Assembly: GCF_006715305.1 (NCBI RefSeq)
Contig: NZ_VFMY01000001.1
Coordinates: 1,984,001 to 2,048,000 of the forward strand
Direction of reading: 5' to 3'
Origin: Arthrobacter sp. SLBN-100
GTDB taxonomy: Bacteria; Actinomycetota; Actinomycetes; Actinomycetales; Micrococcaceae
Length of the DNA stretch: 64,000 bases
Under the pieces are notes generated by a model. It worked only from the letters and a program-made list of their open reading frames with translations, was not told the origin of the DNA and did not search any database. Below are positions 1-64,000 of this stretch, piece after piece (the first letter of the stretch is position 1; each line of letters begins with the position of its first letter). A program made the translations under genes and the position numbers.

Positions 1-901
1 ACACGGGAACCGCAATGCCTGCCGATATCGGCCGGAACCGGTGTTCGAAAATCTCCGCCAGGCCTGGTCCGGCTTCCGGTCCGCCCGCCTTCTGTGAACG
101 GATCACGGGGATGGCGAAGCCCAACAGGACGCCGGCCACCGTGGCGTGGATGCCCGACGAATGAACCAGCGCCCATGTGACCACCCCGAGCGGCAGCAGG
201 ATCAGCCACGCCGCCGCGGTGTGCCGGCCGAAGAAATGGCGGTACTTTTGCGCCAGGAATGCATAGATGGCCAGCGGAATGAGGGCCAGGAGCAGCGGCA
301 TGATGTGCAGGTCGCTGGAGTAGAAGAACGCGATGATGGTGATGGCGATCAGGTCATCCACCACGGCCAGCGTCAGGAGGAAGATCCGCAGCGCGCTGGG
401 CAGGTGCGAACCGATGATGGCCAGGACTGCCACCGCGAAGGCGATGTCCGTGGCAGTGGGGATGGCCCAGCCGCGCAAAGTATCCGGGCTGGCGAGGTTG
501 ATCAGGGCGTAGATGACTGCCGGGGCCAGCACGCCGCCGAACGCGGCAGCCACAGGAACCACGGACTTGTTGAGCTGGCGCAGGTCCCCCGCCACGAACT
601 CCCGCTTGAGCTCCAGCCCTACCAGGAAAAAGAAGATGGCGAGCAGCCCGTCTGCCGCCCACGCACCAAGGCTCAGCTCAAGATGCCAGGGCTCGTAGCC
701 AATCTTGAAGTCCCGAAGGGCGAAGTAACTGTCCGACGCCGGCGAGTTGGCCCATACCAGGGCGGCCACAGCCGCGATAACGAGCAGGGCTCCGCCCACC
801 GTTTCCTTGCGAAGGATCTCCCCGATCCGCAGGGCTTCGGCATAGCTGCCGCGGCCGAAGATGGTGGAGCGGGTGGGACCGGAACGGGGCGTTTGGCTCA
901 T
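1..901 (-). CDS. nhaA: Na+/H+ antiporter NhaA (C-terminus outside window)
   Basis: Inner-membrane sodium/proton antiporter, partial: about 300 N-terminal residues are visible and the 3' end runs off the left edge. Reading the minus strand from ATG at 901 gives [12 protein letters not shown], then hydrophobic helices. The NhaA signatures are present: TATDIAFA and [10 protein letters not shown] carry the aspartates equivalent to E. coli D133 and D163/D164, which bind sodium and protons. The family is usually 390-450 residues, so about a quarter to a third is missing. The next gene upstream on the same strand starts at 1657 and ends at 983, leaving about 80 bases for a promoter or read-through. 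Role inferred from family: pH and salt homeostasis. Confidence 0.93.
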
Positions 902-982
902 GAAGCGTCCTCAAACTTGGCTCGACAAAATCATGCCGACCAGACTTCCCGGCGCACCTTCGATCCATCCTACAGGCGGATG

Positions 983-1657
983 CTACCCCGCCCGGCGCCG
1001 CCCACTTCCCACCATCCTGCTGTCCTGGGCAATCGCGGCGACAGCGTCGCTCAAGTAGCGGCGCGTCACCGCAGAGTTTGCCAACTTCACCAGTTCGGCG
1101 GCCACCACCACCAGTTTGACGTTGCGGTGGCTGCTGGTGCTGACCAGCATCTGGAAGGCGTCATCGGAGTTCATGTGCAACTGGCCCATCAGAATGCCCC
1201 GCGCCTGGTCGATGACGCTGCGGGTGGATGTTGCCCCTGCCACCGCTTCCCGGGCCGTCTCCTCGGTTTCCCGCCGAAGGGTGGAGGTGAGATCCACCAT
1301 CACCCCGTCGATGGCAGTGACTTTTCCGGCGGCATCCACGATTCCATCTCCAGCGGTGACCACCCGGCGGGTCCGCCCCCGGGAATCTATGATGCGGTGG
1401 TACATGCAGAAGTAGCCCCCGGTCCTGCAAACCTGCGCAATGATTGCCTGGCAGTGCGGCCTGTCCTCCGGGTGCTTGTGCGAGTACAGCAGTTCCAGGC
1501 TGGGAACCACCTCGCCGCGCTCGTAACCATGCAGCTGGAACAAGCCGTCCGACCATTCAACCTTCCAGCCGCACAGTTCCACATGAAAGGTGCCAGCAAT
1601 GCATGGGTCTTCACCCAGCGCGCTGGAGTATGTGTAGGGGCCGCTGAGTTCAGCCAC
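983..1657 (-). CDS. PAS and ANTAR domain regulator
   Basis: A 224-residue sensor/RNA-binding regulator. Residues about 25-130 look like a PAS fold (WSDGLFQLHGY and HPEDRPHCQAI are typical PAS strings). Residues about 140-205 look like an ANTAR helical domain (ARGILMGQLHMNSDDAFQ). ANTAR domains bind paired RNA hairpins and prevent transcription termination, so a light-, redox- or ligand-sensing antiterminator is inferred; the ligand and targets are unknown. The start is GTG at 1657 because GGAGG lies about 8 bases before it. It is transcribed toward nhaA and away from the copper genes. Confidence 0.85.
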   Translation of the reverse strand: MAELSGPYTYSSALGEDPCIAGTFHVELCGWKVEWSDGLFQLHGYERGEVVPSLELLYSHKHPEDRPHCQAIIAQVCRTGGYFCMYHRIIDSRGRTRRVVTAGDGIVDAAGKVTAIDGVMVDLTSTLRRETEETAREAVAGATSTRSVIDQARGILMGQLHMNSDDAFQMLVSTSSHRNVKLVVVAAELVKLANSAVTRRYLSDAVAAIAQDSRMVGSGRRRAG

Positions 1658-1813
1658 AGAGACACCTCCGGTCTAATTTTTCCAGCCTCACCCAGCCAGG
1701 GCAGGCACCATTGCCTTGTGACTCAAGTATGGCCATGATGACGCCCGCCCGCTAGGTGGGGACTTCCCCGTACGGCAAGTACGTGGTTTGCGGAAAGCCG
1801 AAGCCCTTGACGG

Positions 1814-1834
1814 ATATACCCCCTAGGGGTATAT
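1814..1834. promoter_or_regulatory. CsoR-type copper operator
   Basis: A perfect inverted repeat with 9-base arms ATATACCCC and GGGGTATAT separated by CTA, centred at 1824. This matches the GC-flanked ATACCCC/GGGGTAT pattern known for CsoR-family copper repressors. It lies about 110 bases before the chosen start of the copper ATPase. Copper-induced derepression is inferred. No csoR gene is visible in the window, so the repressor must be encoded elsewhere. Confidence 0.75.
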
Positions 1835-1945
1835 TTCCAAATGTTGTCAGTGAAGTGGTATGTCCCGGCCGGTGCACCGCACCCGCTTTTCACAGCCGTT
1901 CAACCCCAGCGCCCATTGATCCTTCATCAAGGAATGGAAACTGAC

Positions 1946-4099
1946 ATGCATGACATCGCAAACAGGGACAGCGGGCCCCGCGGCGCCCTCACCGGTGCTG
2001 GGAGTGCTGCAGCCCCGGCCGGGGCTGCAGCCAAACACGGGCACCCGGACCACAACCACGGGCACCGCGGCACCGCCCATCACGACGACGACCACGCCGT
2101 CCACACCCACGGGCAGCACGCCGGACACAGTACGGCCATGTTCAAAAACAGGTTCTGGCTGACCCTGGCGCTCTCCGTTCCCGTGGTCTACTTCAGCCCC
2201 ATGGTGGGCCACATCCTTGGCTACATGGCACCGATGTTCCCCGGCTCCACCTGGATTCCGCCGGTACTCGGCACCGTGATCTTCCTCTACGGCGGCCAGC
2301 CGTTCCTTAAGGGCGGCCTGCAGGAGCTGAAGGACCGCCGGCCGGGCATGATGCTCCTGATCGGCATGGCCATTACCGTGGCGTTCGTCGCCTCGTGGAT
2401 CACCAGCCTGGGCCTGGGCGGTTTCGACCTGGATTTCTGGTGGGAGCTTGCCCTCCTGGTGGCCATCATGCTGCTGGGCCACTGGATCGAGATGCGGGCC
2501 CTGGGTTCGGCCCAGGGCGCCCTGGATGCGCTTGCTGCCCTGCTGCCCGATGAAGCCGAACGCATCACGGACAGCGGCACCGAAACCGTACCCGTCTCCG
2601 AACTCCGTCCGGCCGATCTTGTCCTGGTGCGTTCCGGCGCCCGGATGCCCGCCGACGGAACGGTGGTCCAAGGGCGGGCCGAGTTCGACGAATCCATGAT
2701 CACCGGCGAATCCAAGACCGTGCCCCGCGGCCCAGGGGATGCGGTGGTGGCCGGAACCGTGGCCACGGATTCAAGTGTTCGCGTCCGGGTGGACGCCGTG
2801 GGTGAGGACACCGCACTGGCCGGCATCCAGCGGCTCGTGGCTGAAGCACAAGCTTCGTCGTCTCGGGCCCAGGCCTTGGCCGACCGGGCCGCGGCCTTCC
2901 TGTTCTACTTCGCGGCGGGCGCGGGCGTCGTCACCTTCGTCGTGTGGACCCTGCTGGGCAGCATTCCCGAGGCGGTCACCCGGACCGTGACCGTGCTGGT
3001 GATCGCCTGCCCGCACGCCCTGGGCCTGGCCATTCCGCTGGTCATCGCCATCTCCACCGAGCAGGCTGCCAGGGCCGGCGTCCTGATCAAGAACCGGATG
3101 GCGCTGGAGCGGATGCGCACCGTCGACGTGGTCCTTTTTGACAAGACCGGCACCCTGACCAAAGGCGAGCCGGAGCTGAAGGACGTGGCCGCCGCCCCGG
3201 GCGCGGCAGCCGATGAGCTGCTGGCCCTGGCCGCCGCGGTCGAGTCGGACAGCGAGCACCCCGTGGCGCGGGCGGTCGTCCGGGCAGCCCGCGGGCGGAA
3301 CCTGGCCCTGCCCGCCGTCGCAGGATTCGCGTCGCTCACCGGCCGCGGCGTCCGCGCCTCGGTGGACGGCCGCACGGTGCACGTAGGCGGGCCGGCGCTC
3401 CTGCGCGAGCTGGGCGCCGTCGTGCCTTCCGCACTGGCGGCCACGACGCGCGGATGGCTGGACCGCGGCGCCGCCGTCCTCCATGTGATTGACGACGGAG
3501 GCCGGGTACTCGGGGCGGTCAGCCTTGAGGATGCGGTGCGGGCGGAGTCCCGGCAGGCTGTGGCTGCCCTGCAGCAGCGGGGCGTCAAGGTGGCCATGAT
3601 CACCGGCGATGCACGGCAGGTGGCGCAGGCGGTCGCGGCGGACCTGAACATCGACGAGGTGTTTGCCGAGGTCCTGCCCGCGGACAAGGACAAGAAAGTG
3701 GCCGAGCTGCAGGGCCGCGGCCTGAAAGTGGCCATGGTGGGCGACGGCGTCAACGACTCGCCCGCGCTGGCCCGCGCCGAAGTGGGGATCGCGATCGGGG
3801 CGGGGACGGACGTGGCCATGGAATCGGCCGGCGTGGTGCTGGCCGGGAACGATCCCCGCGCCGTGCTGTCCATGGTGGACCTGTCCCGGGCGAGCTACCG
3901 GAAGATGTGGCAGAACCTGGTGTGGGCCACCGGCTACAACATCCTGTCTGTGCCGCTGGCCGCGGGCGTCCTGGCCTTCGCCGGGGTGGTGCTGTCCCCC
4001 GCTGCCGGCGCGGTCCTGATGTCTGCCTCCACTATCGTGGTGGCTTTGAACGCCCAGCTGCTCCGCCGCCTGAAACTGAATCCCTCGCAGGTGCGTTAA
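1946..4099 (+). CDS. copB: Copper-exporting P1B-type ATPase (CopB-like)
   Basis: Heavy-metal P-type ATPase of 717 residues. It has a histidine-rich N-terminus (repeated HG, HDDD and HTHG strings) instead of CXXC metal-binding domains. Visible motifs in order: TGES in the actuator domain, transmembrane CPH (VIACPHALGLA), DKTGT phosphorylation site, SEHP nucleotide-binding motif and GDGVNDSPAL hinge. CPH rather than CPC marks the CopB (P1B-3) group, which exports copper or silver. The start at 1946 follows AAGGAA at 1929-1934; in-frame ATGs at 1841 and 1934 are less likely because 1841 abuts the operator. The gene leads the copper island with DUF6153 and DUF305 genes downstream. Confidence 0.92.
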   Translation: MHDIANRDSGPRGALTGAGSAAAPAGAAAKHGHPDHNHGHRGTAHHDDDHAVHTHGQHAGHSTAMFKNRFWLTLALSVPVVYFSPMVGHILGYMAPMFPGSTWIPPVLGTVIFLYGGQPFLKGGLQELKDRRPGMMLLIGMAITVAFVASWITSLGLGGFDLDFWWELALLVAIMLLGHWIEMRALGSAQGALDALAALLPDEAERITDSGTETVPVSELRPADLVLVRSGARMPADGTVVQGRAEFDESMITGESKTVPRGPGDAVVAGTVATDSSVRVRVDAVGEDTALAGIQRLVAEAQASSSRAQALADRAAAFLFYFAAGAGVVTFVVWTLLGSIPEAVTRTVTVLVIACPHALGLAIPLVIAISTEQAARAGVLIKNRMALERMRTVDVVLFDKTGTLTKGEPELKDVAAAPGAAADELLALAAAVESDSEHPVARAVVRAARGRNLALPAVAGFASLTGRGVRASVDGRTVHVGGPALLRELGAVVPSALAATTRGWLDRGAAVLHVIDDGGRVLGAVSLEDAVRAESRQAVAALQQRGVKVAMITGDARQVAQAVAADLNIDEVFAEVLPADKDKKVAELQGRGLKVAMVGDGVNDSPALARAEVGIAIGAGTDVAMESAGVVLAGNDPRAVLSMVDLSRASYRKMWQNLVWATGYNILSVPLAAGVLAFAGVVLSPAAGAVLMSASTIVVALNAQLLRRLKLNPSQVR

Positions 4100-4103
4100 A
4101 AAG

Positions 4104-4150
4104 GCGCTCTCTCACTTTTCGCAGCTTTTTTCACAACGCTCTCTCACTCA
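4104..4150. repeat. Half copy of GACGCTCTCTCAC repeat
   Basis: Two direct copies of the CGCTCTCTCACT unit, at 4105-4116 and 4137-4148, about 32 bases apart and separated by T-rich sequence. This equals the left half of the large palindrome at 31571-31673. It lies between the ATPase stop and the DUF6153 gene. A role in transcript processing or termination is possible but not shown. Confidence 0.7.
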
Positions 4151-4191
4151 TAGCCGTTTGCCGCCAGTTCGCCGGAAGGAGGAACCGCCCA

Positions 4192-4563
4192 ATGACTGCA
4201 ACCATCCGTCGTGTCGCGGACCTCCTCGGCAGGGCCGGTCTAATGACGGTTGTGCTGGCCATCGCGGCCGGGATCCTCGGGATGCATGTCATGACGGCCG
4301 CCCACCCGGCGCACCCGTCCCACCAGGTGGCCCAGGAATCCAGGCATTCGCACGGAGCCGGCGAAATGCAGACCTGCCCGGGGATGCAGGATGCGGGGCC
4401 GCGGTGTGTCCTCCTGGCTAAGACCGCATCACTGACTGTCTTCCCGCCCGGCGGAACCGCTGCCGTGGAACCTGACCACGCCGCGGGCGTCAGTCCGGTA
4501 GCTCTCCACTCGTACATTCCAGCAAGTCCCACGCCGTGCGAACTGTCCATCAGCCGAACATAG
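4192..4563 (+). CDS. DUF6153 family protein of the copper island
   Basis: A 123-residue protein with one hydrophobic N-terminal segment (LMTVVLAIAAGILGMHV). A histidine- and methionine-rich extracytoplasmic stretch follows (HPAHPSHQ, HSHGAGEMQTCPGM), then two further cysteines. Start at 4192 is set by AAGGAGGA at 4176-4183. The sequence resembles the actinobacterial DUF6153 family, which has no assigned biochemistry. Its position between a CopB ATPase and a DUF305 protein, and its soft-metal side chains, suggest copper binding outside the membrane. Function is inferred from context only. Confidence 0.8.
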   Translation: MTATIRRVADLLGRAGLMTVVLAIAAGILGMHVMTAAHPAHPSHQVAQESRHSHGAGEMQTCPGMQDAGPRCVLLAKTASLTVFPPGGTAAVEPDHAAGVSPVALHSYIPASPTPCELSISRT

Positions 4564-4635
4564 ACCAGGACTTGCTGCCTACTTCCGCACACCACCACAG
4601 GCGCAGTTCAACTACTTTCCTGAAGGACACTTTCC

Positions 4636-5247
4636 ATGAACACCAAGATCAAAACGCTTTCCGTCGCGGCCGCCCTGGCAGCCTCGCTGGGCCTTGCCGG
4701 GTGCGCCGCCGGGCCCGGGACCTCCGGCGGCAGCGGCATGCACTCCAACTCCGGCCCGATGTCCAGCATGATGCCGGACGCCAACGCCGAACATAACCAG
4801 GCAGACATCATGTTCGCCCAGATGATGATCCCGCACCATGCCCAGGCTGTGGAGATGAGCGACATCGTCCTGGCCAGGCCTGACCTGCCCGCCGACGTCA
4901 CCTCGCTGGCCACCAGGATCAAGGACGCCCAGGCACCGGAAATTGAGACCATGACCGGGTGGCTCAAGAGCTGGAATGTGCCCGCCATGATGTCGGACCA
5001 TTCCGGGCACGGCATGTCCGGAATGGTGGACGCGGCGGGCATCGACAAGCTCAAGGCCGCCCAGGGAACCGAGGCTGCCAGGCTCTTTATGGAGCAGATG
5101 ACGGGGCACCATGAAGGCGCCATTGAGATGGCCAGGCAGGAGATCGGCGGGGGCAAGTACCCCGAAGCCATCCAACTGGCCCGCGACATCGTCACGGCCC
5201 AGGAAGCCGAGATCGCCGAAATGAAGAAGCTCCTGGCCGCCCTCTGA
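4636..5247 (+). CDS. DUF305 lipoprotein, copper-associated
   Basis: A 203-residue predicted lipoprotein. The signal peptide ends with the lipobox LAGC at about residues 20-23. The mature part has two DUF305 signatures, MMIPHHAQAVEMSD and MTGHHEGAIEMAR, each with an HH pair followed by Glu-Met, in helices. DUF305 (ferritin-like) proteins recur beside copper and silver resistance genes, and the many methionines and histidines fit soft-metal binding. The gene follows the DUF6153 gene by 72 bases, so it is probably part of the CsoR-controlled transcription unit. The exact role (metal storage or chaperone) is unknown. Confidence 0.88.
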   Translation: MNTKIKTLSVAAALAASLGLAGCAAGPGTSGGSGMHSNSGPMSSMMPDANAEHNQADIMFAQMMIPHHAQAVEMSDIVLARPDLPADVTSLATRIKDAQAPEIETMTGWLKSWNVPAMMSDHSGHGMSGMVDAAGIDKLKAAQGTEAARLFMEQMTGHHEGAIEMARQEIGGGKYPEAIQLARDIVTAQEAEIAEMKKLLAAL

Positions 5248-5260
5248 CTTCCCTCTAAAG

Positions 5261-5270
5261 GACGCTCTCT
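5261..5270. repeat. Left fragment of repeat split by the IS element
   Basis: GACGCTCTCT abuts the IS110 end. The continuation CACTTATGGC lies at 6853-6862, on the far side of the element. Joined, they give GACGCTCTCTCACTTATGGC, which matches the outer arm of the palindrome whose right side ends at 6946. This is evidence of insertion into a pre-existing palindrome with a shared CT dinucleotide. Confidence 0.7.
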
Positions 5271-5317
5271 GACATGAAAATTGGGTGACGACGGTGGGGT
5301 GCGTGGGGTGATCGGTA

Positions 5318-6562
5318 TTATCCGGGCTGGTGTAGGGGTTCGAGGATGACTTGGTAGCCCAGTGACTCGAGTTGCCCGATGGCGCGGGCTTTGGCTTTGG
5401 CTGGTGCCTGACGGGTGAAGTAGTCGGCGCCGAGGTCGTTGTAGAGTTCGCCGGTTGTGAGCATGTGCCAAGCTGCGGTGAGGATGGAGTGTTCGACGGC
5501 GACGAGGGCTTTGGCGGGTCCGCGGCGGGAGGCGATGCGCCGGTATCTGGCGCCGAAGTAGGTATTCTTCGATCTCGCGCAGGACAGAGCAGCGATGCCC
5601 AGGGCGCCTTTGAGGTACCGGTTGCCGGGCCGTGTTTTGGTGGACTTGATCCGTCCGGCGGATTCGTTGGATCCCGGGGAGGTACCGGCCCAGGATGCCA
5701 GGTGCCCTGCGGTGGCGAACACGCTCATGTCGGCGCCGGTTTCGGCGATGAAGACCTCCGCGACGGTGGTGCTGAACCCCGGGATGCTCACGAGGAGCTC
5801 CCGGGCGCAACGAAAGGGCTCCATCGCCGCCTCGATCCTGGCACTGAGGTCGTTGATGTCGGCGGTATGAGCGTCAATCCGGTGCAGATACAGTTCGGTC
5901 ATGTAGCGGTGGTGTTCGCTGAACCGCCCGCTGAGTGCTTGGGTGAGTTCAGGGATCTTGGATCGCAGCCTGCCCTGGGCCATCTCCGCCAGGGCCGCCG
6001 GGTCGGTCTGCCCGTCGACGAGTGCTTGGAGCATCAGGCGTCCGGAGACCCCGGTGATGTTCGAAGCTACCGAGGATAGTTTGATGCAGGCGTCCTCGAG
6101 GAGTTTCTCCAGGCGCTGGATCTCCCGGGTCCGTTCCTGGGTGATGATGGTCCGGGCCCGGGTCAGATCCCGCAGTTCACGGATTGGCGGCGGGGGCACG
6201 AAGGAGGCCCGGACCAGCCCGTGGGCGCCCAGATCGGCCAGCCACGCAGCGTCGGAAACGTCCGTTTTGCGGCCCGGGACGTTCCTGGCGTCATGGGCGT
6301 TGACCATGATGATGTTCAGCCCGTCGTCTTCAAGCAGGTAGTAGAAGGGGCGCCAGTAATCACCGGTGGCTTCAATGACCACCAGATCCACGTGCTCGTC
6401 CAGCAGGTGTTCCTTCAGCCCCAGGATCTGCCCGGTCATCGAACCCCAGGTCGTGACCGTGGATGTGGTGGACCGCCCGCCACGGCCCTGGATGCGGACA
6501 CAGACCTTCGCGTCCTTCTTTGAAATATCGACACCCGCACAGCGCGGGTGAATGACCTCCAT
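5318..6562 (-). CDS. IS110-family transposase (DEDD recombinase)
   Basis: A 414-residue recombinase, full length for the family. The N-terminal RuvC-like DEDD domain shows GVDISKKD, then VVIEATGDYW, then GRKTDVSDAAWLADL, giving the acidic residues. A coiled central part follows (TQERTREIQRLEKLLED). The C-terminal transposase_20 domain contains ASWAGTSPGSNESAGR, whose serine is the expected nucleophile. IS110 enzymes use a bridge RNA to pair target and donor DNA. No frameshift or internal stop is seen, so the copy looks intact and possibly active. Confidence 0.95.
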   Translation of the reverse strand: MEVIHPRCAGVDISKKDAKVCVRIQGRGGRSTTSTVTTWGSMTGQILGLKEHLLDEHVDLVVIEATGDYWRPFYYLLEDDGLNIIMVNAHDARNVPGRKTDVSDAAWLADLGAHGLVRASFVPPPPIRELRDLTRARTIITQERTREIQRLEKLLEDACIKLSSVASNITGVSGRLMLQALVDGQTDPAALAEMAQGRLRSKIPELTQALSGRFSEHHRYMTELYLHRIDAHTADINDLSARIEAAMEPFRCARELLVSIPGFSTTVAEVFIAETGADMSVFATAGHLASWAGTSPGSNESAGRIKSTKTRPGNRYLKGALGIAALSCARSKNTYFGARYRRIASRRGPAKALVAVEHSILTAAWHMLTTGELYNDLGADYFTRQAPAKAKARAIGQLESLGYQVILEPLHQPG

Positions 6563-6594
6563 AACAGATCACCCTTCCTCGAACGCTTCCAACA

Positions 6595-6790
6595 GATCGC
6601 GTCTGTGTCCCGGGGAAGGCGGATAAACAACAAATCTGACATTCGTGCTCAACGGCAACATTCCACGGTCCCGCGGACAAAAAGCTGTGCCCTCCACCAC
6701 CAAACTCACTTACAGGCTCACCGGCACTAAAGAGAGACCGAGGTCGACCGGAACACACTCTCCAGTCTGCTCCGGCAGCCCAGACCCCGC
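6595..6790 (-). ncRNA. Candidate IS110 bridge RNA
   Basis: Noncoding upstream end of the element, read on the minus strand. From 5' to 3': a short hairpin at about 6764-6784 (GUCUG/CAGAC). Then a loop region carrying UAAGUGAG (plus-strand AAACTCACTTA at 6702-6712), identical over 11 bases to the IS/target junction at 6848-6858. Then AUGUCAGA (plus-strand TCTGACAT at 6635-6642), identical over 8 bases to the other junction at 5268-5275. A GUGCC/GGCAC stem (6723-6727 with 6687-6691) encloses the first guide. The order of target loop then donor loop matches the IS621-type bridge RNA. The right-hand guides are not clear; GCUUU (6681-6685) could pair with AGAGC using one G-U pair. RNA ends are approximate. 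Confidence 0.6.
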
Positions 6791-6850
6791 AACGATCACC
6801 GCTGCAACACATTTTCAGTCCCCACGGCGGAGCGAAGCGCCCCTGAGAAA

Positions 6851-6946
6851 CTCACTTATGGCAACTAATAGGTCGACGCTCTCTCACTCTCCTTAGGAAA
6901 GTGAGAGAGCGTCGGCCGGAAAACCGCCTTATGTGAGAGAGCGTCC
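6851..6946. repeat. Palindromic GACGCTCTCTCAC element interrupted by IS110
   Basis: A perfect inverted repeat of 14 bases, GACGCTCTCTCACT at 6875-6888 and AGTGAGAGAGCGTC at 6900-6913, with an 11-base loop. A further right copy, GTGAGAGAGCGTCC, lies at 6933-6946. The matching outer left copy is split by the IS element (GACGCTCTCT at 5261-5270 plus CACTTATGGC from 6853). The whole has the same nested four-copy design as 31571-31673. Confidence 0.8.
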
Positions 6947-6973
6947 CATTGGGTGGGCCATGCAAGGAGAAGG

Positions 6974-8191
6974 TCAGGCACGGCGGTTGACGTGCTCGGG
7001 GCGTATTCCTACTCCAACGAACCGGGCTGTAACCGGGCGCAGCACCGGTGAGGCGGCACGCAGGAGCATCACGAACCAGCGGGGCGCGACGCGGTTTCCG
7101 TTGGTAGCCCTGAGGAGCACCCGGTGTCCATTGCGCTGCAACTGCTGCATGATCCTCACCGGCAACTCCCGGCGTCGCTGCACCTCCGCGAGCTTCTCAA
7201 TAGGAGCATTTCCCGTTGTGAGGTCCTCGGCGATGGTGTTGGCCAACGCGACGGCGTCCTGGATGGCGAAGTTCACGCCGACGCCGAACATCGGGGACAT
7301 GGCGTGAGCGGCATCGCCGATGGCAATGAACCCCGGACGGTACCAGCGCCGAAGCCGGTTGATCTGGACGGAGAGGAGCTTCACCTGGTCCCAGTCCGTG
7401 AGGGTCCCGACGACGGGGCGCAGGCATGGCGCGGCACCGGCGACCCGCGCTTGGAGGACGTCGATCCCGGACGCTCGAAGCTCGTCAAAGCCGCCTTTGC
7501 GGATCACCATGCCCGACTGATACCTGTCGCCACGGTCAATCGTGAGGACCAGCCCCTGCTCCGAGATGTATCCAAGCGTTGACGGCGGAGGGTCCGGCGG
7601 CTTGGGCAGGTTGAACCACAGCACGTCGATGGGCACGCCGAAGTCATCGGGAGTCAGCCCGGCAGCGGCCCGTAAGCCGGACGCGCGTCCGTCGGCAGCG
7701 ACGGTGAGCGTCGCGCGGATCTCCATACCGCCGTCGGACGTGCTGGCCCGGACCCCGCGCACCTGGCCCTCTTCGATAATGAGGCCGGTGGCCTCGGTGT
7801 GCATGCGCAGCTCGAAGGTGGGAAACGCCGCTGTCTCGCGGGCAAGGAAGTTCAGGAAGTCCCACTGGGGCGCCAGGACCAGGAAGTTGTCCGGCGCGGG
7901 GAGGGTGCCGAAGTCGACGATGGTGAGGCGCTGGCCATCGACGACGGCGTCAAGCGTGGACAGCCTCGTCAGCGGCAGTTCCAGGAACTTCCCGCGCAGC
8001 CCGAGTTCACCCAGCAGGGTGACCGTGGAGGGATGCACGGTGTCCCCGCGGAAGTCGCGCAGGAAGTCGCCGTGCTTCTCCAGGACGGTCACCCGCAGGC
8101 CTTGTCGCGCGAGCAGGTACCCCAGCACCATGCCTCCGGGTCCGCCGCCGGCAATCACGCAGTCCCGTTCGATTACGCTCTCCACAGTCAT
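6974..8191 (-). CDS. FAD-dependent aromatic-type monooxygenase
   Basis: A 405-residue flavoprotein of the PHBH/UbiH-like group. Motifs: N-terminal dinucleotide fold GGGPGGMVLGYLLA with acidic end VLEKHGD (about residues 14-42), ADGRASGLR (the DG motif, about 165) and GDAAHAMSPMFGVGVNFA (second FAD motif, about 285). Such enzymes hydroxylate or oxidise small, often aromatic, molecules using NAD(P)H and oxygen; the substrate cannot be read from sequence. Start ATG at 8191 follows GGAAG. The gene stands alone between two copies of the GAGAGAGCGT repeat, immediately beside the IS-bearing palindrome. Chromosomal or transferred origin is undecided. Confidence 0.88.
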   Translation of the reverse strand: MTVESVIERDCVIAGGGPGGMVLGYLLARQGLRVTVLEKHGDFLRDFRGDTVHPSTVTLLGELGLRGKFLELPLTRLSTLDAVVDGQRLTIVDFGTLPAPDNFLVLAPQWDFLNFLARETAAFPTFELRMHTEATGLIIEEGQVRGVRASTSDGGMEIRATLTVAADGRASGLRAAAGLTPDDFGVPIDVLWFNLPKPPDPPPSTLGYISEQGLVLTIDRGDRYQSGMVIRKGGFDELRASGIDVLQARVAGAAPCLRPVVGTLTDWDQVKLLSVQINRLRRWYRPGFIAIGDAAHAMSPMFGVGVNFAIQDAVALANTIAEDLTTGNAPIEKLAEVQRRRELPVRIMQQLQRNGHRVLLRATNGNRVAPRWFVMLLRAASPVLRPVTARFVGVGIRPEHVNRRA

Positions 8192-8214
8192 ATCATCGGG
8201 CTTCCTTACCCTCA

Positions 8215-8295
8215 GGTGATAGAGCGTCCTGAGGAAACGTGCGAAAGGTGATGGGGCGTTGCCGGGAAACGTGCGAAAGGTGAGAGAGCGTGCGG
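8215..8295. repeat. Degenerate copies of the GTGAGAGAGCGT repeat
   Basis: Three related units, GGTGATAGAGCGTCC (8215), GGTGATGGGGCGTT (8247) and GGTGAGAGAGCGTGCGG (8279), are spaced 32 bases apart. A 19-base direct repeat GGAAACGTGCGAAAGGTGA occurs at 8233-8251 and 8265-8283. This is the right-half version of the element at 31571-31673, in the promoter region of the monooxygenase and before the phosphatase. Confidence 0.7.
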
Positions 8296-8372
8296 GGTGG
8301 GGCGGCCGCCGTCGGGCTGATGCGTGTTAAGTTGAAAAGCACGGACGCACCGGCTGGAAAGAGAAATCTCCC

Positions 8373-9029
8373 TTGGACTCACCCGCACCAGTAAGAATCC
8401 TGACTGTCTGCACGGGCAACATCTGCCGCTCCCCGGTGGCCGAGCGGCTGCTCCAGGCGGGCCTCAACCAGGTGCTGCCGGGCGGTTTCGAGGTGCGGAG
8501 CGCAGGGACGCGGGCCATGGTGGGAGATCCCATGCAGCCGATTTCCGCGGACATCGTGCGCACGTTCGGCGGCGACCCGGAGCAATTCGCCGCCCGCCAG
8601 CTGACCCCCAAGGTCCTTCGCGGCGTGGACCTGGTGCTCACCATGACGTCCGGGCACCGCGGCGAAGTCCTGCAGTCGGACGCGTCACTCCTCAAACGCA
8701 CCTTCACGATCCGGGAGTTCGCCCGCATGCTCGACGTCCTGGACCAGCGCGCCGAGGCCGGAGGCACGGCAGGCGAGGGAACATACGACGACGGCGATCC
8801 CCTGGCTGCCAACCTGACCTTTTGGCGGGGCCTTCCCGCGCGGGCTGCCGCGGTGCGCCACCTGTCGCTGCCCGCGGACGCCGCGGAGAACGACATCATC
8901 GACCCCTACCGGCGGGCGCCCGAGGTGTACCGCCAGATGGAGGACGAACTCGCGCCGGCCATCGTGTCCGTCCTGCGCCACGCACGGCTCAATGCCCCGG
9001 TCCCCGGAACGCGGGCTGGTTCGCTGTAG
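8373..9029 (+). CDS. Low-molecular-weight protein tyrosine phosphatase
   Basis: A 218-residue arsenate reductase/LMW-PTP family protein. The catalytic P-loop VCTGNICRSP is at about residues 12-21 (Cys13, Arg19). A late IIDPYRR supplies the usual general-acid aspartate. An insert (EAGGTAGEGTYDDG) makes it longer than the typical 150-residue enzyme. The start is TTG at 8373 behind GGAAAGAG; no ATG lies upstream of the P-loop. It precedes an LCP cell-wall ligase by 90 bases. In actinobacteria and Gram-positives such phosphatases reset tyrosine kinases of surface polysaccharide synthesis, so an envelope role is inferred. No cognate kinase is in the window. Confidence 0.88.
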   Translation: MDSPAPVRILTVCTGNICRSPVAERLLQAGLNQVLPGGFEVRSAGTRAMVGDPMQPISADIVRTFGGDPEQFAARQLTPKVLRGVDLVLTMTSGHRGEVLQSDASLLKRTFTIREFARMLDVLDQRAEAGGTAGEGTYDDGDPLAANLTFWRGLPARAAAVRHLSLPADAAENDIIDPYRRAPEVYRQMEDELAPAIVSVLRHARLNAPVPGTRAGSL

Positions 9030-9119
9030 CCGCAGATGACAGTTTGGATACGTATATAGCCACGGAAGGCCTGGCGGGCGGACACTGATCCCACCATATT
9101 CACAATGAGGTGAGGCACA

Positions 9120-10280
9120 ATGAGCACGCCAGGCGGTTCTGAACCCTCCGGCACGGGCCCGTCCGGTGCTGGTGCACCCGGTGCCGGTCCTTCCGGCAGC
9201 ACTCCTCCCGGTTCCCATCCGCACGGCCTGGCCTGGGTGGCGCACGGACGGCGGCGCTGGATCGCCGCCCTGCTGGCGCTGGCACTGGTGGCGTTGGCCG
9301 TCGTCGCGATCGTTAACCTCAACCGGGCCGACACGCAAGCTCAGCCCGCCGGGACACAAAGTGCTTCCCAGACCCCCACCCCCACTCCCACTGAGACTCC
9401 CTCCGAAACGCCGCCCCCTGCCCCAGCGGCCCCGCCGCCTCCTCCACCCATTCCGGAGCTTGGGGCGGCGCCAATGAACATCCTGGTGATCGGCAGCGAC
9501 AGCCGCGGCAATGCCCGCGACGAGGCTGCCCATACCGCGGCCACGGGCGAGCCCACGGACCACCGTTCGGACACGCTGATGGTGGTGCACGTCCCGGCCG
9601 ACCGGCACACCCTCTACGTCATCTCGATCATGCGAGACCTGTGGGTGGACATCCCCGGATTTGGCGGCGGGAAGATCAATGCGGCCCTGCAATACGGCGG
9701 CATCGACATGACCGCCCAGACCGTCCAGCAACTGCTGGGCATCACCATCGACCACACGCTGATGCTCGACTTCAACGGCTTCCGGGCGCTCACAGACGGG
9801 TTGGGCGGCATCGACGTCAATGTGCCCTTTGCCTTCCAGTCCACCATTGAAACCAACCACGTCTTCACAGAGGGAATCAACCATCTTGACGGGCAGGCGG
9901 CCCTGGAGTTCAGCCGCGAGCGCTACGCGTTCGGCGACGGCGACTTCCAACGCGTCCAGAACCAGCGGATCATGCTCCGCGCCATCCTGGCACGGCTCAC
10001 AGGCGGCGGGGCGCTGATGGACGTGACCGCGGTCCGCGGCCTGGTGGACTTCGCGTCCTGCTGCCTCGTCGTGGACAAGGGCTTCGACCCGGTGCAGGCT
10101 GCCATCCTCGCCTACAGCCTGCGCAACCTGGACACCAACGCGATCGGCACCATGACCCTGCCCACCGCCGGGTTTGCAACCATCGCCGGCCAGTCCGTGA
10201 TTCTCCCCGACTACGGCGGCATCAGCGCTGTGGGGGCGGCGCTGCGGGAGGGCCGGATCGCCGACTTCGCGGTGCCGTAA
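9120..10280 (+). CDS. LytR-CpsA-Psr family cell-wall glycopolymer ligase
   Basis: A 386-residue membrane-anchored LCP protein. A proline/glycine-rich cytoplasmic N-terminus (1-45) is followed by one transmembrane helix (about 47-66), a Thr/Pro-rich linker and the LCP domain (about 118-320). Family residues visible: DSRGNARDE, HRSDTLMVVHV, SIMRDLWVDIPG, GGKINAALQYGG and FALQ-like FNGFRALTDGLGG. LCP enzymes move polyprenyl-linked glycopolymers onto peptidoglycan or related acceptors outside the membrane. Start ATG at 9120 follows a GAGGTGAGG ribosome site. Probably co-transcribed with the upstream phosphatase. Confidence 0.92.
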   Translation: MSTPGGSEPSGTGPSGAGAPGAGPSGSTPPGSHPHGLAWVAHGRRRWIAALLALALVALAVVAIVNLNRADTQAQPAGTQSASQTPTPTPTETPSETPPPAPAAPPPPPPIPELGAAPMNILVIGSDSRGNARDEAAHTAATGEPTDHRSDTLMVVHVPADRHTLYVISIMRDLWVDIPGFGGGKINAALQYGGIDMTAQTVQQLLGITIDHTLMLDFNGFRALTDGLGGIDVNVPFAFQSTIETNHVFTEGINHLDGQAALEFSRERYAFGDGDFQRVQNQRIMLRAILARLTGGGALMDVTAVRGLVDFASCCLVVDKGFDPVQAAILAYSLRNLDTNAIGTMTLPTAGFATIAGQSVILPDYGGISAVGAALREGRIADFAVP

Positions 10281-10671
10281 GGACACCGCTTCCAGGCGTG
10301 CTGGCGGTGCGGCGGCGCCGGGACGCTGGCGACGCGCAAAAGACCTGGCGACGCGGGCGACGCGCAAAAGACCTGGCGACGCGGGCGACGCGCAAAAGAC
10401 CTGGCGACGCACACATTTTCTGGCGCGGCTGGTATTTCCGGTGCGTCGGGTATTTTGCGCAGCGGAGGTCATCTTCAGCGTCGAAGATAACAGTCCGTGC
10501 GCCCGGCGGATGACGGCGATGCTGCGGGCGGTGGACGACGGCGGCGCGGCGGGTGGGAGCGTCCGCGGCACCTTCCGGACGGCACCGGACATCGGGACGA
10601 CCAACGGTGTTCTCCAGGTGCTGGAGCCCGAACGGTAAGGCTGCGGATGTTGGCCCGCAACAGCCCCAGTG
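10281..10671. other. Gene-poor stretch with tandem repeats and a possible small coding fragment
   Basis: A 391-base gap between convergent genes (LCP ends at 10280, HAAS protein ends at 10672). The left part holds the 28-bp tandem array. The right part contains an open frame ending at 10638, whose last 43 residues from ATG at 10510 (MTAMLRAVDDG to QVLEPER) have coding-like composition. No family was recognised and no ribosome site is clear. It may be a decayed gene end. Confidence 0.5.
10328..10411. repeat. 28-bp tandem repeat, three copies
   Basis: The unit begins GGCGACGCGCAAAAGACCT and recurs at 10328, 10356 and 10384 with a period of exactly 28 and almost no divergence. There are no spacers, so it is not CRISPR. 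Recent slippage or a variable-number repeat is likely. It lies just after the LCP gene. Confidence 0.85.
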
Positions 10672-11058
10672 TTACCGAACGTCCGGGAGGCGTCTGTCCA
10701 GGAATTTTCCCGTAAAGACCAGCACCGCCGTCAGCACCAGGACCGCGGCGAAATAGCTGAGGGTGCCGGACACGCCGAAGCTGACCCCGACCATCCCGCG
10801 CAGCACCAAGTACACACCCAGCATCAGGATGACGAGCCCTGCGGCCAGCGTTCCCACGCGGGCGCCCCTGGACGTCGACGTGCCGGCGGGGAACGAGGCG
10901 GCGTACTCACGCGGCGGCCCGAAGGCCGCCTCCCCGCTTTCGCCGCTCTCGGCAAGATAGCTGACCACTTCCTGCAGTCTGTTCCGGACCATGTCTTCGC
11001 TGTGTTTCCGCTGGCGAAGTTCATAGGCCAAGGCTTTCAGGTATTCCTCGGTAGACAT
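10672..11058 (-). CDS. HAAS (DUF1700-like) membrane protein
   Basis: A 128-residue protein. The N-terminal half is helical and soluble (STEEYLKALAYELRQRKHSEDM, HAAS-like). Two transmembrane helices follow (about 70-90 and 98-118). Genes of this kind regularly sit directly after PadR regulators and are thought to sense or transmit envelope states; no enzymatic role is known. It starts four bases after the stop of the PadR gene, with AGGAAG before ATG 11058, so the two are translated from one mRNA. Confidence 0.75.
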   Translation of the reverse strand: MSTEEYLKALAYELRQRKHSEDMVRNRLQEVVSYLAESGESGEAAFGPPREYAASFPAGTSTSRGARVGTLAAGLVILMLGVYLVLRGMVGVSFGVSGTLSYFAAVLVLTAVLVFTGKFLDRRLPDVR

Positions 11059-11062
11059 CTTC

Positions 11063-11407
11063 CTAGCCCTTCGCTCCGTGTAAAACGTTTTTGATCAGGC
11101 CTGCGAATTGTGCCCAGTCCCGGGCTGTCTGCTGCAGCCGCTTCTGCCCGCCGGGGGTCAGGGAGTAGAACTTTTTGCCGGGACCGGCATCCCCCTGACG
11201 CCATTCCGAACTGACCAATCCGTCCGTCTCAAGCCGGTTCAGGGCCGGATAAACGGTTCCGCCGCTAAGCCCGTCAAAGCCGGCCGCCTTCAGGGCCTGG
11301 ATGATCTGGTATCCGTAGGCTTCGCCGCTTTCCGCCACGGCCTGCAGGATGCACGTGGGAAGCACAGCTCTTACCCAGTCACTGGGCCATCGGTTGTCTG
11401 TGCTCAC
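11063..11407 (-). CDS. PadR-family transcriptional regulator
   Basis: A 114-residue winged-helix regulator. The PadR core is evident: ILQAVAESGEAYGYQIIQ, GGTVYPALNRLETDGLV and GKKFYSLTPGGQKRL. Start is GTG at 11407; no clear ribosome site precedes it. PadR proteins usually repress their own operon; a candidate site is the repeated CTAG(A) at 11411 and 11428. Paired with the downstream HAAS membrane gene, a standard PadR/HAAS unit. Confidence 0.88.
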   Translation of the reverse strand: MSTDNRWPSDWVRAVLPTCILQAVAESGEAYGYQIIQALKAAGFDGLSGGTVYPALNRLETDGLVSSEWRQGDAGPGKKFYSLTPGGQKRLQQTARDWAQFAGLIKNVLHGAKG

Positions 11408-11565
11408 TTCTAGATAGTGTCACAACCTAGATTGCCACACAACCTGCTTACCTCTTTCCCCCGCCTTGTTCACCCACATCCCCTGGTTTACATTTCCGGA
11501 CCGGTGGGTACACGGCTGGTAGTGTTCCTGCATTCGGCAAGCCAGGCGAGACGGGGTGGTTTCTT

Positions 11566-12342
11566 GTGAAAGAGGACGGGTTGACAGAAGCTGTCCAGGA
11601 GGCCGGGGCGGTGGAGCTGCTCCTGGTCCGCCACGGCGAGAGCGAAGGCAACGTGGCTGCCACGGATGCGCGGCTGGCCGGGGCTGAGGTCATCGAGGTG
11701 CCGGCCCGCGATGCGGACGTGAACCTGTCCGGCACCGGCCAGGAGCAGGCCAAAGCCCTGGGCGCGGCGCTGGCAGGGATTGCGGAGGACCTTCGGCCGG
11801 ATGCCGTGGTCTCCTCCCCCTACGCCCGCGCGCGCCAGACTGCCGAAATCGCCGTCGAGGCCGCGGGCTGGCCCGTGAAGGTCCGTACCGATGAGCGCCT
11901 GCGCGACCGGGAGCTCGGCATCCTGGACCGGTTGACGCGGCTGGGAGTGGAGCAGCGCTTCCCGGAGGAGGCGGAACGCCGGGAGTGGCTGGGCAAGATG
12001 TACTACCGGCCGCCGGGCGGGGAGTCCTGGGCGGACGTGGCCCTGCGGCTGCGCTCTATCCTGGATGAGCTCAACAACCTCAGTACAGGGCACCGGGTGA
12101 TGCTGGTCTGCCACGACGCCGTAATCATGTTGTTCCGGTACGTGCTGGAGGGGATGGACGAGAAGGAACTCCTGGATCTGGCGGCGGGCACGTCGGTCCT
12201 GAATGCCTCGTTGACGCGGTATGTCCGGCCCTCCGGGGAGGGGGCCTGGACGCTGGAAAGCTTCAATGTGGCGGACCACCTCGCGGAGCAGGGCGTCACA
12301 GTCACCGAGCACGCAGGAGATGCCAGTGTCCACCCGAAGTGA
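11566..12342 (+). CDS. Histidine phosphatase (phosphoglycerate mutase-like)
   Basis: A 258-residue member of the RHG superfamily. LLVRHGESEGN at about 22-32 gives the catalytic histidine; SPYARARQTAEIA carries the second arginine; ERLRDRELG and LVCHDAVIM supply the later acid and histidine. Substrate is not predictable: family members act on sugar phosphates, phosphoproteins or nucleotides. Start GTG 11566 is uncertain because the ribosome site is weak; TTG 11581 is an alternative. Its end overlaps the NAD(P)HX dehydratase start by 17 bases, indicating translational coupling. Confidence 0.87.
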   Translation: MKEDGLTEAVQEAGAVELLLVRHGESEGNVAATDARLAGAEVIEVPARDADVNLSGTGQEQAKALGAALAGIAEDLRPDAVVSSPYARARQTAEIAVEAAGWPVKVRTDERLRDRELGILDRLTRLGVEQRFPEEAERREWLGKMYYRPPGGESWADVALRLRSILDELNNLSTGHRVMLVCHDAVIMLFRYVLEGMDEKELLDLAAGTSVLNASLTRYVRPSGEGAWTLESFNVADHLAEQGVTVTEHAGDASVHPK

Positions 12343-13273
12343 CTCCAACTCCCCGACTCTCGTGACGCCGTCGCTCTTGCGCGAGTGGCCGCTGCCGGCG
12401 CCGGGCGAGGACAAGTACTCGCGCGGCTCGGTCCTGGTGATCGGCGGTGCGCGGGCCACCCCGGGCGCCGCGCTGCTTGCCGGTACTGCCGCGCTCCGCG
12501 CCGGCGCGGGAAAGCTCACGCTGGCTGTGGCGGAGTCCGTGGCCGCGCAGGTGGCTGTGGCGCTCCCCGAATGCGGGGCGATGGGGCTGCCTGAAACCGC
12601 TGAAGGGTCGGTGACGGGTGAAGGGTTGGACCGGATCTCCTCCTATCTGGACCGTGCCGATGCGGTTCTGGTGGGCCCAGGCCTGGACGATCCGGACCTG
12701 GCCGAGGAACTGTTGCGGGCCCTGCTGGAGCGGGAGGCTGACTCACACCCTGGTGATTCAGGCTCGGGTGACGGACGGGCGGGCGGCGGCCCCGCCGTCG
12801 TGCTTGATGCCTACGCCCTGGGTGGCCTGGTCAAGGTGGCCGACCAGCTGGAACCGTGGAAGGGGCGGCTGATCCTCACCCCCAACCCCAAGGAAGCGGC
12901 TGTCCTGCTGGAGCGGGAGGTGAATGACTTGGCGGCGGACGTGGCAGGGATTGCGGATAAGTTCCAGGCGGTGGTGAGCTGCCAGGGGCTCATCGCCCGG
13001 CCGACGGGCGGGGGCGGGCCAGGGGAATCCGAGCTGTGGCAGATGACCACGGGCTATGGCGGGCTGGGAACATCGGGAAGCGGTGATGTGCTGGCTGGCG
13101 CGATTGCGGGCCTGAGAGCACGGGGAACCACCAGCGCGCAGGCCGCCTGCTGGGGAACGCACCTCCACGCTGCCGCGGCAGACCGGCTTGCCAGCAGGAT
13201 GGGTCCCCTTGGATTCCTCGCCCGCGAACTGGCCGACGAACTGCCCGCCCTGATGCTTGAGCTGAACACCTGA
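12326..13273 (+). CDS. nnrD: ADP-dependent NAD(P)H-hydrate dehydratase
   Basis: A 315-residue ribokinase-like enzyme that repairs hydrated NAD(P)H (NADHX) using ADP. Motifs: GSVLVIGGARATPGAALLAG (N-terminal glycine-rich), VLVGPGLDD, LTPNPKEAAVLL and GTSGSGDVLAGAIAG (anion hole with catalytic Asp). Start is GTG 12326, six bases after AGGAG (12315-12319); the in-frame ATG at 12320 is too close to that site. The epimerase domain found fused in some bacteria is absent, so this is the stand-alone dehydratase. An inserted Gly/Asp-rich loop (SGDGRAGGG) interrupts the central part. Confidence 0.9.
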   Translation: MSTRSDSNSPTLVTPSLLREWPLPAPGEDKYSRGSVLVIGGARATPGAALLAGTAALRAGAGKLTLAVAESVAAQVAVALPECGAMGLPETAEGSVTGEGLDRISSYLDRADAVLVGPGLDDPDLAEELLRALLEREADSHPGDSGSGDGRAGGGPAVVLDAYALGGLVKVADQLEPWKGRLILTPNPKEAAVLLEREVNDLAADVAGIADKFQAVVSCQGLIARPTGGGGPGESELWQMTTGYGGLGTSGSGDVLAGAIAGLRARGTTSAQAACWGTHLHAAAADRLASRMGPLGFLARELADELPALMLELNT

Positions 13274-13289
13274 ACACCTGAAAAAGGGA

Positions 13290-13315
13290 TGGCCCCCGGC
13301 CGAAGCCGGGGGCCA
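13290..13315. terminator. Terminator hairpin after nnrD
   Basis: A perfect 11-bp stem, TGGCCCCCGGC with GCCGGGGGCCA, and a CGAA tetraloop lie 16 bases after the nnrD stop and before the convergent Hsp20 gene. There is no U-tract downstream on the plus strand; A-rich sequence precedes it, giving a U-tract for minus-strand transcripts. It probably works bidirectionally. Confidence 0.75.
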
Positions 13316-13437
13316 CCATATCGGGAGGTTCAGGCGCAGGCTGCCGATGCGCTCAAGCGCTGTGGCGTGCATACTCGCGATCACCCAAGAGGCAGTCACC
13401 CGATTAATCAATACCCGACGTCCCGATCCTGTTGAGG

Positions 13438-13860
13438 CTAGGCGGAAATCTCCTGCTTTGCTCCCTTCGTTTCAATCTCGATCTTGCGCGGCTTGGCCTT
13501 TTCGGCGACAGGAATCCGCAGCGTCAGGACGCCGCCGTCGTAGGTTGCCTTGATGTTATCGGCATCGAGGGTGTCCCCGAGGATCAGCTGGCGGCTGAAC
13601 ACGCCCCGCGGCCGTTCGGAGGCGATCAACTCGGTGTCCTTGCCTGCAGGTTCGGGACGCTCTGCCCGCACCGTCAGGACATTCCGTTCCACATCCAGAT
13701 CCACTGAATCCAGTGCGACGCCGGGCAGATCAAAGGCGACAACGAATTCCTGGTCCTCACGCCAAGCGTCCATGGGCATCGCTGCCGGACGCGCTGCGGT
13801 GCCGAGGACCTGCTGGGCCAGCCTGTCCAGCTCGCGGAACGGATCGGTTCGCATCAACAT
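13438..13860 (-). CDS. Hsp20/alpha-crystallin family small heat-shock protein
   Basis: A 140-residue small heat-shock protein. Short N-terminal arm ([15 protein letters not shown]), alpha-crystallin domain about 35-125 ([48 protein letters not shown]) and short C-terminal tail. It lacks a clear I-X-I/V anchor at the extreme end, though RKIEIE resembles one. ATP-independent holdase role in the cytoplasm. Start ATG 13860 follows GAGGAGAG. An inverted repeat TCAGCC/GGCTGA at 13904-13925 in the promoter region may bind a stress regulator. Confidence 0.92.
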
Positions 13861-13903
13861 GGCTTCTCTCCTCGTAAGAGACGGTCCAACATTGGTTCTG
13901 GTC

Positions 13904-13925
13904 TCAGCCGATCTATATTGGCTGA
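13904..13925. promoter_or_regulatory. Inverted repeat in the hsp20 promoter
   Basis: TCAGCC and GGCTGA arms, ten bases apart, flank a TATAGAT sequence that could be the -10 of the minus-strand hsp20 promoter. It is not an exact HAIR (HspR) or CIRCE element, so the regulator is unknown. Confidence 0.4.
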
Positions 13926-14012
13926 TAAAGATTTTTTACCACTGGACCAGTAGATCTTCAAGCGGCTGGCGGAACAATTTTCGCGGAATTTTGGGTGCCG
14001 GCCGGAGGCGCC

Positions 14013-14047
14013 GAAGGGGCCTCCCGCAGGGTGCGGAAGGCCCCTTC
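14013..14047. terminator. Hairpin after the proline-rich gene
   Basis: A 10-bp stem GAAGGGGCCT with AGGCCCCTTC and a 15-base loop, 23 bases beyond the stop of the minus-strand proline-rich gene. T-rich sequence follows only on the plus strand, so efficiency for the minus strand is uncertain. Confidence 0.5.
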
Positions 14048-14069
14048 TTCTGTGTGTTTTGGCTGTTGG

Positions 14070-14261
14070 TCAGCTCCGGGTGGGATCGGGACGCAGCGGT
14101 GCCGGCCCCGGATCCGGCACGGGCAGCGGCCCGGGAGGTTCCGGCGTCGGGAACGGATTGGGAGGCTGCGGACCCGGGTGGCCGGGCTGGGTGGGATCAG
14201 GCTGGTCCGGGCCTGGTTCCGGCGGGAACGGTTCGGGCTCGTGCACTGGCGGGATGGTCAT
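14070..14261 (-). CDS. Small proline-rich protein
   Basis: A 63-residue protein in which more than a third of residues are proline, with regular PEP, PDP and PGP strings and several acidic residues. There is no signal peptide, helix or cysteine. Coding is supported by a purine-rich ribosome site (GAGGGGAAG) five bases before ATG 14261, by an isolated position between hsp20 and oligopeptidase B, and by a hairpin after its stop. Low complexity makes homology hard to judge. Function is unknown; it is expected to be disordered and possibly a stress or spacer peptide. Confidence 0.55.
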   Translation of the reverse strand: MTIPPVHEPEPFPPEPGPDQPDPTQPGHPGPQPPNPFPTPEPPGPLPVPDPGPAPLRPDPTRS

Positions 14262-14352
14262 ATGCTTCCCCTCTCACGCTGGGCGGATGTGCCTTAGCGT
14301 GAACAGGATACGCCTGCGGCCGGAAACCCCACTAGGCCACCCCGCCTCTCCG

Positions 14353-14412
14353 GATGCCCTATCACGTTTGGTCCCCAAGCCGGCCGGTTGGGACCAAACC
14401 TGATAGGGCATC
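14353..14412. repeat. Long near-perfect palindrome (GATGCCCTATCA type)
   Basis: Arms GATGCCCTATCA-C-GTTTGGTCCC and GGGACCAAAC-C-TGATAGGGCATC pair over 22 of 23 positions around a 14-base loop. A GGTGAGAGAGCGTCC copy of the other repeat family lies at 14431-14445. It sits upstream of the oligopeptidase gene, so it is not simply that gene's terminator. A related CCCTATC/GATAGG hairpin is at 34379-34435. Confidence 0.8.
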
Positions 14413-14522
14413 GTCCGGATTCCTGCGGAAGGTGAGAGAGCGTCCGGGGGTGGGCGGGGCCGAGTTCTCGTCCGGTAGCGAAACGGCCGTCCATTGTCGG
14501 GCCGGGTCTATATATTGAAACC

Positions 14523-16760
14523 ATGACCCAGACTCCGCTGCAGGACTCCGCCAGCACCGCGACTGCCCCGCCCGCTCCCCCGGCTGCCAAGAAGATCCCC
14601 ACCGAACGCACCCACCACGGGGACACCTTTGTGGACAACTACGAGTGGCTGCGGGACAAGGAATCCGAGGAAGTCGTGGAGCACCTGAAGGCTGAGAACG
14701 CCTACCAGGAAGCCGTCACCGCACACCAGGAGCCGCTGCGCGAGGCGATCTTCCGGGAAATCAAGGGCCGCACGCAGGAAACAGACCTTTCCGTCCCCCA
14801 CCGCAAGGACAGCTGGTGGTACTTCAGCCGTTCCGCGGAAGGCAAGGAGTACGGCATCCAGTGCCGGGTCGCAGCAGAGGACACCGGCAATCCGGTACAG
14901 GACTGGACCCCGCCCCGCGTCGAGCCCGGCGTCGGGATTCCGGGCGAGGAAGTCCTGCTGGACGGCAACGTCGAAGCCGAGGGGAAGCCCTTCTTCTCCG
15001 TGGGCGGGACTGCCGTGACTGTGGACGGCAACCTCTACGCCTACGCCGTGGACAACAGCGGCGACGAACGCTTCACCCTGCGCATCAAGGACCTCCGCAC
15101 GGGTGAACTCCTGCCGGACGTTATCGAGAACATCTTCTACGGCGTCGCCTTCTCCCCCGACGGCACCCGCATCTTCTACACCGTGGTGGACGAGTCCTGG
15201 CGCCCCTACCAGGTCAAGGCGCACACCCTGGGCACCCCCGTTGAGGAAGACGTGGTGATCTACCAGGAGGACGACGCCGCCATGTGGCTGGGCTTCGAGC
15301 TCTCCGCGGACCGTCGCTACCTGGTGCTCGGCATCGGCTGCTCCGAGTACAGCGAGACCCGGCTGCTCCGCTTTGATGACCCTGCCCAGGAACTCACCAC
15401 CGTGATCTCCCGGAACGAGCGCGTGCTGTATGAAGCGGAGCCGTTCCTGCTGGCCGGCCCGGACGGCGAAAAGACAGAAAAGATCCTGCTGACGCACAAC
15501 CGCAGCGCCATCAACTCCATGGTCTCCCTGGCAGACCCGGCCGAGCTTCGGAAGCCGCTGGCGGAGCAGCAGTGGGACACCGTCGTGGAGCATTCCGACG
15601 ACGTCCGCGTCAACGGCGCGGGGGTCACCTCCACGCACCTCGTTGTGTCCATCCGCAAGGACACCATCGAGCGTGTCCAGGTGGTCGGGCTCGCCGGGCT
15701 GGGGACCGCCGCGCAAGAGCCGCCCGTGGAGCCGGCGTTCGATGAGGAGCTGTACACGGCGGGAGTGGGCGGTTCGGACTATGAGGCTCCGGTGATCCGG
15801 CTCGGCTACACGTCCTATTTCACGCCGTCGCGCGTTTACGACTTTGTGCTGCCAACCCCGCAGCAGCCCGCCGGTGAGCTGCTGCTGCGGAAGGAAAGCC
15901 CCGTGCTGGGCGGCTACGACGGCAGCGACTACGTGGCCACGCGCGAGTGGGCGCAGGCCCAAGACGGGACCCGGATCCCGCTCTCGGTGCTGCGGCACAA
16001 GGCCGTGAAGCAGGATTCGACGGCGGCCGGCCTGGTGTACGGGTACGGCTCCTATGAAATGAGCATGGACCCGGGCTTCGGCATTGCGCGGCTGTCCCTG
16101 CTGGACCGCGGCGTGGTGTTCGCGATCGCACACATCCGCGGCGGCGGCGAGTTGGGCCGGCACTGGTACGAGGACGGCAAAAAGCTCACGAAGAAGAACA
16201 CCTTTACCGACTTCATTGACGCCACGGACTGGCTGGCTGGCTCCGGCTGGGTTGACCCCACCAAGATCGCTGCGCTGGGCGGCTCGGCCGGCGGGCTGCT
16301 GATGGGTGCCGTAGCGAACATGGCACCGGAAAAGTACGCCGCGATTGTGGCGCAGGTGCCGTTCGTCGACCCGCTGACCAGCATCCTGGATCCGGACCTG
16401 CCCCTGTCTGCGCTGGAGTGGGAAGAGTGGGGCAACCCGATCACGGACCCCGGCGTGTATCAGTACATGAAGTCGTACACCCCTTACGAAAACGTGCGGG
16501 AGGTGGCGTACCCCAAGATCGCGGCCGTGACGTCCTTCAATGACACTCGGGTCCTCTATGTAGAGCCCGCCAAGTGGGTGCAGGAGCTGCGGAACAGGAC
16601 CACCGGATCCGAGCCGATCGTGATGAAGATCGAGATGGACGGCGGCCACGGCGGCGCCTCCGGCCGCTATGTGCAGTGGCGCGAACGGGCCTGGGACTAC
16701 GCCTTCATCGCCGATTCGCTCGGGGCCACGGAGCTGCTGCCGGGCGCCGGCCTGCGGTAG
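14523..16760 (+). CDS. ptrB: Oligopeptidase B (S9A prolyl oligopeptidase family)
   Basis: A 745-residue cytosolic serine peptidase that cuts short peptides after basic residues. The N-terminal seven-bladed propeller spans about 25-450. The C-terminal alpha/beta hydrolase has the nucleophile in GGSAGG (about 588), aspartate in SFNDTRVLY (about 672) and histidine in DGGHGGASGR (about 707). Acidic ALEWEEWGNP after the active site is typical of oligopeptidase B and its S1 pocket. Start ATG 14523 is close to a TATATTGAAACC region without a strong ribosome site. Monocistronic, ending in a strong hairpin. Confidence 0.93.
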   Translation: MTQTPLQDSASTATAPPAPPAAKKIPTERTHHGDTFVDNYEWLRDKESEEVVEHLKAENAYQEAVTAHQEPLREAIFREIKGRTQETDLSVPHRKDSWWYFSRSAEGKEYGIQCRVAAEDTGNPVQDWTPPRVEPGVGIPGEEVLLDGNVEAEGKPFFSVGGTAVTVDGNLYAYAVDNSGDERFTLRIKDLRTGELLPDVIENIFYGVAFSPDGTRIFYTVVDESWRPYQVKAHTLGTPVEEDVVIYQEDDAAMWLGFELSADRRYLVLGIGCSEYSETRLLRFDDPAQELTTVISRNERVLYEAEPFLLAGPDGEKTEKILLTHNRSAINSMVSLADPAELRKPLAEQQWDTVVEHSDDVRVNGAGVTSTHLVVSIRKDTIERVQVVGLAGLGTAAQEPPVEPAFDEELYTAGVGGSDYEAPVIRLGYTSYFTPSRVYDFVLPTPQQPAGELLLRKESPVLGGYDGSDYVATREWAQAQDGTRIPLSVLRHKAVKQDSTAAGLVYGYGSYEMSMDPGFGIARLSLLDRGVVFAIAHIRGGGELGRHWYEDGKKLTKKNTFTDFIDATDWLAGSGWVDPTKIAALGGSAGGLLMGAVANMAPEKYAAIVAQVPFVDPLTSILDPDLPLSALEWEEWGNPITDPGVYQYMKSYTPYENVREVAYPKIAAVTSFNDTRVLYVEPAKWVQELRNRTTGSEPIVMKIEMDGGHGGASGRYVQWRERAWDYAFIADSLGATELLPGAGLR

Positions 16761-16767
16761 GACCCAC

Positions 16768-16802
16768 GCGTACGACGGCGGGCGCGTCCCGCCGTCGTAC
16801 GC
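16768..16802. terminator. Bidirectional terminator after oligopeptidase B
   Basis: A perfect 15-bp stem, GCGTACGACGGCGGG with CCCGCCGTCGTACGC, and a 5-base loop. TTTT follows at 16808 on the plus strand. It lies between convergent genes ending at 16760 and 16832. Confidence 0.88.
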
Positions 16803-16831
16803 TCGCCTTTTGCCCCACGCAGCCCCCGGCC

Positions 16832-17284
16832 TCAGCCCTGTGGGTGCTCCGCCAGCCACTCCGCCAGGGTCTCGAGATTGGCGCGCATAGTCCTCCCCTG
16901 GGCCCGTTCCACCAGCGCATCCGCCAGCTTGCCAAAGACCCCGCCCAGGCCGGACGCGGCGTCAATCCTCTGGGTGACGCGCGTACCGCCGTCGGCTGGC
17001 TCGAGCATGAACGTCACGGTGAAGTCCAGCTTGCCCTCGACCGAACGGGACACCATGCGCCGGGGCGGATCGAACTCGGCGACCTCCACCGTCCAGTCGA
17101 ACTGCTTTCCCATGATTTTGCTGGTCCCACGCCCCCGGGAACCGACCCCCACAGGGCCGTCCCCCACCTGCCCGGACGAGGTGACGGAGGAATCATAGAC
17201 GGCGATGTTTTCGAATTTCGACAGAAAGTCAAAGACCTCCTGCGGCGGCCGGGCAATAACGACACTTTCTTCTACAACAGGCAC
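16832..17284 (-). CDS. SRPBCC (START-like) family protein
   Basis: A 150-residue helix-grip protein. It begins VVEESVVIARPPQEVFDFLS, the usual first strand and helix of polyketide-cyclase-like SRPBCC proteins. A central beta sheet (FDWTVEVAEFDPPRRMV, LDFTVTFMLEP) and a long C-terminal helix follow. Such proteins hold hydrophobic ligands in a cavity; ligand and enzymatic role are unknown here. Start GTG 17284 is six bases after AAAGGAG. It stands alone and converges on oligopeptidase B. Confidence 0.8.
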   Translation of the reverse strand: MPVVEESVVIARPPQEVFDFLSKFENIAVYDSSVTSSGQVGDGPVGVGSRGRGTSKIMGKQFDWTVEVAEFDPPRRMVSRSVEGKLDFTVTFMLEPADGGTRVTQRIDAASGLGGVFGKLADALVERAQGRTMRANLETLAEWLAEHPQG

Positions 17285-17583
17285 TGCAGTCTCCTTTGAA
17301 AGGCACCTGATGCCGGCGGCCTTGCCGGCACAAAGGCAGGCACAGCGCCAGAGTGGACCCGCAACCTGCCAGTGTCAATGGCCTTCACGAGGGCAAAGCG
17401 CAATGGGCGGGCAAGCGTCCCTTCCGCCGTGACCAGCAGCAACACCACCGCACCGGCGACGCAGCCCGCTTCCGGTGACATGGCGCCGTCGTGCGCTCCC
17501 GTTGAGACGCCGGCCCCAACGGCGGATACTGGGGGGGCACGGCCCCCGCGGGCCCCGCCACAGCCAAGCAGGTAGGAGAGCAG
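17285..17583. other. Intergenic stretch with no confident gene
   Basis: A 299-base divergent promoter region between the SRPBCC gene and the DUF2945 gene. Open frames exist on both strands, including a partly hydrophobic minus-strand one (GAVVLLLVTAEG at about 17430), but none has a ribosome site and clean ends. The DUF2945 ribosome site AGGTAGGAG lies at its right edge. Confidence 0.5.
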
Positions 17584-17790
17584 ATGTCGTTGAGCAAGGG
17601 AACGTCCGTGGAATGGAACACGCCGCAGGGCAACACGCACGGCAGGATCGTGGAAAAGAAGACCACCGACTTCCAGCTGGACGGCAAGACCCATCGCGCC
17701 AGCGAGGACCACCCCCAGTACGTTGTGGAATCCGCGAAAACCGGAGCGCGTGCTGCCCGCAAAGGCTCAGCCCTGACGGAAAAGAAGTAA
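17584..17790 (+). CDS. DUF2945 / hypervirulence-associated TUDOR-type protein
   Basis: A 68-residue basic protein, MSLSKGTSVEWNTPQGNTHG onward, with IVEKKTTDFQLDGKTHRASED. This matches the small DUF2945 (HVA1) fold: a short SH3/TUDOR-like barrel. Ribosome site AGGTAGGAG before ATG 17584 is strong. The stop is four bases before the next start, so the two genes are co-translated. DUF2945 has no proven biochemical role; many copies accompany stress or redox genes. Confidence 0.85.
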   Translation: MSLSKGTSVEWNTPQGNTHGRIVEKKTTDFQLDGKTHRASEDHPQYVVESAKTGARAARKGSALTEKK

Positions 17791-17794
17791 TCCG

Positions 17795-18991
17795 GTGGCC
17801 GCGCAGCACGAAGTTGTCATCATCGGCGGCGGCAACGCGGGCCTCTCCCTCGCCGCCCGGCTGGAACGGTACGGCGTCAAGGACGTGGCCGTCGTGGAAC
17901 CCCGGGACCATCACTTCTTCCAGCCGCTGTTCTCGCACATCGCCGGAGGCAGGGCGTCAGCCAAGGAAGCTGTCCGGCCCCAGGAACCGCTGATTCCAAA
18001 AGGTGCCACCTGGATCAGGGACGCTGCTGCCGGCATCGACACGGACTCGAACACCGTGACCCTTGAGTCCGGCGCCACGGTGGCGTACGGGCAGCTGGTG
18101 GTCTGCCCGGGCCTGCAGTATGACTGGGATCTTGTGCCCGGCCTCGCCGAAGCTGTCCACTCACCGCACGGTGCCTCCCATTACGAGTTCGAGCTGGCGC
18201 CGAAGGCCTGGACCCTGCTGAGCGGCCTGAAATCCGGCACCGCCCTTTTCACCATGCCGGCGGGTCCGATCAAATGCGGCGGCGCGGCCCAGAAGCCGAT
18301 GTACCTGGCCTGTGACTACTGGAAAGGACAGGGCGTGCTGGACCGGATCCGGGTGGTGATGGTGCAGCCCTATCCCACGGTATTCGGCGTGCCGGAGGTG
18401 GACCGGGAGCTGGACCGCAAGATCTCCGAGTACGGCATCGAGCTGTGGACCAACAGCGAGCTGGTGTCCGTTGACGCGGCCGGCCAGCTGGCCACCATCC
18501 GGAACACCACCACCGGCGCTGAGGAGAACCTTCATTACGACGTCCTCAACGGTGTTCCGCCACAATCCGCCCCGGACTGGCTCAAGGCCACCAGCCTCCC
18601 CGCGGCCGGTGACGCCGGCGGCTTTGTGGAGGTGGACCGGCAAACCCTCCGGCACATCCGGTTCCCGAACGTCTGGTCCCTGGGCGACGCCGCCGGGACC
18701 ACCAACTCCAAATCCGGTGGGGCGCTGCGGAAGCAGACGTCCGTGCTGGCCAAAAACCTGGTGGCCGCCCGGAAAGGGAAGCCGCTGCCCGCCAAGTACA
18801 ACGGCTACTCGGTGTGCCCGTTCACGGTCTCACGAAACACTGTGGTGTTCGCCGAGTTCGACGACCGCTTCCGGCCTATGCCCACCGTTCCCCGGGTCCC
18901 CACCTGGAACGAGAGCAAGCTGTCCTGGGTGGTGGACCGGGACATTTTCCCGCACGTGTATTGGAACCTGATCCTCAAGGGCCGGGCGTAG
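17795..18991 (+). CDS. Sulfide:quinone oxidoreductase-like flavoprotein
   Basis: A 398-residue FAD protein. VVIIGGGNAGLSLAARL (about 8-24) binds FAD; VVCPGLQYDWD is the central strand; GPIKCGGAAQKPMYLA contains the conserved cysteine of type II sulfide:quinone oxidoreductases; GDAAGTTNSKSGGALRKQ is the late FAD motif. Expected reaction: sulfide to persulfide or polysulfide with electrons to menaquinone at the membrane. Start GTG 17795. No persulfide dioxygenase or rhodanese gene is beside it; the partner is a DUF2945 protein. Confidence 0.82.
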   Translation: MAAQHEVVIIGGGNAGLSLAARLERYGVKDVAVVEPRDHHFFQPLFSHIAGGRASAKEAVRPQEPLIPKGATWIRDAAAGIDTDSNTVTLESGATVAYGQLVVCPGLQYDWDLVPGLAEAVHSPHGASHYEFELAPKAWTLLSGLKSGTALFTMPAGPIKCGGAAQKPMYLACDYWKGQGVLDRIRVVMVQPYPTVFGVPEVDRELDRKISEYGIELWTNSELVSVDAAGQLATIRNTTTGAEENLHYDVLNGVPPQSAPDWLKATSLPAAGDAGGFVEVDRQTLRHIRFPNVWSLGDAAGTTNSKSGGALRKQTSVLAKNLVAARKGKPLPAKYNGYSVCPFTVSRNTVVFAEFDDRFRPMPTVPRVPTWNESKLSWVVDRDIFPHVYWNLILKGRA

Positions 18992-19018
18992 GCGCAGTCG
19001 GAATTCGAGCTTGCCCCG

Positions 19019-19076
19019 TCGATTGCTCCAAAACAGCCCTTTTGGGCGCTCAAAAGGGCCGTTACGGAGCAATCGA
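19019..19076. repeat. Two-tier palindrome overlapping the ackA end
   Basis: Outer arms TCGATTGCTCC (19019-19029) and GGAGCAATCGA (19066-19076), inner arms GCCCTTTTG (19036-19044) and CAAAAGGGC (19051-19059), loop GGCGCT. The right arm overlaps the last codons of ackA (stop at 19062). It sits between convergent genes and could terminate both, but its two-tier structure resembles the other dispersed palindromes in this window. Confidence 0.8.
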
Positions 19077-20228
19077 TGAGGAGACGACGGCGGCAGTCGC
19101 CTCCGCGATGGCGCGCTCCTCGTCCGTGGGAATCACCAGCACCGGAATGGCCGAGCCAAGGGTGGAAATGACCCGCGCTTCCTTGGACCGTTCAGCGTTC
19201 AGTCCGCGGTGCAGCTCCACACCCAGTGCCCCCAGCTTCTCCGCCACAAGCGCGCGGAACTGGTGCGAATTCTCACCGATGCCCGCGGTGAACACGAGGG
19301 CTTTGGCCCCGCCCACGGCCACGTGGTAACCGCCGATGTATTTGGCGAGCCGGTAAGAGGCGACCGCGAGCGCGGTGGCCGCCTTCTCGTTCCCGGCCTC
19401 GGCCGCCTCCACCACGGAGCGCATGTCGTTATTGCCGGCCAGGCCCTTCAGCCCGGACTCCCGGTTCAGCATGGAGTCAATGTCCTCAGGGCTCCAGCCG
19501 GCCCTGCCGAGGAACACCAGGATGGACGGGTCCAGGTCGCCCGAGCGGGTCCCCATCACCAGGCCCTCCAGCGGTGTGAAACCCATGGAGGTGTCCACCG
19601 ACCGGCCGCCTTGGACAGCCGTGACCGAGGCGCCGTTGCCGAGGTGGGCGATGACGCCGTCGAACTCGTTCACCGGAAGGTCCAGCAGCGCGGCGGCGCG
19701 GCGGGTGACGTACTCGTGGGAGGTCCCGTGGAAGCCGTAGCGGCGGATGCCGTGGTTGGTGTAGAGCTCGTCCGGGACGGCGTAGCGCCAGGCGTGTTCG
19801 GGGAGGGTGCGGTGGAACGCGGTATCGAACACCGCCACCTGCGGCATCTTCGGCCACTTCCTGGTGATGGCCCGGATTCCCAGCACGTTGGCGGGGTTGT
19901 GCAGGGGCGCCAGCGGGTTGAGCCGCTCGATGGCGCGGGTGATCTCGTTATCGATCAGGACCGGCTCGGCGAACCGCTCACCGCCGTGCACCACGCGGTG
20001 CCCCACGGCTGCCAGCTCGAGGTCGCCCAGCTCCTGATGGATGGCGGCATCCGCCTGCTCGAGCGCCTCGGCATGGTCCCGCGGGCCCTCGATTTCGCCG
20101 TCGCCTTCGCCGCCGTTGCCCATGCCGATCTTCTCGATCAGCCCCTCGGTGAGGACGCTCCCGGCGGCGACATCGCGCACCTGGTACTTGAGGGAGGACG
20201 AGCCGGAATTGATGACGAGCACGAGCAT
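19062..20228 (-). CDS. ackA: Acetate kinase
   Basis: A 388-residue enzyme converting acetyl phosphate and ADP to acetate and ATP, and the reverse. Motifs: MLVLVINSGSSSLKYQ at the start (phosphate-binding Asn), VIAHLGNGASV with the following Arg/Ser region, GFTPLEGLVMGTRSGD and FTAGIGENSHQFR (adenosine binding). Start ATG 20228 is set by AGGAGG five bases upstream. It pairs functionally with pta, which lies on the same strand but is separated by about 1.6 kb of unrelated genes. Confidence 0.96.
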   Translation of the reverse strand: MLVLVINSGSSSLKYQVRDVAAGSVLTEGLIEKIGMGNGGEGDGEIEGPRDHAEALEQADAAIHQELGDLELAAVGHRVVHGGERFAEPVLIDNEITRAIERLNPLAPLHNPANVLGIRAITRKWPKMPQVAVFDTAFHRTLPEHAWRYAVPDELYTNHGIRRYGFHGTSHEYVTRRAAALLDLPVNEFDGVIAHLGNGASVTAVQGGRSVDTSMGFTPLEGLVMGTRSGDLDPSILVFLGRAGWSPEDIDSMLNRESGLKGLAGNNDMRSVVEAAEAGNEKAATALAVASYRLAKYIGGYHVAVGGAKALVFTAGIGENSHQFRALVAEKLGALGVELHRGLNAERSKEARVISTLGSAIPVLVIPTDEERAIAEATAAVVSSSIAP

Positions 20229-20394
20229 GCGGGCCTCCTGAGCCTGGCTTCTGCAGTTCAAATCCCACTATAGGTGGCGCGCTCGCTCCCCCGTGTGTGC
20301 GGTTTCCTTGGGGATCGGTGCGCTTCCTTGCGGATGGGAGCGGGCTGTGCCTAGAGTCGGCGGACAGGCTGGACCACGCCCGAGAGGACAATCC

Positions 20395-20700
20395 ATGACG
20401 AACGAGCCCGCTTCCATCGACGAAAACGATCCCACCAACACGGGATCCAGCAGCACGGCGCCCCTCAACCCGCAAGCGGACACCGACGCCGGCTCAGGCT
20501 CCGGCACCAAGGACCCCACCGGCGTCGAAGGATCCAACCCGGCCCTGGACGATACGGGCAACCTCAAGGCAGCCGAGACCGGCGACGCTCCGGAGGCGCC
20601 GGAAAATACCGGGGACCTCGACCTGACGCCGCAGGGCCTTTCAAACGAGCCGGCCAAGCAGGAGGACGACCAAAGCCTGGCAAAACCTGACAACAGCTGA
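20395..20700 (+). CDS. Small acidic, probably disordered protein
   Basis: A 101-residue protein rich in Asp, Glu, Ser, Thr, Asn, Gly and Pro, without cysteine, tryptophan or hydrophobic segments (MTNEPASIDENDPTNTG to LAKPDNS). ATG 20395 follows GAGAGGAC. The composition predicts no stable fold. No family recognised. It is divergent from ackA and convergent with the cupredoxin pair. Similar in character to the acidic protein at 30717-31019; both could be hydrophilic stress proteins, which is a guess from composition. Confidence 0.65.
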   Translation: MTNEPASIDENDPTNTGSSSTAPLNPQADTDAGSGSGTKDPTGVEGSNPALDDTGNLKAAETGDAPEAPENTGDLDLTPQGLSNEPAKQEDDQSLAKPDNS

Positions 20701-20782
20701 CCTGTTTCGTGGGCGGCGAACCGCGACCGCGCGGGGCGGAGGCCGGGCAGGTATGTCAGGAACGTTATTGCAGGGCCGGCGC

Positions 20783-21214
20783 TTAGGCGGCACGTCCGCG
20801 CAGGGATCCCGGCGGTTCGGCGATCCGGCGCCTGGAACCGGCGCGGACAAGGCCAATAGCGGCCAGGAGGGCTCCTGCTCCTTCGGCAACGGCACTGAGT
20901 GACTTCTCGAAGAACCACACGGGTTCGTACATCGCCGGTATAGGACCGATGGCCGGAATATCGACGTACCGGTACAGCATCACGGCTGCGAAGGCGCTCA
21001 ATGCGACGGCCAGGGCCAGGGCGTAGGAGAGCCTGCTGCCGCGGATCAGGACATAGAACCCCACCAGCACCGCCGCGGCCGATTCGAGCAGGAACAGGTT
21101 GCCCTGCCCGATCCCGCCGGGGTTGGCGGCCTGATACCCGGGGGCCAGGAGGATATGCACTCCCGCGTCGATGAATAGCGCCACTGCCGTCAGAACCCTC
21201 AGGGCGATCTTCAT
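20783..21214 (-). CDS. Four-helix membrane protein downstream of a cupredoxin
   Basis: A 143-residue protein with four predicted transmembrane segments (about 5-20, 45-62, 66-85 and 105-122) and a short basic tail. It begins MKIALRVLTAVALFIDAGVH. ATGA overlap with the cupredoxin gene upstream means translational coupling, so the two products probably act together in or on the membrane. No known family was recognised. A histidine in the first helix region (GVHILLAPGY) might be functionally relevant. Possible role in copper or electron-transfer physiology, from context only. Confidence 0.7.
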   Translation of the reverse strand: MKIALRVLTAVALFIDAGVHILLAPGYQAANPGGIGQGNLFLLESAAAVLVGFYVLIRGSRLSYALALAVALSAFAAVMLYRYVDIPAIGPIPAMYEPVWFFEKSLSAVAEGAGALLAAIGLVRAGSRRRIAEPPGSLRGRAA

Positions 21215-21600
21215 TTGACCGTCAGCATTCCTTTCATATTGGAGTGATACGTGCAGTAGTACGGATACGAGCCCGGCTCTGACGGGGCGGTGAACGTAGC
21301 GCTCGCCCCGCCTCCGCCGAGTTCAACGTCAAATGCCTTGTCCTGCTCCGCCGTGACGGTATGGGGCGCGGCGTCCATATTCGTGACTACCACAACGGCT
21401 CCCGGCGCCACCGTTATCGGCTCGCCGTACTTGAAATCCTTAATGGTGATGGTTGCCGCTGCGTTCGATGCTCCGGCCGATGAGGTTGCTTCCCCGGGCG
21501 GCGCCGTGCCAGTTCCGGGACTTCCGCCGCCGGGGGCGCAGCCGCCCAGCAAAAGCGCTGCGATCAGCAGCAGTGCCGCCCTGACTCGAACCTCTTTCAT
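21211..21600 (-). CDS. Cupredoxin-domain lipoprotein
   Basis: A 129-residue predicted lipoprotein with signal peptide and lipobox LLGGC at about 18-22, then a Ser/Thr/Gly linker. The plastocyanin-like domain runs about 45-129. Type 1 copper ligands are visible: His in NMDAAPHTV and Cys, His and Met in YYCTYHSNMKGML. Expected role is electron transfer or copper binding on the outer face of the membrane. Start ATG 21600 with a GAGGAC ribosome site. Its stop overlaps the next gene's start. The pair sits between pta and ackA. Confidence 0.88.
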   Translation of the reverse strand: MKEVRVRAALLLIAALLLGGCAPGGGSPGTGTAPPGEATSSAGASNAAATITIKDFKYGEPITVAPGAVVVVTNMDAAPHTVTAEQDKAFDVELGGGGASATFTAPSEPGSYPYYCTYHSNMKGMLTVK

Positions 21601-21814
21601 CCTGCACCGTCCTCGACGCCGGGAACCAGGGCCGGCCCCTGTTTGTCCCCTTAGTGTGCGCCCACCCGGCCGAATTGTCCTGTGCCTGGAGTAAACCGGT
21701 GCCTGGAGGAATTGCGCGGTGTTCCTGGCTGCCACCTTGCCCGGCCTTCAAATACCTCACCCGGCCTTCGAATATGAGGAGGAGCCGTCGTCGTACTCAG
21801 CGCAACAGGACCAC
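21601..21814. other. Intergenic region with short direct repeats
   Basis: No gene seen. It contains a near-exact tandem duplication CCCGGCCTTCAAATA/CCCGGCCTTCGAATA at about 21740-21775 and a doubled GTGCCTGGAG at about 21685-21710. It lies between the pta stop and the cupredoxin start, both on the minus strand, and must hold the cupredoxin promoter. Confidence 0.55.
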
Positions 21815-23893
21815 CTACGAAGCCGGCGCCTGCGCCTGGATGGCCGTGATGGCCACGGTGTTCACGATGTCCTCCACGGTGCAGCCGCGGGAGAGGTCAT
21901 TCACCGGCTTCCGCAACCCCTGCAGGACAGGCCCGACGGCCACCGCCCCCGAACTCTGCTGCACCGCCTTGTAGGTGTTGTTGCCGGTGTTCAGGTCCGG
22001 AAAGATGAACACCGTGGCCTGCCCCGCCACCGAGGAGCCCGGCATCTTGGACTCGGCGATCGAGGCGTCAACGGCGGCGTCGTACTGGATGGGGCCTTCG
22101 ACGGCGAGGTCCGGGCGGCGCTGGCGCACCAGTTCGGTGGCCTGCCGCACCTCGTCCACCGCCTCGCCGGAACCCGAACCGCCCGTGGAGTAGGACAGCA
22201 TGGCCACCCGCGGCTCCACGCCAAACTGGGCGGCCGTCTCGGCTGAGGCCAGCGCAATATCTGCCAACTGCTCCACGTTGGGATCCGGGTTCACCGCGCA
22301 GTCGCCGTACACCAGCACCCGGTCCGGCATCAGCATCAGGAACACCGAGGACACGATCTTCACGCCCGGGCGGGTCTTCACGAACTCCAGCGCCGGCCGG
22401 ATGGTGTGTGCGGTGGTGTGCGCCGCCCCTGACACCATCCCGTCAACCACCCCGAGCTGGACCATCATGGTGCCGAAGTAGCTGACATCCTGCATGATCT
22501 CCAGGGCTTTGGGCAGGTCAACGCCCTTGTGCGCCCGCAGTTCCGAATACTTCTCCGCAAACTTCTGCCGGAGCTCCGAGGTGGCAGGATCCACGATGTT
22601 GATCCCGGACAGGTCGATTCCCCGGGCAGCCGCCAGCTCCCGGACGTCCGACTCCGGACCCAGCACGGTGAGGTCGCAGACGTCACGCCGGTGCAGGATT
22701 TCCACCGCCCGCAGGATCCGAACGTCGGTCCCTTCGGGGAGGACAACGTGCCGGCGCTGGGCCCGGGCGCGTTCAATGAGGTCGTGCAGGAAGCGGAGCG
22801 GGGTCATCCGTTCAGCCCGCGGCAGGTGCAGCCGCTCCACCAGCTCCGCCTCATCCACCGTGCGGGACCAGAGCCCCAGGGCCGAGGCCACCTTGCGCCG
22901 GTGCCCGGACCAGATCTCGCTCCGGACTTCAGAGACGCGCCGGGCGGTGATGTACGTGTCGTCGCTGGCCGCGAACACCGGGAACGGCGCCTGCGCCAGG
23001 AGCGGGTAGATGTTCGCGTCCGGCGCCAGGCCCCCTGTGAGGATCAGCGCCGACGCCACCGGGAACTCGGGCGAAAAGGACGACGCCAGGCAGGCTACCA
23101 TCACGTCGGCGCGGTCCCCGGGCACGATCACCAGGGCGCCCTCGTCCAGGACATTCAGGAAGTTGCCCACGTTCATGGCCGCCACCTTGATGTCGCGGAC
23201 GTCCCGCTCCATGTCGGCCCGGCCGGCAATTTGCCGCACGCCCAGGGCGGCAGCCACCTCCCCGGTGGTGGGCCGCGCAATCTCCTCCAGCTCCGGGAGG
23301 ACATAGACGGGCCGCTTGGAGGCGCCGGGCTTCACGGCGGCGGCGATCGCTTCGACGTCGTCCGGGTGGGCGCGGTTCACCATGATGGCCAGCAGGGCGC
23401 ACTTCTCCGCGGCGAGCTCCTTGCGGGCAACCTCTACGGCGGCCGCCGCCTCCGCCACGGTACGTCCCTTCGCGCCCACTACCGCCACCACAGGTGCTGC
23501 GAGGTTGTTGGCCAGCCGGGCGTTGAGATCGAATTCGACGGCGGCGTCCTGGCCCGTAAGGTCCGTCCCCTCGATGATCACCACGTCACAGTGGCGGGAC
23601 ATCTCGGCGAAGATCTCCATGCAGCGGGAGTCGATCTCCGCCCGTTTTCCTTCGGCGAGCAGGGACCGGACCTCCTCGTGGGTGAGGCCGCCGCGGCACC
23701 GCTCATCCTCCAGCTCGAACCGCGACTTCATCAGGGCAACCATGGGATCATTCGCCGCATCCGGGCCATGGACGACGGGTTTGAAGAAGCCGATCCTGTC
23801 CGCGTGGCGGTACAGGGTGTCCGCCAGGCCCAGGGCCACCAGGGACTTGCCCGATCCGGGGGTGGTTGCGCTGACGTAGATGCTTGTGGCCAT
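21815..23893 (-). CDS. pta: Phosphate acetyltransferase
   Basis: A 692-residue long-form enzyme interconverting acetyl-CoA and acetyl phosphate. The N-terminal BioD-like P-loop domain begins MATSIYVSATTPGSGKS. A DRTGG-type middle domain follows (about 210-330). The C-terminal PTA_PTB catalytic domain spans about 370-690, with VSGAAHTTAHTIRPAL, YGDCAVNPDP and PDLNTGNNTYKAVQ. Start ATG 23893 with AAAGGGCGG upstream. It feeds acetyl phosphate to ackA, 1.6 kb downstream on the same strand. Divergent from paaI across a palindrome-containing intergenic region. Confidence 0.95.
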   Translation of the reverse strand: MATSIYVSATTPGSGKSLVALGLADTLYRHADRIGFFKPVVHGPDAANDPMVALMKSRFELEDERCRGGLTHEEVRSLLAEGKRAEIDSRCMEIFAEMSRHCDVVIIEGTDLTGQDAAVEFDLNARLANNLAAPVVAVVGAKGRTVAEAAAAVEVARKELAAEKCALLAIMVNRAHPDDVEAIAAAVKPGASKRPVYVLPELEEIARPTTGEVAAALGVRQIAGRADMERDVRDIKVAAMNVGNFLNVLDEGALVIVPGDRADVMVACLASSFSPEFPVASALILTGGLAPDANIYPLLAQAPFPVFAASDDTYITARRVSEVRSEIWSGHRRKVASALGLWSRTVDEAELVERLHLPRAERMTPLRFLHDLIERARAQRRHVVLPEGTDVRILRAVEILHRRDVCDLTVLGPESDVRELAAARGIDLSGINIVDPATSELRQKFAEKYSELRAHKGVDLPKALEIMQDVSYFGTMMVQLGVVDGMVSGAAHTTAHTIRPALEFVKTRPGVKIVSSVFLMLMPDRVLVYGDCAVNPDPNVEQLADIALASAETAAQFGVEPRVAMLSYSTGGSGSGEAVDEVRQATELVRQRRPDLAVEGPIQYDAAVDASIAESKMPGSSVAGQATVFIFPDLNTGNNTYKAVQQSSGAVAVGPVLQGLRKPVNDLSRGCTVEDIVNTVAITAIQAQAPAS

Positions 23894-23993
23894 GGTCCGC
23901 CCTTTGCTGTTCTGCTGGTGCCGGTACTCCATCCTTGCACTTCCTGCGGCGGGCACGCCTCCCGCACGGCCGCCTCCCGCCAAGGGTCTTACT

Positions 23994-24071
23994 GTCCAGC
24001 CCAGTTTTCGAAGGCATTGCCGGAACGCGGCCACAGAGCTGCGGCGTGTACCGGCTAAAACCGGGCTGGAC
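23994..24071. repeat. Palindrome in the pta-paaI intergenic region
   Basis: Arms GTCCAGCCCAGTTTT (23994-24008) and AAAACCGGGCTGGAC (24057-24071) pair at 14 of 15 positions. The 48-base interior has further self-complementarity (GCCGG/CCGGC). It lies about 100 bases upstream of the pta start and 50 before the PaaR-like site, where a terminator would not be expected. Confidence 0.75.
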
Positions 24072-24121
24072 TGTGAAGGCCACGGCCCCACCCTTGACAC
24101 CGGACCCCCTCATGGGATTAC

Positions 24122-24139
24122 CTAATGAACATTCGGTAA
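24122..24139. promoter_or_regulatory. PaaR-like TetR operator before paaI
   Basis: CTAATGAACATTCGGTAA, 23 bases before the paaI start. It shares the (T)GAAC-TTC core with the site before the TetR gene (28800) and the TTCGGTAA half with the paaZ site (33841). One TetR regulator of phenylacetate genes is inferred. Confidence 0.6.
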
Positions 24140-24161
24140 ATAAAGCTGGAGGCAATGACGC

Positions 24162-24623
24162 ATGGCTGAAACAACAGTTTCCGGGGCTATCCACCCCATC
24201 CTGGAGAACGACTACGCCTCTGAGTGGATGGGAATCGAGGTCCTCGCCATCAGCGACGGGCACGCCACTATCCGGATGACACTCCGCCAGGAGATGCTCA
24301 ACGGCTTCGGCATGGCCCACGGCGGAATGATCTTCGCCTTCGCTGACTCCGCTTTCGCCCTGGCCTGCAACCCCGCCAACCCGGCACCGGGCGAGGAGAA
24401 CAACATCACCGTAGCCGCCGGCGTGGACATCAACTTCCTCAAGCCGGCCTACCGCGGGCAGGTGATCACCGCCGTCGCCGACCGCCGCTCCAGCGCAGGC
24501 CGCAGCGGGCTGTACGACATCCAGATCTTCGCTGCCGACGCCGGCGCCCAGCTCGATCCCGAAAAGCCAGGTGAGCTCATCGCCGAGTTCCGCGGCCGCA
24601 GCCGGACCATCCCCAAGAAGTAG
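24162..24623 (+). CDS. paaI: Hydroxyphenylacetyl-CoA thioesterase PaaI
   Basis: A 153-residue hotdog-fold thioesterase. LNGFGMAHGGMIFAFADSAFALACN (about 46-70) contains the PaaI signature with catalytic Asp; VAAGVDINFLKPAYRG forms the central strand. PaaI hydrolyses stalled ring-hydroxylated phenylacetyl-CoA and frees CoA, a proofreading role. Start ATG 24162 lies nine bases after GGAGG. First gene of the paaI-paaK unit, eight bases before paaK, under a TetR-type site. Confidence 0.92.
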   Translation: MAETTVSGAIHPILENDYASEWMGIEVLAISDGHATIRMTLRQEMLNGFGMAHGGMIFAFADSAFALACNPANPAPGEENNITVAAGVDINFLKPAYRGQVITAVADRRSSAGRSGLYDIQIFAADAGAQLDPEKPGELIAEFRGRSRTIPKK

Positions 24624-24630
24624 GAAAACC

Positions 24631-25995
24631 ATGACCCTCCACGCCCCCGAAACCCCCACCTCCGCATCCCCTGCCGCCACAACAGATGCCGTGCTGGACC
24701 GTGAGGAAACCATGTCCCGCGACGAGCTCGAGGCCCTCCAGCTCAGCCGCCTGCAGCACACAGTGGCCTACGCCTACGACCGCGTGCCCTTGTACAAGCG
24801 CAAGTTCGACGACGCCGGCGTCCACCCCAGCGACCTGCGCGAACTCAGCGACCTGGGCAACTTCCCCTTCACCACCAAGGACGACCTGCGCGCCGAATAC
24901 CCGTTCGGCATGTTCGCCGTTCCGCAGAGCGAAGTAGCCCGCATCCACGCCAGCTCGGGCACCACAGGCCGGCCCACCGTCGTCGGCTACACCAGGCAGG
25001 ACCTGGCCGACTGGGCCAAACTCGTGGCCCGCAGCTTCCGCGCCTCCGGCATCCGCCCGGGGATGAAGGTCCACAATGCCTACGGCTACGGCCTGTTCAC
25101 CGGGGGCCTCGGCGCGCACGCCGGCGCCGAAGCGCTCGGCTGCACGGTCATCCCGATGTCCGGCGGCCAGACCGAACGCCAGATCCAGCTGATCCAGGAC
25201 TTCAAGCCGGACGCGATCCTGGCCACCCCCACCTACCTGCTGACCATCGCCGACGCCATGGCCCACATGGGCATCGACCCAGCCTCCACGTCGCTTAAGT
25301 TCGCCGTCCTGGGCGCCGAGCCGTGGACGCAGGAGATGCGGCACGAGCTCGAAGTCACCATGGACATCAAGGCCTGCGACATCTATGGACTCTCCGAGGT
25401 GATGGGCCCGGGCGTTGCCGGCGAGGCCGTGGAGACCCAGGACGGCAGCCACATCTGGGAAGACCACTTCCGCCCGGAAATCATCGACCCCTTCAACCCC
25501 CTCGTGGGCAAGGAAAACGTGCTGCGCGACGGCGAACACGGCGAACTCGTCTTCACTTCGCTCACCAAAGAAGCCCTGCCGATCATCCGCTACCGGACCA
25601 AGGACCTCACGCGGCTCCTGCCCGGCACGGCCCGCCCCGCACACCGCCGGATGGGACGCATCACCGGCCGCAGCGACGACATGATCATCCTGCGCGGCGT
25701 GAACCTGTTCCCGTCCCAGATCGAGGAAATCGCGCTCCGGATCCCCGAGCTCAGCCCGCACTTCCAGCTCGAACTCACCCGGCCTGAGGGTCAGCGCATG
25801 GATCAGCTGACCGTGCGCATCGAACGCCGGGACGCGGTGACCGTGGAGCAGAGCACGACGGCGGCACGCACCTTGAAGGAACAGATCAAGATCCACGTGG
25901 GTTCTTCCTGCGCCGTGGACGTGGTGGAGCCGGGATCGCTGGAGCGCTCGAACGGCAAGCTGCGCCGGATTTACGACCTGCGGCCGAAGGGGTAG
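24631..25995 (+). CDS. paaK: Phenylacetate-CoA ligase PaaK
   Basis: A 454-residue adenylate-forming enzyme making phenylacetyl-CoA from phenylacetate, ATP and CoA. Motifs: HASSGTTGRPTVVGYT (P-loop-like, about 107-122), YGYGLFTGGLGAH, AVLGAEPWT, DIYGLSEVMGPGVA, TKDLTRLLPG and RITGRSDDMIILRGVN (hinge region). The residue range and YxxSE-like motif match PaaK rather than acetyl-CoA synthetase. Start ATG 24631 with TAGGAAAA upstream; eight bases separate it from paaI. Ends before a strong terminator. Confidence 0.95.
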   Translation: MTLHAPETPTSASPAATTDAVLDREETMSRDELEALQLSRLQHTVAYAYDRVPLYKRKFDDAGVHPSDLRELSDLGNFPFTTKDDLRAEYPFGMFAVPQSEVARIHASSGTTGRPTVVGYTRQDLADWAKLVARSFRASGIRPGMKVHNAYGYGLFTGGLGAHAGAEALGCTVIPMSGGQTERQIQLIQDFKPDAILATPTYLLTIADAMAHMGIDPASTSLKFAVLGAEPWTQEMRHELEVTMDIKACDIYGLSEVMGPGVAGEAVETQDGSHIWEDHFRPEIIDPFNPLVGKENVLRDGEHGELVFTSLTKEALPIIRYRTKDLTRLLPGTARPAHRRMGRITGRSDDMIILRGVNLFPSQIEEIALRIPELSPHFQLELTRPEGQRMDQLTVRIERRDAVTVEQSTTAARTLKEQIKIHVGSSCAVDVVEPGSLERSNGKLRRIYDLRPKG

Positions 25996-26014
25996 GCAAC
26001 CCAAGGCAGGTCCT

Positions 26015-26054
26015 GAAATCAGCGCCGGCAGCTTCGGCCGCCGGCGCTGATTTC
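26015..26054. terminator. Bidirectional terminator after paaK
   Basis: A perfect 15-bp stem, GAAATCAGCGCCGGC with GCCGGCGCTGATTTC, and a 10-base loop. It lies between convergent genes ending at 25995 and 26075. T/A-rich ends of the stem give short U-runs in both directions. Confidence 0.85.
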
Positions 26055-26074
26055 GCGCGTGCTGTGAGGCGCGC

Positions 26075-27883
26075 TCAGGGGCTGCCTGCCACCAGGGCGA
26101 GATTGCCCACCACGTCCCCGTCTTCCAGCCGGAGATGGGCCTGCCTGGCGTCGAGCAGGGGGAACCGGCCTGCTATCACCGGTGCGATCTTCCGGGCTTC
26201 CAGCAGTTCGTACAGCGTTGCCCAGGCGTCCATCAGCGGCTTCCGGTCCAGCCGCCAGGACGTCGTCCCATACAGGCGGATCCTCTTCCCCTTCGGGACC
26301 AGGTTCTGTTTTATGGCCCGGACCATGAGCTTGAAGGTGGAGGCGGGGCTGCCGGGGTTGGCGTACTCCACGAGGACGCCGCCGGGCCGGAGTACCGCCA
26401 GGCCGGCCCGCACCCAGTCCCCGCCCCTTCCGTCGAGCACGGCGTCCACCCCATCAGGCTCCATGCGCTGCAGGGCCTTCACCGCGTCCTCAGCCCGCGC
26501 GCCCAAGGGCACCACGCCATGATCAACCAGCCACGGGTGCTTGGAGGGAAGGTCCGCTCCGTAGATCCTCAGCTGCAGCAATTGCCCGAGTTGGATGAGC
26601 GCGGTTCCAATCCCGCCTGCGGCGCCGGTGACAAGAATGGCCTGGCCCCGCCGGATCCGGGCCACCCGGGACAGTGTCTGGTGGGCCACGAGGTAGTTCA
26701 GTCCAACAGCCACCACCTCGCCGGCGTCCAGTCCGGCGGAAACCCCCATCATCGGGTGCGAGCTCACGAAGATGTACTCGGCATACCCGCCCTTTTCCGT
26801 CATTACGACAACACGGTCCCCGGCGGCAACGGCGGTGACGCCGGCTCCTACGGCGTCCACCACCCCAACCACGGCGTAGCCGGGCACAAAGGGGAACCTT
26901 GGCGGGTACGTCGAAAGCCCTTTGCGGGCCTGCACATCCACTGCGCTCACGCTGCAGGCCTCCACCCGCACCCTGGCCTCGCCCCGCCGCGGCGCCCTCA
27001 GCCGCCGTCGTATTACTTCCAGCACCTCCGGGCCGCCCACCCGGACCGCGGCTACACCCTGGTAGTCGATGGGCAAACCGGGCCGCCGCGCAGCTGTGAC
27101 CCGTGCCGCAAGCTCCTCCAGCTGTCGGGCCGCCTGGGGCGCGGAGACTGCGGGCCCATGTCCACTGGCCAGCAGCCGGGGCCGAAGCCGGGCCAAGGCA
27201 GCGATGGAAGCCTCCGCCGTCGGCCGGTCCCACGTGGCAATCCAAGGCGGGCCGCTTACCCGCGATCCTCCGGTCAGCAGTCCGCGCACGGAGTTCACAT
27301 CGGTGGCCAGTACAGCATCTCCCGTGAGCAGCACGCGGTCGGATTCCCGGAAAAGGGCGATGTGCCCGGGAGTGTGCCCCGGCGTGGGCACGCATCTCCA
27401 GTCCGGCAGCCCGGGCACGCCCGCCCCTGGTTCGAGGATGCGCACGACGCCGGTCATGTCCGTCGCGGGCAAGGTCCCCTTCGGCAGCAGCATCATCAGT
27501 GGCCGCAGCACCCACCGGTCCAGGGGATTGGCGTACTCGTCCAGCAGGACACCGCGGGCCAGCGGCAGTTCGTCGGGGTGGACGTACACGGGCACGTCCC
27601 ATTTCCGGGCCAGCCCGGGCGCCGCGCCGGTGTGGTCTGGATGGATGTGGGTCAGCACGATCGCCGCCGGCCGCGCGCCCGTGCCGAAGAGTGATTCTGC
27701 AGCCGCAGTGATCACCCGCTCCGCCCCGGGCCAGCCGGCATCCACCAGCACCCACCCCGGCCCGGACTCAACCAGATAGACGTGGGAGGACATCCGTCCC
27801 ATGCCCGTGCGCACCTGGTGCACCCCCTCGGCGACGGCGATAGGGTGGGCGCCAGTGGGCTGCACCTCTTTGCGCCTGATCAT
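26075..27883 (-). CDS. Fusion of metallo-beta-lactamase fold and zinc-free alcohol dehydrogenase/quinone reductase
   Basis: A 602-residue two-domain protein. Residues about 10-270 form an MBL-fold hydrolase: VLTHIHPDHTG (HxHxDH), PTPGHTPGHIAL, LLTGDAVLA and a late SGHGP give the metal ligands. Residues about 285-600 form a medium-chain reductase: RVRVEACSVSAVDVQAR, PFVPGYAVVGVVDAVG and the NADP fold VTGAAGGIGTALIQLGQLL. Catalytic-zinc cysteines are absent, which points to a quinone/enone reductase. One continuous reading frame joins them through a linker. A hydrolase-reductase cascade or substrate channelling is possible; substrates unknown. Its start overlaps the upstream membrane gene by four bases (ATGA). 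Confidence 0.88.
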   Translation of the reverse strand: MIRRKEVQPTGAHPIAVAEGVHQVRTGMGRMSSHVYLVESGPGWVLVDAGWPGAERVITAAAESLFGTGARPAAIVLTHIHPDHTGAAPGLARKWDVPVYVHPDELPLARGVLLDEYANPLDRWVLRPLMMLLPKGTLPATDMTGVVRILEPGAGVPGLPDWRCVPTPGHTPGHIALFRESDRVLLTGDAVLATDVNSVRGLLTGGSRVSGPPWIATWDRPTAEASIAALARLRPRLLASGHGPAVSAPQAARQLEELAARVTAARRPGLPIDYQGVAAVRVGGPEVLEVIRRRLRAPRRGEARVRVEACSVSAVDVQARKGLSTYPPRFPFVPGYAVVGVVDAVGAGVTAVAAGDRVVVMTEKGGYAEYIFVSSHPMMGVSAGLDAGEVVAVGLNYLVAHQTLSRVARIRRGQAILVTGAAGGIGTALIQLGQLLQLRIYGADLPSKHPWLVDHGVVPLGARAEDAVKALQRMEPDGVDAVLDGRGGDWVRAGLAVLRPGGVLVEYANPGSPASTFKLMVRAIKQNLVPKGKRIRLYGTTSWRLDRKPLMDAWATLYELLEARKIAPVIAGRFPLLDARQAHLRLEDGDVVGNLALVAGSP

Positions 27884-28641
27884 CCGTCACCCGCCTTGGA
27901 CGCTCTGGAAGCTCTGGCGCCCCGGGTCGCCGCGCTACCGGGTGGCCCCGTAGTTGCGGGGCGGCGGAGCAGGAAAACGGAAGCCAGCACCACCCAAACC
28001 GCCGGCAGAAGGTTTGCCGCCACCACTGGCCCCCAACCCGCAGCGTTGTAGAACCCGGCAGGGTCCAGGGGTCCGCCATACATGGAAGGCACGGCCGCCA
28101 CGCACAGAAGGACACCGGCATAGGCAATCCAACGGGTCCAGCGCGGAAGGACACCGGTGGCGGCGGCTGCCCAGCCTGCTGCAGCCAGGAAAAGCGCAGT
28201 GATGGCGAAGGCTATGGAGCTGTTGTAAATCAGGATGTAGCCCATGGTCAGGGCCCGGTTGACCGAGGGGTCCGGCTCAGGCGCCATGGCGTCCAGGGCA
28301 AGGCCGCCTTCGAGTCCATTTGCTACCAGAGTCACACCGAGCCAGACGGCCATGGAGGAGACCACCAACGATCCCGCCCATCCGTAGCGGGGGTCGGCCC
28401 GCCGGATAAGGTGCCCAAGACCGGCCGCAAAGACCATGGCAGCCGCGTACAGTCCGAGGTTGAGCAGGATCCGGGTGAAGATGATGTTCCTGATCCGCCA
28501 CGCCTCAGCCGCACCGCCGACACCGTCGTAGATGCCAACGGAAGGGTCGTGGACCAGGTAGAGCGGAAACTGCGCAGTCCAGAAGACGGCCATTCCGCAG
28601 GCAGCCCAGCCGGTAAGACGCCGTATCCATCTCTCGTCCAT
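27880..28641 (-). CDS. Multi-pass membrane protein, function unknown
   Basis: A 253-residue protein with about six predicted transmembrane helices (near 10-28, 55-75, 85-108, 128-155, 165-182 and 196-220) and a Ser/Ala/Arg-rich tail. There are no catalytic motifs that I can name. ATGA overlap with the MBL-reductase fusion downstream implies a joint operon, and divergence from the TetR gene implies a shared promoter region. It resembles generic DUF4386-like membrane proteins only in overall pattern; family not assigned. Confidence 0.72.
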   Translation of the reverse strand: MDERWIRRLTGWAACGMAVFWTAQFPLYLVHDPSVGIYDGVGGAAEAWRIRNIIFTRILLNLGLYAAAMVFAAGLGHLIRRADPRYGWAGSLVVSSMAVWLGVTLVANGLEGGLALDAMAPEPDPSVNRALTMGYILIYNSSIAFAITALFLAAAGWAAAATGVLPRWTRWIAYAGVLLCVAAVPSMYGGPLDPAGFYNAAGWGPVVAANLLPAVWVVLASVFLLRRPATTGPPGSAATRGARASRASKAGDG

Positions 28642-28799
28642 GGCTAAAAATCCTTCCGCATTCTGCGGGACCGGATTGAGGGCGCCTCACGTGCGTCCGC
28701 CAGGGGTCCCTCCTGGATCACCAGCGTTCTCCCCTTCCAGGAAGCTGGACAGGGCCGAACGTCCCTCATTGGGCGGCAGGCAGTGTGCAGTTAGTTGAG

Positions 28800-28816
28800 T
28801 TACTGAACGTTCATGA
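28800..28816. promoter_or_regulatory. Operator-like site before the TetR regulator
   Basis: TTACTGAACGTTCATGA with the perfect palindrome TGAACGTTCA at 28804-28813, directly before the TetR start codons. It resembles the sites before paaI, paaZ and the thiolase operon. Autoregulation is inferred. Confidence 0.65.
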
Positions 28817-28829
28817 GAAAATGGCGGGT

Positions 28830-29435
28830 ATGTCCACAACTGATGCACCCATAAAACGCGGCCGCCCCGGATACGACCAGCAGTCGGTGCTGCGCATCGC
28901 CGTGGACGTCTTTAACCGGCACGGTTACGACGCGACCTCCATGGGCATCCTGGCGGACAACCTGGGCATCTCGAAGTCGGCGATCTACCACCACGTGCCG
29001 TCCAAGGGTGACCTGCTCAAGCTCGCCCTGGACCATGCGCTCGGCGGGCTTGAGTCAATCCTGGAAGAGCCGCAGGCCACGTCCGGCGCAGCAGATGCCC
29101 GGCTGGAATTTGTCCTCCGGCAAACGGTGGCAGTACTCGTGGAGCGGCTGCCGTTCGTCACGCTGCTCCTGCGGCTCCGCGGGAACACCGAGATTGAACG
29201 CGATGCACTCGAGAGGCGCCGCACCTTCGACCACAAGGTGGCCGGACTGATCTCAGCTGCCCGGGACGAAGGGTCGCTGCGCCAGGACATCGACCCCCGG
29301 ACGGTCACCCGGCTACTCTTCGGCATGATCAACTCGATCGTGGAATGGTACAAACCGGGCGGCTCCCTCTCACCGAAGCGGCTTGCCGACGACGTCATCA
29401 CCATGGCGTTCGACGGGCTCCATTCGCAGCCTTAA
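28830..29435 (+). CDS. paaR: TetR-family regulator, probable PaaR
   Basis: A 201-residue TetR protein. N-terminal helix-turn-helix about 18-65 (RIAVDVFNRHGYDATSMGIL, LGISKSAIYHHVPSKGDLL), then an all-helical ligand domain with LVERLPFVTLLLRLRG. This closely fits actinobacterial PaaR, which represses phenylacetate genes and is released by phenylacetyl-CoA. Two ATGs compete: 28830 (MSTTDAPIKRG) and 28821; neither has a strong ribosome site. The operator-like palindrome lies immediately upstream. Confidence 0.82.
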   Translation: MSTTDAPIKRGRPGYDQQSVLRIAVDVFNRHGYDATSMGILADNLGISKSAIYHHVPSKGDLLKLALDHALGGLESILEEPQATSGAADARLEFVLRQTVAVLVERLPFVTLLLRLRGNTEIERDALERRRTFDHKVAGLISAARDEGSLRQDIDPRTVTRLLFGMINSIVEWYKPGGSLSPKRLADDVITMAFDGLHSQP

Positions 29436-29477
29436 GCCGCCACCCGGGAGCCGGCCCGGGGACCCCAACCCCCCAAG

Positions 29478-29499
29478 AATACTAAGTGTGCTTGGTATT
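29478..29499. promoter_or_regulatory. Palindromic site before htrA-like gene
   Basis: AATAC-T-AAG-TGTG-CTT-G-GTATT, a 22-base palindrome with one mismatched pair, 58 bases before the start of the serine protease gene. Position and symmetry suggest an operator; no regulator was recognised. Confidence 0.45.
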
Positions 29500-29557
29500 T
29501 CTGTTGTTGCCCGGCTACGGTGGTAGAAGCAGCCAGCATCCGCAGGAGGTCAGTCCA

Positions 29558-30691
29558 TTGAGCATCAGCACCAGCCAGGGATTACGCCGTCCTGCCCGCT
29601 TCGGCACACTGGCCGGAGCCGCAGTGCTGGCAGCTTCCCTGACCCTGGCCGCCTGCACTTCCCAGGATCCTCCTGGGCCGACCGAAACCTCCGGTGCCAG
29701 TACGGCGGGAAGCAGCACCTCGCCGTCGGCCGCCACGTCGTCGGGCACCAGCGCTTCAGCGGCCGCCGGCAACCCCGCTCCGGCCCCCGATGCGGCCGGC
29801 GGCATTCCCGAACTGGTGGAGAACCTGGCCCCCTCGGTGGTGACCATCTTCACCGAAAGCGGGCTGGGCAGCGGCGTTGTGTATTCCGAGGACGGGCTCA
29901 TCATTACCAATGAGCACGTGATCAGCGGCAACACCAGGGTGGAGGTTGGTTTCGCTGACGGCCAGCGGGTCCAGGGGACGGTCAAGGCCAGCGACCCAGT
30001 CACCGACCTGGCCCTGGTACAGGCTGACCGGAAGGGCCTGCCCAAGCCCACCTACCAGAGCACGCTGCCCCGGGTGGGCGAGGGCGCCGTGGTGCTGGGT
30101 TCCCCGCTGGGCTTCGAGAACACGGCCACGGCCGGGATCATCTCCGGGCTGCACCGGTCCATCCCGGGCTCGGCCTCCAACAGCCTGTCCCTGGTGGACC
30201 TGATCCAGACGGACGCACCGATCAGCCCGGGTAACTCCGGCGGCGCCGTGATCAACATGCGCGGCGAAATCATTGGTATCAGCGAGGCTTACATCCCACC
30301 ATCGGCCGGTGCTGTTTCCCTCGGTTTTGCCATCCCGGCGGCCACGGCCGTGCAGGTGGCGGAGGAACTGCTGGCCGACGGCACAGCCGAACACGCCTAC
30401 CTCGGCCTGACCCCGGGCGAACTGACGCCGCAGATCGCGGACCAGCTGGGCATCGGGGAGAGTACCGGCGTCGTGGTTCTGTCCGTGGATGAGGACGGCC
30501 CGGCGGGACGGGCAGGAATCCGCCCCGGTGACGTCCTGGAGTCCATGGAAGGCGTGGAGCTGAATGCTCCCGAGAAACTCCTGGCCGAACTGCGCAACCG
30601 CAACCCCGGCGATACCGTCAGTTTCAAAGTCAAGCGCGGCGACCAGAGCCTTGACCTCAAAGCGGACCTGATCGACCGGCCAACACAGTAG
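29558..30691 (+). CDS. HtrA/DegP-type serine protease lipoprotein with PDZ domain
   Basis: A 377-residue extracytoplasmic protease. Signal peptide with lipobox LAAC at about 30-33, then a Ser/Thr/Ala linker and trypsin-like domain. The triad is His in IITNEHVIS, Asp in DLALVQADRKG and Ser in GNSGGAVINM. A C-terminal PDZ domain follows (GVVVLSVDEDGPAGRAGIRPGD). Start is TTG 29558, eight bases after AGGAGG (29544-29549); upstream in-frame GTG lacks such a site. Quality control of exported proteins is the expected role. Followed by a small acidic protein gene 25 bases on. Confidence 0.92.
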   Translation: MSISTSQGLRRPARFGTLAGAAVLAASLTLAACTSQDPPGPTETSGASTAGSSTSPSAATSSGTSASAAAGNPAPAPDAAGGIPELVENLAPSVVTIFTESGLGSGVVYSEDGLIITNEHVISGNTRVEVGFADGQRVQGTVKASDPVTDLALVQADRKGLPKPTYQSTLPRVGEGAVVLGSPLGFENTATAGIISGLHRSIPGSASNSLSLVDLIQTDAPISPGNSGGAVINMRGEIIGISEAYIPPSAGAVSLGFAIPAATAVQVAEELLADGTAEHAYLGLTPGELTPQIADQLGIGESTGVVVLSVDEDGPAGRAGIRPGDVLESMEGVELNAPEKLLAELRNRNPGDTVSFKVKRGDQSLDLKADLIDRPTQ

Positions 30692-30716
30692 TACAACCAG
30701 AGAGGAAGGCCAGACA

Positions 30717-31019
30717 ATGAGCCACAAGGAAGAACCGAACGCCGGCTTCATCATTCCGGACCCGTCAAAAGTCCGCGAGGACATCCCGCAGGATTCCGCA
30801 GATGAAGCCAACGCAATCCGCTTCAGCGAAGAACAGGCGCTGATCGAGGAACAGGCCCACGGGATCCGCCCGGACACGTACAGCGTCCCCTCCGGAGGCC
30901 CCACCATGGACGAGGCCCGCGGCAACATGGACCTGTCGGACCGCAGTGAAAGCGGCCGCGGCACAGGCCCTGAGGATGACAGCAGTGACGACGGCCTGCA
31001 CGGCGGCGCCGAATCCTGA
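30717..31019 (+). CDS. Small hydrophilic protein downstream of HtrA
   Basis: A 100-residue acidic protein (MSHKEEPNAGFIIPDPSKVR to GLHGGAES), rich in Asp, Glu, Ser and Gly, without membrane segments or cysteines. The ribosome site GAGAGGAAGG before ATG 30717 is strong, and a terminator follows, so it is a real gene in an operon with the HtrA protease. The central EEQALIEEQAHG looks helical. Family not recognised; function unknown. Confidence 0.75.
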   Translation: MSHKEEPNAGFIIPDPSKVREDIPQDSADEANAIRFSEEQALIEEQAHGIRPDTYSVPSGGPTMDEARGNMDLSDRSESGRGTGPEDDSSDDGLHGGAES

Positions 31020-31042
31020 CCCGTTCCACGTCGTAACGAGCG

Positions 31043-31074
31043 GTAGGCGCGTCCCGCTTCCGGGGCGCGCCTAC
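31043..31074. terminator. Terminator after the htrA operon
   Basis: Stem GTAGGCGCGTCCC with GGGGCGCGCCTAC, 13 positions with one T-G pair, loop GCTTCC, then TGTTTTCTG. A classical intrinsic terminator 24 bases after the stop at 31019, facing the convergent VOC gene. Confidence 0.88.
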
Positions 31075-31090
31075 TGTTTTCTGTGGTTTA

Positions 31091-31498
31091 TTAGAGCTCG
31101 TACTCAGCCTCGACGCCAAGTGATTCATGGACGCAGAGGATGTTGTGCTCGGTGTCCATAAACCAGGCGCACTTCTCGGAATTCGTAGTGCAGATATGGT
31201 CCTTGGTCCTGAGGTTCGGCAGGTCGTAGTCCTGGAACTGCACTCCCCTGGCCTCCATGTCCCGGACCGTGCGTTCGATGTCCGTCACCTCAAAGCTCAG
31301 TGCAGTGTGATCGGAATGTTTGCCATCCGATACTGGCATCAGCTGCAGCATGGGGCCGCCGTTGGTGCCGAGGAGTTCACTTCCGTCGTCCGTCATGCCA
31401 CGGTGCGGGAGTCCGAGTTTTTCCGTATAGAACCGGCGGGCGCGCTGTGGATCATCGACTGGCAGGACGGTTGTGACTGTGTTCAATCTAAGGCTCAT
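31091..31498 (-). CDS. VOC (glyoxalase-fold) family protein
   Basis: A 135-residue vicinal-oxygen-chelate protein. Paired beta-alpha-beta modules: TVTTVLPVDDPQRARRFYTE and FEVTDIERTVRDMEARGVQF; FMDTEHNILCVHES carries a late metal-type Glu. Start ATG 31498 follows TAGGAGGTGG. Family members include dioxygenases, lyases and resistance proteins; nothing local identifies the substrate. Stands alone between the htrA operon and a large palindrome. Confidence 0.85.
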   Translation of the reverse strand: MSLRLNTVTTVLPVDDPQRARRFYTEKLGLPHRGMTDDGSELLGTNGGPMLQLMPVSDGKHSDHTALSFEVTDIERTVRDMEARGVQFQDYDLPNLRTKDHICTTNSEKCAWFMDTEHNILCVHESLGVEAEYEL

Positions 31499-31570
31499 CT
31501 AGCCACCTCCTACGGGGTGAATCTTACGCCCGGGCAGCCCAAAAAGCCCCTGCCCATTTCCCCTGTTTCA

Positions 31571-31673
31571 GACGCTCTCTCACTTAACGCGCCCCAACCG
31601 GAAACGCTCTCTCACTCTCGTCAGGAGAGTGAGAGAGCGTTAGGGAAAAATGCGCGCTAAGTGAGAGGGCGTC
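31571..31673. repeat. Large nested palindrome of four GACGCTCTCTCAC units
   Basis: Four copies in mirrored order. Outer arms 31571-31592 and 31652-31673 match at about 20 of 22 positions. Inner arms AACGCTCTCTCACTCTC (31603-31619) and GAGAGTGAGAGAGCGTT (31625-31641) are perfect, with a 5-base loop. Length is 103 bases with no coding frame. Related full or partial copies lie at 4104, 5261/6851, 8215 and 14431. It lies just downstream of paaZ and upstream of the VOC gene. Confidence 0.9.
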
Positions 31674-31682
31674 GGGGCAGGG

Positions 31683-33794
31683 CTACTTCGCTACGAGGGT
31701 GAGGACGTCGTACGTGGCCACGATCTCGTCGTTCTGGTTGGTCAGGACCGCGTCCCAGGCCACCTCGCCGTACTCGTCCGTTTCGCGCGGGGTGATCTTC
31801 TTGGCGGTGAGGGTCACCCGGATGGAGTCGCCCCCGGCCACCGGAGTGACAAAGCGCAGGTTTTGCAGCCCGGAGTTGGCCAGGACCGGACCCGGCGCAG
31901 GCTCCACGAACAGGCCGGCAGCCCAGCTGAGCAGCAGGTAACCGTGCGCCACGATGCCCGGGAAGAACGGGTTGGCTTCGGCAGCTTCCTGGTTGGTGTG
32001 GGCGTAGAACGTGTCCCCGGTGGAATTGGCGAAGGCCGTGATGTCCTCCAGGGTGACCTGGCGCAGATCGGACCGGACGGCGTCACCAACCCGCAGTGTC
32101 TTCAGAGACTTCTGGAACGGGTGCGTCCCCTCAGTCTCGACAGTGAAGTTGCGGTCCGCTCCCGTATGCCAGATGCCGGTCACAGCGGTCAGCATGTTGG
32201 GCGAGCCCTGGATGGCCGTGCGCTGCATGTGGTGCATCACCGAACGGATGCCGCCCAGTTCCTCACCGCCGCCGGCGCGGCCGGGGCCGCCGTGGACCAG
32301 GTGCGGCACGGGCGAGCCGTGGCCGGTGGAGCTGCGGGCGTCCTCGCGGTTGAGCATCAGGACGCGGCCGTGATGGGCGGCAATTCCGGTCACGAGTTCG
32401 CGGGCCACGGCGGGATCATTGGTGCACACCGAGGCCACCAGGGAGCCGTTGCCGCGGGCGGCGAGGCGGACGGCGTCGGGGATGTCCTTGTAGCCGATCA
32501 CCGACGAAACCGGACCGAACGCCTCCAGCGAGTGGACTTCCTCCGCCTCGGGGTCCTGCCAGTTCAGCAGTACGGGCGCCATGAACGCGCCGCCGTCAAC
32601 CACGCCGGTGGACCCGTCAGCAGAGGTGACCGATGGCGAAGCGAGAGTTCCGTACGCAAGCTCACCGCCGGCGTCGAGCATGGACTGCACGGCCGCGCGT
32701 ACGTCATTCAGCTGCTCCACGGAGGCGAGCGCACCCATGGTGACGCCGTCAGCCCGCGGGTCGCCGAGGACGATGCGTTCGTTAATGCGCTTGCCGATGG
32801 CGGCAGAGACAGCGGGCACCAACTCCTGCGGCACGATGGCGCGGCGGATGGCGGTGCACTTCTGACCGGCCTTTGCCGTCATTTCGGTGACCACGGACTT
32901 CACGAAGGCGTCGAATTCGGGCGTGCCCTCCACGGCGTCCGGGCCGAGGATGGCGGCGTTCAGCGAGTCGGTTTCGGACGTGAAGCGGACGCCGCCCTGG
33001 ACCACGTTGGGGTGGGATTTCAGGGACAATGCGGTGGAGGCGGAACCGGTGAAGGCCACCACGTCGCGGTAATCGAGCACATCCAGCAGCCCGCGGACCG
33101 AGCCGGAAATCAGCTGCAGCGAACCCTTGGGCAGGATGTTGGATTCGACAATCGCCTTGACCACGGCCGCTGCCACGTATCCCGTGGGGGTTGCCGGCTT
33201 CACGATGGTGGGGACACCGGCGATGAAGGCGGGGGCGAACTTCTCCAGCATGCCCCAGACCGGGAAGTTGAAGGCGTTGATCTGGACGGCCACGCCCGGG
33301 ATGCGGGTGTAGATGTGCTCGCCGGCGAAGGAGCCATCCTTGGACAGCACCTCCATGGGCCCGTCCACCACCACCTGCGAGTTGGGCAGCTCGCGCCGGC
33401 CCTTGGAGCCGAACGTGAAGAGGACGCCGATGCCGCCGTCGATGTCGATCATGGAATCGACTTTGGTGGCGCCGGTCTGTGCCGAGAAGGTGTAGAAATG
33501 TTCGCGCCGGGCATTCAGGTACTGCGCCAGCTCCTTGAGCTTGAGGGCGCGCTGGTGGAAGGTCAGCCGGCCGAGTTCGGCCTGCCCGGTGGCGCGGCCG
33601 TACTCAACCACGGCGCCCAGGTCCAGCCCCTCGGTGCTCACCTTGGCCAGGATCTCCCCGGTGCTCGCGTCACGGACGGGGACAGCGGAACCTGTGGAGC
33701 TGTCGTCGGGCGTCCACCACCCGTCCATGATGAAGCTGGGCACTGTCTCCACGGTGTCGACCGTGGCCTGGGGAGCTGTGGCGGTGGTTGTCAT
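31683..33794 (-). CDS. paaZ: Bifunctional PaaZ: oxepin-CoA hydrolase and aldehyde dehydrogenase
   Basis: A 703-residue fusion opening the oxepin-CoA ring and oxidising the resulting semialdehyde. The N-terminal aldehyde dehydrogenase domain (about 10-520) has the catalytic cysteine in AKAGQKCTAIRRA and LEAFGPVSSVIGY. The C-terminal MaoC/hotdog hydratase (about 540-700) shows FANSTGDTFYAHTNQEAA and FFPGIVAHGYLLLSWAAGL. Start ATG 33794 follows GGAAGGA; the longer in-frame extension has no ribosome site. Divergent from a thioesterase with a PaaR-like site between. The ring epoxidase and isomerase genes are not in the window. Confidence 0.95.
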   Translation of the reverse strand: MTTTATAPQATVDTVETVPSFIMDGWWTPDDSSTGSAVPVRDASTGEILAKVSTEGLDLGAVVEYGRATGQAELGRLTFHQRALKLKELAQYLNARREHFYTFSAQTGATKVDSMIDIDGGIGVLFTFGSKGRRELPNSQVVVDGPMEVLSKDGSFAGEHIYTRIPGVAVQINAFNFPVWGMLEKFAPAFIAGVPTIVKPATPTGYVAAAVVKAIVESNILPKGSLQLISGSVRGLLDVLDYRDVVAFTGSASTALSLKSHPNVVQGGVRFTSETDSLNAAILGPDAVEGTPEFDAFVKSVVTEMTAKAGQKCTAIRRAIVPQELVPAVSAAIGKRINERIVLGDPRADGVTMGALASVEQLNDVRAAVQSMLDAGGELAYGTLASPSVTSADGSTGVVDGGAFMAPVLLNWQDPEAEEVHSLEAFGPVSSVIGYKDIPDAVRLAARGNGSLVASVCTNDPAVARELVTGIAAHHGRVLMLNREDARSSTGHGSPVPHLVHGGPGRAGGGEELGGIRSVMHHMQRTAIQGSPNMLTAVTGIWHTGADRNFTVETEGTHPFQKSLKTLRVGDAVRSDLRQVTLEDITAFANSTGDTFYAHTNQEAAEANPFFPGIVAHGYLLLSWAAGLFVEPAPGPVLANSGLQNLRFVTPVAGGDSIRVTLTAKKITPRETDEYGEVAWDAVLTNQNDEIVATYDVLTLVAK

Positions 33795-33840
33795 CGTTGA
33801 CGGGTCCTTCCAACAAGGGGGCAGACAACGGCGGCCATGA

Positions 33841-33863
33841 TTACTGACCGTCCGTTCGGTAAT
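33841..33863. promoter_or_regulatory. PaaR-like operator between paaZ and thioesterase
   Basis: TTACTGACCGTCCGTTCGGT followed by AAT: half-sites ACCG and CGGT in a TTAC-GTAA frame. This matches the ACCG-N-CG-N-CGGT style known for actinobacterial PaaR. It can serve both divergent genes. Confidence 0.68.
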
Positions 33864-33938
33864 ATATTCACCATACATGAAGTGCCGTGCTGCAGACTAG
33901 AAGGCCGGGACTGAAATGGCCTACCAGAAGGAGAACAT

Positions 33939-34415
33939 ATGGGCGCCCCATCACCGAAGGATCCTGCGGAGAACCAGCACGAACTCTGGAAGATCACCCT
34001 CGGCGAGCTGGACGAGAAGATGGGCGTGAAGATCCTGGAGGAATCCGTGGAGCGGGTGGTGGCCACCATGCCCGTGGAGGGGAACAGGCAGTCCTTCGGG
34101 TTGCTGCACGGCGGTGCGTCGCTGGCGGTGGGCGAGGCCGTGGGGTCCTGGGCAGCGGTGATCCACGCCAGCACCATGGGCAAGACGGCGGTGGGTGTGG
34201 ACGTTTCGGCCACCCACCACCGGTCGGCGCGCGAGGGGCAGGTAACCATCACGGCCACCCCCATTCACCTCGGCGGCACGCTCACCACGCACGAGGTGGT
34301 CATCACCAACGAGGCCGGCCAGCGGCTCTGCACCCTGCGCATCACCAATTTGCTGATGAGGCGCCACAAACAGCCCGTTGCCCTATCGGATAACGTCGTC
34401 ATTCCCGACTCTTAG
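33939..34415 (+). CDS. Hotdog-fold thioesterase
   Basis: A 158-residue PaaI/YbdB-type thioesterase. FGLLHGGASLAVGEAVGSWAA (about 50-70) holds the HGG signature and catalytic Glu; VGVDVSATHHRSAREG is the core strand. The pattern HGGxxxxxxE is closer to MenI/YbdB enzymes (DHNA-CoA and similar) than to the PaaI at 24162. Start ATG 33939 follows GAAGGAG. Divergent from paaZ under the same operator, so acting on phenylacetate-pathway thioesters is plausible; a DHNA-CoA role with the men genes is an alternative. Confidence 0.87.
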   Translation: MGAPSPKDPAENQHELWKITLGELDEKMGVKILEESVERVVATMPVEGNRQSFGLLHGGASLAVGEAVGSWAAVIHASTMGKTAVGVDVSATHHRSAREGQVTITATPIHLGGTLTTHEVVITNEAGQRLCTLRITNLLMRRHKQPVALSDNVVIPDS

Positions 34416-34435
34416 GGACGATAACTGATAGGTCA
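34379..34435. terminator. Imperfect hairpin between convergent genes
   Basis: TGCCCTATC...ACGTCGTC (34379-34400) faces GACGATAACTGATAGGTCA (34417-34435) with several mismatches. It overlaps the ends of the thioesterase and the surface protease genes. The outer CCCTATC/GATAGG resembles the long palindrome at 14353-14412. Terminator function inferred. Confidence 0.5.
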
Positions 34436-37021
34436 TTTCGGGGTTTGACGCCTCCGACGGCGGACCAGCACCATCAGCACGCCGCCAGCCACGATCGCCG
34501 CCGCAGCGGCCGATGCCGCCGGGACGAGCGCGGAGGCTCCGGTGTTGGCCAGGCCACCTCTGCTGCCGGCGTTGCCTGACGTGTTGGCCAGGTCAGCCGG
34601 AGCACTGGCGGGCGGGAGCACGACGACGGCGGGCGGGCTGCCCGCGGATGCCGGCGGTACGTGCGTGGCAGGGTCAGCCGGGGCAGGCGGCGGAGGGGGG
34701 TCCAGGACGAACGATGCGACGGCGGGCGCCGATACGAGTCCGTCCAAGGTTTGGGTTACGGAAACCGTGTGGACTCCGAGGACCAGGCCGTCCGGGAAGG
34801 GAACACTCCAGGTTCCGCCGGCCACCAGTTCCAGCGGAACCAGGGCAGGTGCCGCCGACCGTGATCCGGCTGGGCTGCCCGCCACGGGGCTGGAAAGGGG
34901 CTTGCCATCGATTGACACCGCCACTTCTGCCCCTTCAATACCGCTTCCGGAAATGGTTTGCGGCAGGTTGTCCTGGCGGAGGTGCTGCCCGTCATTAATG
35001 CTTGCGATGACAGGATCTGGAGGCGTTACCTGGACCGTTGCTGTTGCAGCAGGGCTGTTGGCCGTTCCCGGCGAGGACAGCACAGCATTGGCCGTCACTT
35101 TCCCGAAAGCGGCCGGACCAGTCAGGTTGACCGTCCATTGCCCGTCCAGGCCTACGGTTCCGCTGCCTGCCACATCGCCTGACAAGGTTACGGCAGCGCC
35201 CGGAGCGCCGGTGCCGGAGAGGGTAGTCAGCTGCGTTAGCGGCTGGTCTGCAGGCGTCGTGATGGTGGGGGCGTCCAAGGGCGCCGGCGCAACATCTACT
35301 GTCAGCGACGCGGTGCCTGAACGGCTGAGTCCGTTCATCGTTTCAGCCTGGAAGGTCAACGGGCCGGCAGGCCACGGGGCGTCGAAGCTCCAGTTTCCGG
35401 CACTGTCCACCGGCACGTCGAAGGGTTCATGGCCGGGCAGGGTGATGCGGACCGCGGATCCTGCTGCGGAGGCCGGCTCCGCCGGCACCCGCCCGAAGAT
35501 GGAGTGACCGGCCTTCACCGTTTCACCAGCCACGGGCGAGGTCAACACCGGCTTGTTGAGGAAGACCTCCAGCTGATACCCGGGCAGCACCTCAAGGGCA
35601 TCCTGCAGGGTGGCTGCCAGGGCGAAGTTCTGCGCCCCTCCACTTTCCCCGGCGGAATGGATGCCCACCGCGAAGTTCCCGCTGATCCACGGGCCCCCCG
35701 AGTCACCACCGGAGGACTGGACATCCAGGGACACGAAGCCCCTGATGGCCCTGAGATCCGTTCTGTCTGCTGCGTAGTTAGTCCCCTCGATGAGGTAAAT
35801 CCCCACCTCGTTGATGGTGCCGCAGGACCACCCCGTCCGCCAGCCCGAACGGCACACGTCCATGCCGATCACCGGGGCAGTCGCACCGATGATTTTGACG
35901 TCCTCCCCCAACGCCGACTTGTGGCCCCAGGTGGTAGCGGCGGGCAGCGGGTCCAGATCCGCGCGGAGGGCACCGATGACCGAGAGGTCCGTTCCCACGT
36001 TTCCGGGGTCTGTGCCATTATTGGGCCGCAGTACTGGGGCGTTGCCGGGTCCGCCGAACTGGCTGAACTGGAAGCTTCCCAGCAGGTCCGTCCGCACGCC
36101 TTGCAACAGCAGGTCAGCGGTCTTGGACGCGCCGTCCTCGCCACAGTGTCCGGCGGTCAGGACGGCCGGCAGGCCATCCGGGGTGAACGCGGAGAAACCT
36201 GTCGAACAAACCCAGCCGCTGTCCGCTGCATAGCCCACTCCGCCGCGGACGTCGGCTTGCGGTTTCAACGGGGCTCCCTGTGCCAGTTGGACGTTCGCGT
36301 ATCTGGACACGAATTCCGCCGGCGACATCTTCCCGGCGCCTGCTCCCGTGGTCGCACCCGGAAGAGTTGCGGACGGCGCGGCAGCGCCTGCCGATTCCGG
36401 CGCGTTGACGCCCCCGGTCTTGATGACAAACTTTGCACCGGTGCTGACCACCCCCTGCAGGCCCGTGATGCCGACGTCGCGCACGTATGCCTGGAAGAGC
36501 TGCTCAGTGCTGGCGGCAAGCTGGGATCCGGGCGCCGGGGATCCGGGCGCTGCTGATTCAAGCGCCGCTGCGGCTTCCAACTCCACTGGGAGGCCTGGCG
36601 TGCTGGCGGCGAGGGCATCCACAGCTGCCTGCAGTTCGGCTCCCGAACCCGTCACGATAATTCGGTTGTCCGCCAGCCGGATCCCGGTGTAGCCGGAGAC
36701 GTCACGGAGCCTGGTTGCCGCGGCTTCTGCCCGGACGCCCAACTCCCCCGCATCACTGAACTGCTCCGGGGTGAGTCCGAGGTCGCGGTGAACGGCGCCT
36801 GCAAGGCCTGCCGCGGAGGTCCCGGCGGAATCTTCGGGCGTTGACGGGCTCCCGGCCTGGGCTGCAACGGGACTCGCGGCCGCGCTTGCATCGGGACCGC
36901 CCGCCGGAGTTGCGCTGTCGTCCCCCGCGGCCCAGGCGGGAACTGCCACGTACGCGGAAGTAGCCAGCACGCCGGTAACAGCGGCCAGCGAGAGGGCGCG
37001 CCGCAGTTTCTCCCCGTTCAC
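34433..37021 (-). CDS. LANTG-anchored surface serine protease (S1 family) with Ig-like repeats
   Basis: An 862-residue exported protein. Signal peptide ends near AVPAWA (about 30). A propeptide-like region to about 245 is followed by a chymotrypsin-fold domain with His in LTAGHCGEDG, Asp in GTDLSVIG and Ser in SSGGDSGGPWIS. Three bacterial Ig-like segments follow (about 490-760), then a Pro-rich stretch and a C-terminal sorting signal LANTG, hydrophobic helix and RRRRR tail. Start GTG 37021 overlaps the phosphatase stop (GTGA). LAxTG signals are used by class E sortases of high-GC actinobacteria, so covalent wall attachment is inferred. No sortase gene is nearby. Confidence 0.88.
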   Translation of the reverse strand: MNGEKLRRALSLAAVTGVLATSAYVAVPAWAAGDDSATPAGGPDASAAASPVAAQAGSPSTPEDSAGTSAAGLAGAVHRDLGLTPEQFSDAGELGVRAEAAATRLRDVSGYTGIRLADNRIIVTGSGAELQAAVDALAASTPGLPVELEAAAALESAAPGSPAPGSQLAASTEQLFQAYVRDVGITGLQGVVSTGAKFVIKTGGVNAPESAGAAAPSATLPGATTGAGAGKMSPAEFVSRYANVQLAQGAPLKPQADVRGGVGYAADSGWVCSTGFSAFTPDGLPAVLTAGHCGEDGASKTADLLLQGVRTDLLGSFQFSQFGGPGNAPVLRPNNGTDPGNVGTDLSVIGALRADLDPLPAATTWGHKSALGEDVKIIGATAPVIGMDVCRSGWRTGWSCGTINEVGIYLIEGTNYAADRTDLRAIRGFVSLDVQSSGGDSGGPWISGNFAVGIHSAGESGGAQNFALAATLQDALEVLPGYQLEVFLNKPVLTSPVAGETVKAGHSIFGRVPAEPASAAGSAVRITLPGHEPFDVPVDSAGNWSFDAPWPAGPLTFQAETMNGLSRSGTASLTVDVAPAPLDAPTITTPADQPLTQLTTLSGTGAPGAAVTLSGDVAGSGTVGLDGQWTVNLTGPAAFGKVTANAVLSSPGTANSPAATATVQVTPPDPVIASINDGQHLRQDNLPQTISGSGIEGAEVAVSIDGKPLSSPVAGSPAGSRSAAPALVPLELVAGGTWSVPFPDGLVLGVHTVSVTQTLDGLVSAPAVASFVLDPPPPPAPADPATHVPPASAGSPPAVVVLPPASAPADLANTSGNAGSRGGLANTGASALVPAASAAAAAIVAGGVLMVLVRRRRRQTPK

Positions 37022-37737
37022 CGGGACACCCCCGCTCCGCAAAGGGCCAGTACGGCATCAAGCTCGGCCTTGGTGAGTCCGTTAACCAGGAGGAAGTTGG
37101 CCGTTTCAAGGGCCCGCACAAACTCCACCACGGCGTCGCCACGCTGCTCCAGCAGTGGCGCCAGCTCGTGCTCCTCAACATAGCGTTCGCGGGCGTGCGG
37201 CGGACCGTGGGTCCGGTAGCGCTCATTGATGCCGCGGGCCGCCCGCCGATAGCCGTCGGCGATGTCCTGGTCGGAGTCCCCCGCCAGGTCCTGCAGCATG
37301 GCTGCGACCATGCCGCTGCGGTCCCGGCCGGCGGCGCAGTGCAGCACCACGCCGCCACGCGAAGACGCCGCAGCAAGGGCCTTGAAGACGGCCACCAGCT
37401 TTTCGGGAAAGAGCCGCGAATTATCCCCATAGTAGGCGGGGTCGTTGAGGTAGGGGCCGGCAAGTCCCGTGAAGCGTGGATCGCCCGGTTCTTCGGTGGG
37501 CGCGGAGACCACGGACAGGCCGGACAAGGCGGACGCGGCAACCAAGGGATCGGTGTCCCGGCGCCGCGCCTCAGCAGCGTTGCGGAGATCGATCACGGTG
37601 CGGACGCCGTCGTCGTACGCCTGCCGCCAGCCTGCCTCCGTCAGCCATTCACGCCGCCCCATCCGGTAGATACCCCCGGAAACGTGCCACGCGTTGACAG
37701 CGCCATCCCAGTCCATGGGCCCGCCCGCTCTCTTCAT
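37018..37737 (-). CDS. Tyrosine/dual-specificity protein phosphatase
   Basis: A 239-residue phosphatase of the bacterial Y_phosphatase3 type. The P-loop VLHCAAGRDRSGM gives HCxxGxxR with catalytic cysteine and arginine at about 133-139. TVIDLRNAAEARRRDTDP is the conserved N-terminal DLR region. Targets may be phosphotyrosine proteins or phosphoinositides. It overlaps the LANTG surface protease by four bases (GTGA), an unusual pairing of a cytosolic phosphatase with an exported protease in one operon. Confidence 0.88.
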   Translation of the reverse strand: MKRAGGPMDWDGAVNAWHVSGGIYRMGRREWLTEAGWRQAYDDGVRTVIDLRNAAEARRRDTDPLVAASALSGLSVVSAPTEEPGDPRFTGLAGPYLNDPAYYGDNSRLFPEKLVAVFKALAAASSRGGVVLHCAAGRDRSGMVAAMLQDLAGDSDQDIADGYRRAARGINERYRTHGPPHARERYVEEHELAPLLEQRGDAVVEFVRALETANFLLVNGLTKAELDAVLALCGAGVSR

Positions 37738-37836
37738 CCAGACAGCTAATCACAACAGCCACAGGGGGCGCACGTGACCCATTGGAGTACGGTGGGCTCG
37801 TACATCTCTTCTTTCCACCGTTCAAAGGAGAACCAC

Positions 37837-38673
37837 ATGGGAAACGTAACCGTACGACGGCGTCACTCGGCTCTTGCGGCAGGCCTCGCTACTCTTGCAA
37901 TGACCTTGAGTCTCGCGGCTCCTGCCCAGGCGCGCACAGTCCAGGACTACGTCGCCTTGGGAGACTCCTACGCCGCCGGAATCGGAGGTGGAGCGTACGT
38001 GGTCGAAGATTGCGTCCGCAGTGCGAACGCCTATTCCGAACTCGCGGACGATCTCAAATCCGTTATGGAGGTCACCAACGTGGCGTGCGGCGGAGCTACG
38101 ACTCAGCAAGTAGTGCAAACCCAGCTCGCCCTGCTCGACAAGAAGACCGATCTTGTCACCATCACGGCTGGCGGCAATAACCTAGGCTTCGGGACTCTCG
38201 CTGCTGCTTGCGGCCCCGCCCTGATCGATCCTGCCGCCGGTGCGGCGTGTTTCGGCGCCATCACTGACGCCCAAGCCCAGATTGCCAGCGGAGCTCTGTA
38301 CCAGGACCTGGTCGAGATGATCGGCGCCGTGCAGGACGCCGCGCCCAAGGCCGAGATTGTGGTGACCGGGTACCCCTACCTGTTCGATCCGGTCCCCTTC
38401 GATCCGACCAATCCGACGTCTGTCTTCATCAGTCAAGCCAATCTCCTGGTGTTCGAGCTGAACGCCACCATCAAGGCCGCCGCCCTGGCCACCGGAGCGG
38501 AGTACGTCGACGTCACGGACGAGTTTGCGGGCCACGGCATCAACTTGTCATCGAACGACTCCTGGATCAACTTCGACCCAACTGCCTTGGACAGCTTCGA
38601 AAATCTCCACCCCAACGCTGAGGGCTACGAGGCGTACTTCGACGCAATCTACAGCGAGGGCTTCTATAACTAG
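37837..38673 (+). CDS. Secreted SGNH/GDSL-family hydrolase
   Basis: A 278-residue secreted esterase/lipase-like protein. Signal peptide ends at LAAPAQA (about 31). Block I VALGDSYAAG holds the serine, CGGATTQQ block II glycine, TAGGNNLGF block III asparagine, and ENLHPNAEGY block V histidine. Cysteines resemble the disulfides of actinobacterial lipases. Start ATG 37837 follows AAAGGAG. GC content looks a little lower and codon choice more relaxed than neighbours (GAT, AAT and TCT more frequent), which may hint at transfer but is weak. Substrate unknown. Confidence 0.9.
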   Translation: MGNVTVRRRHSALAAGLATLAMTLSLAAPAQARTVQDYVALGDSYAAGIGGGAYVVEDCVRSANAYSELADDLKSVMEVTNVACGGATTQQVVQTQLALLDKKTDLVTITAGGNNLGFGTLAAACGPALIDPAAGAACFGAITDAQAQIASGALYQDLVEMIGAVQDAAPKAEIVVTGYPYLFDPVPFDPTNPTSVFISQANLLVFELNATIKAAALATGAEYVDVTDEFAGHGINLSSNDSWINFDPTALDSFENLHPNAEGYEAYFDAIYSEGFYN

Positions 38674-38677
38674 CCCC

Positions 38678-39286
38678 TCACCCGCGCCGGGCCAGCCGGT
38701 ATTCGAGCCCGGCGCGGACCATGGGCCATTCGTGTTCGAGGATGGAGAACACCACGGTGTCGCGCAGGATCCCGTCCCGGGTCCTGGAGTGGTTCCGGAG
38801 CACGCCGTCCTGCTTGGCACCAAGCCGGGCAATGGCCTCGCGCGACTGGTGATTAAGCCAGTGCGTCCGGAACTCCACGGCCGGGCAGCCAAGCACCTCA
38901 AACGCGTGGCGCAGGAGCAGCAGCTTCGAGTCCGGGTTCGTCCCGGTCCCCTGCACGGATGCGGCATTCCAGGTGGAACCAATCTCCACCCGCGGAGTGC
39001 CGGCGTCGATATTCATGTACGTGGTCATCCCGATGATCCTGCCCGGGCCGCCGGTGGCCGGATCGATCAGCCGGGTGGTGAAAGGCAGCATGGAGCCTTG
39101 CTCCTGCAGCGCGAGCCGCCGTTCGATTTCCGGCGCCATTTCCCCGGGAACGGGCACCGAGGTGTACCAGAGCCGCCACAGCTCACCGTCCCCGGCCGCA
39201 TCGACCAGGCCGTCGTGATGCTGGGCGGACAGCGGCTCGAGGGTTACAAACCGTCCGGTCAGGGTAAGGGGTTCAAGGAAAGTCAC
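38678..39286 (-). CDS. GNAT-family N-acetyltransferase
   Basis: A 202-residue protein of the RimJ/RimL type. TLTGRFVTLEPLSAQHHDGL at the N-terminus, GRIIGMTTYMNID and VEIGSTWNAASVQGTGTNPD in the acetyl-CoA region, and NHQSREAIARLGAKQDGVLR near the end are typical. Expected to acetylate a protein N-terminus or small amine; substrate unknown. Start GTG 39286 with GGATGG upstream. Converges on the SGNH hydrolase with a four-base gap, so the two stops almost meet. Confidence 0.87.
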   Translation of the reverse strand: MTFLEPLTLTGRFVTLEPLSAQHHDGLVDAAGDGELWRLWYTSVPVPGEMAPEIERRLALQEQGSMLPFTTRLIDPATGGPGRIIGMTTYMNIDAGTPRVEIGSTWNAASVQGTGTNPDSKLLLLRHAFEVLGCPAVEFRTHWLNHQSREAIARLGAKQDGVLRNHSRTRDGILRDTVVFSILEHEWPMVRAGLEYRLARRG

Positions 39287-39362
39287 TGCACCATCCTAGG
39301 TCCACCCTCCGCAGCCCGTTAGGCTGGGAAACGGACCCGGGACAGCAAACGAGGGAGATGAC

Positions 39363-39596
39363 GTGTCAGGACACAATCCGGACCCGGAAGACGACAAGCT
39401 GACCGGCCTGGAGCCGGGAGGCGGAGTACCGCCGGGCGAAACGCCGCCCGGAGAAGCCTCCACCAGCACCACCCAGGGACACGACGAGCACGGCACCAAG
39501 AAGAGCACCCAGGTCATCGTCATCGCTGCGATCGCGGTGGTGGTCCTGTTGGCACTGCTCTACTTCGTCGGCTACATCGTGGGCTTTTTCGACTAA
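39363..39596 (+). CDS. DUF6480 family membrane protein
   Basis: A 77-residue protein: hydrophilic Pro/Gly/Asp-rich N-terminus (PDPEDDKLTGLEPGGG), then one C-terminal transmembrane helix (VIVIAAIAVVVLLALLYFVG) ending GFFD. The pattern GHNPDPEDDKLTGLEPGGGV is characteristic of DUF6480, common in actinobacteria and without known function. Start GTG 39363 after GAGGGAGATG. The gene stops ten bases before the convergent dehydrogenase gene. Confidence 0.87.
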   Translation: MSGHNPDPEDDKLTGLEPGGGVPPGETPPGEASTSTTQGHDEHGTKKSTQVIVIAAIAVVVLLALLYFVGYIVGFFD

Positions 39597-39605
39597 CCAG
39601 CTTTC

Positions 39606-40478
39606 CTAGCTGGGCCAGTCAAAAAAGCCCTTCCCTGTTTTGCGCCCCAACTCGCCACGGGCCACCTTGTCCTTGAGGATCTGCGGCGGCGCAAAGCGTT
39701 CACCCAACGTGGAGTGGAGGTATTCGGCAATGCCCAGCCGGACGTCCAGCCCCACAATGTCTGTTGTTTTCAGCGGCCCCGTGGGGTGCTTGTAGCCGAG
39801 GACCATGGCAGCGTCGATGTCCTCGGCGGATGCGACGCCCTCTTCCACCATCCGCATAGCCTCCAAGGCGATCGCCACGCCCAGCCTTGAGGACGCGAAC
39901 CCGGGTGCGTCATTAACGACGACGGCGGTCTTGCCGAGTGCCTCCACCCACCCTTTCGCGGCGGCAGCGAGTCCGGGAGAGGTCTGCTTGCCGAGCACCA
40001 CCTCGATGAGTGTTGACGCCGGAACCGGGTTGAAGAAATGCAGGCCCAGGAAGTTTTCGGGGCGCTTCAGTTCACCGGCCAGCCCGTCCACCGACAGCGA
40101 GGAGGTGTTGGACGCCAAGTACGAGTCGTTTGCCAGCCGCTCCTCGATGCCCCGGAGCGCCGTCACTTTCAGGTCCCAGTCCTCCGGCACTGCCTCGACC
40201 ACCAGCTGCCGGTCCTTGAAGGCGTCGTAATCCACGCCCACGGTGAGGCGTGACACCAGTTCGTCCAGGTTGGCGTCAACGGCACCGCGTTCAATGCTCT
40301 TCGCCGCGGCGGATTCAACCCGCTCCCGGGCCGCCTCCGCGGATTGCTCGTCGCGTTCGATGACCAGGACGTCGGCCCCCTTGACCAGGAAGGCGTGGGC
40401 GATGCCGGCGCCCATGCGGCCGCCGCCCAGGACACCCATCCGCGAAGGCAGGCCGGAAGGAAGGAGGGAGTTGCTCAT
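39606..40478 (-). CDS. 3-Hydroxyacyl-CoA dehydrogenase (PaaH-like)
   Basis: A 290-residue single-function dehydrogenase. N-terminal Rossmann fold MGVLGGGRMGAGIAHAF with acidic VIERD, indicating NAD. ASNTSSLSVDGLAGEL and NFLGLHFFNPVPASTLIEVV carry the catalytic Ser, His and Asn region; ALGKTAVVVNDAPGFASSRL begins the C-terminal domain. Converts 3-hydroxyadipyl-CoA or related to the 3-oxo form. Third gene of the thiolase operon, with TGATG overlap to the enoyl-CoA hydratase. Confidence 0.92.
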   Translation of the reverse strand: MSNSLLPSGLPSRMGVLGGGRMGAGIAHAFLVKGADVLVIERDEQSAEAARERVESAAAKSIERGAVDANLDELVSRLTVGVDYDAFKDRQLVVEAVPEDWDLKVTALRGIEERLANDSYLASNTSSLSVDGLAGELKRPENFLGLHFFNPVPASTLIEVVLGKQTSPGLAAAAKGWVEALGKTAVVVNDAPGFASSRLGVAIALEAMRMVEEGVASAEDIDAAMVLGYKHPTGPLKTTDIVGLDVRLGIAEYLHSTLGERFAPPQILKDKVARGELGRKTGKGFFDWPS

Positions 40479-41266
40479 CAGTTCTTCTTTCCAGTGGTCT
40501 TGTCAGTTTTCTTGTCCAGGAACTTCTGCATCCGGTCGAACTTGGCCTCGGACTCAAAGAGGATCCCCTGGGCCAGCTGATCGATCAGGGGGTGGGCCTC
40601 GGCCGGGGCGTGGAACACGGACTTGGTGATCCGTACAGCCAGCGGGTCCTGCCGGCCAACCCGGTCTGCCAGGCTGTGCGCTGCGTCCAGGAGGCCGGAC
40701 GCGTCGTGGATTTCGGTAATGAGGTTGACCGCCAAGGCCTCATCAGCGGCAAGGACCCGCCCGGCAAGGAGGATCTGCTTGGCCACGGGCTCCCCCACCA
40801 GTTCCTTGAGCCGCCAGCTCGCACCGGCCGCGGCGAGGATGCCCAGCCCGGTTTCGGGGTTGCCGATCCGGACGTTGGGAGTTCCGATCCGGAAGTCCGC
40901 CGCGTACGCCAGTTCCGCGCCGCCACCCAGGCAGTATCCGTCGAGGGCCGCAATAACAGGCATGGGCAGCTTGGCAATCCGGACGAAAATCGTGGAGTTG
41001 ATCCCCTGCAGGGCATCGTCCCGACGCCGCTCACGCAGCTGGGCGATGTCCGCTCCGGAGGCAAACACACCGTCCACTCCGGCGATGATCAGTACCTTCG
41101 GGTTCTGCTCCAGGGCCGTGCAGACCACGTGGAGTTCATCCACCATCTGCTGGTCGATGGCGTTCCGCACCTCGGGGCGGTTGAGGAGCACCACCACACG
41201 GTCGGTGCGCTCCTCCACCAACAGCGCATGGAACTTCTCCGCCGCCAGGTCCACAGCCCCCGCCAT
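40478..41266 (-). CDS. Enoyl-CoA hydratase/isomerase family protein
   Basis: A 262-residue crotonase. VVVLLNRPEVRNAID, GVFASGADI (CoA oxyanion hole) and GYCLGGGAELAYAADFRIGT are standard. RIGNPETGLGILAAAG has the first glutamate. By eye the second crotonase glutamate position reads Gln (PVAKQILLAG), and the usual PGAGGTQRL is replaced by AAAGASWRL. It may therefore be an unusual hydratase, or an isomerase-like member, within the phenylacetate beta-oxidation steps. TGATG overlaps on both sides tie it to thiolase and dehydrogenase. Confidence 0.88.
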   Translation of the reverse strand: MAGAVDLAAEKFHALLVEERTDRVVVLLNRPEVRNAIDQQMVDELHVVCTALEQNPKVLIIAGVDGVFASGADIAQLRERRRDDALQGINSTIFVRIAKLPMPVIAALDGYCLGGGAELAYAADFRIGTPNVRIGNPETGLGILAAAGASWRLKELVGEPVAKQILLAGRVLAADEALAVNLITEIHDASGLLDAAHSLADRVGRQDPLAVRITKSVFHAPAEAHPLIDQLAQGILFESEAKFDRMQKFLDKKTDKTTGKKN

Positions 41267-42492
41267 CAGACCTTCTCCAGCAGCATCGCCGTACCCTGGC
41301 CCACACCAATGCACATCGTCGCCAGCCCCATCTTGGCGTCCTCACGCTCCATCCGCCCCAGCAGCGTGATGGCGATCCTGGCCCCGCTGGAACCCAGCGG
41401 GTGCCCCAAAGCGATGGCGCCGCCGTCGTTATTCACAATGTCCGGTTCCAGGCCCAGCCGGCGGATGCACGCCAGGGACTGCGTGGCAAAGGCTTCGTTA
41501 AGTTCGACGGCGTCAAGGTCACCTGCGCTGAGGCCGCTCCGCTTCAGGATTTTCTGTGTGGCCGGCACGGGACCGATGCCCATGATTTCCGGCTCGCAGC
41601 CGGCCGAGGCACCGTCGATGATCCGCGCCCGGGGTGTCAGGCCCAGCCGCTCGATGGCTGCCTCCGAGGCGACAATGATCGCCGAAGCGCCGTCGTTGAG
41701 CGACGAGGAGTTGCCGGCCGTGACCACGGTGCCGCCGTGCGTTACCGGCTTCAGCCCGGCAAGGACGTCCAGGGTGGTGCCCTCGCGGGGGCCTTCATCG
41801 GTATCCACAACATGCTCGGACTTGCGGGTCTTGACGGTGACGGGGACGATTTCGTCCTTGAAGCGGCCGGCAGCGATGGCGTCCAAAGCGCGCTGGTGGG
41901 AGCGGACGGCGAAGGCATCGGCATCCTCGCGGGAAATGTTGTCCACGCGGGCCACTTCCTCGGCGGTTTCCGGCATGGCATAGGTCATTTTGCCGTCGCG
42001 GGACAGTTCACCCTTGTGGAACCGGGGATTGGTGAAGCGCCAGCCGATGGACGTATCGAAAATGTGGCCCGGTTTGGCGAAGGCGGCAGTGGGCTTCTCC
42101 TGGACCCAGGGTGCGCGGCTCATGGATTCAACACCGCCGGCAATCACGATGTCCGCGGCGCCGGCCTTGATCAAGTGGCTTGCCTGGATGATGGCGCTCA
42201 AGCCTGAGGCGCAGAGCCTGTTGACGGTTATGCCTGGGATATGGAGGGGCAGCCCTGCGAGCAGGGTGGCCATCCGCGCCACGTTCCGGTTTTCCTCCCC
42301 GGCCCCGTTGGCGTTGCCCAGGATCACTTCGTCGATGCTGTCCGGATCCAGGCCCTCCCGGTTCACCGCTTCCCGGAGCACCAGGGCCGCCAGGTCGTCA
42401 GGGCGGATCGACGAGAGCGCGCCGCCGTATTTGCCTACCGGCGTTCGGACCCCACCAACAAGGAAAGCCTGCGGACCTGCGGTTGCAGCCAT
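41266..42492 (-). CDS. paaJ: 3-Oxoadipyl-CoA/acetyl-CoA thiolase (PaaJ-like)
   Basis: A 408-residue thiolase. VNRLCASGLSAIIQA has the acylated cysteine; ALGHPLGSSGARI the histidine; MCIGVGQGTAML the second cysteine. FDTSIGWRFTNPRF is close to the PcaF/PaaJ signature, favouring a thiolase that splits 3-oxoadipyl-CoA into succinyl-CoA and acetyl-CoA. Start ATG 42492 behind GAAGG. First gene of the three-gene operon, preceded by a PaaR-like site and a long palindrome. Confidence 0.9.
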   Translation of the reverse strand: MAATAGPQAFLVGGVRTPVGKYGGALSSIRPDDLAALVLREAVNREGLDPDSIDEVILGNANGAGEENRNVARMATLLAGLPLHIPGITVNRLCASGLSAIIQASHLIKAGAADIVIAGGVESMSRAPWVQEKPTAAFAKPGHIFDTSIGWRFTNPRFHKGELSRDGKMTYAMPETAEEVARVDNISREDADAFAVRSHQRALDAIAAGRFKDEIVPVTVKTRKSEHVVDTDEGPREGTTLDVLAGLKPVTHGGTVVTAGNSSSLNDGASAIIVASEAAIERLGLTPRARIIDGASAGCEPEIMGIGPVPATQKILKRSGLSAGDLDAVELNEAFATQSLACIRRLGLEPDIVNNDGGAIALGHPLGSSGARIAITLLGRMEREDAKMGLATMCIGVGQGTAMLLEKV

Positions 42493-42555
42493 GGAAACAC
42501 CCTTCACGCGATAAACGGCATTGTCATCTGCGGCCGGCAGCTCCCCCGCCCCCAA

Positions 42556-42611
42556 CCAGGTAGCAGCAAGTGTCCTTTTGCGGCTCCAAAACAACACTTC
42601 GTGCTACCTGG
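42556..42611. repeat. Two-tier palindrome upstream of the thiolase operon
   Basis: Arms CCAGGTAGCA, AAGTGT and TTTTG on the left face CAAAA, ACACTT and TGCTACCTGG on the right, separated by 2-base mismatched steps, with a 6-base centre. It is a 56-base hairpin between the operator-like site (42621) and the thiolase start, so it would lie in the 5' leader. Confidence 0.8.
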
Positions 42612-42620
42612 GCGGGCCTC

Positions 42621-42644
42621 ACTGACCGACCGTTCGTTCTGTAA
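42621..42644. promoter_or_regulatory. PaaR-like site before the thiolase operon
   Basis: ACTGACCGACCGTTCG followed by TTCTGTAA. The first 16 bases match the paaZ site (33843 onward) at 15 positions. Symmetry at the right end is weaker, with four extra bases before GTAA. Confidence 0.55.
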
Positions 42645-42682
42645 ATAGTACACGGGAGCAGTCTGCCATGGATACCAGGGGT

Positions 42683-43375
42683 TTAGAGGACCATGATGCC
42701 CAGATGTGCTGCAAGCAGGGGCGCCAACAGGCCCAGCTGGTATTCATCGATCACCACGCCGGCCAGGCTGCCGAGCCCGCTGATGCTGCGGAATTCGGTG
42801 CCGCGGAGGTCGAAGTCCTTGAGTCTTGCCCCGCTGACGTCCAGCGACCCGATGGTGCAGTTCTTCAACGCCACCCTGGTGCCTGCCGCCGAACCGAGGT
42901 CAAGTTCGTTGATGATGCAGTCAGTGATCAGGACATCCGTGAGCTTGGCGCCGCGCAGGTTGAGGAAGTCCAGCTTGCCGCCGTCGATCCGCACCGACTG
43001 CCAGCCGCTTTCATACAGTTCCCCCGATCCCAGCCGCGGGTTCCGCAGCTCAACGTCCCGCCAAGTGCTCCGGGCAGCCCGGAAGACCGGGGCGTACAAC
43101 TCGCCCAGGATGCAGTCGCGAAAGGAGGAACCACGCAGCTGGGTGTCATTGAAAGAGACGCCCTGGAACTCACACTCGGCAAAGTCGGAGCCGCCCAGCT
43201 CCAGGGCGTCGGCCGCCACACGGCTGTACCGGCCGCCGTCGTGCCTCTCACCGCCCCGGAAAACCGGCGCTTGATCCTCGGCCAGGTCCGCCAGCACAAC
43301 AGGCGAAAGCCTCGGGGCAGCAACTTTCGGCGCGGCCGTCCTGGAGGCGCCGCTTCGACCAGTTGAGGCCGACAC
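42683..43375 (-). CDS. Pentapeptide-repeat protein
   Basis: A 230-residue protein made largely of A(D/N)LxX-like five-residue repeats, for example LELGGSDFAECEFQGVSF, LRGSSFRDCIL and LNLRGAKLTDVLITDCIINELDL. These build a right-handed quadrilateral beta-helix. There is no signal peptide. Some family members mimic DNA and protect gyrase (Qnr, MfpA), but most have no known role; the assignment stops at the fold. GTG start overlaps the SRPBCC stop (TAGTG), so it is the second gene of that operon. Confidence 0.88.
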   Translation of the reverse strand: MSASTGRSGASRTAAPKVAAPRLSPVVLADLAEDQAPVFRGGERHDGGRYSRVAADALELGGSDFAECEFQGVSFNDTQLRGSSFRDCILGELYAPVFRAARSTWRDVELRNPRLGSGELYESGWQSVRIDGGKLDFLNLRGAKLTDVLITDCIINELDLGSAAGTRVALKNCTIGSLDVSGARLKDFDLRGTEFRSISGLGSLAGVVIDEYQLGLLAPLLAAHLGIMVL

Positions 43376-43836
43376 TACGGGAGCGATTCCGCTTTGGCCG
43401 CGATCTCCGCGAGGTCCTTGGTGAGGGCCCTGCGGGTGGCAGCCATACCCATCCTGCCGAACAGCAGCATCAGGATTTTGCTGGCCACAGTGGGCTTGAT
43501 GACCTCGGCGCCGAATGCGAGGGTGAGGTCCGTACCGCCGTCGCGCGGGGACAGGTCGAACCGCGTGGTGTAGTCAGCACCTCCCTGTACGGCCTTGACG
43601 GTGGTGCTCCGGTTCGGTTCAGCCCCGGCCACCCACATCTCCACCGTTTCAGCCTTGCCGAACATCTTCCGGGTCTCCTTCCAGCGCGTGCCCTCGTCAT
43701 AGGGGCCATCGGTGAGGAGCTGGACCGACTCGACTCCGGAAAGGGTGGCGGCCGAGCCGGGGATATCCGTAATAACGGACCAGACTTTTTCCGGTGGCGC
43801 CTGGATGTGCTGGGTGAGGCTGGTGCTGTGGTCCAT
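43375..43836 (-). CDS. SRPBCC family protein
   Basis: A 153-residue START-like protein. It starts MDHSTSLTQHIQAPPEKVWS, the usual first strand and helix; the beta sheet includes VEMWVAGAEPNRSTTVKA and DLTLAFGAEVIK; a long helix ends the chain. Likely binds a small hydrophobic ligand; no catalytic prediction. The start is the ATG at 43836 since upstream codons have no ribosome site and read oddly. One-base overlap with the pentapeptide gene. Confidence 0.82.
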   Translation of the reverse strand: MDHSTSLTQHIQAPPEKVWSVITDIPGSAATLSGVESVQLLTDGPYDEGTRWKETRKMFGKAETVEMWVAGAEPNRSTTVKAVQGGADYTTRFDLSPRDGGTDLTLAFGAEVIKPTVASKILMLLFGRMGMAATRRALTKDLAEIAAKAESLP

Positions 43837-43975
43837 GTTCCGAGCGTAGCCGCGGGCGCCGACAATCAACAGGCGCCCCTTCCGCCGCAGAGATGAGACT
43901 TGAAATAGTAAGCAAGCTTCGTGTTAGTGTGAAAATGCACTGTTTGATCAATGGAAACGAAAGGAGGCCACCACC

Positions 43976-44152
43976 ATGGGCCTCGGAGACAAGATCAGTA
44001 ATGCAGCAGAAGAGCTCGGCGGCAAGGCCAAGGAAGCAACGGGCAACGCCACCCACAATGACCGTTTGAAGGCTGAAGGCCAGACTGACCAGGTCAAGGC
44101 TGACGCCAAGAAGGTGGGCGAAAGCGTGAAGGACGAGTTCAAGCGCGAGTAG
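43976..44152 (+). CDS. CsbD-family stress protein
   Basis: A 58-residue CsbD-like protein: MGLGDKISNAAEELGGKAKE, then GNATHNDRLKAEGQTDQVKA and a Lys/Glu-rich end. This amphipathic helical protein family is induced by general stress (sigma B in Bacillus), function unknown. A very strong ribosome site AAAGGAGG lies nine bases before ATG 43976. A possible promoter, TTGAAA near 43900, is weak. Monocistronic with its own terminator. Confidence 0.92.
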   Translation: MGLGDKISNAAEELGGKAKEATGNATHNDRLKAEGQTDQVKADAKKVGESVKDEFKRE

Positions 44153-44202
44153 CCTCTTCCTGCGGCAGCACGGCTTCATCTGGCCGGCTGTAAACAGCGC
44201 GA

Positions 44203-44235
44203 AACGGCGGCGGATCCCAGGGATCTGCCGCCGTT
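44203..44235. terminator. Terminator after csbD-like gene
   Basis: Stem AACGGCGGC-G-GATCC with GGATC-T-GCCGCCGTT around CAG, followed by CTGTTTGT. Lies 50 bases after the CsbD stop and before the convergent dinB gene. Confidence 0.85.
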
Positions 44236-44281
44236 CTGTTTGTCCCCGGATTAATCCCCCTATGAATTAATCCCAGGACCC

Positions 44282-45370
44282 TCACCATCCGCTGCGGGTG
44301 GGGGTATGGCCCTGCCGGGAGTCGTCTGGCATCACCATTTCGGCCCGCAGCCCGAGGAGCCGGATGGGGCGGTCCGGTTCGATTTTCGCCACGAGGTCAA
44401 GGGTGCGGGCGACTACTTCCGCACGGTCCGATGTCTCGGGGATCTTCCGGGCGTACGTCTTGGTGATGAACGGGGCGTAACGGACCTTAAGCGTCAGCCC
44501 GACCACGGGCCGCCCCTCGGCCGTGACATCCTCCATGACGTGCGAAACCAACTCCCTGACGGCGTCGTTAACCTGCCCGGGGTCGGTCAGGTCGCGCTGG
44601 AAGGTGATTTCCCGGCTGTGCCCGCGCGCTACCCAGGGCGTGTCATCGACTGTCCGCGACCCGTCGCCCCGTCCGAGCTGCACATACCAGTGACCCATCT
44701 TCGGGCCGAACTCGGGGACCAGGTCATCAGGGTTGGATGCTGCGAGGTGGGCAACCGTCTCGATACCCAGCTTGGCAAGGCGGCGCGAAACCTTCGTTCC
44801 CACGCCCCACAGCTCGATGGTCGGCCGGCTCCCCATGACCTCGAGCCAGTTTTCCTCGGTAAGCCGGAAGACTCCGGCGGGTTTGCCGAACGACGTCGCC
44901 ACCTTGGCCCGGACCAGGGTGTCGCCGATGCCCACACTGCAGTGCAGCCGGGTCGCCTCAAGGACGGCACGCTGCATCTGTTGGGCGTACGCCTTCGGAT
45001 CGTCCGTCTGCACCCCAACAAACGCTTCATCCCAGCCGAGCACCTGGACAGTGGCGCCGGGTTGTGAACGCAGCACCCCCATGACGTTTTCGGATGCTTC
45101 GAGGTAGGCCTCCTGGTCGACGGGCAGGATGACGGCGTCGGGCACTTTCCGTGCGGCGATGCGCAGCGGCATTCCCGAACCCACGCCGTACGCCCTGGCT
45201 TCGTAGGACGCGGTCGAGACTACGGCCCTCTCGGTGGGATCGCCGCGGCCGCCAACGATCACCGCCTTGCCCGCGAGCTCGGGCCGGCGGAGCACTTCGA
45301 CGGCTGCGATGAACTGGTCAAGGTCCACGTGCAGCACCCATGGTTCTCTCACAAGCCCCGGTTCACTCAC
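44282..45370 (-). CDS. dinB: DNA polymerase IV (Y-family)
   Basis: A 362-residue translesion polymerase. HVDLDQFIAAVEVLRRPELA gives the first metal aspartates and steric-gate region; SYEARAYGVGSGMP is the Y-family fingers motif; LGWDEAFVGV replaces the common SIDEAF; CSVGIGDTLVRAKVATSFGKP is the palm/thumb boundary; the little finger ends the protein. Start is GTG 45370 or GTG 45352: an 18-base tandem duplication (GGGGCTTGTGAG) creates two equal starts. A long upstream open frame lacks DinB homology and is not included. Confidence 0.9.
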   Translation of the reverse strand: MSEPGLVREPWVLHVDLDQFIAAVEVLRRPELAGKAVIVGGRGDPTERAVVSTASYEARAYGVGSGMPLRIAARKVPDAVILPVDQEAYLEASENVMGVLRSQPGATVQVLGWDEAFVGVQTDDPKAYAQQMQRAVLEATRLHCSVGIGDTLVRAKVATSFGKPAGVFRLTEENWLEVMGSRPTIELWGVGTKVSRRLAKLGIETVAHLAASNPDDLVPEFGPKMGHWYVQLGRGDGSRTVDDTPWVARGHSREITFQRDLTDPGQVNDAVRELVSHVMEDVTAEGRPVVGLTLKVRYAPFITKTYARKIPETSDRAEVVARTLDLVAKIEPDRPIRLLGLRAEMVMPDDSRQGHTPTRSGW

Positions 45371-45424
45371 AAGCCCCAGTTTGCCCCGGCGGCGCGCCCG
45401 GCACCACCTTCCCCGCCTCCCGCC

Positions 45425-45470
45425 GTCGAAATCGCCGGAACGCTGCCTTGACGCTGATCCGTTCCGGCGA
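45425..45470. repeat. Left copy of repeat flanking the AbiEi-like gene
   Basis: GTCGAAATCGCCGGAAC (45425-45441), ACGCTGA (45451) and GTTCCGGCGA (45461-45470). The first 17 bases recur exactly at 46502-46518, and the ACGCTGA block recurs too. TCGCCGGAAC/GTTCCGGCGA forms a 10-bp hairpin. Confidence 0.7.
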
Positions 45471-45559
45471 ACCTGCACTGTTCCAGCGTCCACGGACATT
45501 TTCCACATAGCGACGACGGCACCTGGCCTGGGGCGCGACTCACTCCTGAAGCTGGGTCT

Positions 45560-46534
45560 ATGACACAGCCTTCCGCACCTCTGCCACACCTGCCGGCCAC
45601 GGGAAATCTCTGGCGCACCGACCAGCTCCATGCGAGCGGCCTCAATTCCCGGGCCATCCGCCATCTGGTCAACCGCGGCGGCCTGGTCCGCCTCAGGTAC
45701 GGCTGCTACATCCGGGCCTCCCTGTGGGAGAAGCAGTCTCCCACAGTCCGCGGCCTGCAACTGATCCATGCCCACGCCCACGGGACGCTGACCACCTCAA
45801 CGGGAAACTTCGTCTACAGCCACACGTCAGCCGCCCGCCTTCACCGCCTCTTCCTGTGGAATGTGGATGACCTGATCCATATCCTGCTCCGGGTACGGCC
45901 GTCCCGCGAGCGGCTGGGGAAGGATGTCCGGGGCCATACCCGGCCCTATACGGATTCGGAAGTGACAATGATCGGAAAACTCAGGGTGACGACCCTTGAA
46001 CGGACAGTGGTGGACTGCGGGACGATGCTTGAATACCGCCAGGCGCTGATACTCGTGGACCATGCGCTCCGGCTTGGTGCCAGCCTCGATCTTATGAATG
46101 CCATGGCCGGCAACCTGTCAGGCCGCGGTGGAATAAGAACCCTTCGCCGCGCACTGGCCAATGCGGATACCCGCGCTGAATCGGCCGGGGAAACGCTGAC
46201 CCGGGAGCTCCTCGCACGGCTGAAGCTGCCCATGCCCGAAGCACAGGTGGAGGTCCGGAGCCGCCTCGGCTGGCACCGTTTCGACTTCGCGTGGAAGGAG
46301 AAGAAAGTGGCTCTTGAATTCGACGGGAGGATCAAATATTTCGACTACGCACCAACCGCTGAAGTCCTGTTCCAGGAGCGGCGCCGGGAGAAAGCACTTA
46401 CTGAAGACGGGTGGCTCTTCGTCCGCGTCGAGTGGAAGGATCTGTTCCGGGAACACGAGTTCAAGAACCGCATCCTCGCTGCCCTCTCTCACCGTATCGG
46501 TGTCGAAATCGCCGGAACCGTGCCGGGACGCTGA
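45560..46534 (+). CDS. AbiEi-like N-terminal domain fused to DUF559-type nuclease fold
   Basis: A 324-residue protein. The N-terminal part (about 15-60, TDQLHASGLNSRAIRHLVNR then LVRLRYGCYI) resembles the winged-helix antitoxin domain of AbiEi proteins. The C-terminal part (about 205-310) resembles DUF559/Vsr-like PD-(D/E)XK folds: WHRFDFAWKEKKVALEFDG has the Asp, Glu-x-Asp pattern. Such stand-alone chimeras are common in actinobacteria; the toxin partner of a type IV system is not beside it, so toxin-antitoxin function is not claimed. Its stop codon lies inside a palindrome whose sequence recurs before the gene. Confidence 0.8.
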   Translation: MTQPSAPLPHLPATGNLWRTDQLHASGLNSRAIRHLVNRGGLVRLRYGCYIRASLWEKQSPTVRGLQLIHAHAHGTLTTSTGNFVYSHTSAARLHRLFLWNVDDLIHILLRVRPSRERLGKDVRGHTRPYTDSEVTMIGKLRVTTLERTVVDCGTMLEYRQALILVDHALRLGASLDLMNAMAGNLSGRGGIRTLRRALANADTRAESAGETLTRELLARLKLPMPEAQVEVRSRLGWHRFDFAWKEKKVALEFDGRIKYFDYAPTAEVLFQERRREKALTEDGWLFVRVEWKDLFREHEFKNRILAALSHRIGVEIAGTVPGR

Positions 46535-46568
46535 AGCGTACCCGCGACCCGGCACCGTTCCGGCGATT
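46502..46568. repeat. Right copy of flanking repeat forming a long palindrome over the gene end
   Basis: AATCGCCGGAACCGTGCCGGG (positions 46507-46527) pairs with 46548-46568 at 20 of 21 positions, with a small ACGCT/AGCGT hairpin inside. It encodes the last residues VEIAGTVPGR and the stop. The first 17 bases match 45425-45441 exactly. Confidence 0.8.
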
Positions 46569-46604
46569 CAGGTCATCCGGCACCGTTCCTAAGCCGGGAA
46601 ACGC

Positions 46605-46643
46605 CGACGGCGGGACTCCCCTCCCAGGGGGATCCCGCCGTCG
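46605..46643. terminator. Bidirectional terminator before permease end
   Basis: CGACGGCGGGA with TCCCGCCGTCG, 11 perfect pairs extended by CTCCC/GGGGG-like pairing inside. Between convergent genes ending at 46534 and 46688. TTTCG follows at 46650. Confidence 0.8.
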
Positions 46644-46687
46644 TCGCGGTTTCGCCAGGCTCAACCACCGGCCTGCCGCAAGAGGAG

Positions 46688-48148
46688 CTAGCTGTACAGC
46701 TCGCTCTTCGGCTGGTTGTTCTTTACCTTCTGCCAGCCCAGCCACAGGATCAAGGCAAAGAACGGGATGGTGGCCAGGGTCCACAGGCCCAGGTAGAACA
46801 CCTCGCCGGTCTTGCTGGTCATCGTGTCGAAACCGATGAGCACGGTGATGGCGAGCAGGCCGACCAGGCCGGCCCAGCTGGTCCACGGCGAGCCGGGCAT
46901 CGGCAGGCTGGAGGTGACGCCCTTGCGGTGGCGCAGTGCGATCTGGCTGGCGAAGATGGAGCCCCAGCAGAAGATCACGCCGATGGAGGCCGAGTTCAGT
47001 GCCAGGTCGAACGCGTAGGAGCCGCCCAGCCAGATGTTGAGCAGGATGCCCACCAGGTAGAACACCGCGATGGCAAGGATTGCCGCGTACGGGACGTGGC
47101 GCTTGGACATCTTGGTGAGCCACTGCGGGGCGTGCCCGTTGTTGGCCATGGTGCGGAACACCCGGCCGATGGAGTACAGGCCGGAGTTGCAGGAGGACAA
47201 GGCGGCGGTGATCACGATCATGTTCATCACGTCACCCACCCAGCCCAGGCCCATCTGGCCGAAGACGGTGACGAACGGTGAGGTCCCGGCCACGTACTGG
47301 TCCGAGGGCAGCAGCATGGCGAGCAGGGTCACGGAGCCGACGTAGAAGACCACGATGCGGAGGACGACGGCGCGGACGGCCTTGGGCACTTCGCGTTCCG
47401 GGTCCTGCATCTCGCCGGCGGTGATGCCCACCAGTTCGATGCCGTTGTAGGCAAAGATCACGGCATTGAGGACCAGGACCATCACCAGGGCGCCCTTGGG
47501 GAACATGCCGCCTTCAGCGGCGAAGAGGTTGGCGACCGACGCGTGGCCGTCGCCCACCTGGGCGTTGGTGACCACCATGAAGCTGCCCACCGCCAGGAAG
47601 ATCAGGATGGCGCCCACCTTGAGGCAGGAGGCCCAGAATTCGAACTCGCCGAACGCCTTAACGCTCAGCAGGTTAACCGCCACCAACAGCGCCAAAGCGG
47701 CGATGGCGGAGGCTTCCACCGGGACGTTGGGGAAGAAGAACTGGAAGTACAGGCCGATGGCGATCAGTTCCGCGATGCCGGTCATGCCCCAGTTGATGAA
47801 GTACATCCAGCCGGAGAGGTATGCGCCCTTCTTCCCGAACATCTCGCCGGCGTAGCTGACGAAGGAGCCGGAGGTCTGGCGGTACATGATGAGTTCGCCC
47901 AGCGCCCGCATGAGCAGGTAGGCAATGACGCCGGCGATGGCGTAGGAGAAAATCAGGGCCGGGCCGGTGGAGGCCAGGCGCCCGCCGGCACCCATGAACA
48001 GGCCGACGCCGATGGCGCCGCCCATAGCGATCATGGTGACGTGGCGCCTGCCCAGCGTCTTGCTGTAACCCTCGGCGCTGAGGGTGGGGTCGATGGCGGT
48101 GGATGGTGCCGTGGGGTTCTGGAGATCTGTGGGGGTACTTTGAGGCAC
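46688..48148 (-). CDS. APC-family amino acid permease (CycA/AnsP-like)
   Basis: A 486-residue transporter with 12 predicted helices. RRHVTMIAMGGAIGVGLFMG is the helix 1 consensus, FSYAIAGVIAYLLMRALGEL helix 2, and YNGIELVGITAGEMQDPER the consensus loop of the AAT group (D-serine/alanine/glycine, GABA, asparagine and related). Proton-coupled uptake across the membrane; the substrate is not certain. Start GTG 48148 is six bases after AAGGA; longer in-frame starts at 48181 and 48190 lack a ribosome site. Confidence 0.9.
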   Translation of the reverse strand: MPQSTPTDLQNPTAPSTAIDPTLSAEGYSKTLGRRHVTMIAMGGAIGVGLFMGAGGRLASTGPALIFSYAIAGVIAYLLMRALGELIMYRQTSGSFVSYAGEMFGKKGAYLSGWMYFINWGMTGIAELIAIGLYFQFFFPNVPVEASAIAALALLVAVNLLSVKAFGEFEFWASCLKVGAILIFLAVGSFMVVTNAQVGDGHASVANLFAAEGGMFPKGALVMVLVLNAVIFAYNGIELVGITAGEMQDPEREVPKAVRAVVLRIVVFYVGSVTLLAMLLPSDQYVAGTSPFVTVFGQMGLGWVGDVMNMIVITAALSSCNSGLYSIGRVFRTMANNGHAPQWLTKMSKRHVPYAAILAIAVFYLVGILLNIWLGGSYAFDLALNSASIGVIFCWGSIFASQIALRHRKGVTSSLPMPGSPWTSWAGLVGLLAITVLIGFDTMTSKTGEVFYLGLWTLATIPFFALILWLGWQKVKNNQPKSELYS

Positions 48149-48322
48149 AACGGTTCCTTGTGGGTTGGGGGTTGGCCGCATCCGGATCACGGATGATTCC
48201 AGTCACATAATTCGGGGAAATGCCTGTTAGGCGGCCGAATGTGACCGGAATCTCTCGTGGCGCCGAAGCTTCGCGCGGCTCGTCTATCTTACAAGACGCG
48301 AAGGGGTGCCACGTGACGGGCG

Positions 48323-48661
48323 CTACACCGGCAGCTGCAGGACCAGATTTTGCTGCCGGTCCATTGATACGGCGTAAGGGCGGAGATTGTCCGCGCCGGT
48401 GGTGGAACAGCCCGTAGCCAGGTCAAACGCGTGCTGGTGCAACGGACACACCACCACGGCGAGGTCAATGGTGCCGTCGGCCAGCGGGCCTCCCCTGTGC
48501 GGGCAGACGGCCGGAAGCGCCCGGAGCGAGCCGTCCCGAAGCCGGAAGACGGCCACCTGCCCGCCGTCCACCGCAAACGCCCTGCCCTCCCCCAGCGGGA
48601 TCTGCTCCACGGGACCCAGCACGAACGTCTTTCCGCCTGCCGGAATGTGGTTGGCACTCAT
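48323..48661 (-). CDS. nirD: Nitrite reductase small subunit NirD (Rieske-type)
   Basis: A 112-residue Rieske-fold subunit. CPHRGGPLADG and CPLHQHAFDL retain the Cys-x-His and Cys-x2-His ligands of a [2Fe-2S] cluster, unlike E. coli-type NirD proteins that lost them. Forms the assimilatory NAD(P)H-nitrite reductase with NirB. Its start overlaps the nirB stop (ATGA). Last gene of the operon; no clear terminator was found between it and the permease promoter. Confidence 0.93.
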   Translation of the reverse strand: MSANHIPAGGKTFVLGPVEQIPLGEGRAFAVDGGQVAVFRLRDGSLRALPAVCPHRGGPLADGTIDLAVVVCPLHQHAFDLATGCSTTGADNLRPYAVSMDRQQNLVLQLPV

Positions 48662-51186
48662 CGGACGGGCACCTGAGGGAGCACCGTCAGCGGCAGGGAG
48701 GTCCTGAACTGGCCGGGCGTCTGCGGATCGTCGCGGTCCAGCCACGGGTCCACGTAGCTGTCCACGGACGCCTGCATGGCTGCATCAAGCTGCGCCGCGA
48801 TCCCCTGGGCGTCGTCAACGATCACCCCGCGTAGGTGCTCAATGCCCACCCGGGGCACGAAGGCGTAGGTCCGTTCCAGCCAGTTGGCCTGTTCGCGGTA
48901 GTACTGCATGAACCGTCCGGCGAGGACCTTCACCTGCTCCGGATCGTCCACGGTGGCCAGCAGGTCTCCCTTGCGGATATGGGCCCCGGCAGCACCGCCC
49001 ACATAAATCTCCCACCGGCCGCCCTCCACAGCCACCACGCCCACGTCCTTCACCAGGGACTCCGCGCAGTTGCGGGGGCAGCCGGAGACGGCGAGTTTCA
49101 GCTTCCCCGGCGCTTCGATGCCCTGGAACCGGGATTCGATCTCGATGCCCAGTTTGGTGGAGTCCCCCGTTCCGTAGCGGCAGAAGTCCTTGCCCACGCA
49201 GGTCTTCACAGTGCGGAAGCTCTTCCCGTACGCATAGCCCGAGGGCATGTCCAGGTCCGCCCAGACCTGGGGCAGGTCCTCCTTGCGGATCCCCAGCAGG
49301 TCGATCCGCTGCCCGCCGGTCAGCTTGATCAGCGGGACGTTGTGCTTTTCGGCAACATCGGCGATGCGCCGCAGCTGCTGGACGCTCGTCACGCCGCCCT
49401 TCATCTGGGGCACGACGGAGAAGGTGCCGTCGCGCTGGATGTTCCCGTGTACGCGGTCGTTGATGAACCGGGCGTCGCGTTCGTCCATGTACCGCTCGGC
49501 CAGCATCGTCTTCAGCAGCGAGGCAAGCCCCATCTTGGACCTGGCGTCTTCGCCGCCGGGGGCCAGCGCCTGGAACACGGCCGAGACCGAGCGCAGCCCG
49601 CGCTTCCGGATTTCCGCCATCAGCGCCTGCTTGTCCAGCGGGATGGCGGGGACGTAGTAGTTCGCCACCGGGTCCTCTTCCACCGCTCCGTCTGCGGCCC
49701 ATTCCACCACCTGCCGCACCAGAAGCTTGCACGAACCGCAGCCCTTTCCGGCTCGGGTGGCCTCCATGGCGCCGGCAACAGTGGCGCAGCCGCCCTGCAC
49801 CGCATCCACCAGGGTCTTTTTGCTCACGCCGTTGCAGTTGCACACCTGCGCGTCGTCGCTGAGCTCGCCGACTCCAGCGTCCCCGTCGGGTGTCCCAAAA
49901 TCGAACATCAACCCGATCCGTTCCTCGGGCAGGGGCAGTCCACGGTCGTACGCCTCGGTCAGATAGGCCACCTTGCGGCTGTCGCCAAGCAGCGTGGCGC
50001 CCACCATCTTGTTGTCCCGCACCACAATGGATTTGAAGACACCGCGGCTGGGTTCGGAGAAGACGATGTGCTCATCTGTGTCGAGTTCGGGCCCGTGCAA
50101 TCCCATGGAGGCTACTTCGACGCCGGCCACCTTCAGTTTGGTGGCGGTGCGGGAACCCAGGTACATGGCGGAGGTGTCCGTCCCTGTCACATGGTTGGCC
50201 AGCACCACAGCCTGCTCCCAGAGCGGTGCCACGAGGCCGTACACCTCGCCGCGGTGCTGGACACACTCCCCCACGGCGTAGATGTCATCCTCGTCCTGGA
50301 CCCGGAGCCTGTCATCCACCACGATGGCCCGCTCCACCGGAAGGCCGCTGAGGACGGCGAGGTCCACATTGGGGCGGATTCCTGCCGCCACCACCACCAT
50401 GTCGCACGGGATATCGGTGCCCCCGCGGAGGCTGATCCCGGTGACCCTGTCGCTTCCCAGCACGGCTGTGGTGCGGCTGCCGGTGAGCACCCCGATGCCA
50501 AGGGCCTCCACGCTGCGGCGGAGCACCGCACCGCCGTCGGGACCCATCTGCGCGCTCATCAGGTGGCCCGCGGAATGGACCACGTCCACGTTAATCCCAT
50601 GGCTGCGCAGGCCGTAGGCTGCCTCAAGCCCCAGCAGTCCCCCGCCGATCACCACGGCACGGCGGTGGTGCTCATGCTGGGCATAGGCCACCATTTTGCG
50701 GGTGTCATCGATGGTACGAAACGCGAAAACGCCGGGCTTCACGGACCCCGCGGGGGTGTAAAGGCCGTCCATAGGCGGCATGTGGGAGCGGCTGCCGGTG
50801 GCGATGATCAGGATGTCGTAGGGCGTCACCCTGCCGTCGTTGGAGAAGACGTGCTTTGTGAACCGGTCGATCCTGTCCACCCTGACGCCGGCGTGCAGCG
50901 TGATGCCCTTGTCCTGGTACCAGGACAGGGAGTTGAGGAAAATATCGGCGTCGCTTTCCTCGCCGGAGAGGACGTGGCTGAGCATGATCCGGTTGTAGTT
51001 TCCATAGGGTTCGTCGCCAAACATGGTGATGGTGAACTGTCCGGCACCGCCCCGGGCGAGGATTTCCTCCACCGCCCGGGCTCCGGCCATCCCGTTGCCG
51101 ATCACCACCAGCCGGCGGCGCGGGCCCTGCCCGGATGGTTCCGGCCCGGAGAGCCTGGTCCGTGGAGTGTCCAGGACGCTGGTCAT
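48658..51186 (-). CDS. nirB: NAD(P)H nitrite reductase large subunit
   Basis: An 842-residue flavo-iron-sulfur-siroheme enzyme reducing nitrite to ammonium. FAD/NAD module 1-400 (VVIGNGMAGARAVEEIL, IIATGSRSHMPP, YAVGECVQHRGEVYG), BFD-like [2Fe-2S] module (CNCNGVSKKTLVDAVQGG, GKGCGSC), then siroheme/4Fe-4S half (CVGKDFCRYGTGDS and GCPRNCAES supply the four cysteines). Start ATG 51186 is overlapped by the stop of the preceding small gene (TGATG). Cytoplasmic nitrogen assimilation. Confidence 0.97.
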   Translation of the reverse strand: MTSVLDTPRTRLSGPEPSGQGPRRRLVVIGNGMAGARAVEEILARGGAGQFTITMFGDEPYGNYNRIMLSHVLSGEESDADIFLNSLSWYQDKGITLHAGVRVDRIDRFTKHVFSNDGRVTPYDILIIATGSRSHMPPMDGLYTPAGSVKPGVFAFRTIDDTRKMVAYAQHEHHRRAVVIGGGLLGLEAAYGLRSHGINVDVVHSAGHLMSAQMGPDGGAVLRRSVEALGIGVLTGSRTTAVLGSDRVTGISLRGGTDIPCDMVVVAAGIRPNVDLAVLSGLPVERAIVVDDRLRVQDEDDIYAVGECVQHRGEVYGLVAPLWEQAVVLANHVTGTDTSAMYLGSRTATKLKVAGVEVASMGLHGPELDTDEHIVFSEPSRGVFKSIVVRDNKMVGATLLGDSRKVAYLTEAYDRGLPLPEERIGLMFDFGTPDGDAGVGELSDDAQVCNCNGVSKKTLVDAVQGGCATVAGAMEATRAGKGCGSCKLLVRQVVEWAADGAVEEDPVANYYVPAIPLDKQALMAEIRKRGLRSVSAVFQALAPGGEDARSKMGLASLLKTMLAERYMDERDARFINDRVHGNIQRDGTFSVVPQMKGGVTSVQQLRRIADVAEKHNVPLIKLTGGQRIDLLGIRKEDLPQVWADLDMPSGYAYGKSFRTVKTCVGKDFCRYGTGDSTKLGIEIESRFQGIEAPGKLKLAVSGCPRNCAESLVKDVGVVAVEGGRWEIYVGGAAGAHIRKGDLLATVDDPEQVKVLAGRFMQYYREQANWLERTYAFVPRVGIEHLRGVIVDDAQGIAAQLDAAMQASVDSYVDPWLDRDDPQTPGQFRTSLPLTVLPQVPVR

Positions 51187-51533
51187 CAGTGTTCCACCAT
51201 GCCCAGGTCGATCACTACGGACCCGCTGACGCCCTCCGGAGCGGCCAGGTACAGCTCGATGGCCGACCCGCCCTCAATGTCCTCCACCACGCGCAGCGGA
51301 ACATGGACGTCACTCTTGGCGCCGATGGGGAAATACCGCATTGGCACACCGTTGCGCAGCAGGACAACGGTGACCAGTTCGGGGCTCGAATTCCCTCCGC
51401 GGAAGTAGAGCGTCTGGTTGATGACCCCGTCCGCCACGTAGTGGGCGAGCTCGCTGTGGATCGGCACGGGCCTGTCCATGCCCGCGCCTTGGAACGGGAA
51501 GATGCCTTGCAGGAAAAGGTTTTTGGTCAGCAC
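51186..51533 (-). CDS. Conserved small protein at the head of the nirBD operon
   Basis: A 115-residue protein, MLTKNLFLQGIFPFQGAGMD onward, predicted mostly beta strand (NQTLYFRGGNSSPELVTVVL, GSAIELYLAAPEG, GSVVIDLGM). No cysteine ligands, no signal peptide, no family recognised. Translational coupling to nirB by TGATG and position as first gene after the promoter suggest a role tied to nitrite reductase, for instance assembly or regulation. That is inference from context only. Confidence 0.75.
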   Translation of the reverse strand: MLTKNLFLQGIFPFQGAGMDRPVPIHSELAHYVADGVINQTLYFRGGNSSPELVTVVLLRNGVPMRYFPIGAKSDVHVPLRVVEDIEGGSAIELYLAAPEGVSGSVVIDLGMVEH

Positions 51534-51587
51534 GGGCGTTACCTTTCGGCCGGCAGCAACTGTTACAGCCCATCCTGCGACGCCGAT

Positions 51588-51625
51588 GTTTCGTCCTGCC
51601 GGTTCCCCGGTAACGATCCCTTAAC
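51588..51625. promoter_or_regulatory. Phased GlnR-like half-sites upstream of the nir operon
   Basis: On the minus strand GTTAA, GTTAC, ACCGG and GAAAC follow each other at exact 11-base steps (plus-strand starts 51621, 51610, 51599 and 51588). This resembles the gTnAC-n6-GaAAC phasing of GlnR boxes that control actinobacterial nitrite reductase genes. One half-site (ACCGG) is poor. Confidence 0.45.
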
Positions 51626-51665
51626 GCAAAACTCACTGCTTTCGGCCTCAGCCTGGACAATACAG

Positions 51666-52532
51666 CTAGGCGGCGACCGCTGCTGCTTTCCTGCGCCGTG
51701 CCTTTGCCAGCCGCGTACCGATCAGGCCCTGCCGGGGGCTGAACAGGTAGACGACGGCGAACACCACTCCCTGCGTGAGCACCACCATGGCCCCGGAAGC
51801 GGTGTCCAGGTAGTAGCTGATGTAGATGCCGGCCAGCGAGCACACGGCCGAGACCACGGGGGCGATGACCAGCATCCGGGCGAAGCGGTCGGTCAGCAGG
51901 TACGCGGTGGCTCCCGGGATGATGAGCATGGCCACCACCAGCACCACCCCCACAGTCTGCAGTGCCACCACCGAGGTCAAGGCGAGCAGGCCCAGCAGCA
52001 GCGCGCCCAGGCGCTTGGGTGAGAGCCCGATGGCGTGCGCGTGGGTGGGGTCGAAGGCGTAGAGGGTGAGGTCGCGGCGTTTGAGGATCAGGATGGCGAA
52101 GGCCAGCACGCCCAGCACGAGGACCTGGATCAGGTCCGGAACGCTGACGCCGAGGAGGTTGCCGAAGATGATGTGGTTGAGGTCGGTCTGGCTGGGCGTG
52201 ACCGAAATCAGTACCAAGCCCAGGGCGAACAGGGAGGAGAACACGATGCCGATCGCGGCGTCCTCCTTAACCCGGCTGGTATTGCGGACCACCCCGATCA
52301 GGGTGACGGCAACGAGAGCGAAGACCAGTGCTCCCAGCGCAAACGGGGCACCGACGATGTATGCGAGCACAACACCCGGGAGCACGGCGTGGGAGACTGC
52401 ATCGCCCATCAGGGACCAGCCGATCAGCACCAGCCAGCAGCTGAGCACTGCGCAGACCACGGCGGCCAGGGCGGTAGTGATCAAGGCGCGGACCATAAAG
52501 TCGTAGCCCAGTGGTTCGAGGAGCAGTTCCAT
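51666..52532 (-). CDS. Metal ABC transporter permease (Mn/Fe/Zn type)
   Basis: A 288-residue ABC-3 permease with about eight transmembrane helices. Signatures: SLMGDAVSHAVLPGVVLAY early, and FDPTHAHAIGLSPKRLGALL before the last helices. Forms the membrane channel with the ATPase and lipoprotein encoded upstream. TGATG overlap with the ATPase gene. Imports manganese, zinc or iron; the binding-protein residues favour manganese or iron. Confidence 0.93.
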   Translation of the reverse strand: MELLLEPLGYDFMVRALITTALAAVVCAVLSCWLVLIGWSLMGDAVSHAVLPGVVLAYIVGAPFALGALVFALVAVTLIGVVRNTSRVKEDAAIGIVFSSLFALGLVLISVTPSQTDLNHIIFGNLLGVSVPDLIQVLVLGVLAFAILILKRRDLTLYAFDPTHAHAIGLSPKRLGALLLGLLALTSVVALQTVGVVLVVAMLIIPGATAYLLTDRFARMLVIAPVVSAVCSLAGIYISYYLDTASGAMVVLTQGVVFAVVYLFSPRQGLIGTRLAKARRRKAAAVAA

Positions 52533-53293
52533 CAGTGGTTCCCCCTCTTGCCGGCCGGCAGATCCCGGTCCAGCACATCCAGGCCAAAGGCCATCGCCAG
52601 GTTCTCCGGCTGCAGCACCACTTCAGGCGGTCCATGCATCAGGACTTTGTGCATCAGGAGAATGGCCTCGTCGCACAATTGGGGCAGCGCATGCAGATCG
52701 TGGGTGGAGACCAGGATGGTGCAGCCGTCGGAAGCGAGTTCGCGCAGCAGCCGGGTGATAGTGGCCTCGGAGCGCTTATCCACACCGGCGAAGGGTTCGT
52801 CCAGGAGCATGATGGTGGCACCCTGGGCGATCCCGCGGGCCACAAAGGCGCGCTTCTTCTGGCCTCCCGAGAGCTGGCCGATCTGGCGCCCGGCGAAAGG
52901 GCCCAACTCCACCCGGTCCAGTGCCTCGTCCACGGCCACGCGGTCCGCTTTGGAAGCACGGCGGGTGAAGCCCTGGTGGCCGTAGCGGCCCATCATCACC
53001 ACGTCCCGCACGGACAACGGAAACTGCCAGTCAACGTCCTCGCTCTGCGGCACATAGCCGATGCCGCCCTGCTTGCGCGCCTTGGAAGGTGACTTTCCGT
53101 TGATCCGGACCGTGCCGGCGTCGGGTTTGATCATTCCCATGATCACTTTGAACAAAGTGGACTTGCCTGAGCCGTTCATCCCCACCAGGCCGCAGATCCG
53201 GGCGGGCTCGAGGGCCACGGACGCCGAGTCCAGCGCCATGACCTCGCCGTAATGGACGGTGACGTTCTCAACAAGGATCGCCTGTGGAGTCAT
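52532..53293 (-). CDS. Metal ABC transporter ATPase
   Basis: A 253-residue ATP-binding subunit. Walker A GMNGSGKST, Q-loop VPQSEDVDWQFP, signature LSGGQKKRAF, Walker B IMLLDEPFAGVD and H-loop STHDL are all intact. The aromatic VDWQFP Q-loop is typical for Mn/Zn importers. Overlaps the binding protein (ATGA) and the permease (TGATG), giving a tightly coupled three-gene operon. Confidence 0.95.
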   Translation of the reverse strand: MTPQAILVENVTVHYGEVMALDSASVALEPARICGLVGMNGSGKSTLFKVIMGMIKPDAGTVRINGKSPSKARKQGGIGYVPQSEDVDWQFPLSVRDVVMMGRYGHQGFTRRASKADRVAVDEALDRVELGPFAGRQIGQLSGGQKKRAFVARGIAQGATIMLLDEPFAGVDKRSEATITRLLRELASDGCTILVSTHDLHALPQLCDEAILLMHKVLMHGPPEVVLQPENLAMAFGLDVLDRDLPAGKRGNH

Positions 53294-54273
53294 GATGCCG
53301 CTCCTGCCGTGGCTCCGGCCAGTGCCTTGGTGATGAGGCCGGCGTCGTGCCGGATGAGGTCCAGATAGGTGGGCACCGGACCGTCCGCTTCCGAGAGGGA
53401 GTCCACGTAGAGGGTGCCGCCGAACTTCGCCCCGGTGGCCCCCACCACCTGCTGCATTGGCGCATCCGAGACGGTGGATTCACAGAAGACTGCGGGGACT
53501 TTGTTGGCCCTGACGTATTCGATGGCGCGGGTGATCTGCTGCGGCGTTGCCTGCTGTTCGGCGTTAACCGCCCAGATGTACACCTCTTTGAGCCCGGCGT
53601 CGCGGGCCAGGTAGGAGAACGCTCCTTCGCAGGTGACCAGCGCGCGCTGGTTCTCCGGGAGGCCGGCCAGGCTGGAGACCATCTGGTCCTGCACAGCCTG
53701 CAGTTCGGCCTTGTACGCGTCCCCGTTGGCCTTGAAAGCCTCGGCGTTGTCCGGGTCCAGGTCGCTGAAGGCCTTCACCATGTTGTCCACGTAGATCTGG
53801 ACATTCACCGGGGACATCCAGGCGTGCGGGTTCGGCTTTCCCCGGTAGGAGTCCTCGCTGATGGATACCACCTGCACACCGTCACTCACCACGGCGTGCG
53901 GCACGTCCAGGCCTTCCACGAACTGGGCGAACCAGGCCTCAAGGTTCAGTCCGTTGTCCAGGATGAGGTCCGCTTTGGAGGCCTTCCGGATGTCGCCGGG
54001 GGTGGGTTCGTAACCGTGGATTTCGGCGCCCGCCTTGGTGATGGATTCAACCGTGAGCTTGTCCCCGGCGACGTTCTTCGCGACGTCGGCCAATACCGTG
54101 AAGGTGGTCAGGACCACCTTTTTGTCCCCGCCGTTGCCGGAAGCACCTCCTGCGCAGGCTGTCAGGAAGAGGGAAAGCACGACGGCGGCTGCCGCGGCCA
54201 CGAGGAAGCGCACCTCGAGGAGAGAGCGGGTCCGGGCGACTGCTTTGGCGCACCGAAACGAAAGTTTAGGCAT
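53290..54273 (-). CDS. Metal-binding lipoprotein of the ABC importer
   Basis: A 327-residue cluster A-I solute-binding protein. Lipobox LTAC at about 37-40, an unusually long signal region. Metal ligands by position: His in AEIHGYEPTP, His in NPHAWMSP, Glu in VTCEGAFSY and Asp in LYVDSLSEADG. The His-His-Glu-Asp set favours manganese or iron over zinc. The ZnuA-type histidine loop is absent. Start ATG 54273 has no good ribosome site; a GTG within the signal region is an alternative. Confidence 0.92.
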   Translation of the reverse strand: MPKLSFRCAKAVARTRSLLEVRFLVAAAAAVVLSLFLTACAGGASGNGGDKKVVLTTFTVLADVAKNVAGDKLTVESITKAGAEIHGYEPTPGDIRKASKADLILDNGLNLEAWFAQFVEGLDVPHAVVSDGVQVVSISEDSYRGKPNPHAWMSPVNVQIYVDNMVKAFSDLDPDNAEAFKANGDAYKAELQAVQDQMVSSLAGLPENQRALVTCEGAFSYLARDAGLKEVYIWAVNAEQQATPQQITRAIEYVRANKVPAVFCESTVSDAPMQQVVGATGAKFGGTLYVDSLSEADGPVPTYLDLIRHDAGLITKALAGATAGAAS

Positions 54274-54425
54274 ACCGAATATTCTAGGCGACGCCCGATT
54301 CCACGGGCAACGTTGTTACGTCCGCCCAGCCCTCCCGCCCTACCCACATGACTCGCATTTAACGTCCCGATTCGCGGTTTTGGGTGCCTTACCTGCCAGT
54401 TGGTGGGTGGGGATAGGCTGACAAC

Positions 54426-55187
54426 ATGGCCACCGCACACCGCCGACCACCCGCACCGCAGCCACAGCTCTACCGGTTTTCACCCCTCGACTTCACCACC
54501 GTGGGCCTGTACGTGGCTATTGCCGGATTTTTCGCGGTGGCCGGGGAGCTGGTGGAGCCCTTCCTCCGGCAGCTCGCCCCCACTCCGGCCGCGGCCTCCT
54601 ACGCCATGAACCTGCTCTTTTATGCCTCGGTGGGAATCCTGGCGCTCCTGGCCGCCCGCCGGGTGGTAGGCCGTGACCTGCGGGTGCTCGCAACCCGCCC
54701 GTGGTTCACCCTGATGATGGTTCCGGCCGCCGTCATTGTGATGATGATCCTTACGGCCGTTGTGGTGGCGGCCAGCGGCAATGTGGCGACGTCCGAGAAC
54801 CAGGCCGGACTCCAGGCACTGATGCAGCAGGTCCCGGCGTGGCTGATGGTCCCGCTGCTGGTGGTGGTGGGCCCGTTCGTGGAGGAATACGTCTTCCGCC
54901 ACCTGCTGATCGGGAAGCTGAGCCGGCGGATCAACATCTGGGTGTGCTGCGGGTTGTCAGTCCTCCTGTTCGCCGCCCTGCACGTCGTGGGCCAGGAGGC
55001 GCTGACGCTCACCGTCCTGCTGCCGTACCTGGCCATGGGGGCAACGCTTGTGTTCGTGTACGTCTGGACCGGCAGGAACCTGATGTTCTCCTACTTTGTC
55101 CACGCAGCCAAGAACCTCCTGGCGGTGGTGTTCATCTACGCCATACCGCCCGAAGTCTACGAACAGCTCCAACAGGTCCCTGCCTAG
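54426..55187 (+). CDS. CPBP-family intramembrane metalloprotease
   Basis: A 253-residue membrane protein of the CAAX protease/bacteriocin-processing (ABI) family. About seven helices; the motifs are PFVEEYVFRHLLIGKLS (EExxxR), VLLFAALHVVG (FxxxH) and FSYFVHAAKN (third motif). Metal-dependent cleavage within the membrane is expected; substrate unknown. Start ATG 54426. Divergent from the metal importer and not tied to it functionally. Confidence 0.9.
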   Translation: MATAHRRPPAPQPQLYRFSPLDFTTVGLYVAIAGFFAVAGELVEPFLRQLAPTPAAASYAMNLLFYASVGILALLAARRVVGRDLRVLATRPWFTLMMVPAAVIVMMILTAVVVAASGNVATSENQAGLQALMQQVPAWLMVPLLVVVGPFVEEYVFRHLLIGKLSRRINIWVCCGLSVLLFAALHVVGQEALTLTVLLPYLAMGATLVFVYVWTGRNLMFSYFVHAAKNLLAVVFIYAIPPEVYEQLQQVPA

Positions 55188-55249
55188 GGCCATCCGGGGC
55201 CGCTGACGAGCAGGGCGGCTACTTTCCAGCGATATACAACCCAACCCGG

Positions 55250-55296
55250 GGTCACTTCCGGCCCGATGAGGGCCCTTCACAGGGCCGGATCTGACC
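55250..55296. repeat. Hairpin between CPBP and VOC genes
   Basis: GGTCA-CTT-CCGGCCC faces GGGCCGG-ATC-TGACC, 12 of 15 positions pairing, with GGGCCC inside the loop. It lies between two genes of the same strand and may terminate the CPBP transcript; no T-run follows. Confidence 0.6.
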
Positions 55297-55351
55297 TCGC
55301 GTTGCTGTCCGTTCCCTATCGCCAGCGCACCTGCCACCGTACCGTGGTGGG

Positions 55352-55792
55352 ATGGGACTGAACATCCAAATTGTCATCGACTCCCGCAATCCGCACCACC
55401 TGGCCGAGTGGTGGGCGGAGTCCCTGCAGTGGGCCGTGGAACCCCAGGATGAGGGTTTCATCCGGTCCATGATCGAGCAGGGGTACGCCCGCGAGGACCA
55501 GACGACAATCCACAACGGAGTGCTCGTGTGGCGCGATGCGTGCGCAATCCGGCCGCCCGAGGAGCTCGACGTGAAGGCACCCACGCGGCGCCTCCTGTTC
55601 CAGACGGCGCCGGAGGACAAAACAGTCAAGAACCGCGTGCACTGGGACTTGAACCTGGCAGGCCGGGACAAGGACGAGGCGCGCCGGGAACTCGAGGCCA
55701 GGGGCGCAACGTTCCTCTGGACAGCCAATGAAGGACCGCATTCCTGGCACACCATGGCGGACCCTGAGGGCAACGAGTTCTGCATCAGCTGA
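55352..55792 (+). CDS. VOC (glyoxalase-like) family protein
   Basis: A 146-residue glyoxalase-like protein. IQIVIDSRNPHHLAEWWAES at the start and VHWDLNLAGRDKDEARRELE in the second half give the paired module; MADPEGNEFCIS is the standard end with Glu. Resembles the common actinobacterial Glyoxalase_6 group, function unknown. Ends 22 bases before menB, so it may share its promoter. Confidence 0.87.
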   Translation: MGLNIQIVIDSRNPHHLAEWWAESLQWAVEPQDEGFIRSMIEQGYAREDQTTIHNGVLVWRDACAIRPPEELDVKAPTRRLLFQTAPEDKTVKNRVHWDLNLAGRDKDEARRELEARGATFLWTANEGPHSWHTMADPEGNEFCIS

Positions 55793-55814
55793 CACCGATT
55801 ACTAGACTTGGACG

Positions 55815-56783
55815 GTGAGCAACCAAATCCCCGCCTCGGTGTCCGACGTCTTCGATCCCACCCGCTGGCGTGTTGTGTCCGGCTTTGAGGACTTCCAGGA
55901 CATGACCTACCACCGGCAGGTGGAACGGGATTCCGACGGCGGGTGGGTGCGTGACCTGCCCACGGTCCGGATCGCCTTCAACCGGCCCGAGGTCCGCAAC
56001 GCGTTCCGGCCCGGCACCGTGGATGAGCTGTACCGGGCGATGGATCACGCACGGATGTCGCCGGACGTCGCCACCGTGCTGCTCACCGGTAACGGTCCCT
56101 CCCCCCGGGACGGCGGCCACTCCTTCTGCTCCGGCGGGGACCAGCGGATCAGGGGCCGGGACGGCTATCGGTACGTAGTACAAAACACAGCAGATGGCGA
56201 GACCCAGGAGAGCATCGACCCGGCCCGGGCCGGCAGGCTGCACATCCTGGAAGTCCAGCGGCTGATGCGGACCATGCCCAAGGTGGTTATCGCCGTCGTC
56301 AACGGCTGGGCTGCCGGCGGCGGACACTCCCTGCATGTGGTGGCTGACCTCACCATCGCCTCCCGGCAGCACGGCAAGTTCAAGCAGACGGACGCCACCG
56401 TGGGAAGCTTCGACGCCGGCTACGGCTCGGCCCTGCTGGCGCGCCAGATCGGGCAGAAGGCTGCCCGGGAAATTTTCTTCCTGGCCCGCGAATATTCCGC
56501 AGAGGACATGGTCCGGATGGGCGCGGTAAACGAGGCCGTGGACCACGAGCGCCTCGAAGAGGTTGCGCTGGAATACGCGGCGGATATTGCCCGGCAGTCG
56601 CCGCAGGCCATCCGTATGCTCAAGTTCGCCTTCAACCTTGCCGACGACGGCCTGGCAGGCCAGCAGGTGTTCGCCGGCGAAGCCACTCGGCTGGCCTACA
56701 TGACGGACGAGGCGGTGGAGGGCAAAGAGGCATTCCTGCAAAAACGCGATCCGGACTGGTCCAACTTCCCGCACTACTTCTAA
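55815..56783 (+). CDS. menB: 1,4-Dihydroxy-2-naphthoyl-CoA synthase
   Basis: A 322-residue crotonase-superfamily enzyme closing the second ring of menaquinone. FNRPEVRNAFRPGTVDELYR, FCSGGDQRIRGRDGY, NGWAAGGGHSLHVVADLTIA and KQTDATVGSFDAGYGSALLA are MenB signatures, including the region with the catalytic aspartate. Start GTG 55815. Followed by menE after 13 bases; the other men genes are outside the window. Confidence 0.95.
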   Translation: MSNQIPASVSDVFDPTRWRVVSGFEDFQDMTYHRQVERDSDGGWVRDLPTVRIAFNRPEVRNAFRPGTVDELYRAMDHARMSPDVATVLLTGNGPSPRDGGHSFCSGGDQRIRGRDGYRYVVQNTADGETQESIDPARAGRLHILEVQRLMRTMPKVVIAVVNGWAAGGGHSLHVVADLTIASRQHGKFKQTDATVGSFDAGYGSALLARQIGQKAAREIFFLAREYSAEDMVRMGAVNEAVDHERLEEVALEYAADIARQSPQAIRMLKFAFNLADDGLAGQQVFAGEATRLAYMTDEAVEGKEAFLQKRDPDWSNFPHYF

Positions 56784-56796
56784 GGCAGGACCGGCA

Positions 56797-58029
56797 ATGA
56801 GCACCGAACCAACAGGCTCCCCCAACAGCAACACACAAACCACCGGCGCCCCCAACATCGAGCCCGCCCTGAAGGCCCTGGCCGCCGCCCTCCACGGCGA
56901 GGGCCCGGCCGTCGAACTTTCGGTCGATGGGGACGGTCACCTGGTGGTGGGCCACGTGGACACCCCCGGCTGCGACGACGCCGTTGCCGTGGTCCGCACC
57001 TCCGGTTCCACCGGGATCCCGAAAGCCACCATCCTGACGGTCGAATCCCTGGCGGCATCCTCGATGTCCACGGCCTTGGCACTCAAGGGCGAAGGCCAGT
57101 GGCTCCTGGCGCTGCCCGTCCAGTACGTGGCCGGCATCCAGGTCCTGGTGCGTTCGCTCTTCGCCGGCACCCGCCCCTGGGTGATGGACATGTCCGGCGG
57201 GTTTACGCCCGAAGCCTTCACGGCTGCGGCCCTGGAGCTGACCGACAAAATCCGGTTCACCTCGCTGGTCCCCACCCAGTTGCAGCGGCTCCTCGACGCG
57301 CCCTCCCCTGACACCCTGGCAGTGCTCCGCCGCTTCAACGCCATCCTGCTGGGCGGCGCCCCCGCCCCCGCCGCGCTGCTGGCCGCCGCTGTGGATGCCG
57401 GCGTCCGGGTCATCACCACCTATGGCTCCGCCGAGTCCTCCGGCGGCTGCGTCTATAACGGCTTCCCGCTGGAGGGAGTATCTGTCCGCGTTGAGTCCGA
57501 CGGCCGCATCCTGCTGGGCGGGGACACCATCGCGGCGGGCTACCTGGAAGCGCCGGATGAAGCCGATGCCACCTTCTTCGAGGAGGACGGCGTGCGCTGG
57601 TACCGCACCAGCGATTTGGGCAGCATCGACCACGACGGCCGGCTCACCGTCCTGGGCCGGGCCGACGACGTCATCATCACCGGCGGCATCAAAGTTTCGG
57701 CCGCTCATGTGCAGGAAGAGCTGGAAAAGTCCGACGCCGTTGCCGCGGCTTTTGTGGCCGGCGTCCCGTCCGCGGAGTGGGGCCAGGCGGTTGCCGCTTA
57801 CGTGGCTCTGGCCGGAGATGGGGCCAGGAGAGCTGCCGGCACCGAAGCCGCCGGCTCTGCGCCAGGCCGGGACCACGCCGTCGTCCTTGAACGGGAATGG
57901 CACCGGACGCTGGGCATCCTGGCGCCCAAAACCGTACTCGCTGCCTCCGCGCTGCTGATGCTGCCGAACGGAAAGCCCGACCGGCTGGCCATGGCCGCCG
58001 AACTCAACGCCCTGCACCAGGGAAAGTAA
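56797..58029 (+). CDS. menE: o-Succinylbenzoate-CoA ligase
   Basis: A 410-residue adenylate-forming enzyme, short as in actinobacterial MenE. VVRTSGSTGIPKATILT (P-loop), RFTSLVPTQLQRLL, TYGSAESSGGCVYNG, RTSDLGSIDHDGRLTVLGR and IITGGIKVSAAHVQEELE are intact; the catalytic C-terminal lysine is in LPNGKPDRLA. Supplies succinylbenzoyl-CoA to MenB. In operon menB-menE-menA. Confidence 0.94.
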   Translation: MSTEPTGSPNSNTQTTGAPNIEPALKALAAALHGEGPAVELSVDGDGHLVVGHVDTPGCDDAVAVVRTSGSTGIPKATILTVESLAASSMSTALALKGEGQWLLALPVQYVAGIQVLVRSLFAGTRPWVMDMSGGFTPEAFTAAALELTDKIRFTSLVPTQLQRLLDAPSPDTLAVLRRFNAILLGGAPAPAALLAAAVDAGVRVITTYGSAESSGGCVYNGFPLEGVSVRVESDGRILLGGDTIAAGYLEAPDEADATFFEEDGVRWYRTSDLGSIDHDGRLTVLGRADDVIITGGIKVSAAHVQEELEKSDAVAAAFVAGVPSAEWGQAVAAYVALAGDGARRAAGTEAAGSAPGRDHAVVLEREWHRTLGILAPKTVLAASALLMLPNGKPDRLAMAAELNALHQGK

Positions 58030-58097
58030 AGTAGACCTGCACCACCGGGCAGGACCCCATCCTGCCGCCTTCCCCGAACCAACGCGAGGTACTGACC

Positions 58098-58979
58098 GTG
58101 GCCACAGCCGCACAATGGATCCAAGGCGCCCGACTCCGGACGCTGCCCGCCGCGATTGCGCCGGTGCTGATCGGCTCCGCCGCCGCCTATGAGATGGATT
58201 CGTTCCTCCTGTTCAACGCCATCCTCGCGGCACTCGTGGCACTCCTGCTCCAAGTGGGCGTGAACTTCGCCAATGACTACTCCGACGGTATCCGCGGCAC
58301 TGACGATGACCGGGTAGGTCCGCTCCGCCTGGTGGGATCCGGCGCCGCCAAACCCGAGCACGTCAAATATGCCGCTTTCGGTACGTTTGGTGCCGCCATG
58401 GTCTTCGGGCTGGTCCTGGTGGTGATCACCCAGAGCTGGTGGCTGATCCTGGTGGGACTTGGCTGCGTCATGGCGGCCTGGGGCTACACCGGCGGCAAGA
58501 ACCCGTACGGCTACATGGGCCTGGGGGACGTGTTTGTGTTTGTCTTCTTCGGGCTGGTGGCCACGTTGGGCACCACCTACACCCAGGCAGGGCAGATCAA
58601 CCTGCCCGCCATCATCGGCGCGATCGGCACCGGGCTGATCGCCACCGCGCTGCTGATGGCAAACAACGTCCGGGACATCCCCACCGACATGCAGGCCGGC
58701 AAGAAAACCCTCGCGGTGCGGCTGGGTGACAAGCATGCCCGCGAGAGTTACGTCCTGATGCTCGCCGTGGCCATCATGCTGGTGGTGATCCTGGCCCCCG
58801 GCCGGCCGTGGATGCTGATCGTCCTGCTGCTGATTCCGGCCTGCCTGATGCCTGCATGGCTGATGATCAACGGCCGCAAGCGCAAGAGCCTGATCCCGGT
58901 CCTGAAGCAGACCGGGTTGATCAACCTCGGCTACAGCCTGCTGTTCTCACTGGGCCTGGTGCTCAGCCACGGCTTCTAG
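58098..58979 (+). CDS. menA: 1,4-Dihydroxy-2-naphthoate polyprenyltransferase
   Basis: A 293-residue UbiA-fold membrane enzyme. VNFANDYSDGIRGTDDDR is the first Asp-rich motif and NNVRDIPTDMQAGKKTLAVR the second; nine hydrophobic helices. Attaches the isoprenoid chain to the naphthoate. Start GTG 58098 with a GCGAGGTACTGACC leader. Third gene of the men cluster; 68 bases after menE. Confidence 0.95.
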   Translation: MATAAQWIQGARLRTLPAAIAPVLIGSAAAYEMDSFLLFNAILAALVALLLQVGVNFANDYSDGIRGTDDDRVGPLRLVGSGAAKPEHVKYAAFGTFGAAMVFGLVLVVITQSWWLILVGLGCVMAAWGYTGGKNPYGYMGLGDVFVFVFFGLVATLGTTYTQAGQINLPAIIGAIGTGLIATALLMANNVRDIPTDMQAGKKTLAVRLGDKHARESYVLMLAVAIMLVVILAPGRPWMLIVLLLIPACLMPAWLMINGRKRKSLIPVLKQTGLINLGYSLLFSLGLVLSHGF

Positions 58980-59014
58980 GGCCGGCTTTTGCTGCTGCCC
59001 GGCCTGAAACGCCG

Positions 59015-59326
59015 CTAGGGCCGCTTGGGATCCTTGGCGTCGTTGCTGATGGCGATATCCGGGTTGGCGTCCAGGAGGGCGTCCTCGGCGTTAGCGTCCT
59101 GCACTTCGTTCGCTGAGCGGAGCGGCTTGGCCTTGCCGGAAAAACGCTGGTGGAGGGCCGCCGCGGCCGCATCCCGCTGCTTTTGGAAGAACAGGTAACT
59201 TACGGCGAAGGCGATCAGTGCTGCGCAGATCACGGACATGAGCACGCCCAGCTGCAGGAACATAAAAACCACGAACAGGGGCGCAAAGAGAGCCAGGCGG
59301 ATCAGGGAATATTTCAAAAAGGCCAC
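59015..59326 (-). CDS. DUF4229 family membrane protein
   Basis: A 103-residue protein. Two N-terminal helices, LIRLALFAPLFVVFMFLQLG and SVICAALIAFAVSYLFF, then a hydrophilic tail with many Ala and Asp. It matches actinobacterial DUF4229, usually found beside menaquinone genes as here, with no known function. Converges on menA; the gap of 35 bases holds no clear hairpin. Confidence 0.88.
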   Translation of the reverse strand: MAFLKYSLIRLALFAPLFVVFMFLQLGVLMSVICAALIAFAVSYLFFQKQRDAAAAALHQRFSGKAKPLRSANEVQDANAEDALLDANPDIAISNDAKDPKRP

Positions 59327-59387
59327 TATTCAAGTTTAGCCGCCTCGGCCGAAGGCCCCCGCGCCTCCGGACGATAGACTTAATGGC

Positions 59388-59789
59388 ATGCTCCTCCGTG
59401 TGGCTTTGGCCGTGGCAGTCCTCGTCATCTTTGTGTATGGCCTCGTGGACGTGATCCGCACTGATGGGCGACTCACCCGGGGGATCTCGAAGCCGGCCTG
59501 GATTGTGGTCATGATTGTTTTGCCCGTCATCGGCGCCATCCTCTGGCTCCTGATCGGACGGCCGCGAGGAACCTCCCCCCAGCAGAGCCAGCGCCATCCC
59601 ACAGCTCCGGATGATGATCCGGACTTCCTCCGCAACCTTGAAGCCCGCCGGCGCAACCAGGCAGAAGCCGAGCGCTTGAAGAGGCTCAAGGATGAACTGG
59701 ATGCCCGGGCGAAGAACCGCGGTGATGGCAAAGCCGGCGGCAAGGACAAACACGAAACCGATGAACATGATACCGACGGGCTGAAGTAG
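59388..59789 (+). CDS. PLD nuclease N-terminal (PLDc_N) membrane protein
   Basis: A 133-residue protein with two transmembrane helices (about 3-20 and 38-58: ISKPAWIVVMIVLPVIGAIL, WLLIGRP). The RG-KPAW-P-GAxxWLLIGRPR pattern is typical of PLDc_N proteins. A charged C-terminus follows. No phospholipase domain is present. Common neighbour of men genes in this lineage; function unknown. Four bases separate it from the next gene. Confidence 0.87.
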   Translation: MLLRVALAVAVLVIFVYGLVDVIRTDGRLTRGISKPAWIVVMIVLPVIGAILWLLIGRPRGTSPQQSQRHPTAPDDDPDFLRNLEARRRNQAEAERLKRLKDELDARAKNRGDGKAGGKDKHETDEHDTDGLK

Positions 59790-59793
59790 CCTT

Positions 59794-60399
59794 ATGGCTC
59801 AGGGACCCGGTGGAGAAGACCGGCTGGGGACCACACCCCAGGGGGCCGCACCCCGGCCTTCGTCCTCAGGTCCGCCCGCACCTCCGCCCAGGCCGGGAAT
59901 GTCCTGGTTCGCCCCGGCACCCATCAGGGCCATTCCGGCACCTCCGCCCAGCGTCCGGAACGCGAGGGGCCTGTGGCTGTTAAGTTTCGTGGCGGGACTT
60001 GCCGTCCTGGTCGGATCCTTCCTGACCCGCGAGTCCTACCTTCAACGGCTAAAAACCGTAGTGGAGGCAATGGCGCCCGGTAGTGGTGCCGAAGCCGTCA
60101 CTACGGCAACGGGCATCGTCTTCTGGGGCAGCCTTGTGGCTGTCCTCCTGGTGATCCTGCTTGAGGCCGCGATACTGGTCGTGGTGATGGGCCGTCACGG
60201 GCGGGCACGGTGGGTGCTGCTGCTCCTGCTGGCCGGACACGTATTCGTCCTGCTGGTGACCGCTGCCTTCCTGGTGCCCGACGGCGATGCAGGCAGTTAC
60301 GTGGTGCTGCTCTGGGGCCTGGATCTCCTGCTGGCGTTTGTTGGGCTGGCGTTCTTCTTTATGCCTTCCGCCAGCGCCTGGCTGAAATCCGGTCATTGA
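59794..60399 (+). CDS. Four-helix membrane protein, function unknown
   Basis: A 201-residue protein. Pro/Gly/Ala-rich N-terminus (1-55), then four hydrophobic helices (about 58-76, 108-132, 138-160 and 165-190). No motif recognised. Probably co-transcribed with the PLDc_N gene. Its stop codon lies in the first unit of a 14-bp triple repeat. Confidence 0.72.
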   Translation: MAQGPGGEDRLGTTPQGAAPRPSSSGPPAPPPRPGMSWFAPAPIRAIPAPPPSVRNARGLWLLSFVAGLAVLVGSFLTRESYLQRLKTVVEAMAPGSGAEAVTTATGIVFWGSLVAVLLVILLEAAILVVVMGRHGRARWVLLLLLAGHVFVLLVTAAFLVPDGDAGSYVVLLWGLDLLLAFVGLAFFFMPSASAWLKSGH

Positions 60400-60437
60400 A
60401 ATCCACTCGTTGGAATCCACTCGTTGAAATCCAGGGG
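60396..60437. repeat. 14-bp tandem repeat, three units
   Basis: TTGAAATCCACTCG, TTGGAATCCACTCG and TTGAAATCCAGGGG at 60396, 60410 and 60424. The array fills the whole gap between the two convergent genes and includes the stop codon of the left one. Confidence 0.85.
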
Positions 60438-61925
60438 CTAGGCCGGCTGGTCCGCCACTTGGGTGCATTCGGCCAGCACGCCTTCACAGCTGCGGATGAC
60501 CACCCTGCACACCTCGATGGCGGAGCGCTCCGTCAATGGGTTTTCCGCCACCGCCCGCCACCGTTCCAGCCGATGGCGCGCCTCGCCGGCCAGCTGGTCG
60601 GGGCCAGCGCCGGCCTCCAGTCCCAGCCGCACGTGCGGGGCTGCACCCCAGCCGCCAATGAGCCCCTCGGCTTCATTGGCGAGTTCAGGGGGCAGCGCGG
60701 CGCCAGTGGTCCGGAGAGTTGCCAGAAGCTGCAGTTCCCGGAACTCGTGGGCGTTGACCTGCAGCCGTTCCAGTGCGACTGCGAGCTTGCCGGTCCCCTC
60801 GCGGGGTGAAGTACGCAGCAGGGTTTCCACGCCCACCAGGGCGGTCCTGGCCTTAAGCGCCTCGGCACGGGCCTGGAACTGGCGCCCCAGCAGGTCAAGC
60901 AGCGCATGCAGGCCGCTGCGCCGGGCGAGTTCGTTCGCCAGGGGCGTTGGTTCGGCAAAACCGCTGCGGATGAGCACGGCCGCAAGGCGGATGCCGAAAA
61001 CGCCGTACCTTTCCAGCAGCGCGGCGCGGGCCGCCGTCGTCAATCCATCCGGGCCTGCAGCGCGCAGGAAGCGGTCCGCGGACAACAGGAGCTTTTCCCG
61101 GTCTGCCCGTTCCATCCGGGCCAGGAGCTGCAGAGCCTCGAAGTCGGACTGGCGCAGGGTGCGGGCGCTTTGCGCCAGGAGTCCCGCCACCGGGACCACC
61201 CCCAACGCCAGCTTCCGCAGGTTGTGGTCCCGGCGGTATCTTTCCGCGATTTCGGCGGCGGCGAGGAGGGAATCGATTCGTCCTGCACCCACCTCATCTG
61301 CCCTGGAGAGAACAGCCAGCGCGTTGACCGTGCCGGATGTCCCGGCCTCGGTGTCTTTGAAAGACTCCAGGAACCGCAGGTCTGATGCATGCATGTGGCG
61401 CATCAGGTAAATGACCGCATCAGCTTCCGACGGCGCGTCCTCCGGCATGAGGAAGCTGGTGGACCGTGCGGCCACGTCTGCGGAGAGGGAAGCGATACCG
61501 GGGGTGTCGATCAGGGTCATGTCCCGCAGGCCCGGTGACGGCCACTCGACTTCCAAGCGGTCGACGTCGTCTGCCGTGGCGTCCCCGAGGACAAACACCA
61601 GGCGGCCGCCCAGGCGCTTGACGGGAAGGCTGCGAGGTTCACCCGTAACGGGGTACAGGGTGATCCGGGGTGTGTGTCCGTAGCGGTACCACGTGATGAT
61701 GCGGGTGCATTCTGCGGTGTCCGTGGGCGCTATCTCTTCGCCGAGGATGGCGTTCAGGAGCGTGGACTTCCCAGCCTTGACCATGCCGGCGAGGGCAATC
61801 CGGAGTGGTTCTTCCAATCTCCTGGCATAGCCCTGGAGTACTGCCACAGCTGCCGGGTCATCCCGGTAGGCGTCCAACGCCTCCCGGACGAGGTCCGAGG
61901 CTCCCGCAATAGTTGACGCCGTCAT
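60438..61925 (-). CDS. Dynamin-like GTPase, second of a pair
   Basis: A 495-residue dynamin-family protein. G1 GMVKAGKST (about 47-55), G2 threonine in AECTRIITWY, G3 LIDTPG and G4 written LSRADE instead of the common TKxD. The rest is helical, without a clear transmembrane hairpin. Start ATGA overlaps the upstream dynamin-like gene by four bases. Resembles the IniA/IniC and DynA/DynB pairs of actinobacteria, which act at the membrane as heteromers. Role: membrane maintenance or division is inferred. Confidence 0.88.
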   Translation of the reverse strand: MTASTIAGASDLVREALDAYRDDPAAVAVLQGYARRLEEPLRIALAGMVKAGKSTLLNAILGEEIAPTDTAECTRIITWYRYGHTPRITLYPVTGEPRSLPVKRLGGRLVFVLGDATADDVDRLEVEWPSPGLRDMTLIDTPGIASLSADVAARSTSFLMPEDAPSEADAVIYLMRHMHASDLRFLESFKDTEAGTSGTVNALAVLSRADEVGAGRIDSLLAAAEIAERYRRDHNLRKLALGVVPVAGLLAQSARTLRQSDFEALQLLARMERADREKLLLSADRFLRAAGPDGLTTAARAALLERYGVFGIRLAAVLIRSGFAEPTPLANELARRSGLHALLDLLGRQFQARAEALKARTALVGVETLLRTSPREGTGKLAVALERLQVNAHEFRELQLLATLRTTGAALPPELANEAEGLIGGWGAAPHVRLGLEAGAGPDQLAGEARHRLERWRAVAENPLTERSAIEVCRVVIRSCEGVLAECTQVADQPA

Positions 61926-63877
61926 GCGACCGCCGCCGCAGCCGGTGACACTCCTTTGCGGGTTGGGCCGGCCGGCGGTTCCGGATCCGGTCCCGCGCCC
62001 GGATTGCCGGCCTGCGCTGCGCCTGCCGCCACTTCGGCCGCCAGCGCCTCGGCAGCACGTGTCAGCGCGTCAACCTTCTTGAGCTCAGCTTTGATTTCGC
62101 GTATGCGTGCCTCCTTTTCCAAGGCGTAAGTGGCTACTGCCTTCTGAGCTGCGGCCACCGAATCCGCCAGGGAGCGGTGGTGCTGGTCTGCGATCCCGGT
62201 GAAATGGTCCCGGGTGGAGCGCTGGACCAGCCGCAGCCGGTCCTTGAGCTGCTTGCCTACCTGGAAGGTGACGTCCTCCAGTTGGCGCCGCACCAGGGCC
62301 TTGGCCTCGGCCTGGCGCCGCCTCAGCCTTGCTTCCCTGTCTTCCCGGTAGGCCTTGCGCCCCAGCAGGAGCCCGGCCCCCACGGAGAGGGGGTTGATGA
62401 GGGACATCCCGAAGATCCCGGTCAGCAGGCCGAACATCAGCACGCCGCCGTAGGACCCGCGCATGCCGATCAGCACCTTTTGAACGGGGTTGATGCGGCC
62501 GCTGTCGAGCGCGGGCATGTCATCCACCGGGTCAAGGACGTCTCCGGTGTCTGAGACGTGGAGGACGGGGAGATTGACCTGGTCCTCGGCGAAATGCTCC
62601 GCCACCTGGGCTGCGAGCCACTGCGCCCGCTCGCTGGTCCAAACGAAAGTGTCCGAGATGGCCGCCGCGGCGCACTCTTCGAGCCATGTGGAGAATTGGG
62701 GCCAGATAGGTCCGGGATCACCGAGGTCTATAGCTGCTTCGGCTTCGCGCTGGATCCGGCGCAGCCGGTCCCGGAGGTCATATTCCATGTCCGCCATGAG
62801 GTCGCTGATGCCGTCGTTGAGGGTGGTCTGCCAGCGGGCGGACCGCCTGCGCTGCTCGTCGGCTTCCGCCCTGGCTACTTCCAGGCCGGCAATCATTTGC
62901 GGCATTTTTTCCGGGTTTTCGAACGCTTCCAGCTCGGACTGCAGGGACAGCCGGAGATTCTCGGCGACGGACAGCAGGTCCTGGCTGACGGAACGCCGCT
63001 GGAGTCGCTGTGCCTTGCCCACGATCTCGTTCCGGATGTAGGTGATCAGCCCAGGGAAGCCGGACTCCGCGTTCAGTTCGGTGTCCTGCAGCCGTGCGGC
63101 TTCCAGGCGGAGGTCTGAGGAGACGCTGAACAGCGGAATGTCTTGTGCCACCTGGGCAAGGTGCCCGCGGTCGATCTCCTCAACGCGCCGCCAGTCTGGA
63201 TAGAGGTCCGTCTTGGACAGGACACCCACCACGCTGGGAGTGAGCCGCATGGCCTGGCGGAGGAAACGAAGTTCCGGTTCGGTGTACTCCTGGGAAGCAT
63301 CAGATACCAGCACCATGGCATCAGCGGTGGGAAGCGCGGTGAGGGTAGTAAGGGTGTGGGAGGAGTTCAGCCCGCCCACGCCCGGAGTGTCGATGATCGT
63401 GAGGCCGTCCGCGAGGAGCTTTCGCGGCAGGTACACCTCGCCCGCCACAAGTTTTTTGCTGTTGCCGGGGTTGCCCCGCTCGGAAACACAGGACGGCAGG
63501 TCAGCGATCGGGACGGACCTCTGTTCAACGTTGGTTTCGTCGCCGGCATCGGAGTCTGCCGTGGGAACCAGGATGGCGGCGGAGGCGGTGTCGCCGTAGC
63601 GGACCACGGTGGGGACGGAGGTGGCGATGTCGTCATCGACGGGGCAGACCGGGGCGTTCACGAGGGCGTTGATGAGCTTGCTTTTGCCTTGCTTGAATTC
63701 GCCCACAACGATGACGCGGATGCTGGGGTCCTTCAACCTTCGCAACGTCTGGTCCAGGCGTTTCCGGAGATCCAGGCGGTCTCCCGTGCCCACCAGTTCG
63801 AGGCCCTGCTCCACCAGCTCTGCGAGTTGGCCCTCGGTCAAGGTTATTGAGGGTCTTCCCGGTCCTGCATCTGCCAC
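61922..63877 (-). CDS. Dynamin-like GTPase, first of a pair
   Basis: A 651-residue dynamin-family protein. G1 VVGEFKQGKSKLINAL, G2 in DDDIATSVPTVV, G3 IIDTPGVGGLNSSH and G4 VLSKTDLYPD are intact. The stalk is long and coiled (RAEADEQRRRSARWQ, ALEKEARIREIKAELKK). A paddle-like hydrophobic hairpin VLMFGLLTGIFGMSLINPLS-VGAGLLLG sits at about 490-525. Start GTG 63877 after AAAGGA. IniA-like. Pairs with the following GTPase gene. Confidence 0.9.
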   Translation of the reverse strand: MADAGPGRPSITLTEGQLAELVEQGLELVGTGDRLDLRKRLDQTLRRLKDPSIRVIVVGEFKQGKSKLINALVNAPVCPVDDDIATSVPTVVRYGDTASAAILVPTADSDAGDETNVEQRSVPIADLPSCVSERGNPGNSKKLVAGEVYLPRKLLADGLTIIDTPGVGGLNSSHTLTTLTALPTADAMVLVSDASQEYTEPELRFLRQAMRLTPSVVGVLSKTDLYPDWRRVEEIDRGHLAQVAQDIPLFSVSSDLRLEAARLQDTELNAESGFPGLITYIRNEIVGKAQRLQRRSVSQDLLSVAENLRLSLQSELEAFENPEKMPQMIAGLEVARAEADEQRRRSARWQTTLNDGISDLMADMEYDLRDRLRRIQREAEAAIDLGDPGPIWPQFSTWLEECAAAAISDTFVWTSERAQWLAAQVAEHFAEDQVNLPVLHVSDTGDVLDPVDDMPALDSGRINPVQKVLIGMRGSYGGVLMFGLLTGIFGMSLINPLSVGAGLLLGRKAYREDREARLRRRQAEAKALVRRQLEDVTFQVGKQLKDRLRLVQRSTRDHFTGIADQHHRSLADSVAAAQKAVATYALEKEARIREIKAELKKVDALTRAAEALAAEVAAGAAQAGNPGAGPDPEPPAGPTRKGVSPAAAAVA

Positions 63878-63924
63878 AGCGGGTCCTTTACATCAGGTCT
63901 TGACCGGGACTATTGCCTGGAAAT

Positions 63925-64000
63925 TCATGAGTCCTCAATCATGGGGTCGTCGCCGGCTGCGGCGAAGTTGTTGTCCTCAGTATCACCGGCAGTGAGGGGC
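63925..64000 (-). CDS. C-terminal fragment of an upstream gene
   Basis: The last 24 codons of a minus-strand gene entering from the right edge: PLTAGDTEDNNFAAAGDDPM then IEDS and a stop. The acidic, disordered tail resembles the ends of Hsp70-type or other chaperone-like proteins, but the fragment is too short to name. It ends 48 bases before the dynamin-like gene, so it is probably in the same operon. Confidence 0.55.
   Translation of the reverse strand, partial: PLTAGDTEDNNFAAAGDDPMIEDS

Follow-up and report, generated by a model that had tools for sequence, protein, structure and literature searches.

The window, by which we mean the whole analysed stretch of 64,000 nucleotides from the soil actinobacterium Arthrobacter sp. 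SLBN-100, carries an IS110-family insertion sequence that interrupts a palindromic repeat, found across the genus, at its CT core (Table 1). The length of the element, 1582 bp, was read from its junctions in the window, and the ends are conserved in relatives. Excision of 5271-6852 joins GGACGCTCTCT to CACTTATGGC and restores a complete repeat arm; this rejoining and the shared CT core had been proposed in an earlier, sequence-only reading of this DNA, and reading of the junctions confirmed both. The only bases duplicated at insertion are CT (5269-5270 and 6851-6852), that is, AG on the transposase strand, where the left junction reads GCCATAAGTG-AG-TTTCTC and the right junction TTTTCATGTC-AG-AGAGCGTCC. 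The element thus shows the insertion at a short shared core, with no further target duplication, that marks the IS110 family. It also encodes the transposase expected of this family, with a DEDD RuvC-like domain and a serine-bearing PF02371 domain, and residues D12, E64, D101, D104 and S301 of this protein align with the catalytic residues of IS621 (residue numbers from PMC11208158; this paper, PMC11208160 and PMC11187229 are all cited here from the accessible part of their text). The two noncoding ends differ in length, with 290 bases upstream of the transposase (6563-6852) and 47 downstream (5271-5317). In a search at E 0.001 the element was the sole match in its 4.94 Mb genome, and megablast with the element gave no match in phages.

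Table 1. Features of the element and of its insertion site (positions in the window).
Feature	Position	Strand	Basis or remark
Whole element, ISArsp3-like IS110	5271..6852	(-)	One core copy included; LE at 6852, RE at 5271
DEDD/serine recombinase (transposase), 414 aa	5318..6562	(-)	PF01548 and PF02371, both over cut-off
Predicted bridge RNA region	6598..6774	(-), assumed to be the transposase's strand	Own covariance model R1, 144 bits
Putative 5' target guide, CTCT-CT	6731..6736	(-)	Complement of right target AGAG and core
Putative 3' target guide, TAAGTG-AG, with two donor bases TT (handshake-like)	6703..6712	(-)	
Putative donor guide, ATGTC-AG	6636..6642	(-)	Equal to element right end
LE copy of subterminal inverted repeat, TGAAAAT (element strand)	6811..6817	(-)	In step with RE copy
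RE copy of subterminal inverted repeat, ATTTTCA (element strand)	5275..5281	(-)	Overlaps donor sequence
Left piece of interrupted repeat arm, GGACGCTCT-CT	5260..5270	(+)	Junction reading
Remainder of interrupted repeat array: CACTTATGGC, palindrome 6875-6913, outer arm 6933-6945	6853..6946	(+)	

The interrupted repeat is made of GACGCTCTCTCACTT units, which at several loci are arrayed as direct repeats, spaced by about 32-33 bases, on one side of a palindrome and are mirrored on its far side. The exact 13-mer GACGCTCTCTCAC has 26 copies in the genome, compared to 0 for the reversed control, and with at most two mismatches it was found 13 times in the window (2.2 expected). The sequence read as guide target, AAGTGAGAGAG, is present in 39 exact contiguous copies in the genome (1 for the reversed control). 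Across the genus, AAGTGAGAGAGCG occurs in 67 of 121 genomes, with a maximum of 122 copies in one of them and 35 in the host genome. Further members of this CTCTCAC repeat family lie in the window at 4103-4147, 6875-6945, 8214-8291, 14430-14444 and 31571-31673. The sequence-only reading had likened the target to the REP palindromes used by IS621; the likeness holds for a dispersed palindromic repeat, but not for a REP/RAYT pair, which we rejected for the host genome since no PF01797 (Y1_Tnp) match, and hence no RAYT gene, was found there at E 0.001 (the control search detected Y1_Tnp in 5 of 14 genomes). For this reason we do not name the repeat REP. A search of the literature on the CTCTCAC repeat returned nothing that we recognised as relevant among the matches listed.

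A long noncoding end with a predicted RNA upstream of the transposase, as characterizes the IS110 group, was found in the element. The covariance-model search proposed by the sequence-only reading had a divided outcome: Rfam 15 at gathering thresholds gave no match in the window, whereas our own model R1 found one site (Table 1), in a match that is not independent because R1 was trained on 23 RNAs of relatives, including a close relative of the window element. In the consensus of these 23 RNAs, 8 of the 28 pairs persist although both of their bases have changed, and six of these 8 belong to the outer stem. Stems were obtained from RNA sets of 10, 14, 7 and 23 sequences; the joint consensus fold of 42 diverse RNAs was weak, and the fold of the single sequence 6563-6850 was no better than those of shuffles (z -0.77). 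Read 5' to 3' on the transposase strand, the predicted RNA would present the complement of the right target with the complement of the core, then the left target, the core and two donor bases, and then the donor guide for the right end. Two of these segments had already been noticed: AAACTCACTTA at 6702-6712 is indeed identical to the right junction (6848-6858), and TCTGACAT at 6635-6642 to the left junction (5268-5275). The 11 bases of AAACTCACTTA had been taken as a target-like guide; they do match the target, but are composed of target, core and donor bases. The 5' target guide at 6731-6736 had been missed. Taken together, the upstream noncoding end very probably includes a structured RNA region in which both target and donor have guides.

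Guides and flanks were compared in loci drawn from a genome collection (80 kept of 126 relatives), plasmid matches, a genus search (some match in 93 of 206 genomes) and excised regions. The upstream RNA was located in 121 loci, a number that counts duplicates shared by two collections. To place the element starts we used a position matrix on the element's own sequence, and to place the guides a conserved RNA anchor. Thirteen of 123 records were dropped because the guide pattern was absent, and 92 of 110 loci passed the boundary/distance rule (18 dropped, L043 and L044 among them), giving 71 unique combinations and 39 unique guides; L046, L048 and L052 were kept by the rule although their boundaries looked wrong by eye. 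Over the 71 unique pairs the guides matched 4.75 of the 6 left-target bases, compared to 2.34 +/- 0.14 after shuffling (maximum 2.80 in 5000 shuffles), and with one row per guide (n=39) the values were 4.69 and 2.09 +/- 0.18. These shuffles remove relatedness incompletely, and the left-guide pattern was first seen in a subset of the tested loci. Positions LT-5 to LT-1 of the left target were matched in 85-94% of the unique pairs, whereas LT-6, although matched in the window element, was matched in only 32%; the first core base is nearly constant and thus carries no information in this test. When the shuffling was confined to donor-base classes, the five left bases still scored 4.42 of 5, compared to 2.56 +/- 0.15 (71 pairs). 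The match was complete (5/5) in 46 of the 71 pairs, at least 4/5 in 63, and below 4/5 in the other 8.

In a column scan, target and donor positions were tested against the RNA columns that run from -75 to +104 relative to the guide, the right ends being found without the RNA. The right-end pattern was missing from 18 of the 92 loci, which were dropped, and 17 of the remaining 74 had more than one candidate, the first of which was taken; 58 unique elements resulted. The five top target signals were LT-5 to LT-1 at RNA columns +1 to +5 (z 6.7-9.7). Column -18 appeared as the complement of LT-1 (z 5.9), a signal that we read as pairing of both arms in the free RNA. A search of the order with R1 yielded 15 new loci, with a match in 11 of 297 genomes, host included. 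Nine new elements were scored by eye, their boundaries being read with the guide in view, and the left match was 5/5 in seven (L185-L190, L195) and 4/5 in two (L192, L196); L193 and L194 were unreadable. Four identical copies from one genome, G443 (L191, L197-L199), share TCTGAG with their RNA and were left uncounted, as no empty site separates target from element. The left target was also matched in a second IS110 clade with 46-50% protein identity and a clearly different RNA (5.14/6, compared to 2.56 +/- 0.33 shuffled; 14 unique pairs from 18 loci, L092 being unreadable). The RNA of this clade (L089-L107) likewise writes left target, core and donor bases (AGC). Covariation of target guides with natural targets, the property expected of a bridge RNA, was thus found, and the question posed by the sequence-only reading, whether guide covaries with target, was answered positively in the 71 pairs and in the later loci.

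The signal for the right-target guide was weak beside that for the left. Of the four positions RT+1 to RT+4, 2.33 were matched on average, compared to 1.29 +/- 0.11 after shuffling and 1.46 +/- 0.12 after shuffling within donor-base classes (n=55; 3 of the 58 elements were dropped for lack of a 5' guide ending in the core complement, a rule that itself uses the core). With wobble counted, at least 3 of the 4 bases were matched in 35 of the 55 elements and none in 6. The margin became small with one row per 5' guide (n=29), where 2.24 was observed against 1.70 +/- 0.15 and a shuffle maximum of 2.21. In the column scan, RT+1 and RT+2 appeared as complements at RNA -21 and -22 (z 5.2 and 4.5); a fixed-offset scan for the right target placed -26, -23 and -32 on top (z 4.9, 4.5 and 4.0), the best offset 3' of the left guide having z 2.6. 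One relative, L125, has a changed core: both junctions read AA, as do the 3' target guide and the donor guide, and the 5' target guide reads TT. In L043 and L044, which lie outside the counted rows, the RNA by eye contains AA and TT, and the left end has AA. In L143 and L085 the core guide differs from the core.

On the donor side, the right-end (RE) half is the one matched by the donor guide. In the column scan, LD-5, -4, -2 and -1 covaried with RNA +70, +71, +73 and +74 (58 unique elements); LD-3 was not prominent because GTATT ends are often paired with GTGTT guides, a combination that may represent a G-T wobble. TCTGACAT begins with a T (A on the RNA strand) that does not vary among the closest relatives, even where their targets differ, and that therefore need not be derived from the target. 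RD+1 and RD+2 matched RNA +8 and +9 in the scan, and were matched in 97% and 93% of the 71 unique pairs; of the three T that follow the core in AAACTCACTTA, two stand at these positions covarying with the donor end. No convincing column was found in the scan of the 58 unique elements for a guide to the LE donor half (the reverse complement of the LE start), and the other high donor z-scores probably belong to columns that merely mark clades or shared ancestry. The two ends also share a subterminal inverted word, which changes in step between them: its mean length is 6.9 nt, compared to 4.8 after shuffling and 3.7 in the reversed control (n=58). The length ranges from 0 to 13 and is 7 in the window element; the word is absent from L141 and no longer than expected by chance in a few rows. 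In most rows the word lies about 34-40 nt from the core in LE.

The guide TAAGTG of the window element is found in fourteen loci, which represent six distinct sites. Five are in the repeat (L112, which is the window element; L113; L029, identical to L114; L116; and L171, an interrupted copy whose right flank was taken from L118). The sixth, CTGAAGTG-AG-AGGGG, is known from plasmids and was seen in eight loci (L028, L108-L111, L115, L117 and L142), one of which, L109, has a right flank that differs further out. The expectation that copies would sit in the repeat thus held at five of these six sites, that of the window element included; the sixth is outside the repeat, with the left guide still matched 5/5. 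In the close copy L171 (genome G029), other DNA of about 1.4 kb separates the two parts (718242-719291 and 720694-721234). The plasmid site is that of ISArsp3, from a plasmid of Arthrobacter sp. FB24 and from three other plasmids, which is 92.8-92.9% identical in DNA to the window element over 88% of the query and has the same ends and the same left-target guide; its plasmid copies lie outside the repeat, whereas L116, from the same genome set, is in it. Our literature search found no paper naming ISArsp3. By the naming rule, the name of another element, ISAar29, presumably points to an Arthrobacter origin. No named plasmid copy of ISAar29 turned up, and mention of it in the literature was found in one legend only. 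It is an IS110-family element whose predicted bridge RNA is one of six drawn in PMC11208160.

Relatives with other guides occupy other kinds of site. The joined site of L032 was matched in 105 of 204 genus genomes, and 12 uninterrupted copies of GGGGCTAG-AC[GAC]GGG were found in 9 of the 10 loci fetched. L032, L137 and L174-L183 show a dispersed repeat of about 100 bases, often with several copies 1-2 kb apart on a contig; Rfam at gathering thresholds gave no family near this repeat (4 loci). Three relatives (L146, L151, L152) sit at the end of another palindrome, of the GTTAACTGCGAGTCAGTTGG type, and related sites numbered 18 and 17 in two genomes, compared to 1 and 0 in controls (at most 3 mismatches, occupied junctions included). 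Sites of this type come in plus/minus pairs 45 bases apart and are targeted by guides such as TGAGTC. Left flanks resembling an IS110 right end, with a fitting guide, were seen in L135/L172, L037, L040, L041, L138/L147 and L156, which look like IS110 elements aimed at IS110 ends; L132 has a similar flank, with a guide match of only 2/6.

Could the matched flank be part of the element instead of the target, so that the match came by descent and has no bearing on guiding? The flank AAGTG is indeed common to copies that have the same RNA, as this reading would have it, but AAGTGAGAGAG is contiguous at the 39 places of the same genome noted above, and the L032 site, GGGGCTAG-AC[GAC]GGG, is likewise contiguous in the 12 copies counted above. 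An inherited flank is thus contradicted for two guide types, and we give it hardly any credence. It is only slightly more plausible, and still very improbable, that the repeat is chosen for its DNA shape, as a palindrome, with the guide merely refining the choice. L146, L151 and L152 do sit at another palindrome, and IS110 elements have been described, in the accessible text of PMC11208160, as inserting into REP elements; against this, the same RNA has used the plasmid site outside the repeat with its guide still matched, and relatives with other guides are found at other sequences that match those guides.

The alternative that retains most weight, though we regard it as unlikely, is that the guide order is the ordinary one of IS621 and that the swapped order seen here arose from misalignment or from a wrong choice of strand. 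It draws on the right-target signal, much weaker than the left, and on an RNA strand that was assumed to be that of the transposase. However, within RNA columns -75 to +104 the signals for RT+1 and RT+2 peak at -21/-22, on the 5' side of the left guide; the changed core of L125 is written TT by the 5' guide and AA by the 3' guide; and on the opposite strand the guides would begin with the core, which those of IS621 do not. We therefore hold it highly likely, from comparison of sequences, that the element is an IS110 member with an upstream-encoded bridge RNA whose arms are swapped relative to IS621. Covariation of guide with target and of guide with donor, conserved RNA stems, a target that is contiguous in uninterrupted repeats, and the preference for the repeat were all observed.

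In the mechanism that we propose, the upstream noncoding end would be transcribed, from the strand of the transposase, into a bridge RNA that the recombinase would bind. The first loop would carry the target guides and, adjoining the one for the left target, the two donor bases that directly follow the core; the second loop would read the right end of the element (ATGTC-AG). The recombinase would then join a circularised form of the element to the repeat at the shared two-base core, by a strand exchange in which this RNA would take part. The swap of the arms relative to IS621 amounts to an RNA that would read the opposite strand of both target and donor.

The sequence-only reading had recognised an IS110 element with guide-like segments in its upstream noncoding end, which the two Pfam domains and the covariation of guides with flanks bear out, and had drawn a parallel to IS621. 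With IS621 the element shares an RNA upstream of a DEDD/serine recombinase, a target loop before the donor loop (the order that had been proposed for the RNA strand), guides ending in the core, a two-base core, handshake-like bases and repeat targets. The parallel ends within the target loop, where the arms are opposite. In both loops of IS621 the left-target guide comes first and the right-target complement second (PMC11208160, PMC11208158), and ISEc21 has the same order, with the bottom-strand match first (PMC11187229). The window element has the right-target complement 5' of the left-target guide, so that the arms of its target loop appear swapped; in the donor loop the single arm identified lies on the 3' side, again opposite to IS621. 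Its two donor bases occupy the place of the IS621 handshake guide, which the accessible text of PMC11208158 puts 3' of the core complement in the 3' arm. The recombinases are distantly similar (phmmer E 1.6e-11), with 414 aa compared to the 328-residue chain of IS621.

As far as the accessible text of PMC11187229 describes them, IS1111 elements have the reverse guide order, an RNA that is usually downstream, and subterminal inverted repeats of 7-17 bp, with exceptions in RNA position in both the IS110 and the IS1111 groups, for which this text gives no guide order. With the IS1111 seekRNA elements of that paper, the window element shares a top-strand complement that comes first, and its inverted words may correspond to their subterminal inverted repeats. 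It differs from them in the upstream position of its RNA, in the distance of the inverted repeat from the core in LE (about 34-40 nt, whereas that of the published element is close, with a 7 bp extension), and in its 414 aa transposase, compared to 330-350 aa (PMC11187229). With ISEc21, an IS110-family element in the same source, it shares the upstream noncoding region and guides to both strands, but its guide order is reversed.

From these comparisons the element is very probably an RNA-guided inserter. Bridge RNA systems have been known since 2024; the variant here consists in the swapped guide order, together with an upstream RNA and putative coevolving inverted repeats. Among the matches listed in our literature search, which covered the text of openly accessible journal papers, no such variant was described. 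On balance we favour, with some reserve, a broader view in which the element represents a large, mainly actinobacterial branch of IS110 with a mirror-image bridge RNA, upstream-encoded and with the guide order of IS1111, in which the left guide would spell the product junction (target, core and two donor bases), the subterminal inverted repeats would coevolve, and members would have been repeatedly re-guided onto dispersed host repeats, which would serve as abundant landing sites, and onto the ends of other IS110 elements.

Research on bridge RNA recombinases looks to them as a means of inserting DNA at a selected site; the guide/target pairs from nature gathered here, dozens in number and including a core change and handshake-like bases, form a ready test set for their pairing rules. 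Guides sought by the order of IS621 would be misread in such a branch. Two guide orders have been published, one per group, in the accessible text of PMC11187229, and a branch whose RNA is placed as in one group, but whose guide order and inverted repeats are those of the other, would bear on how these groups are related. Among the Actinobacteria, the repeats described here are a concrete example of sequences on which apparently RNA-guided elements land.
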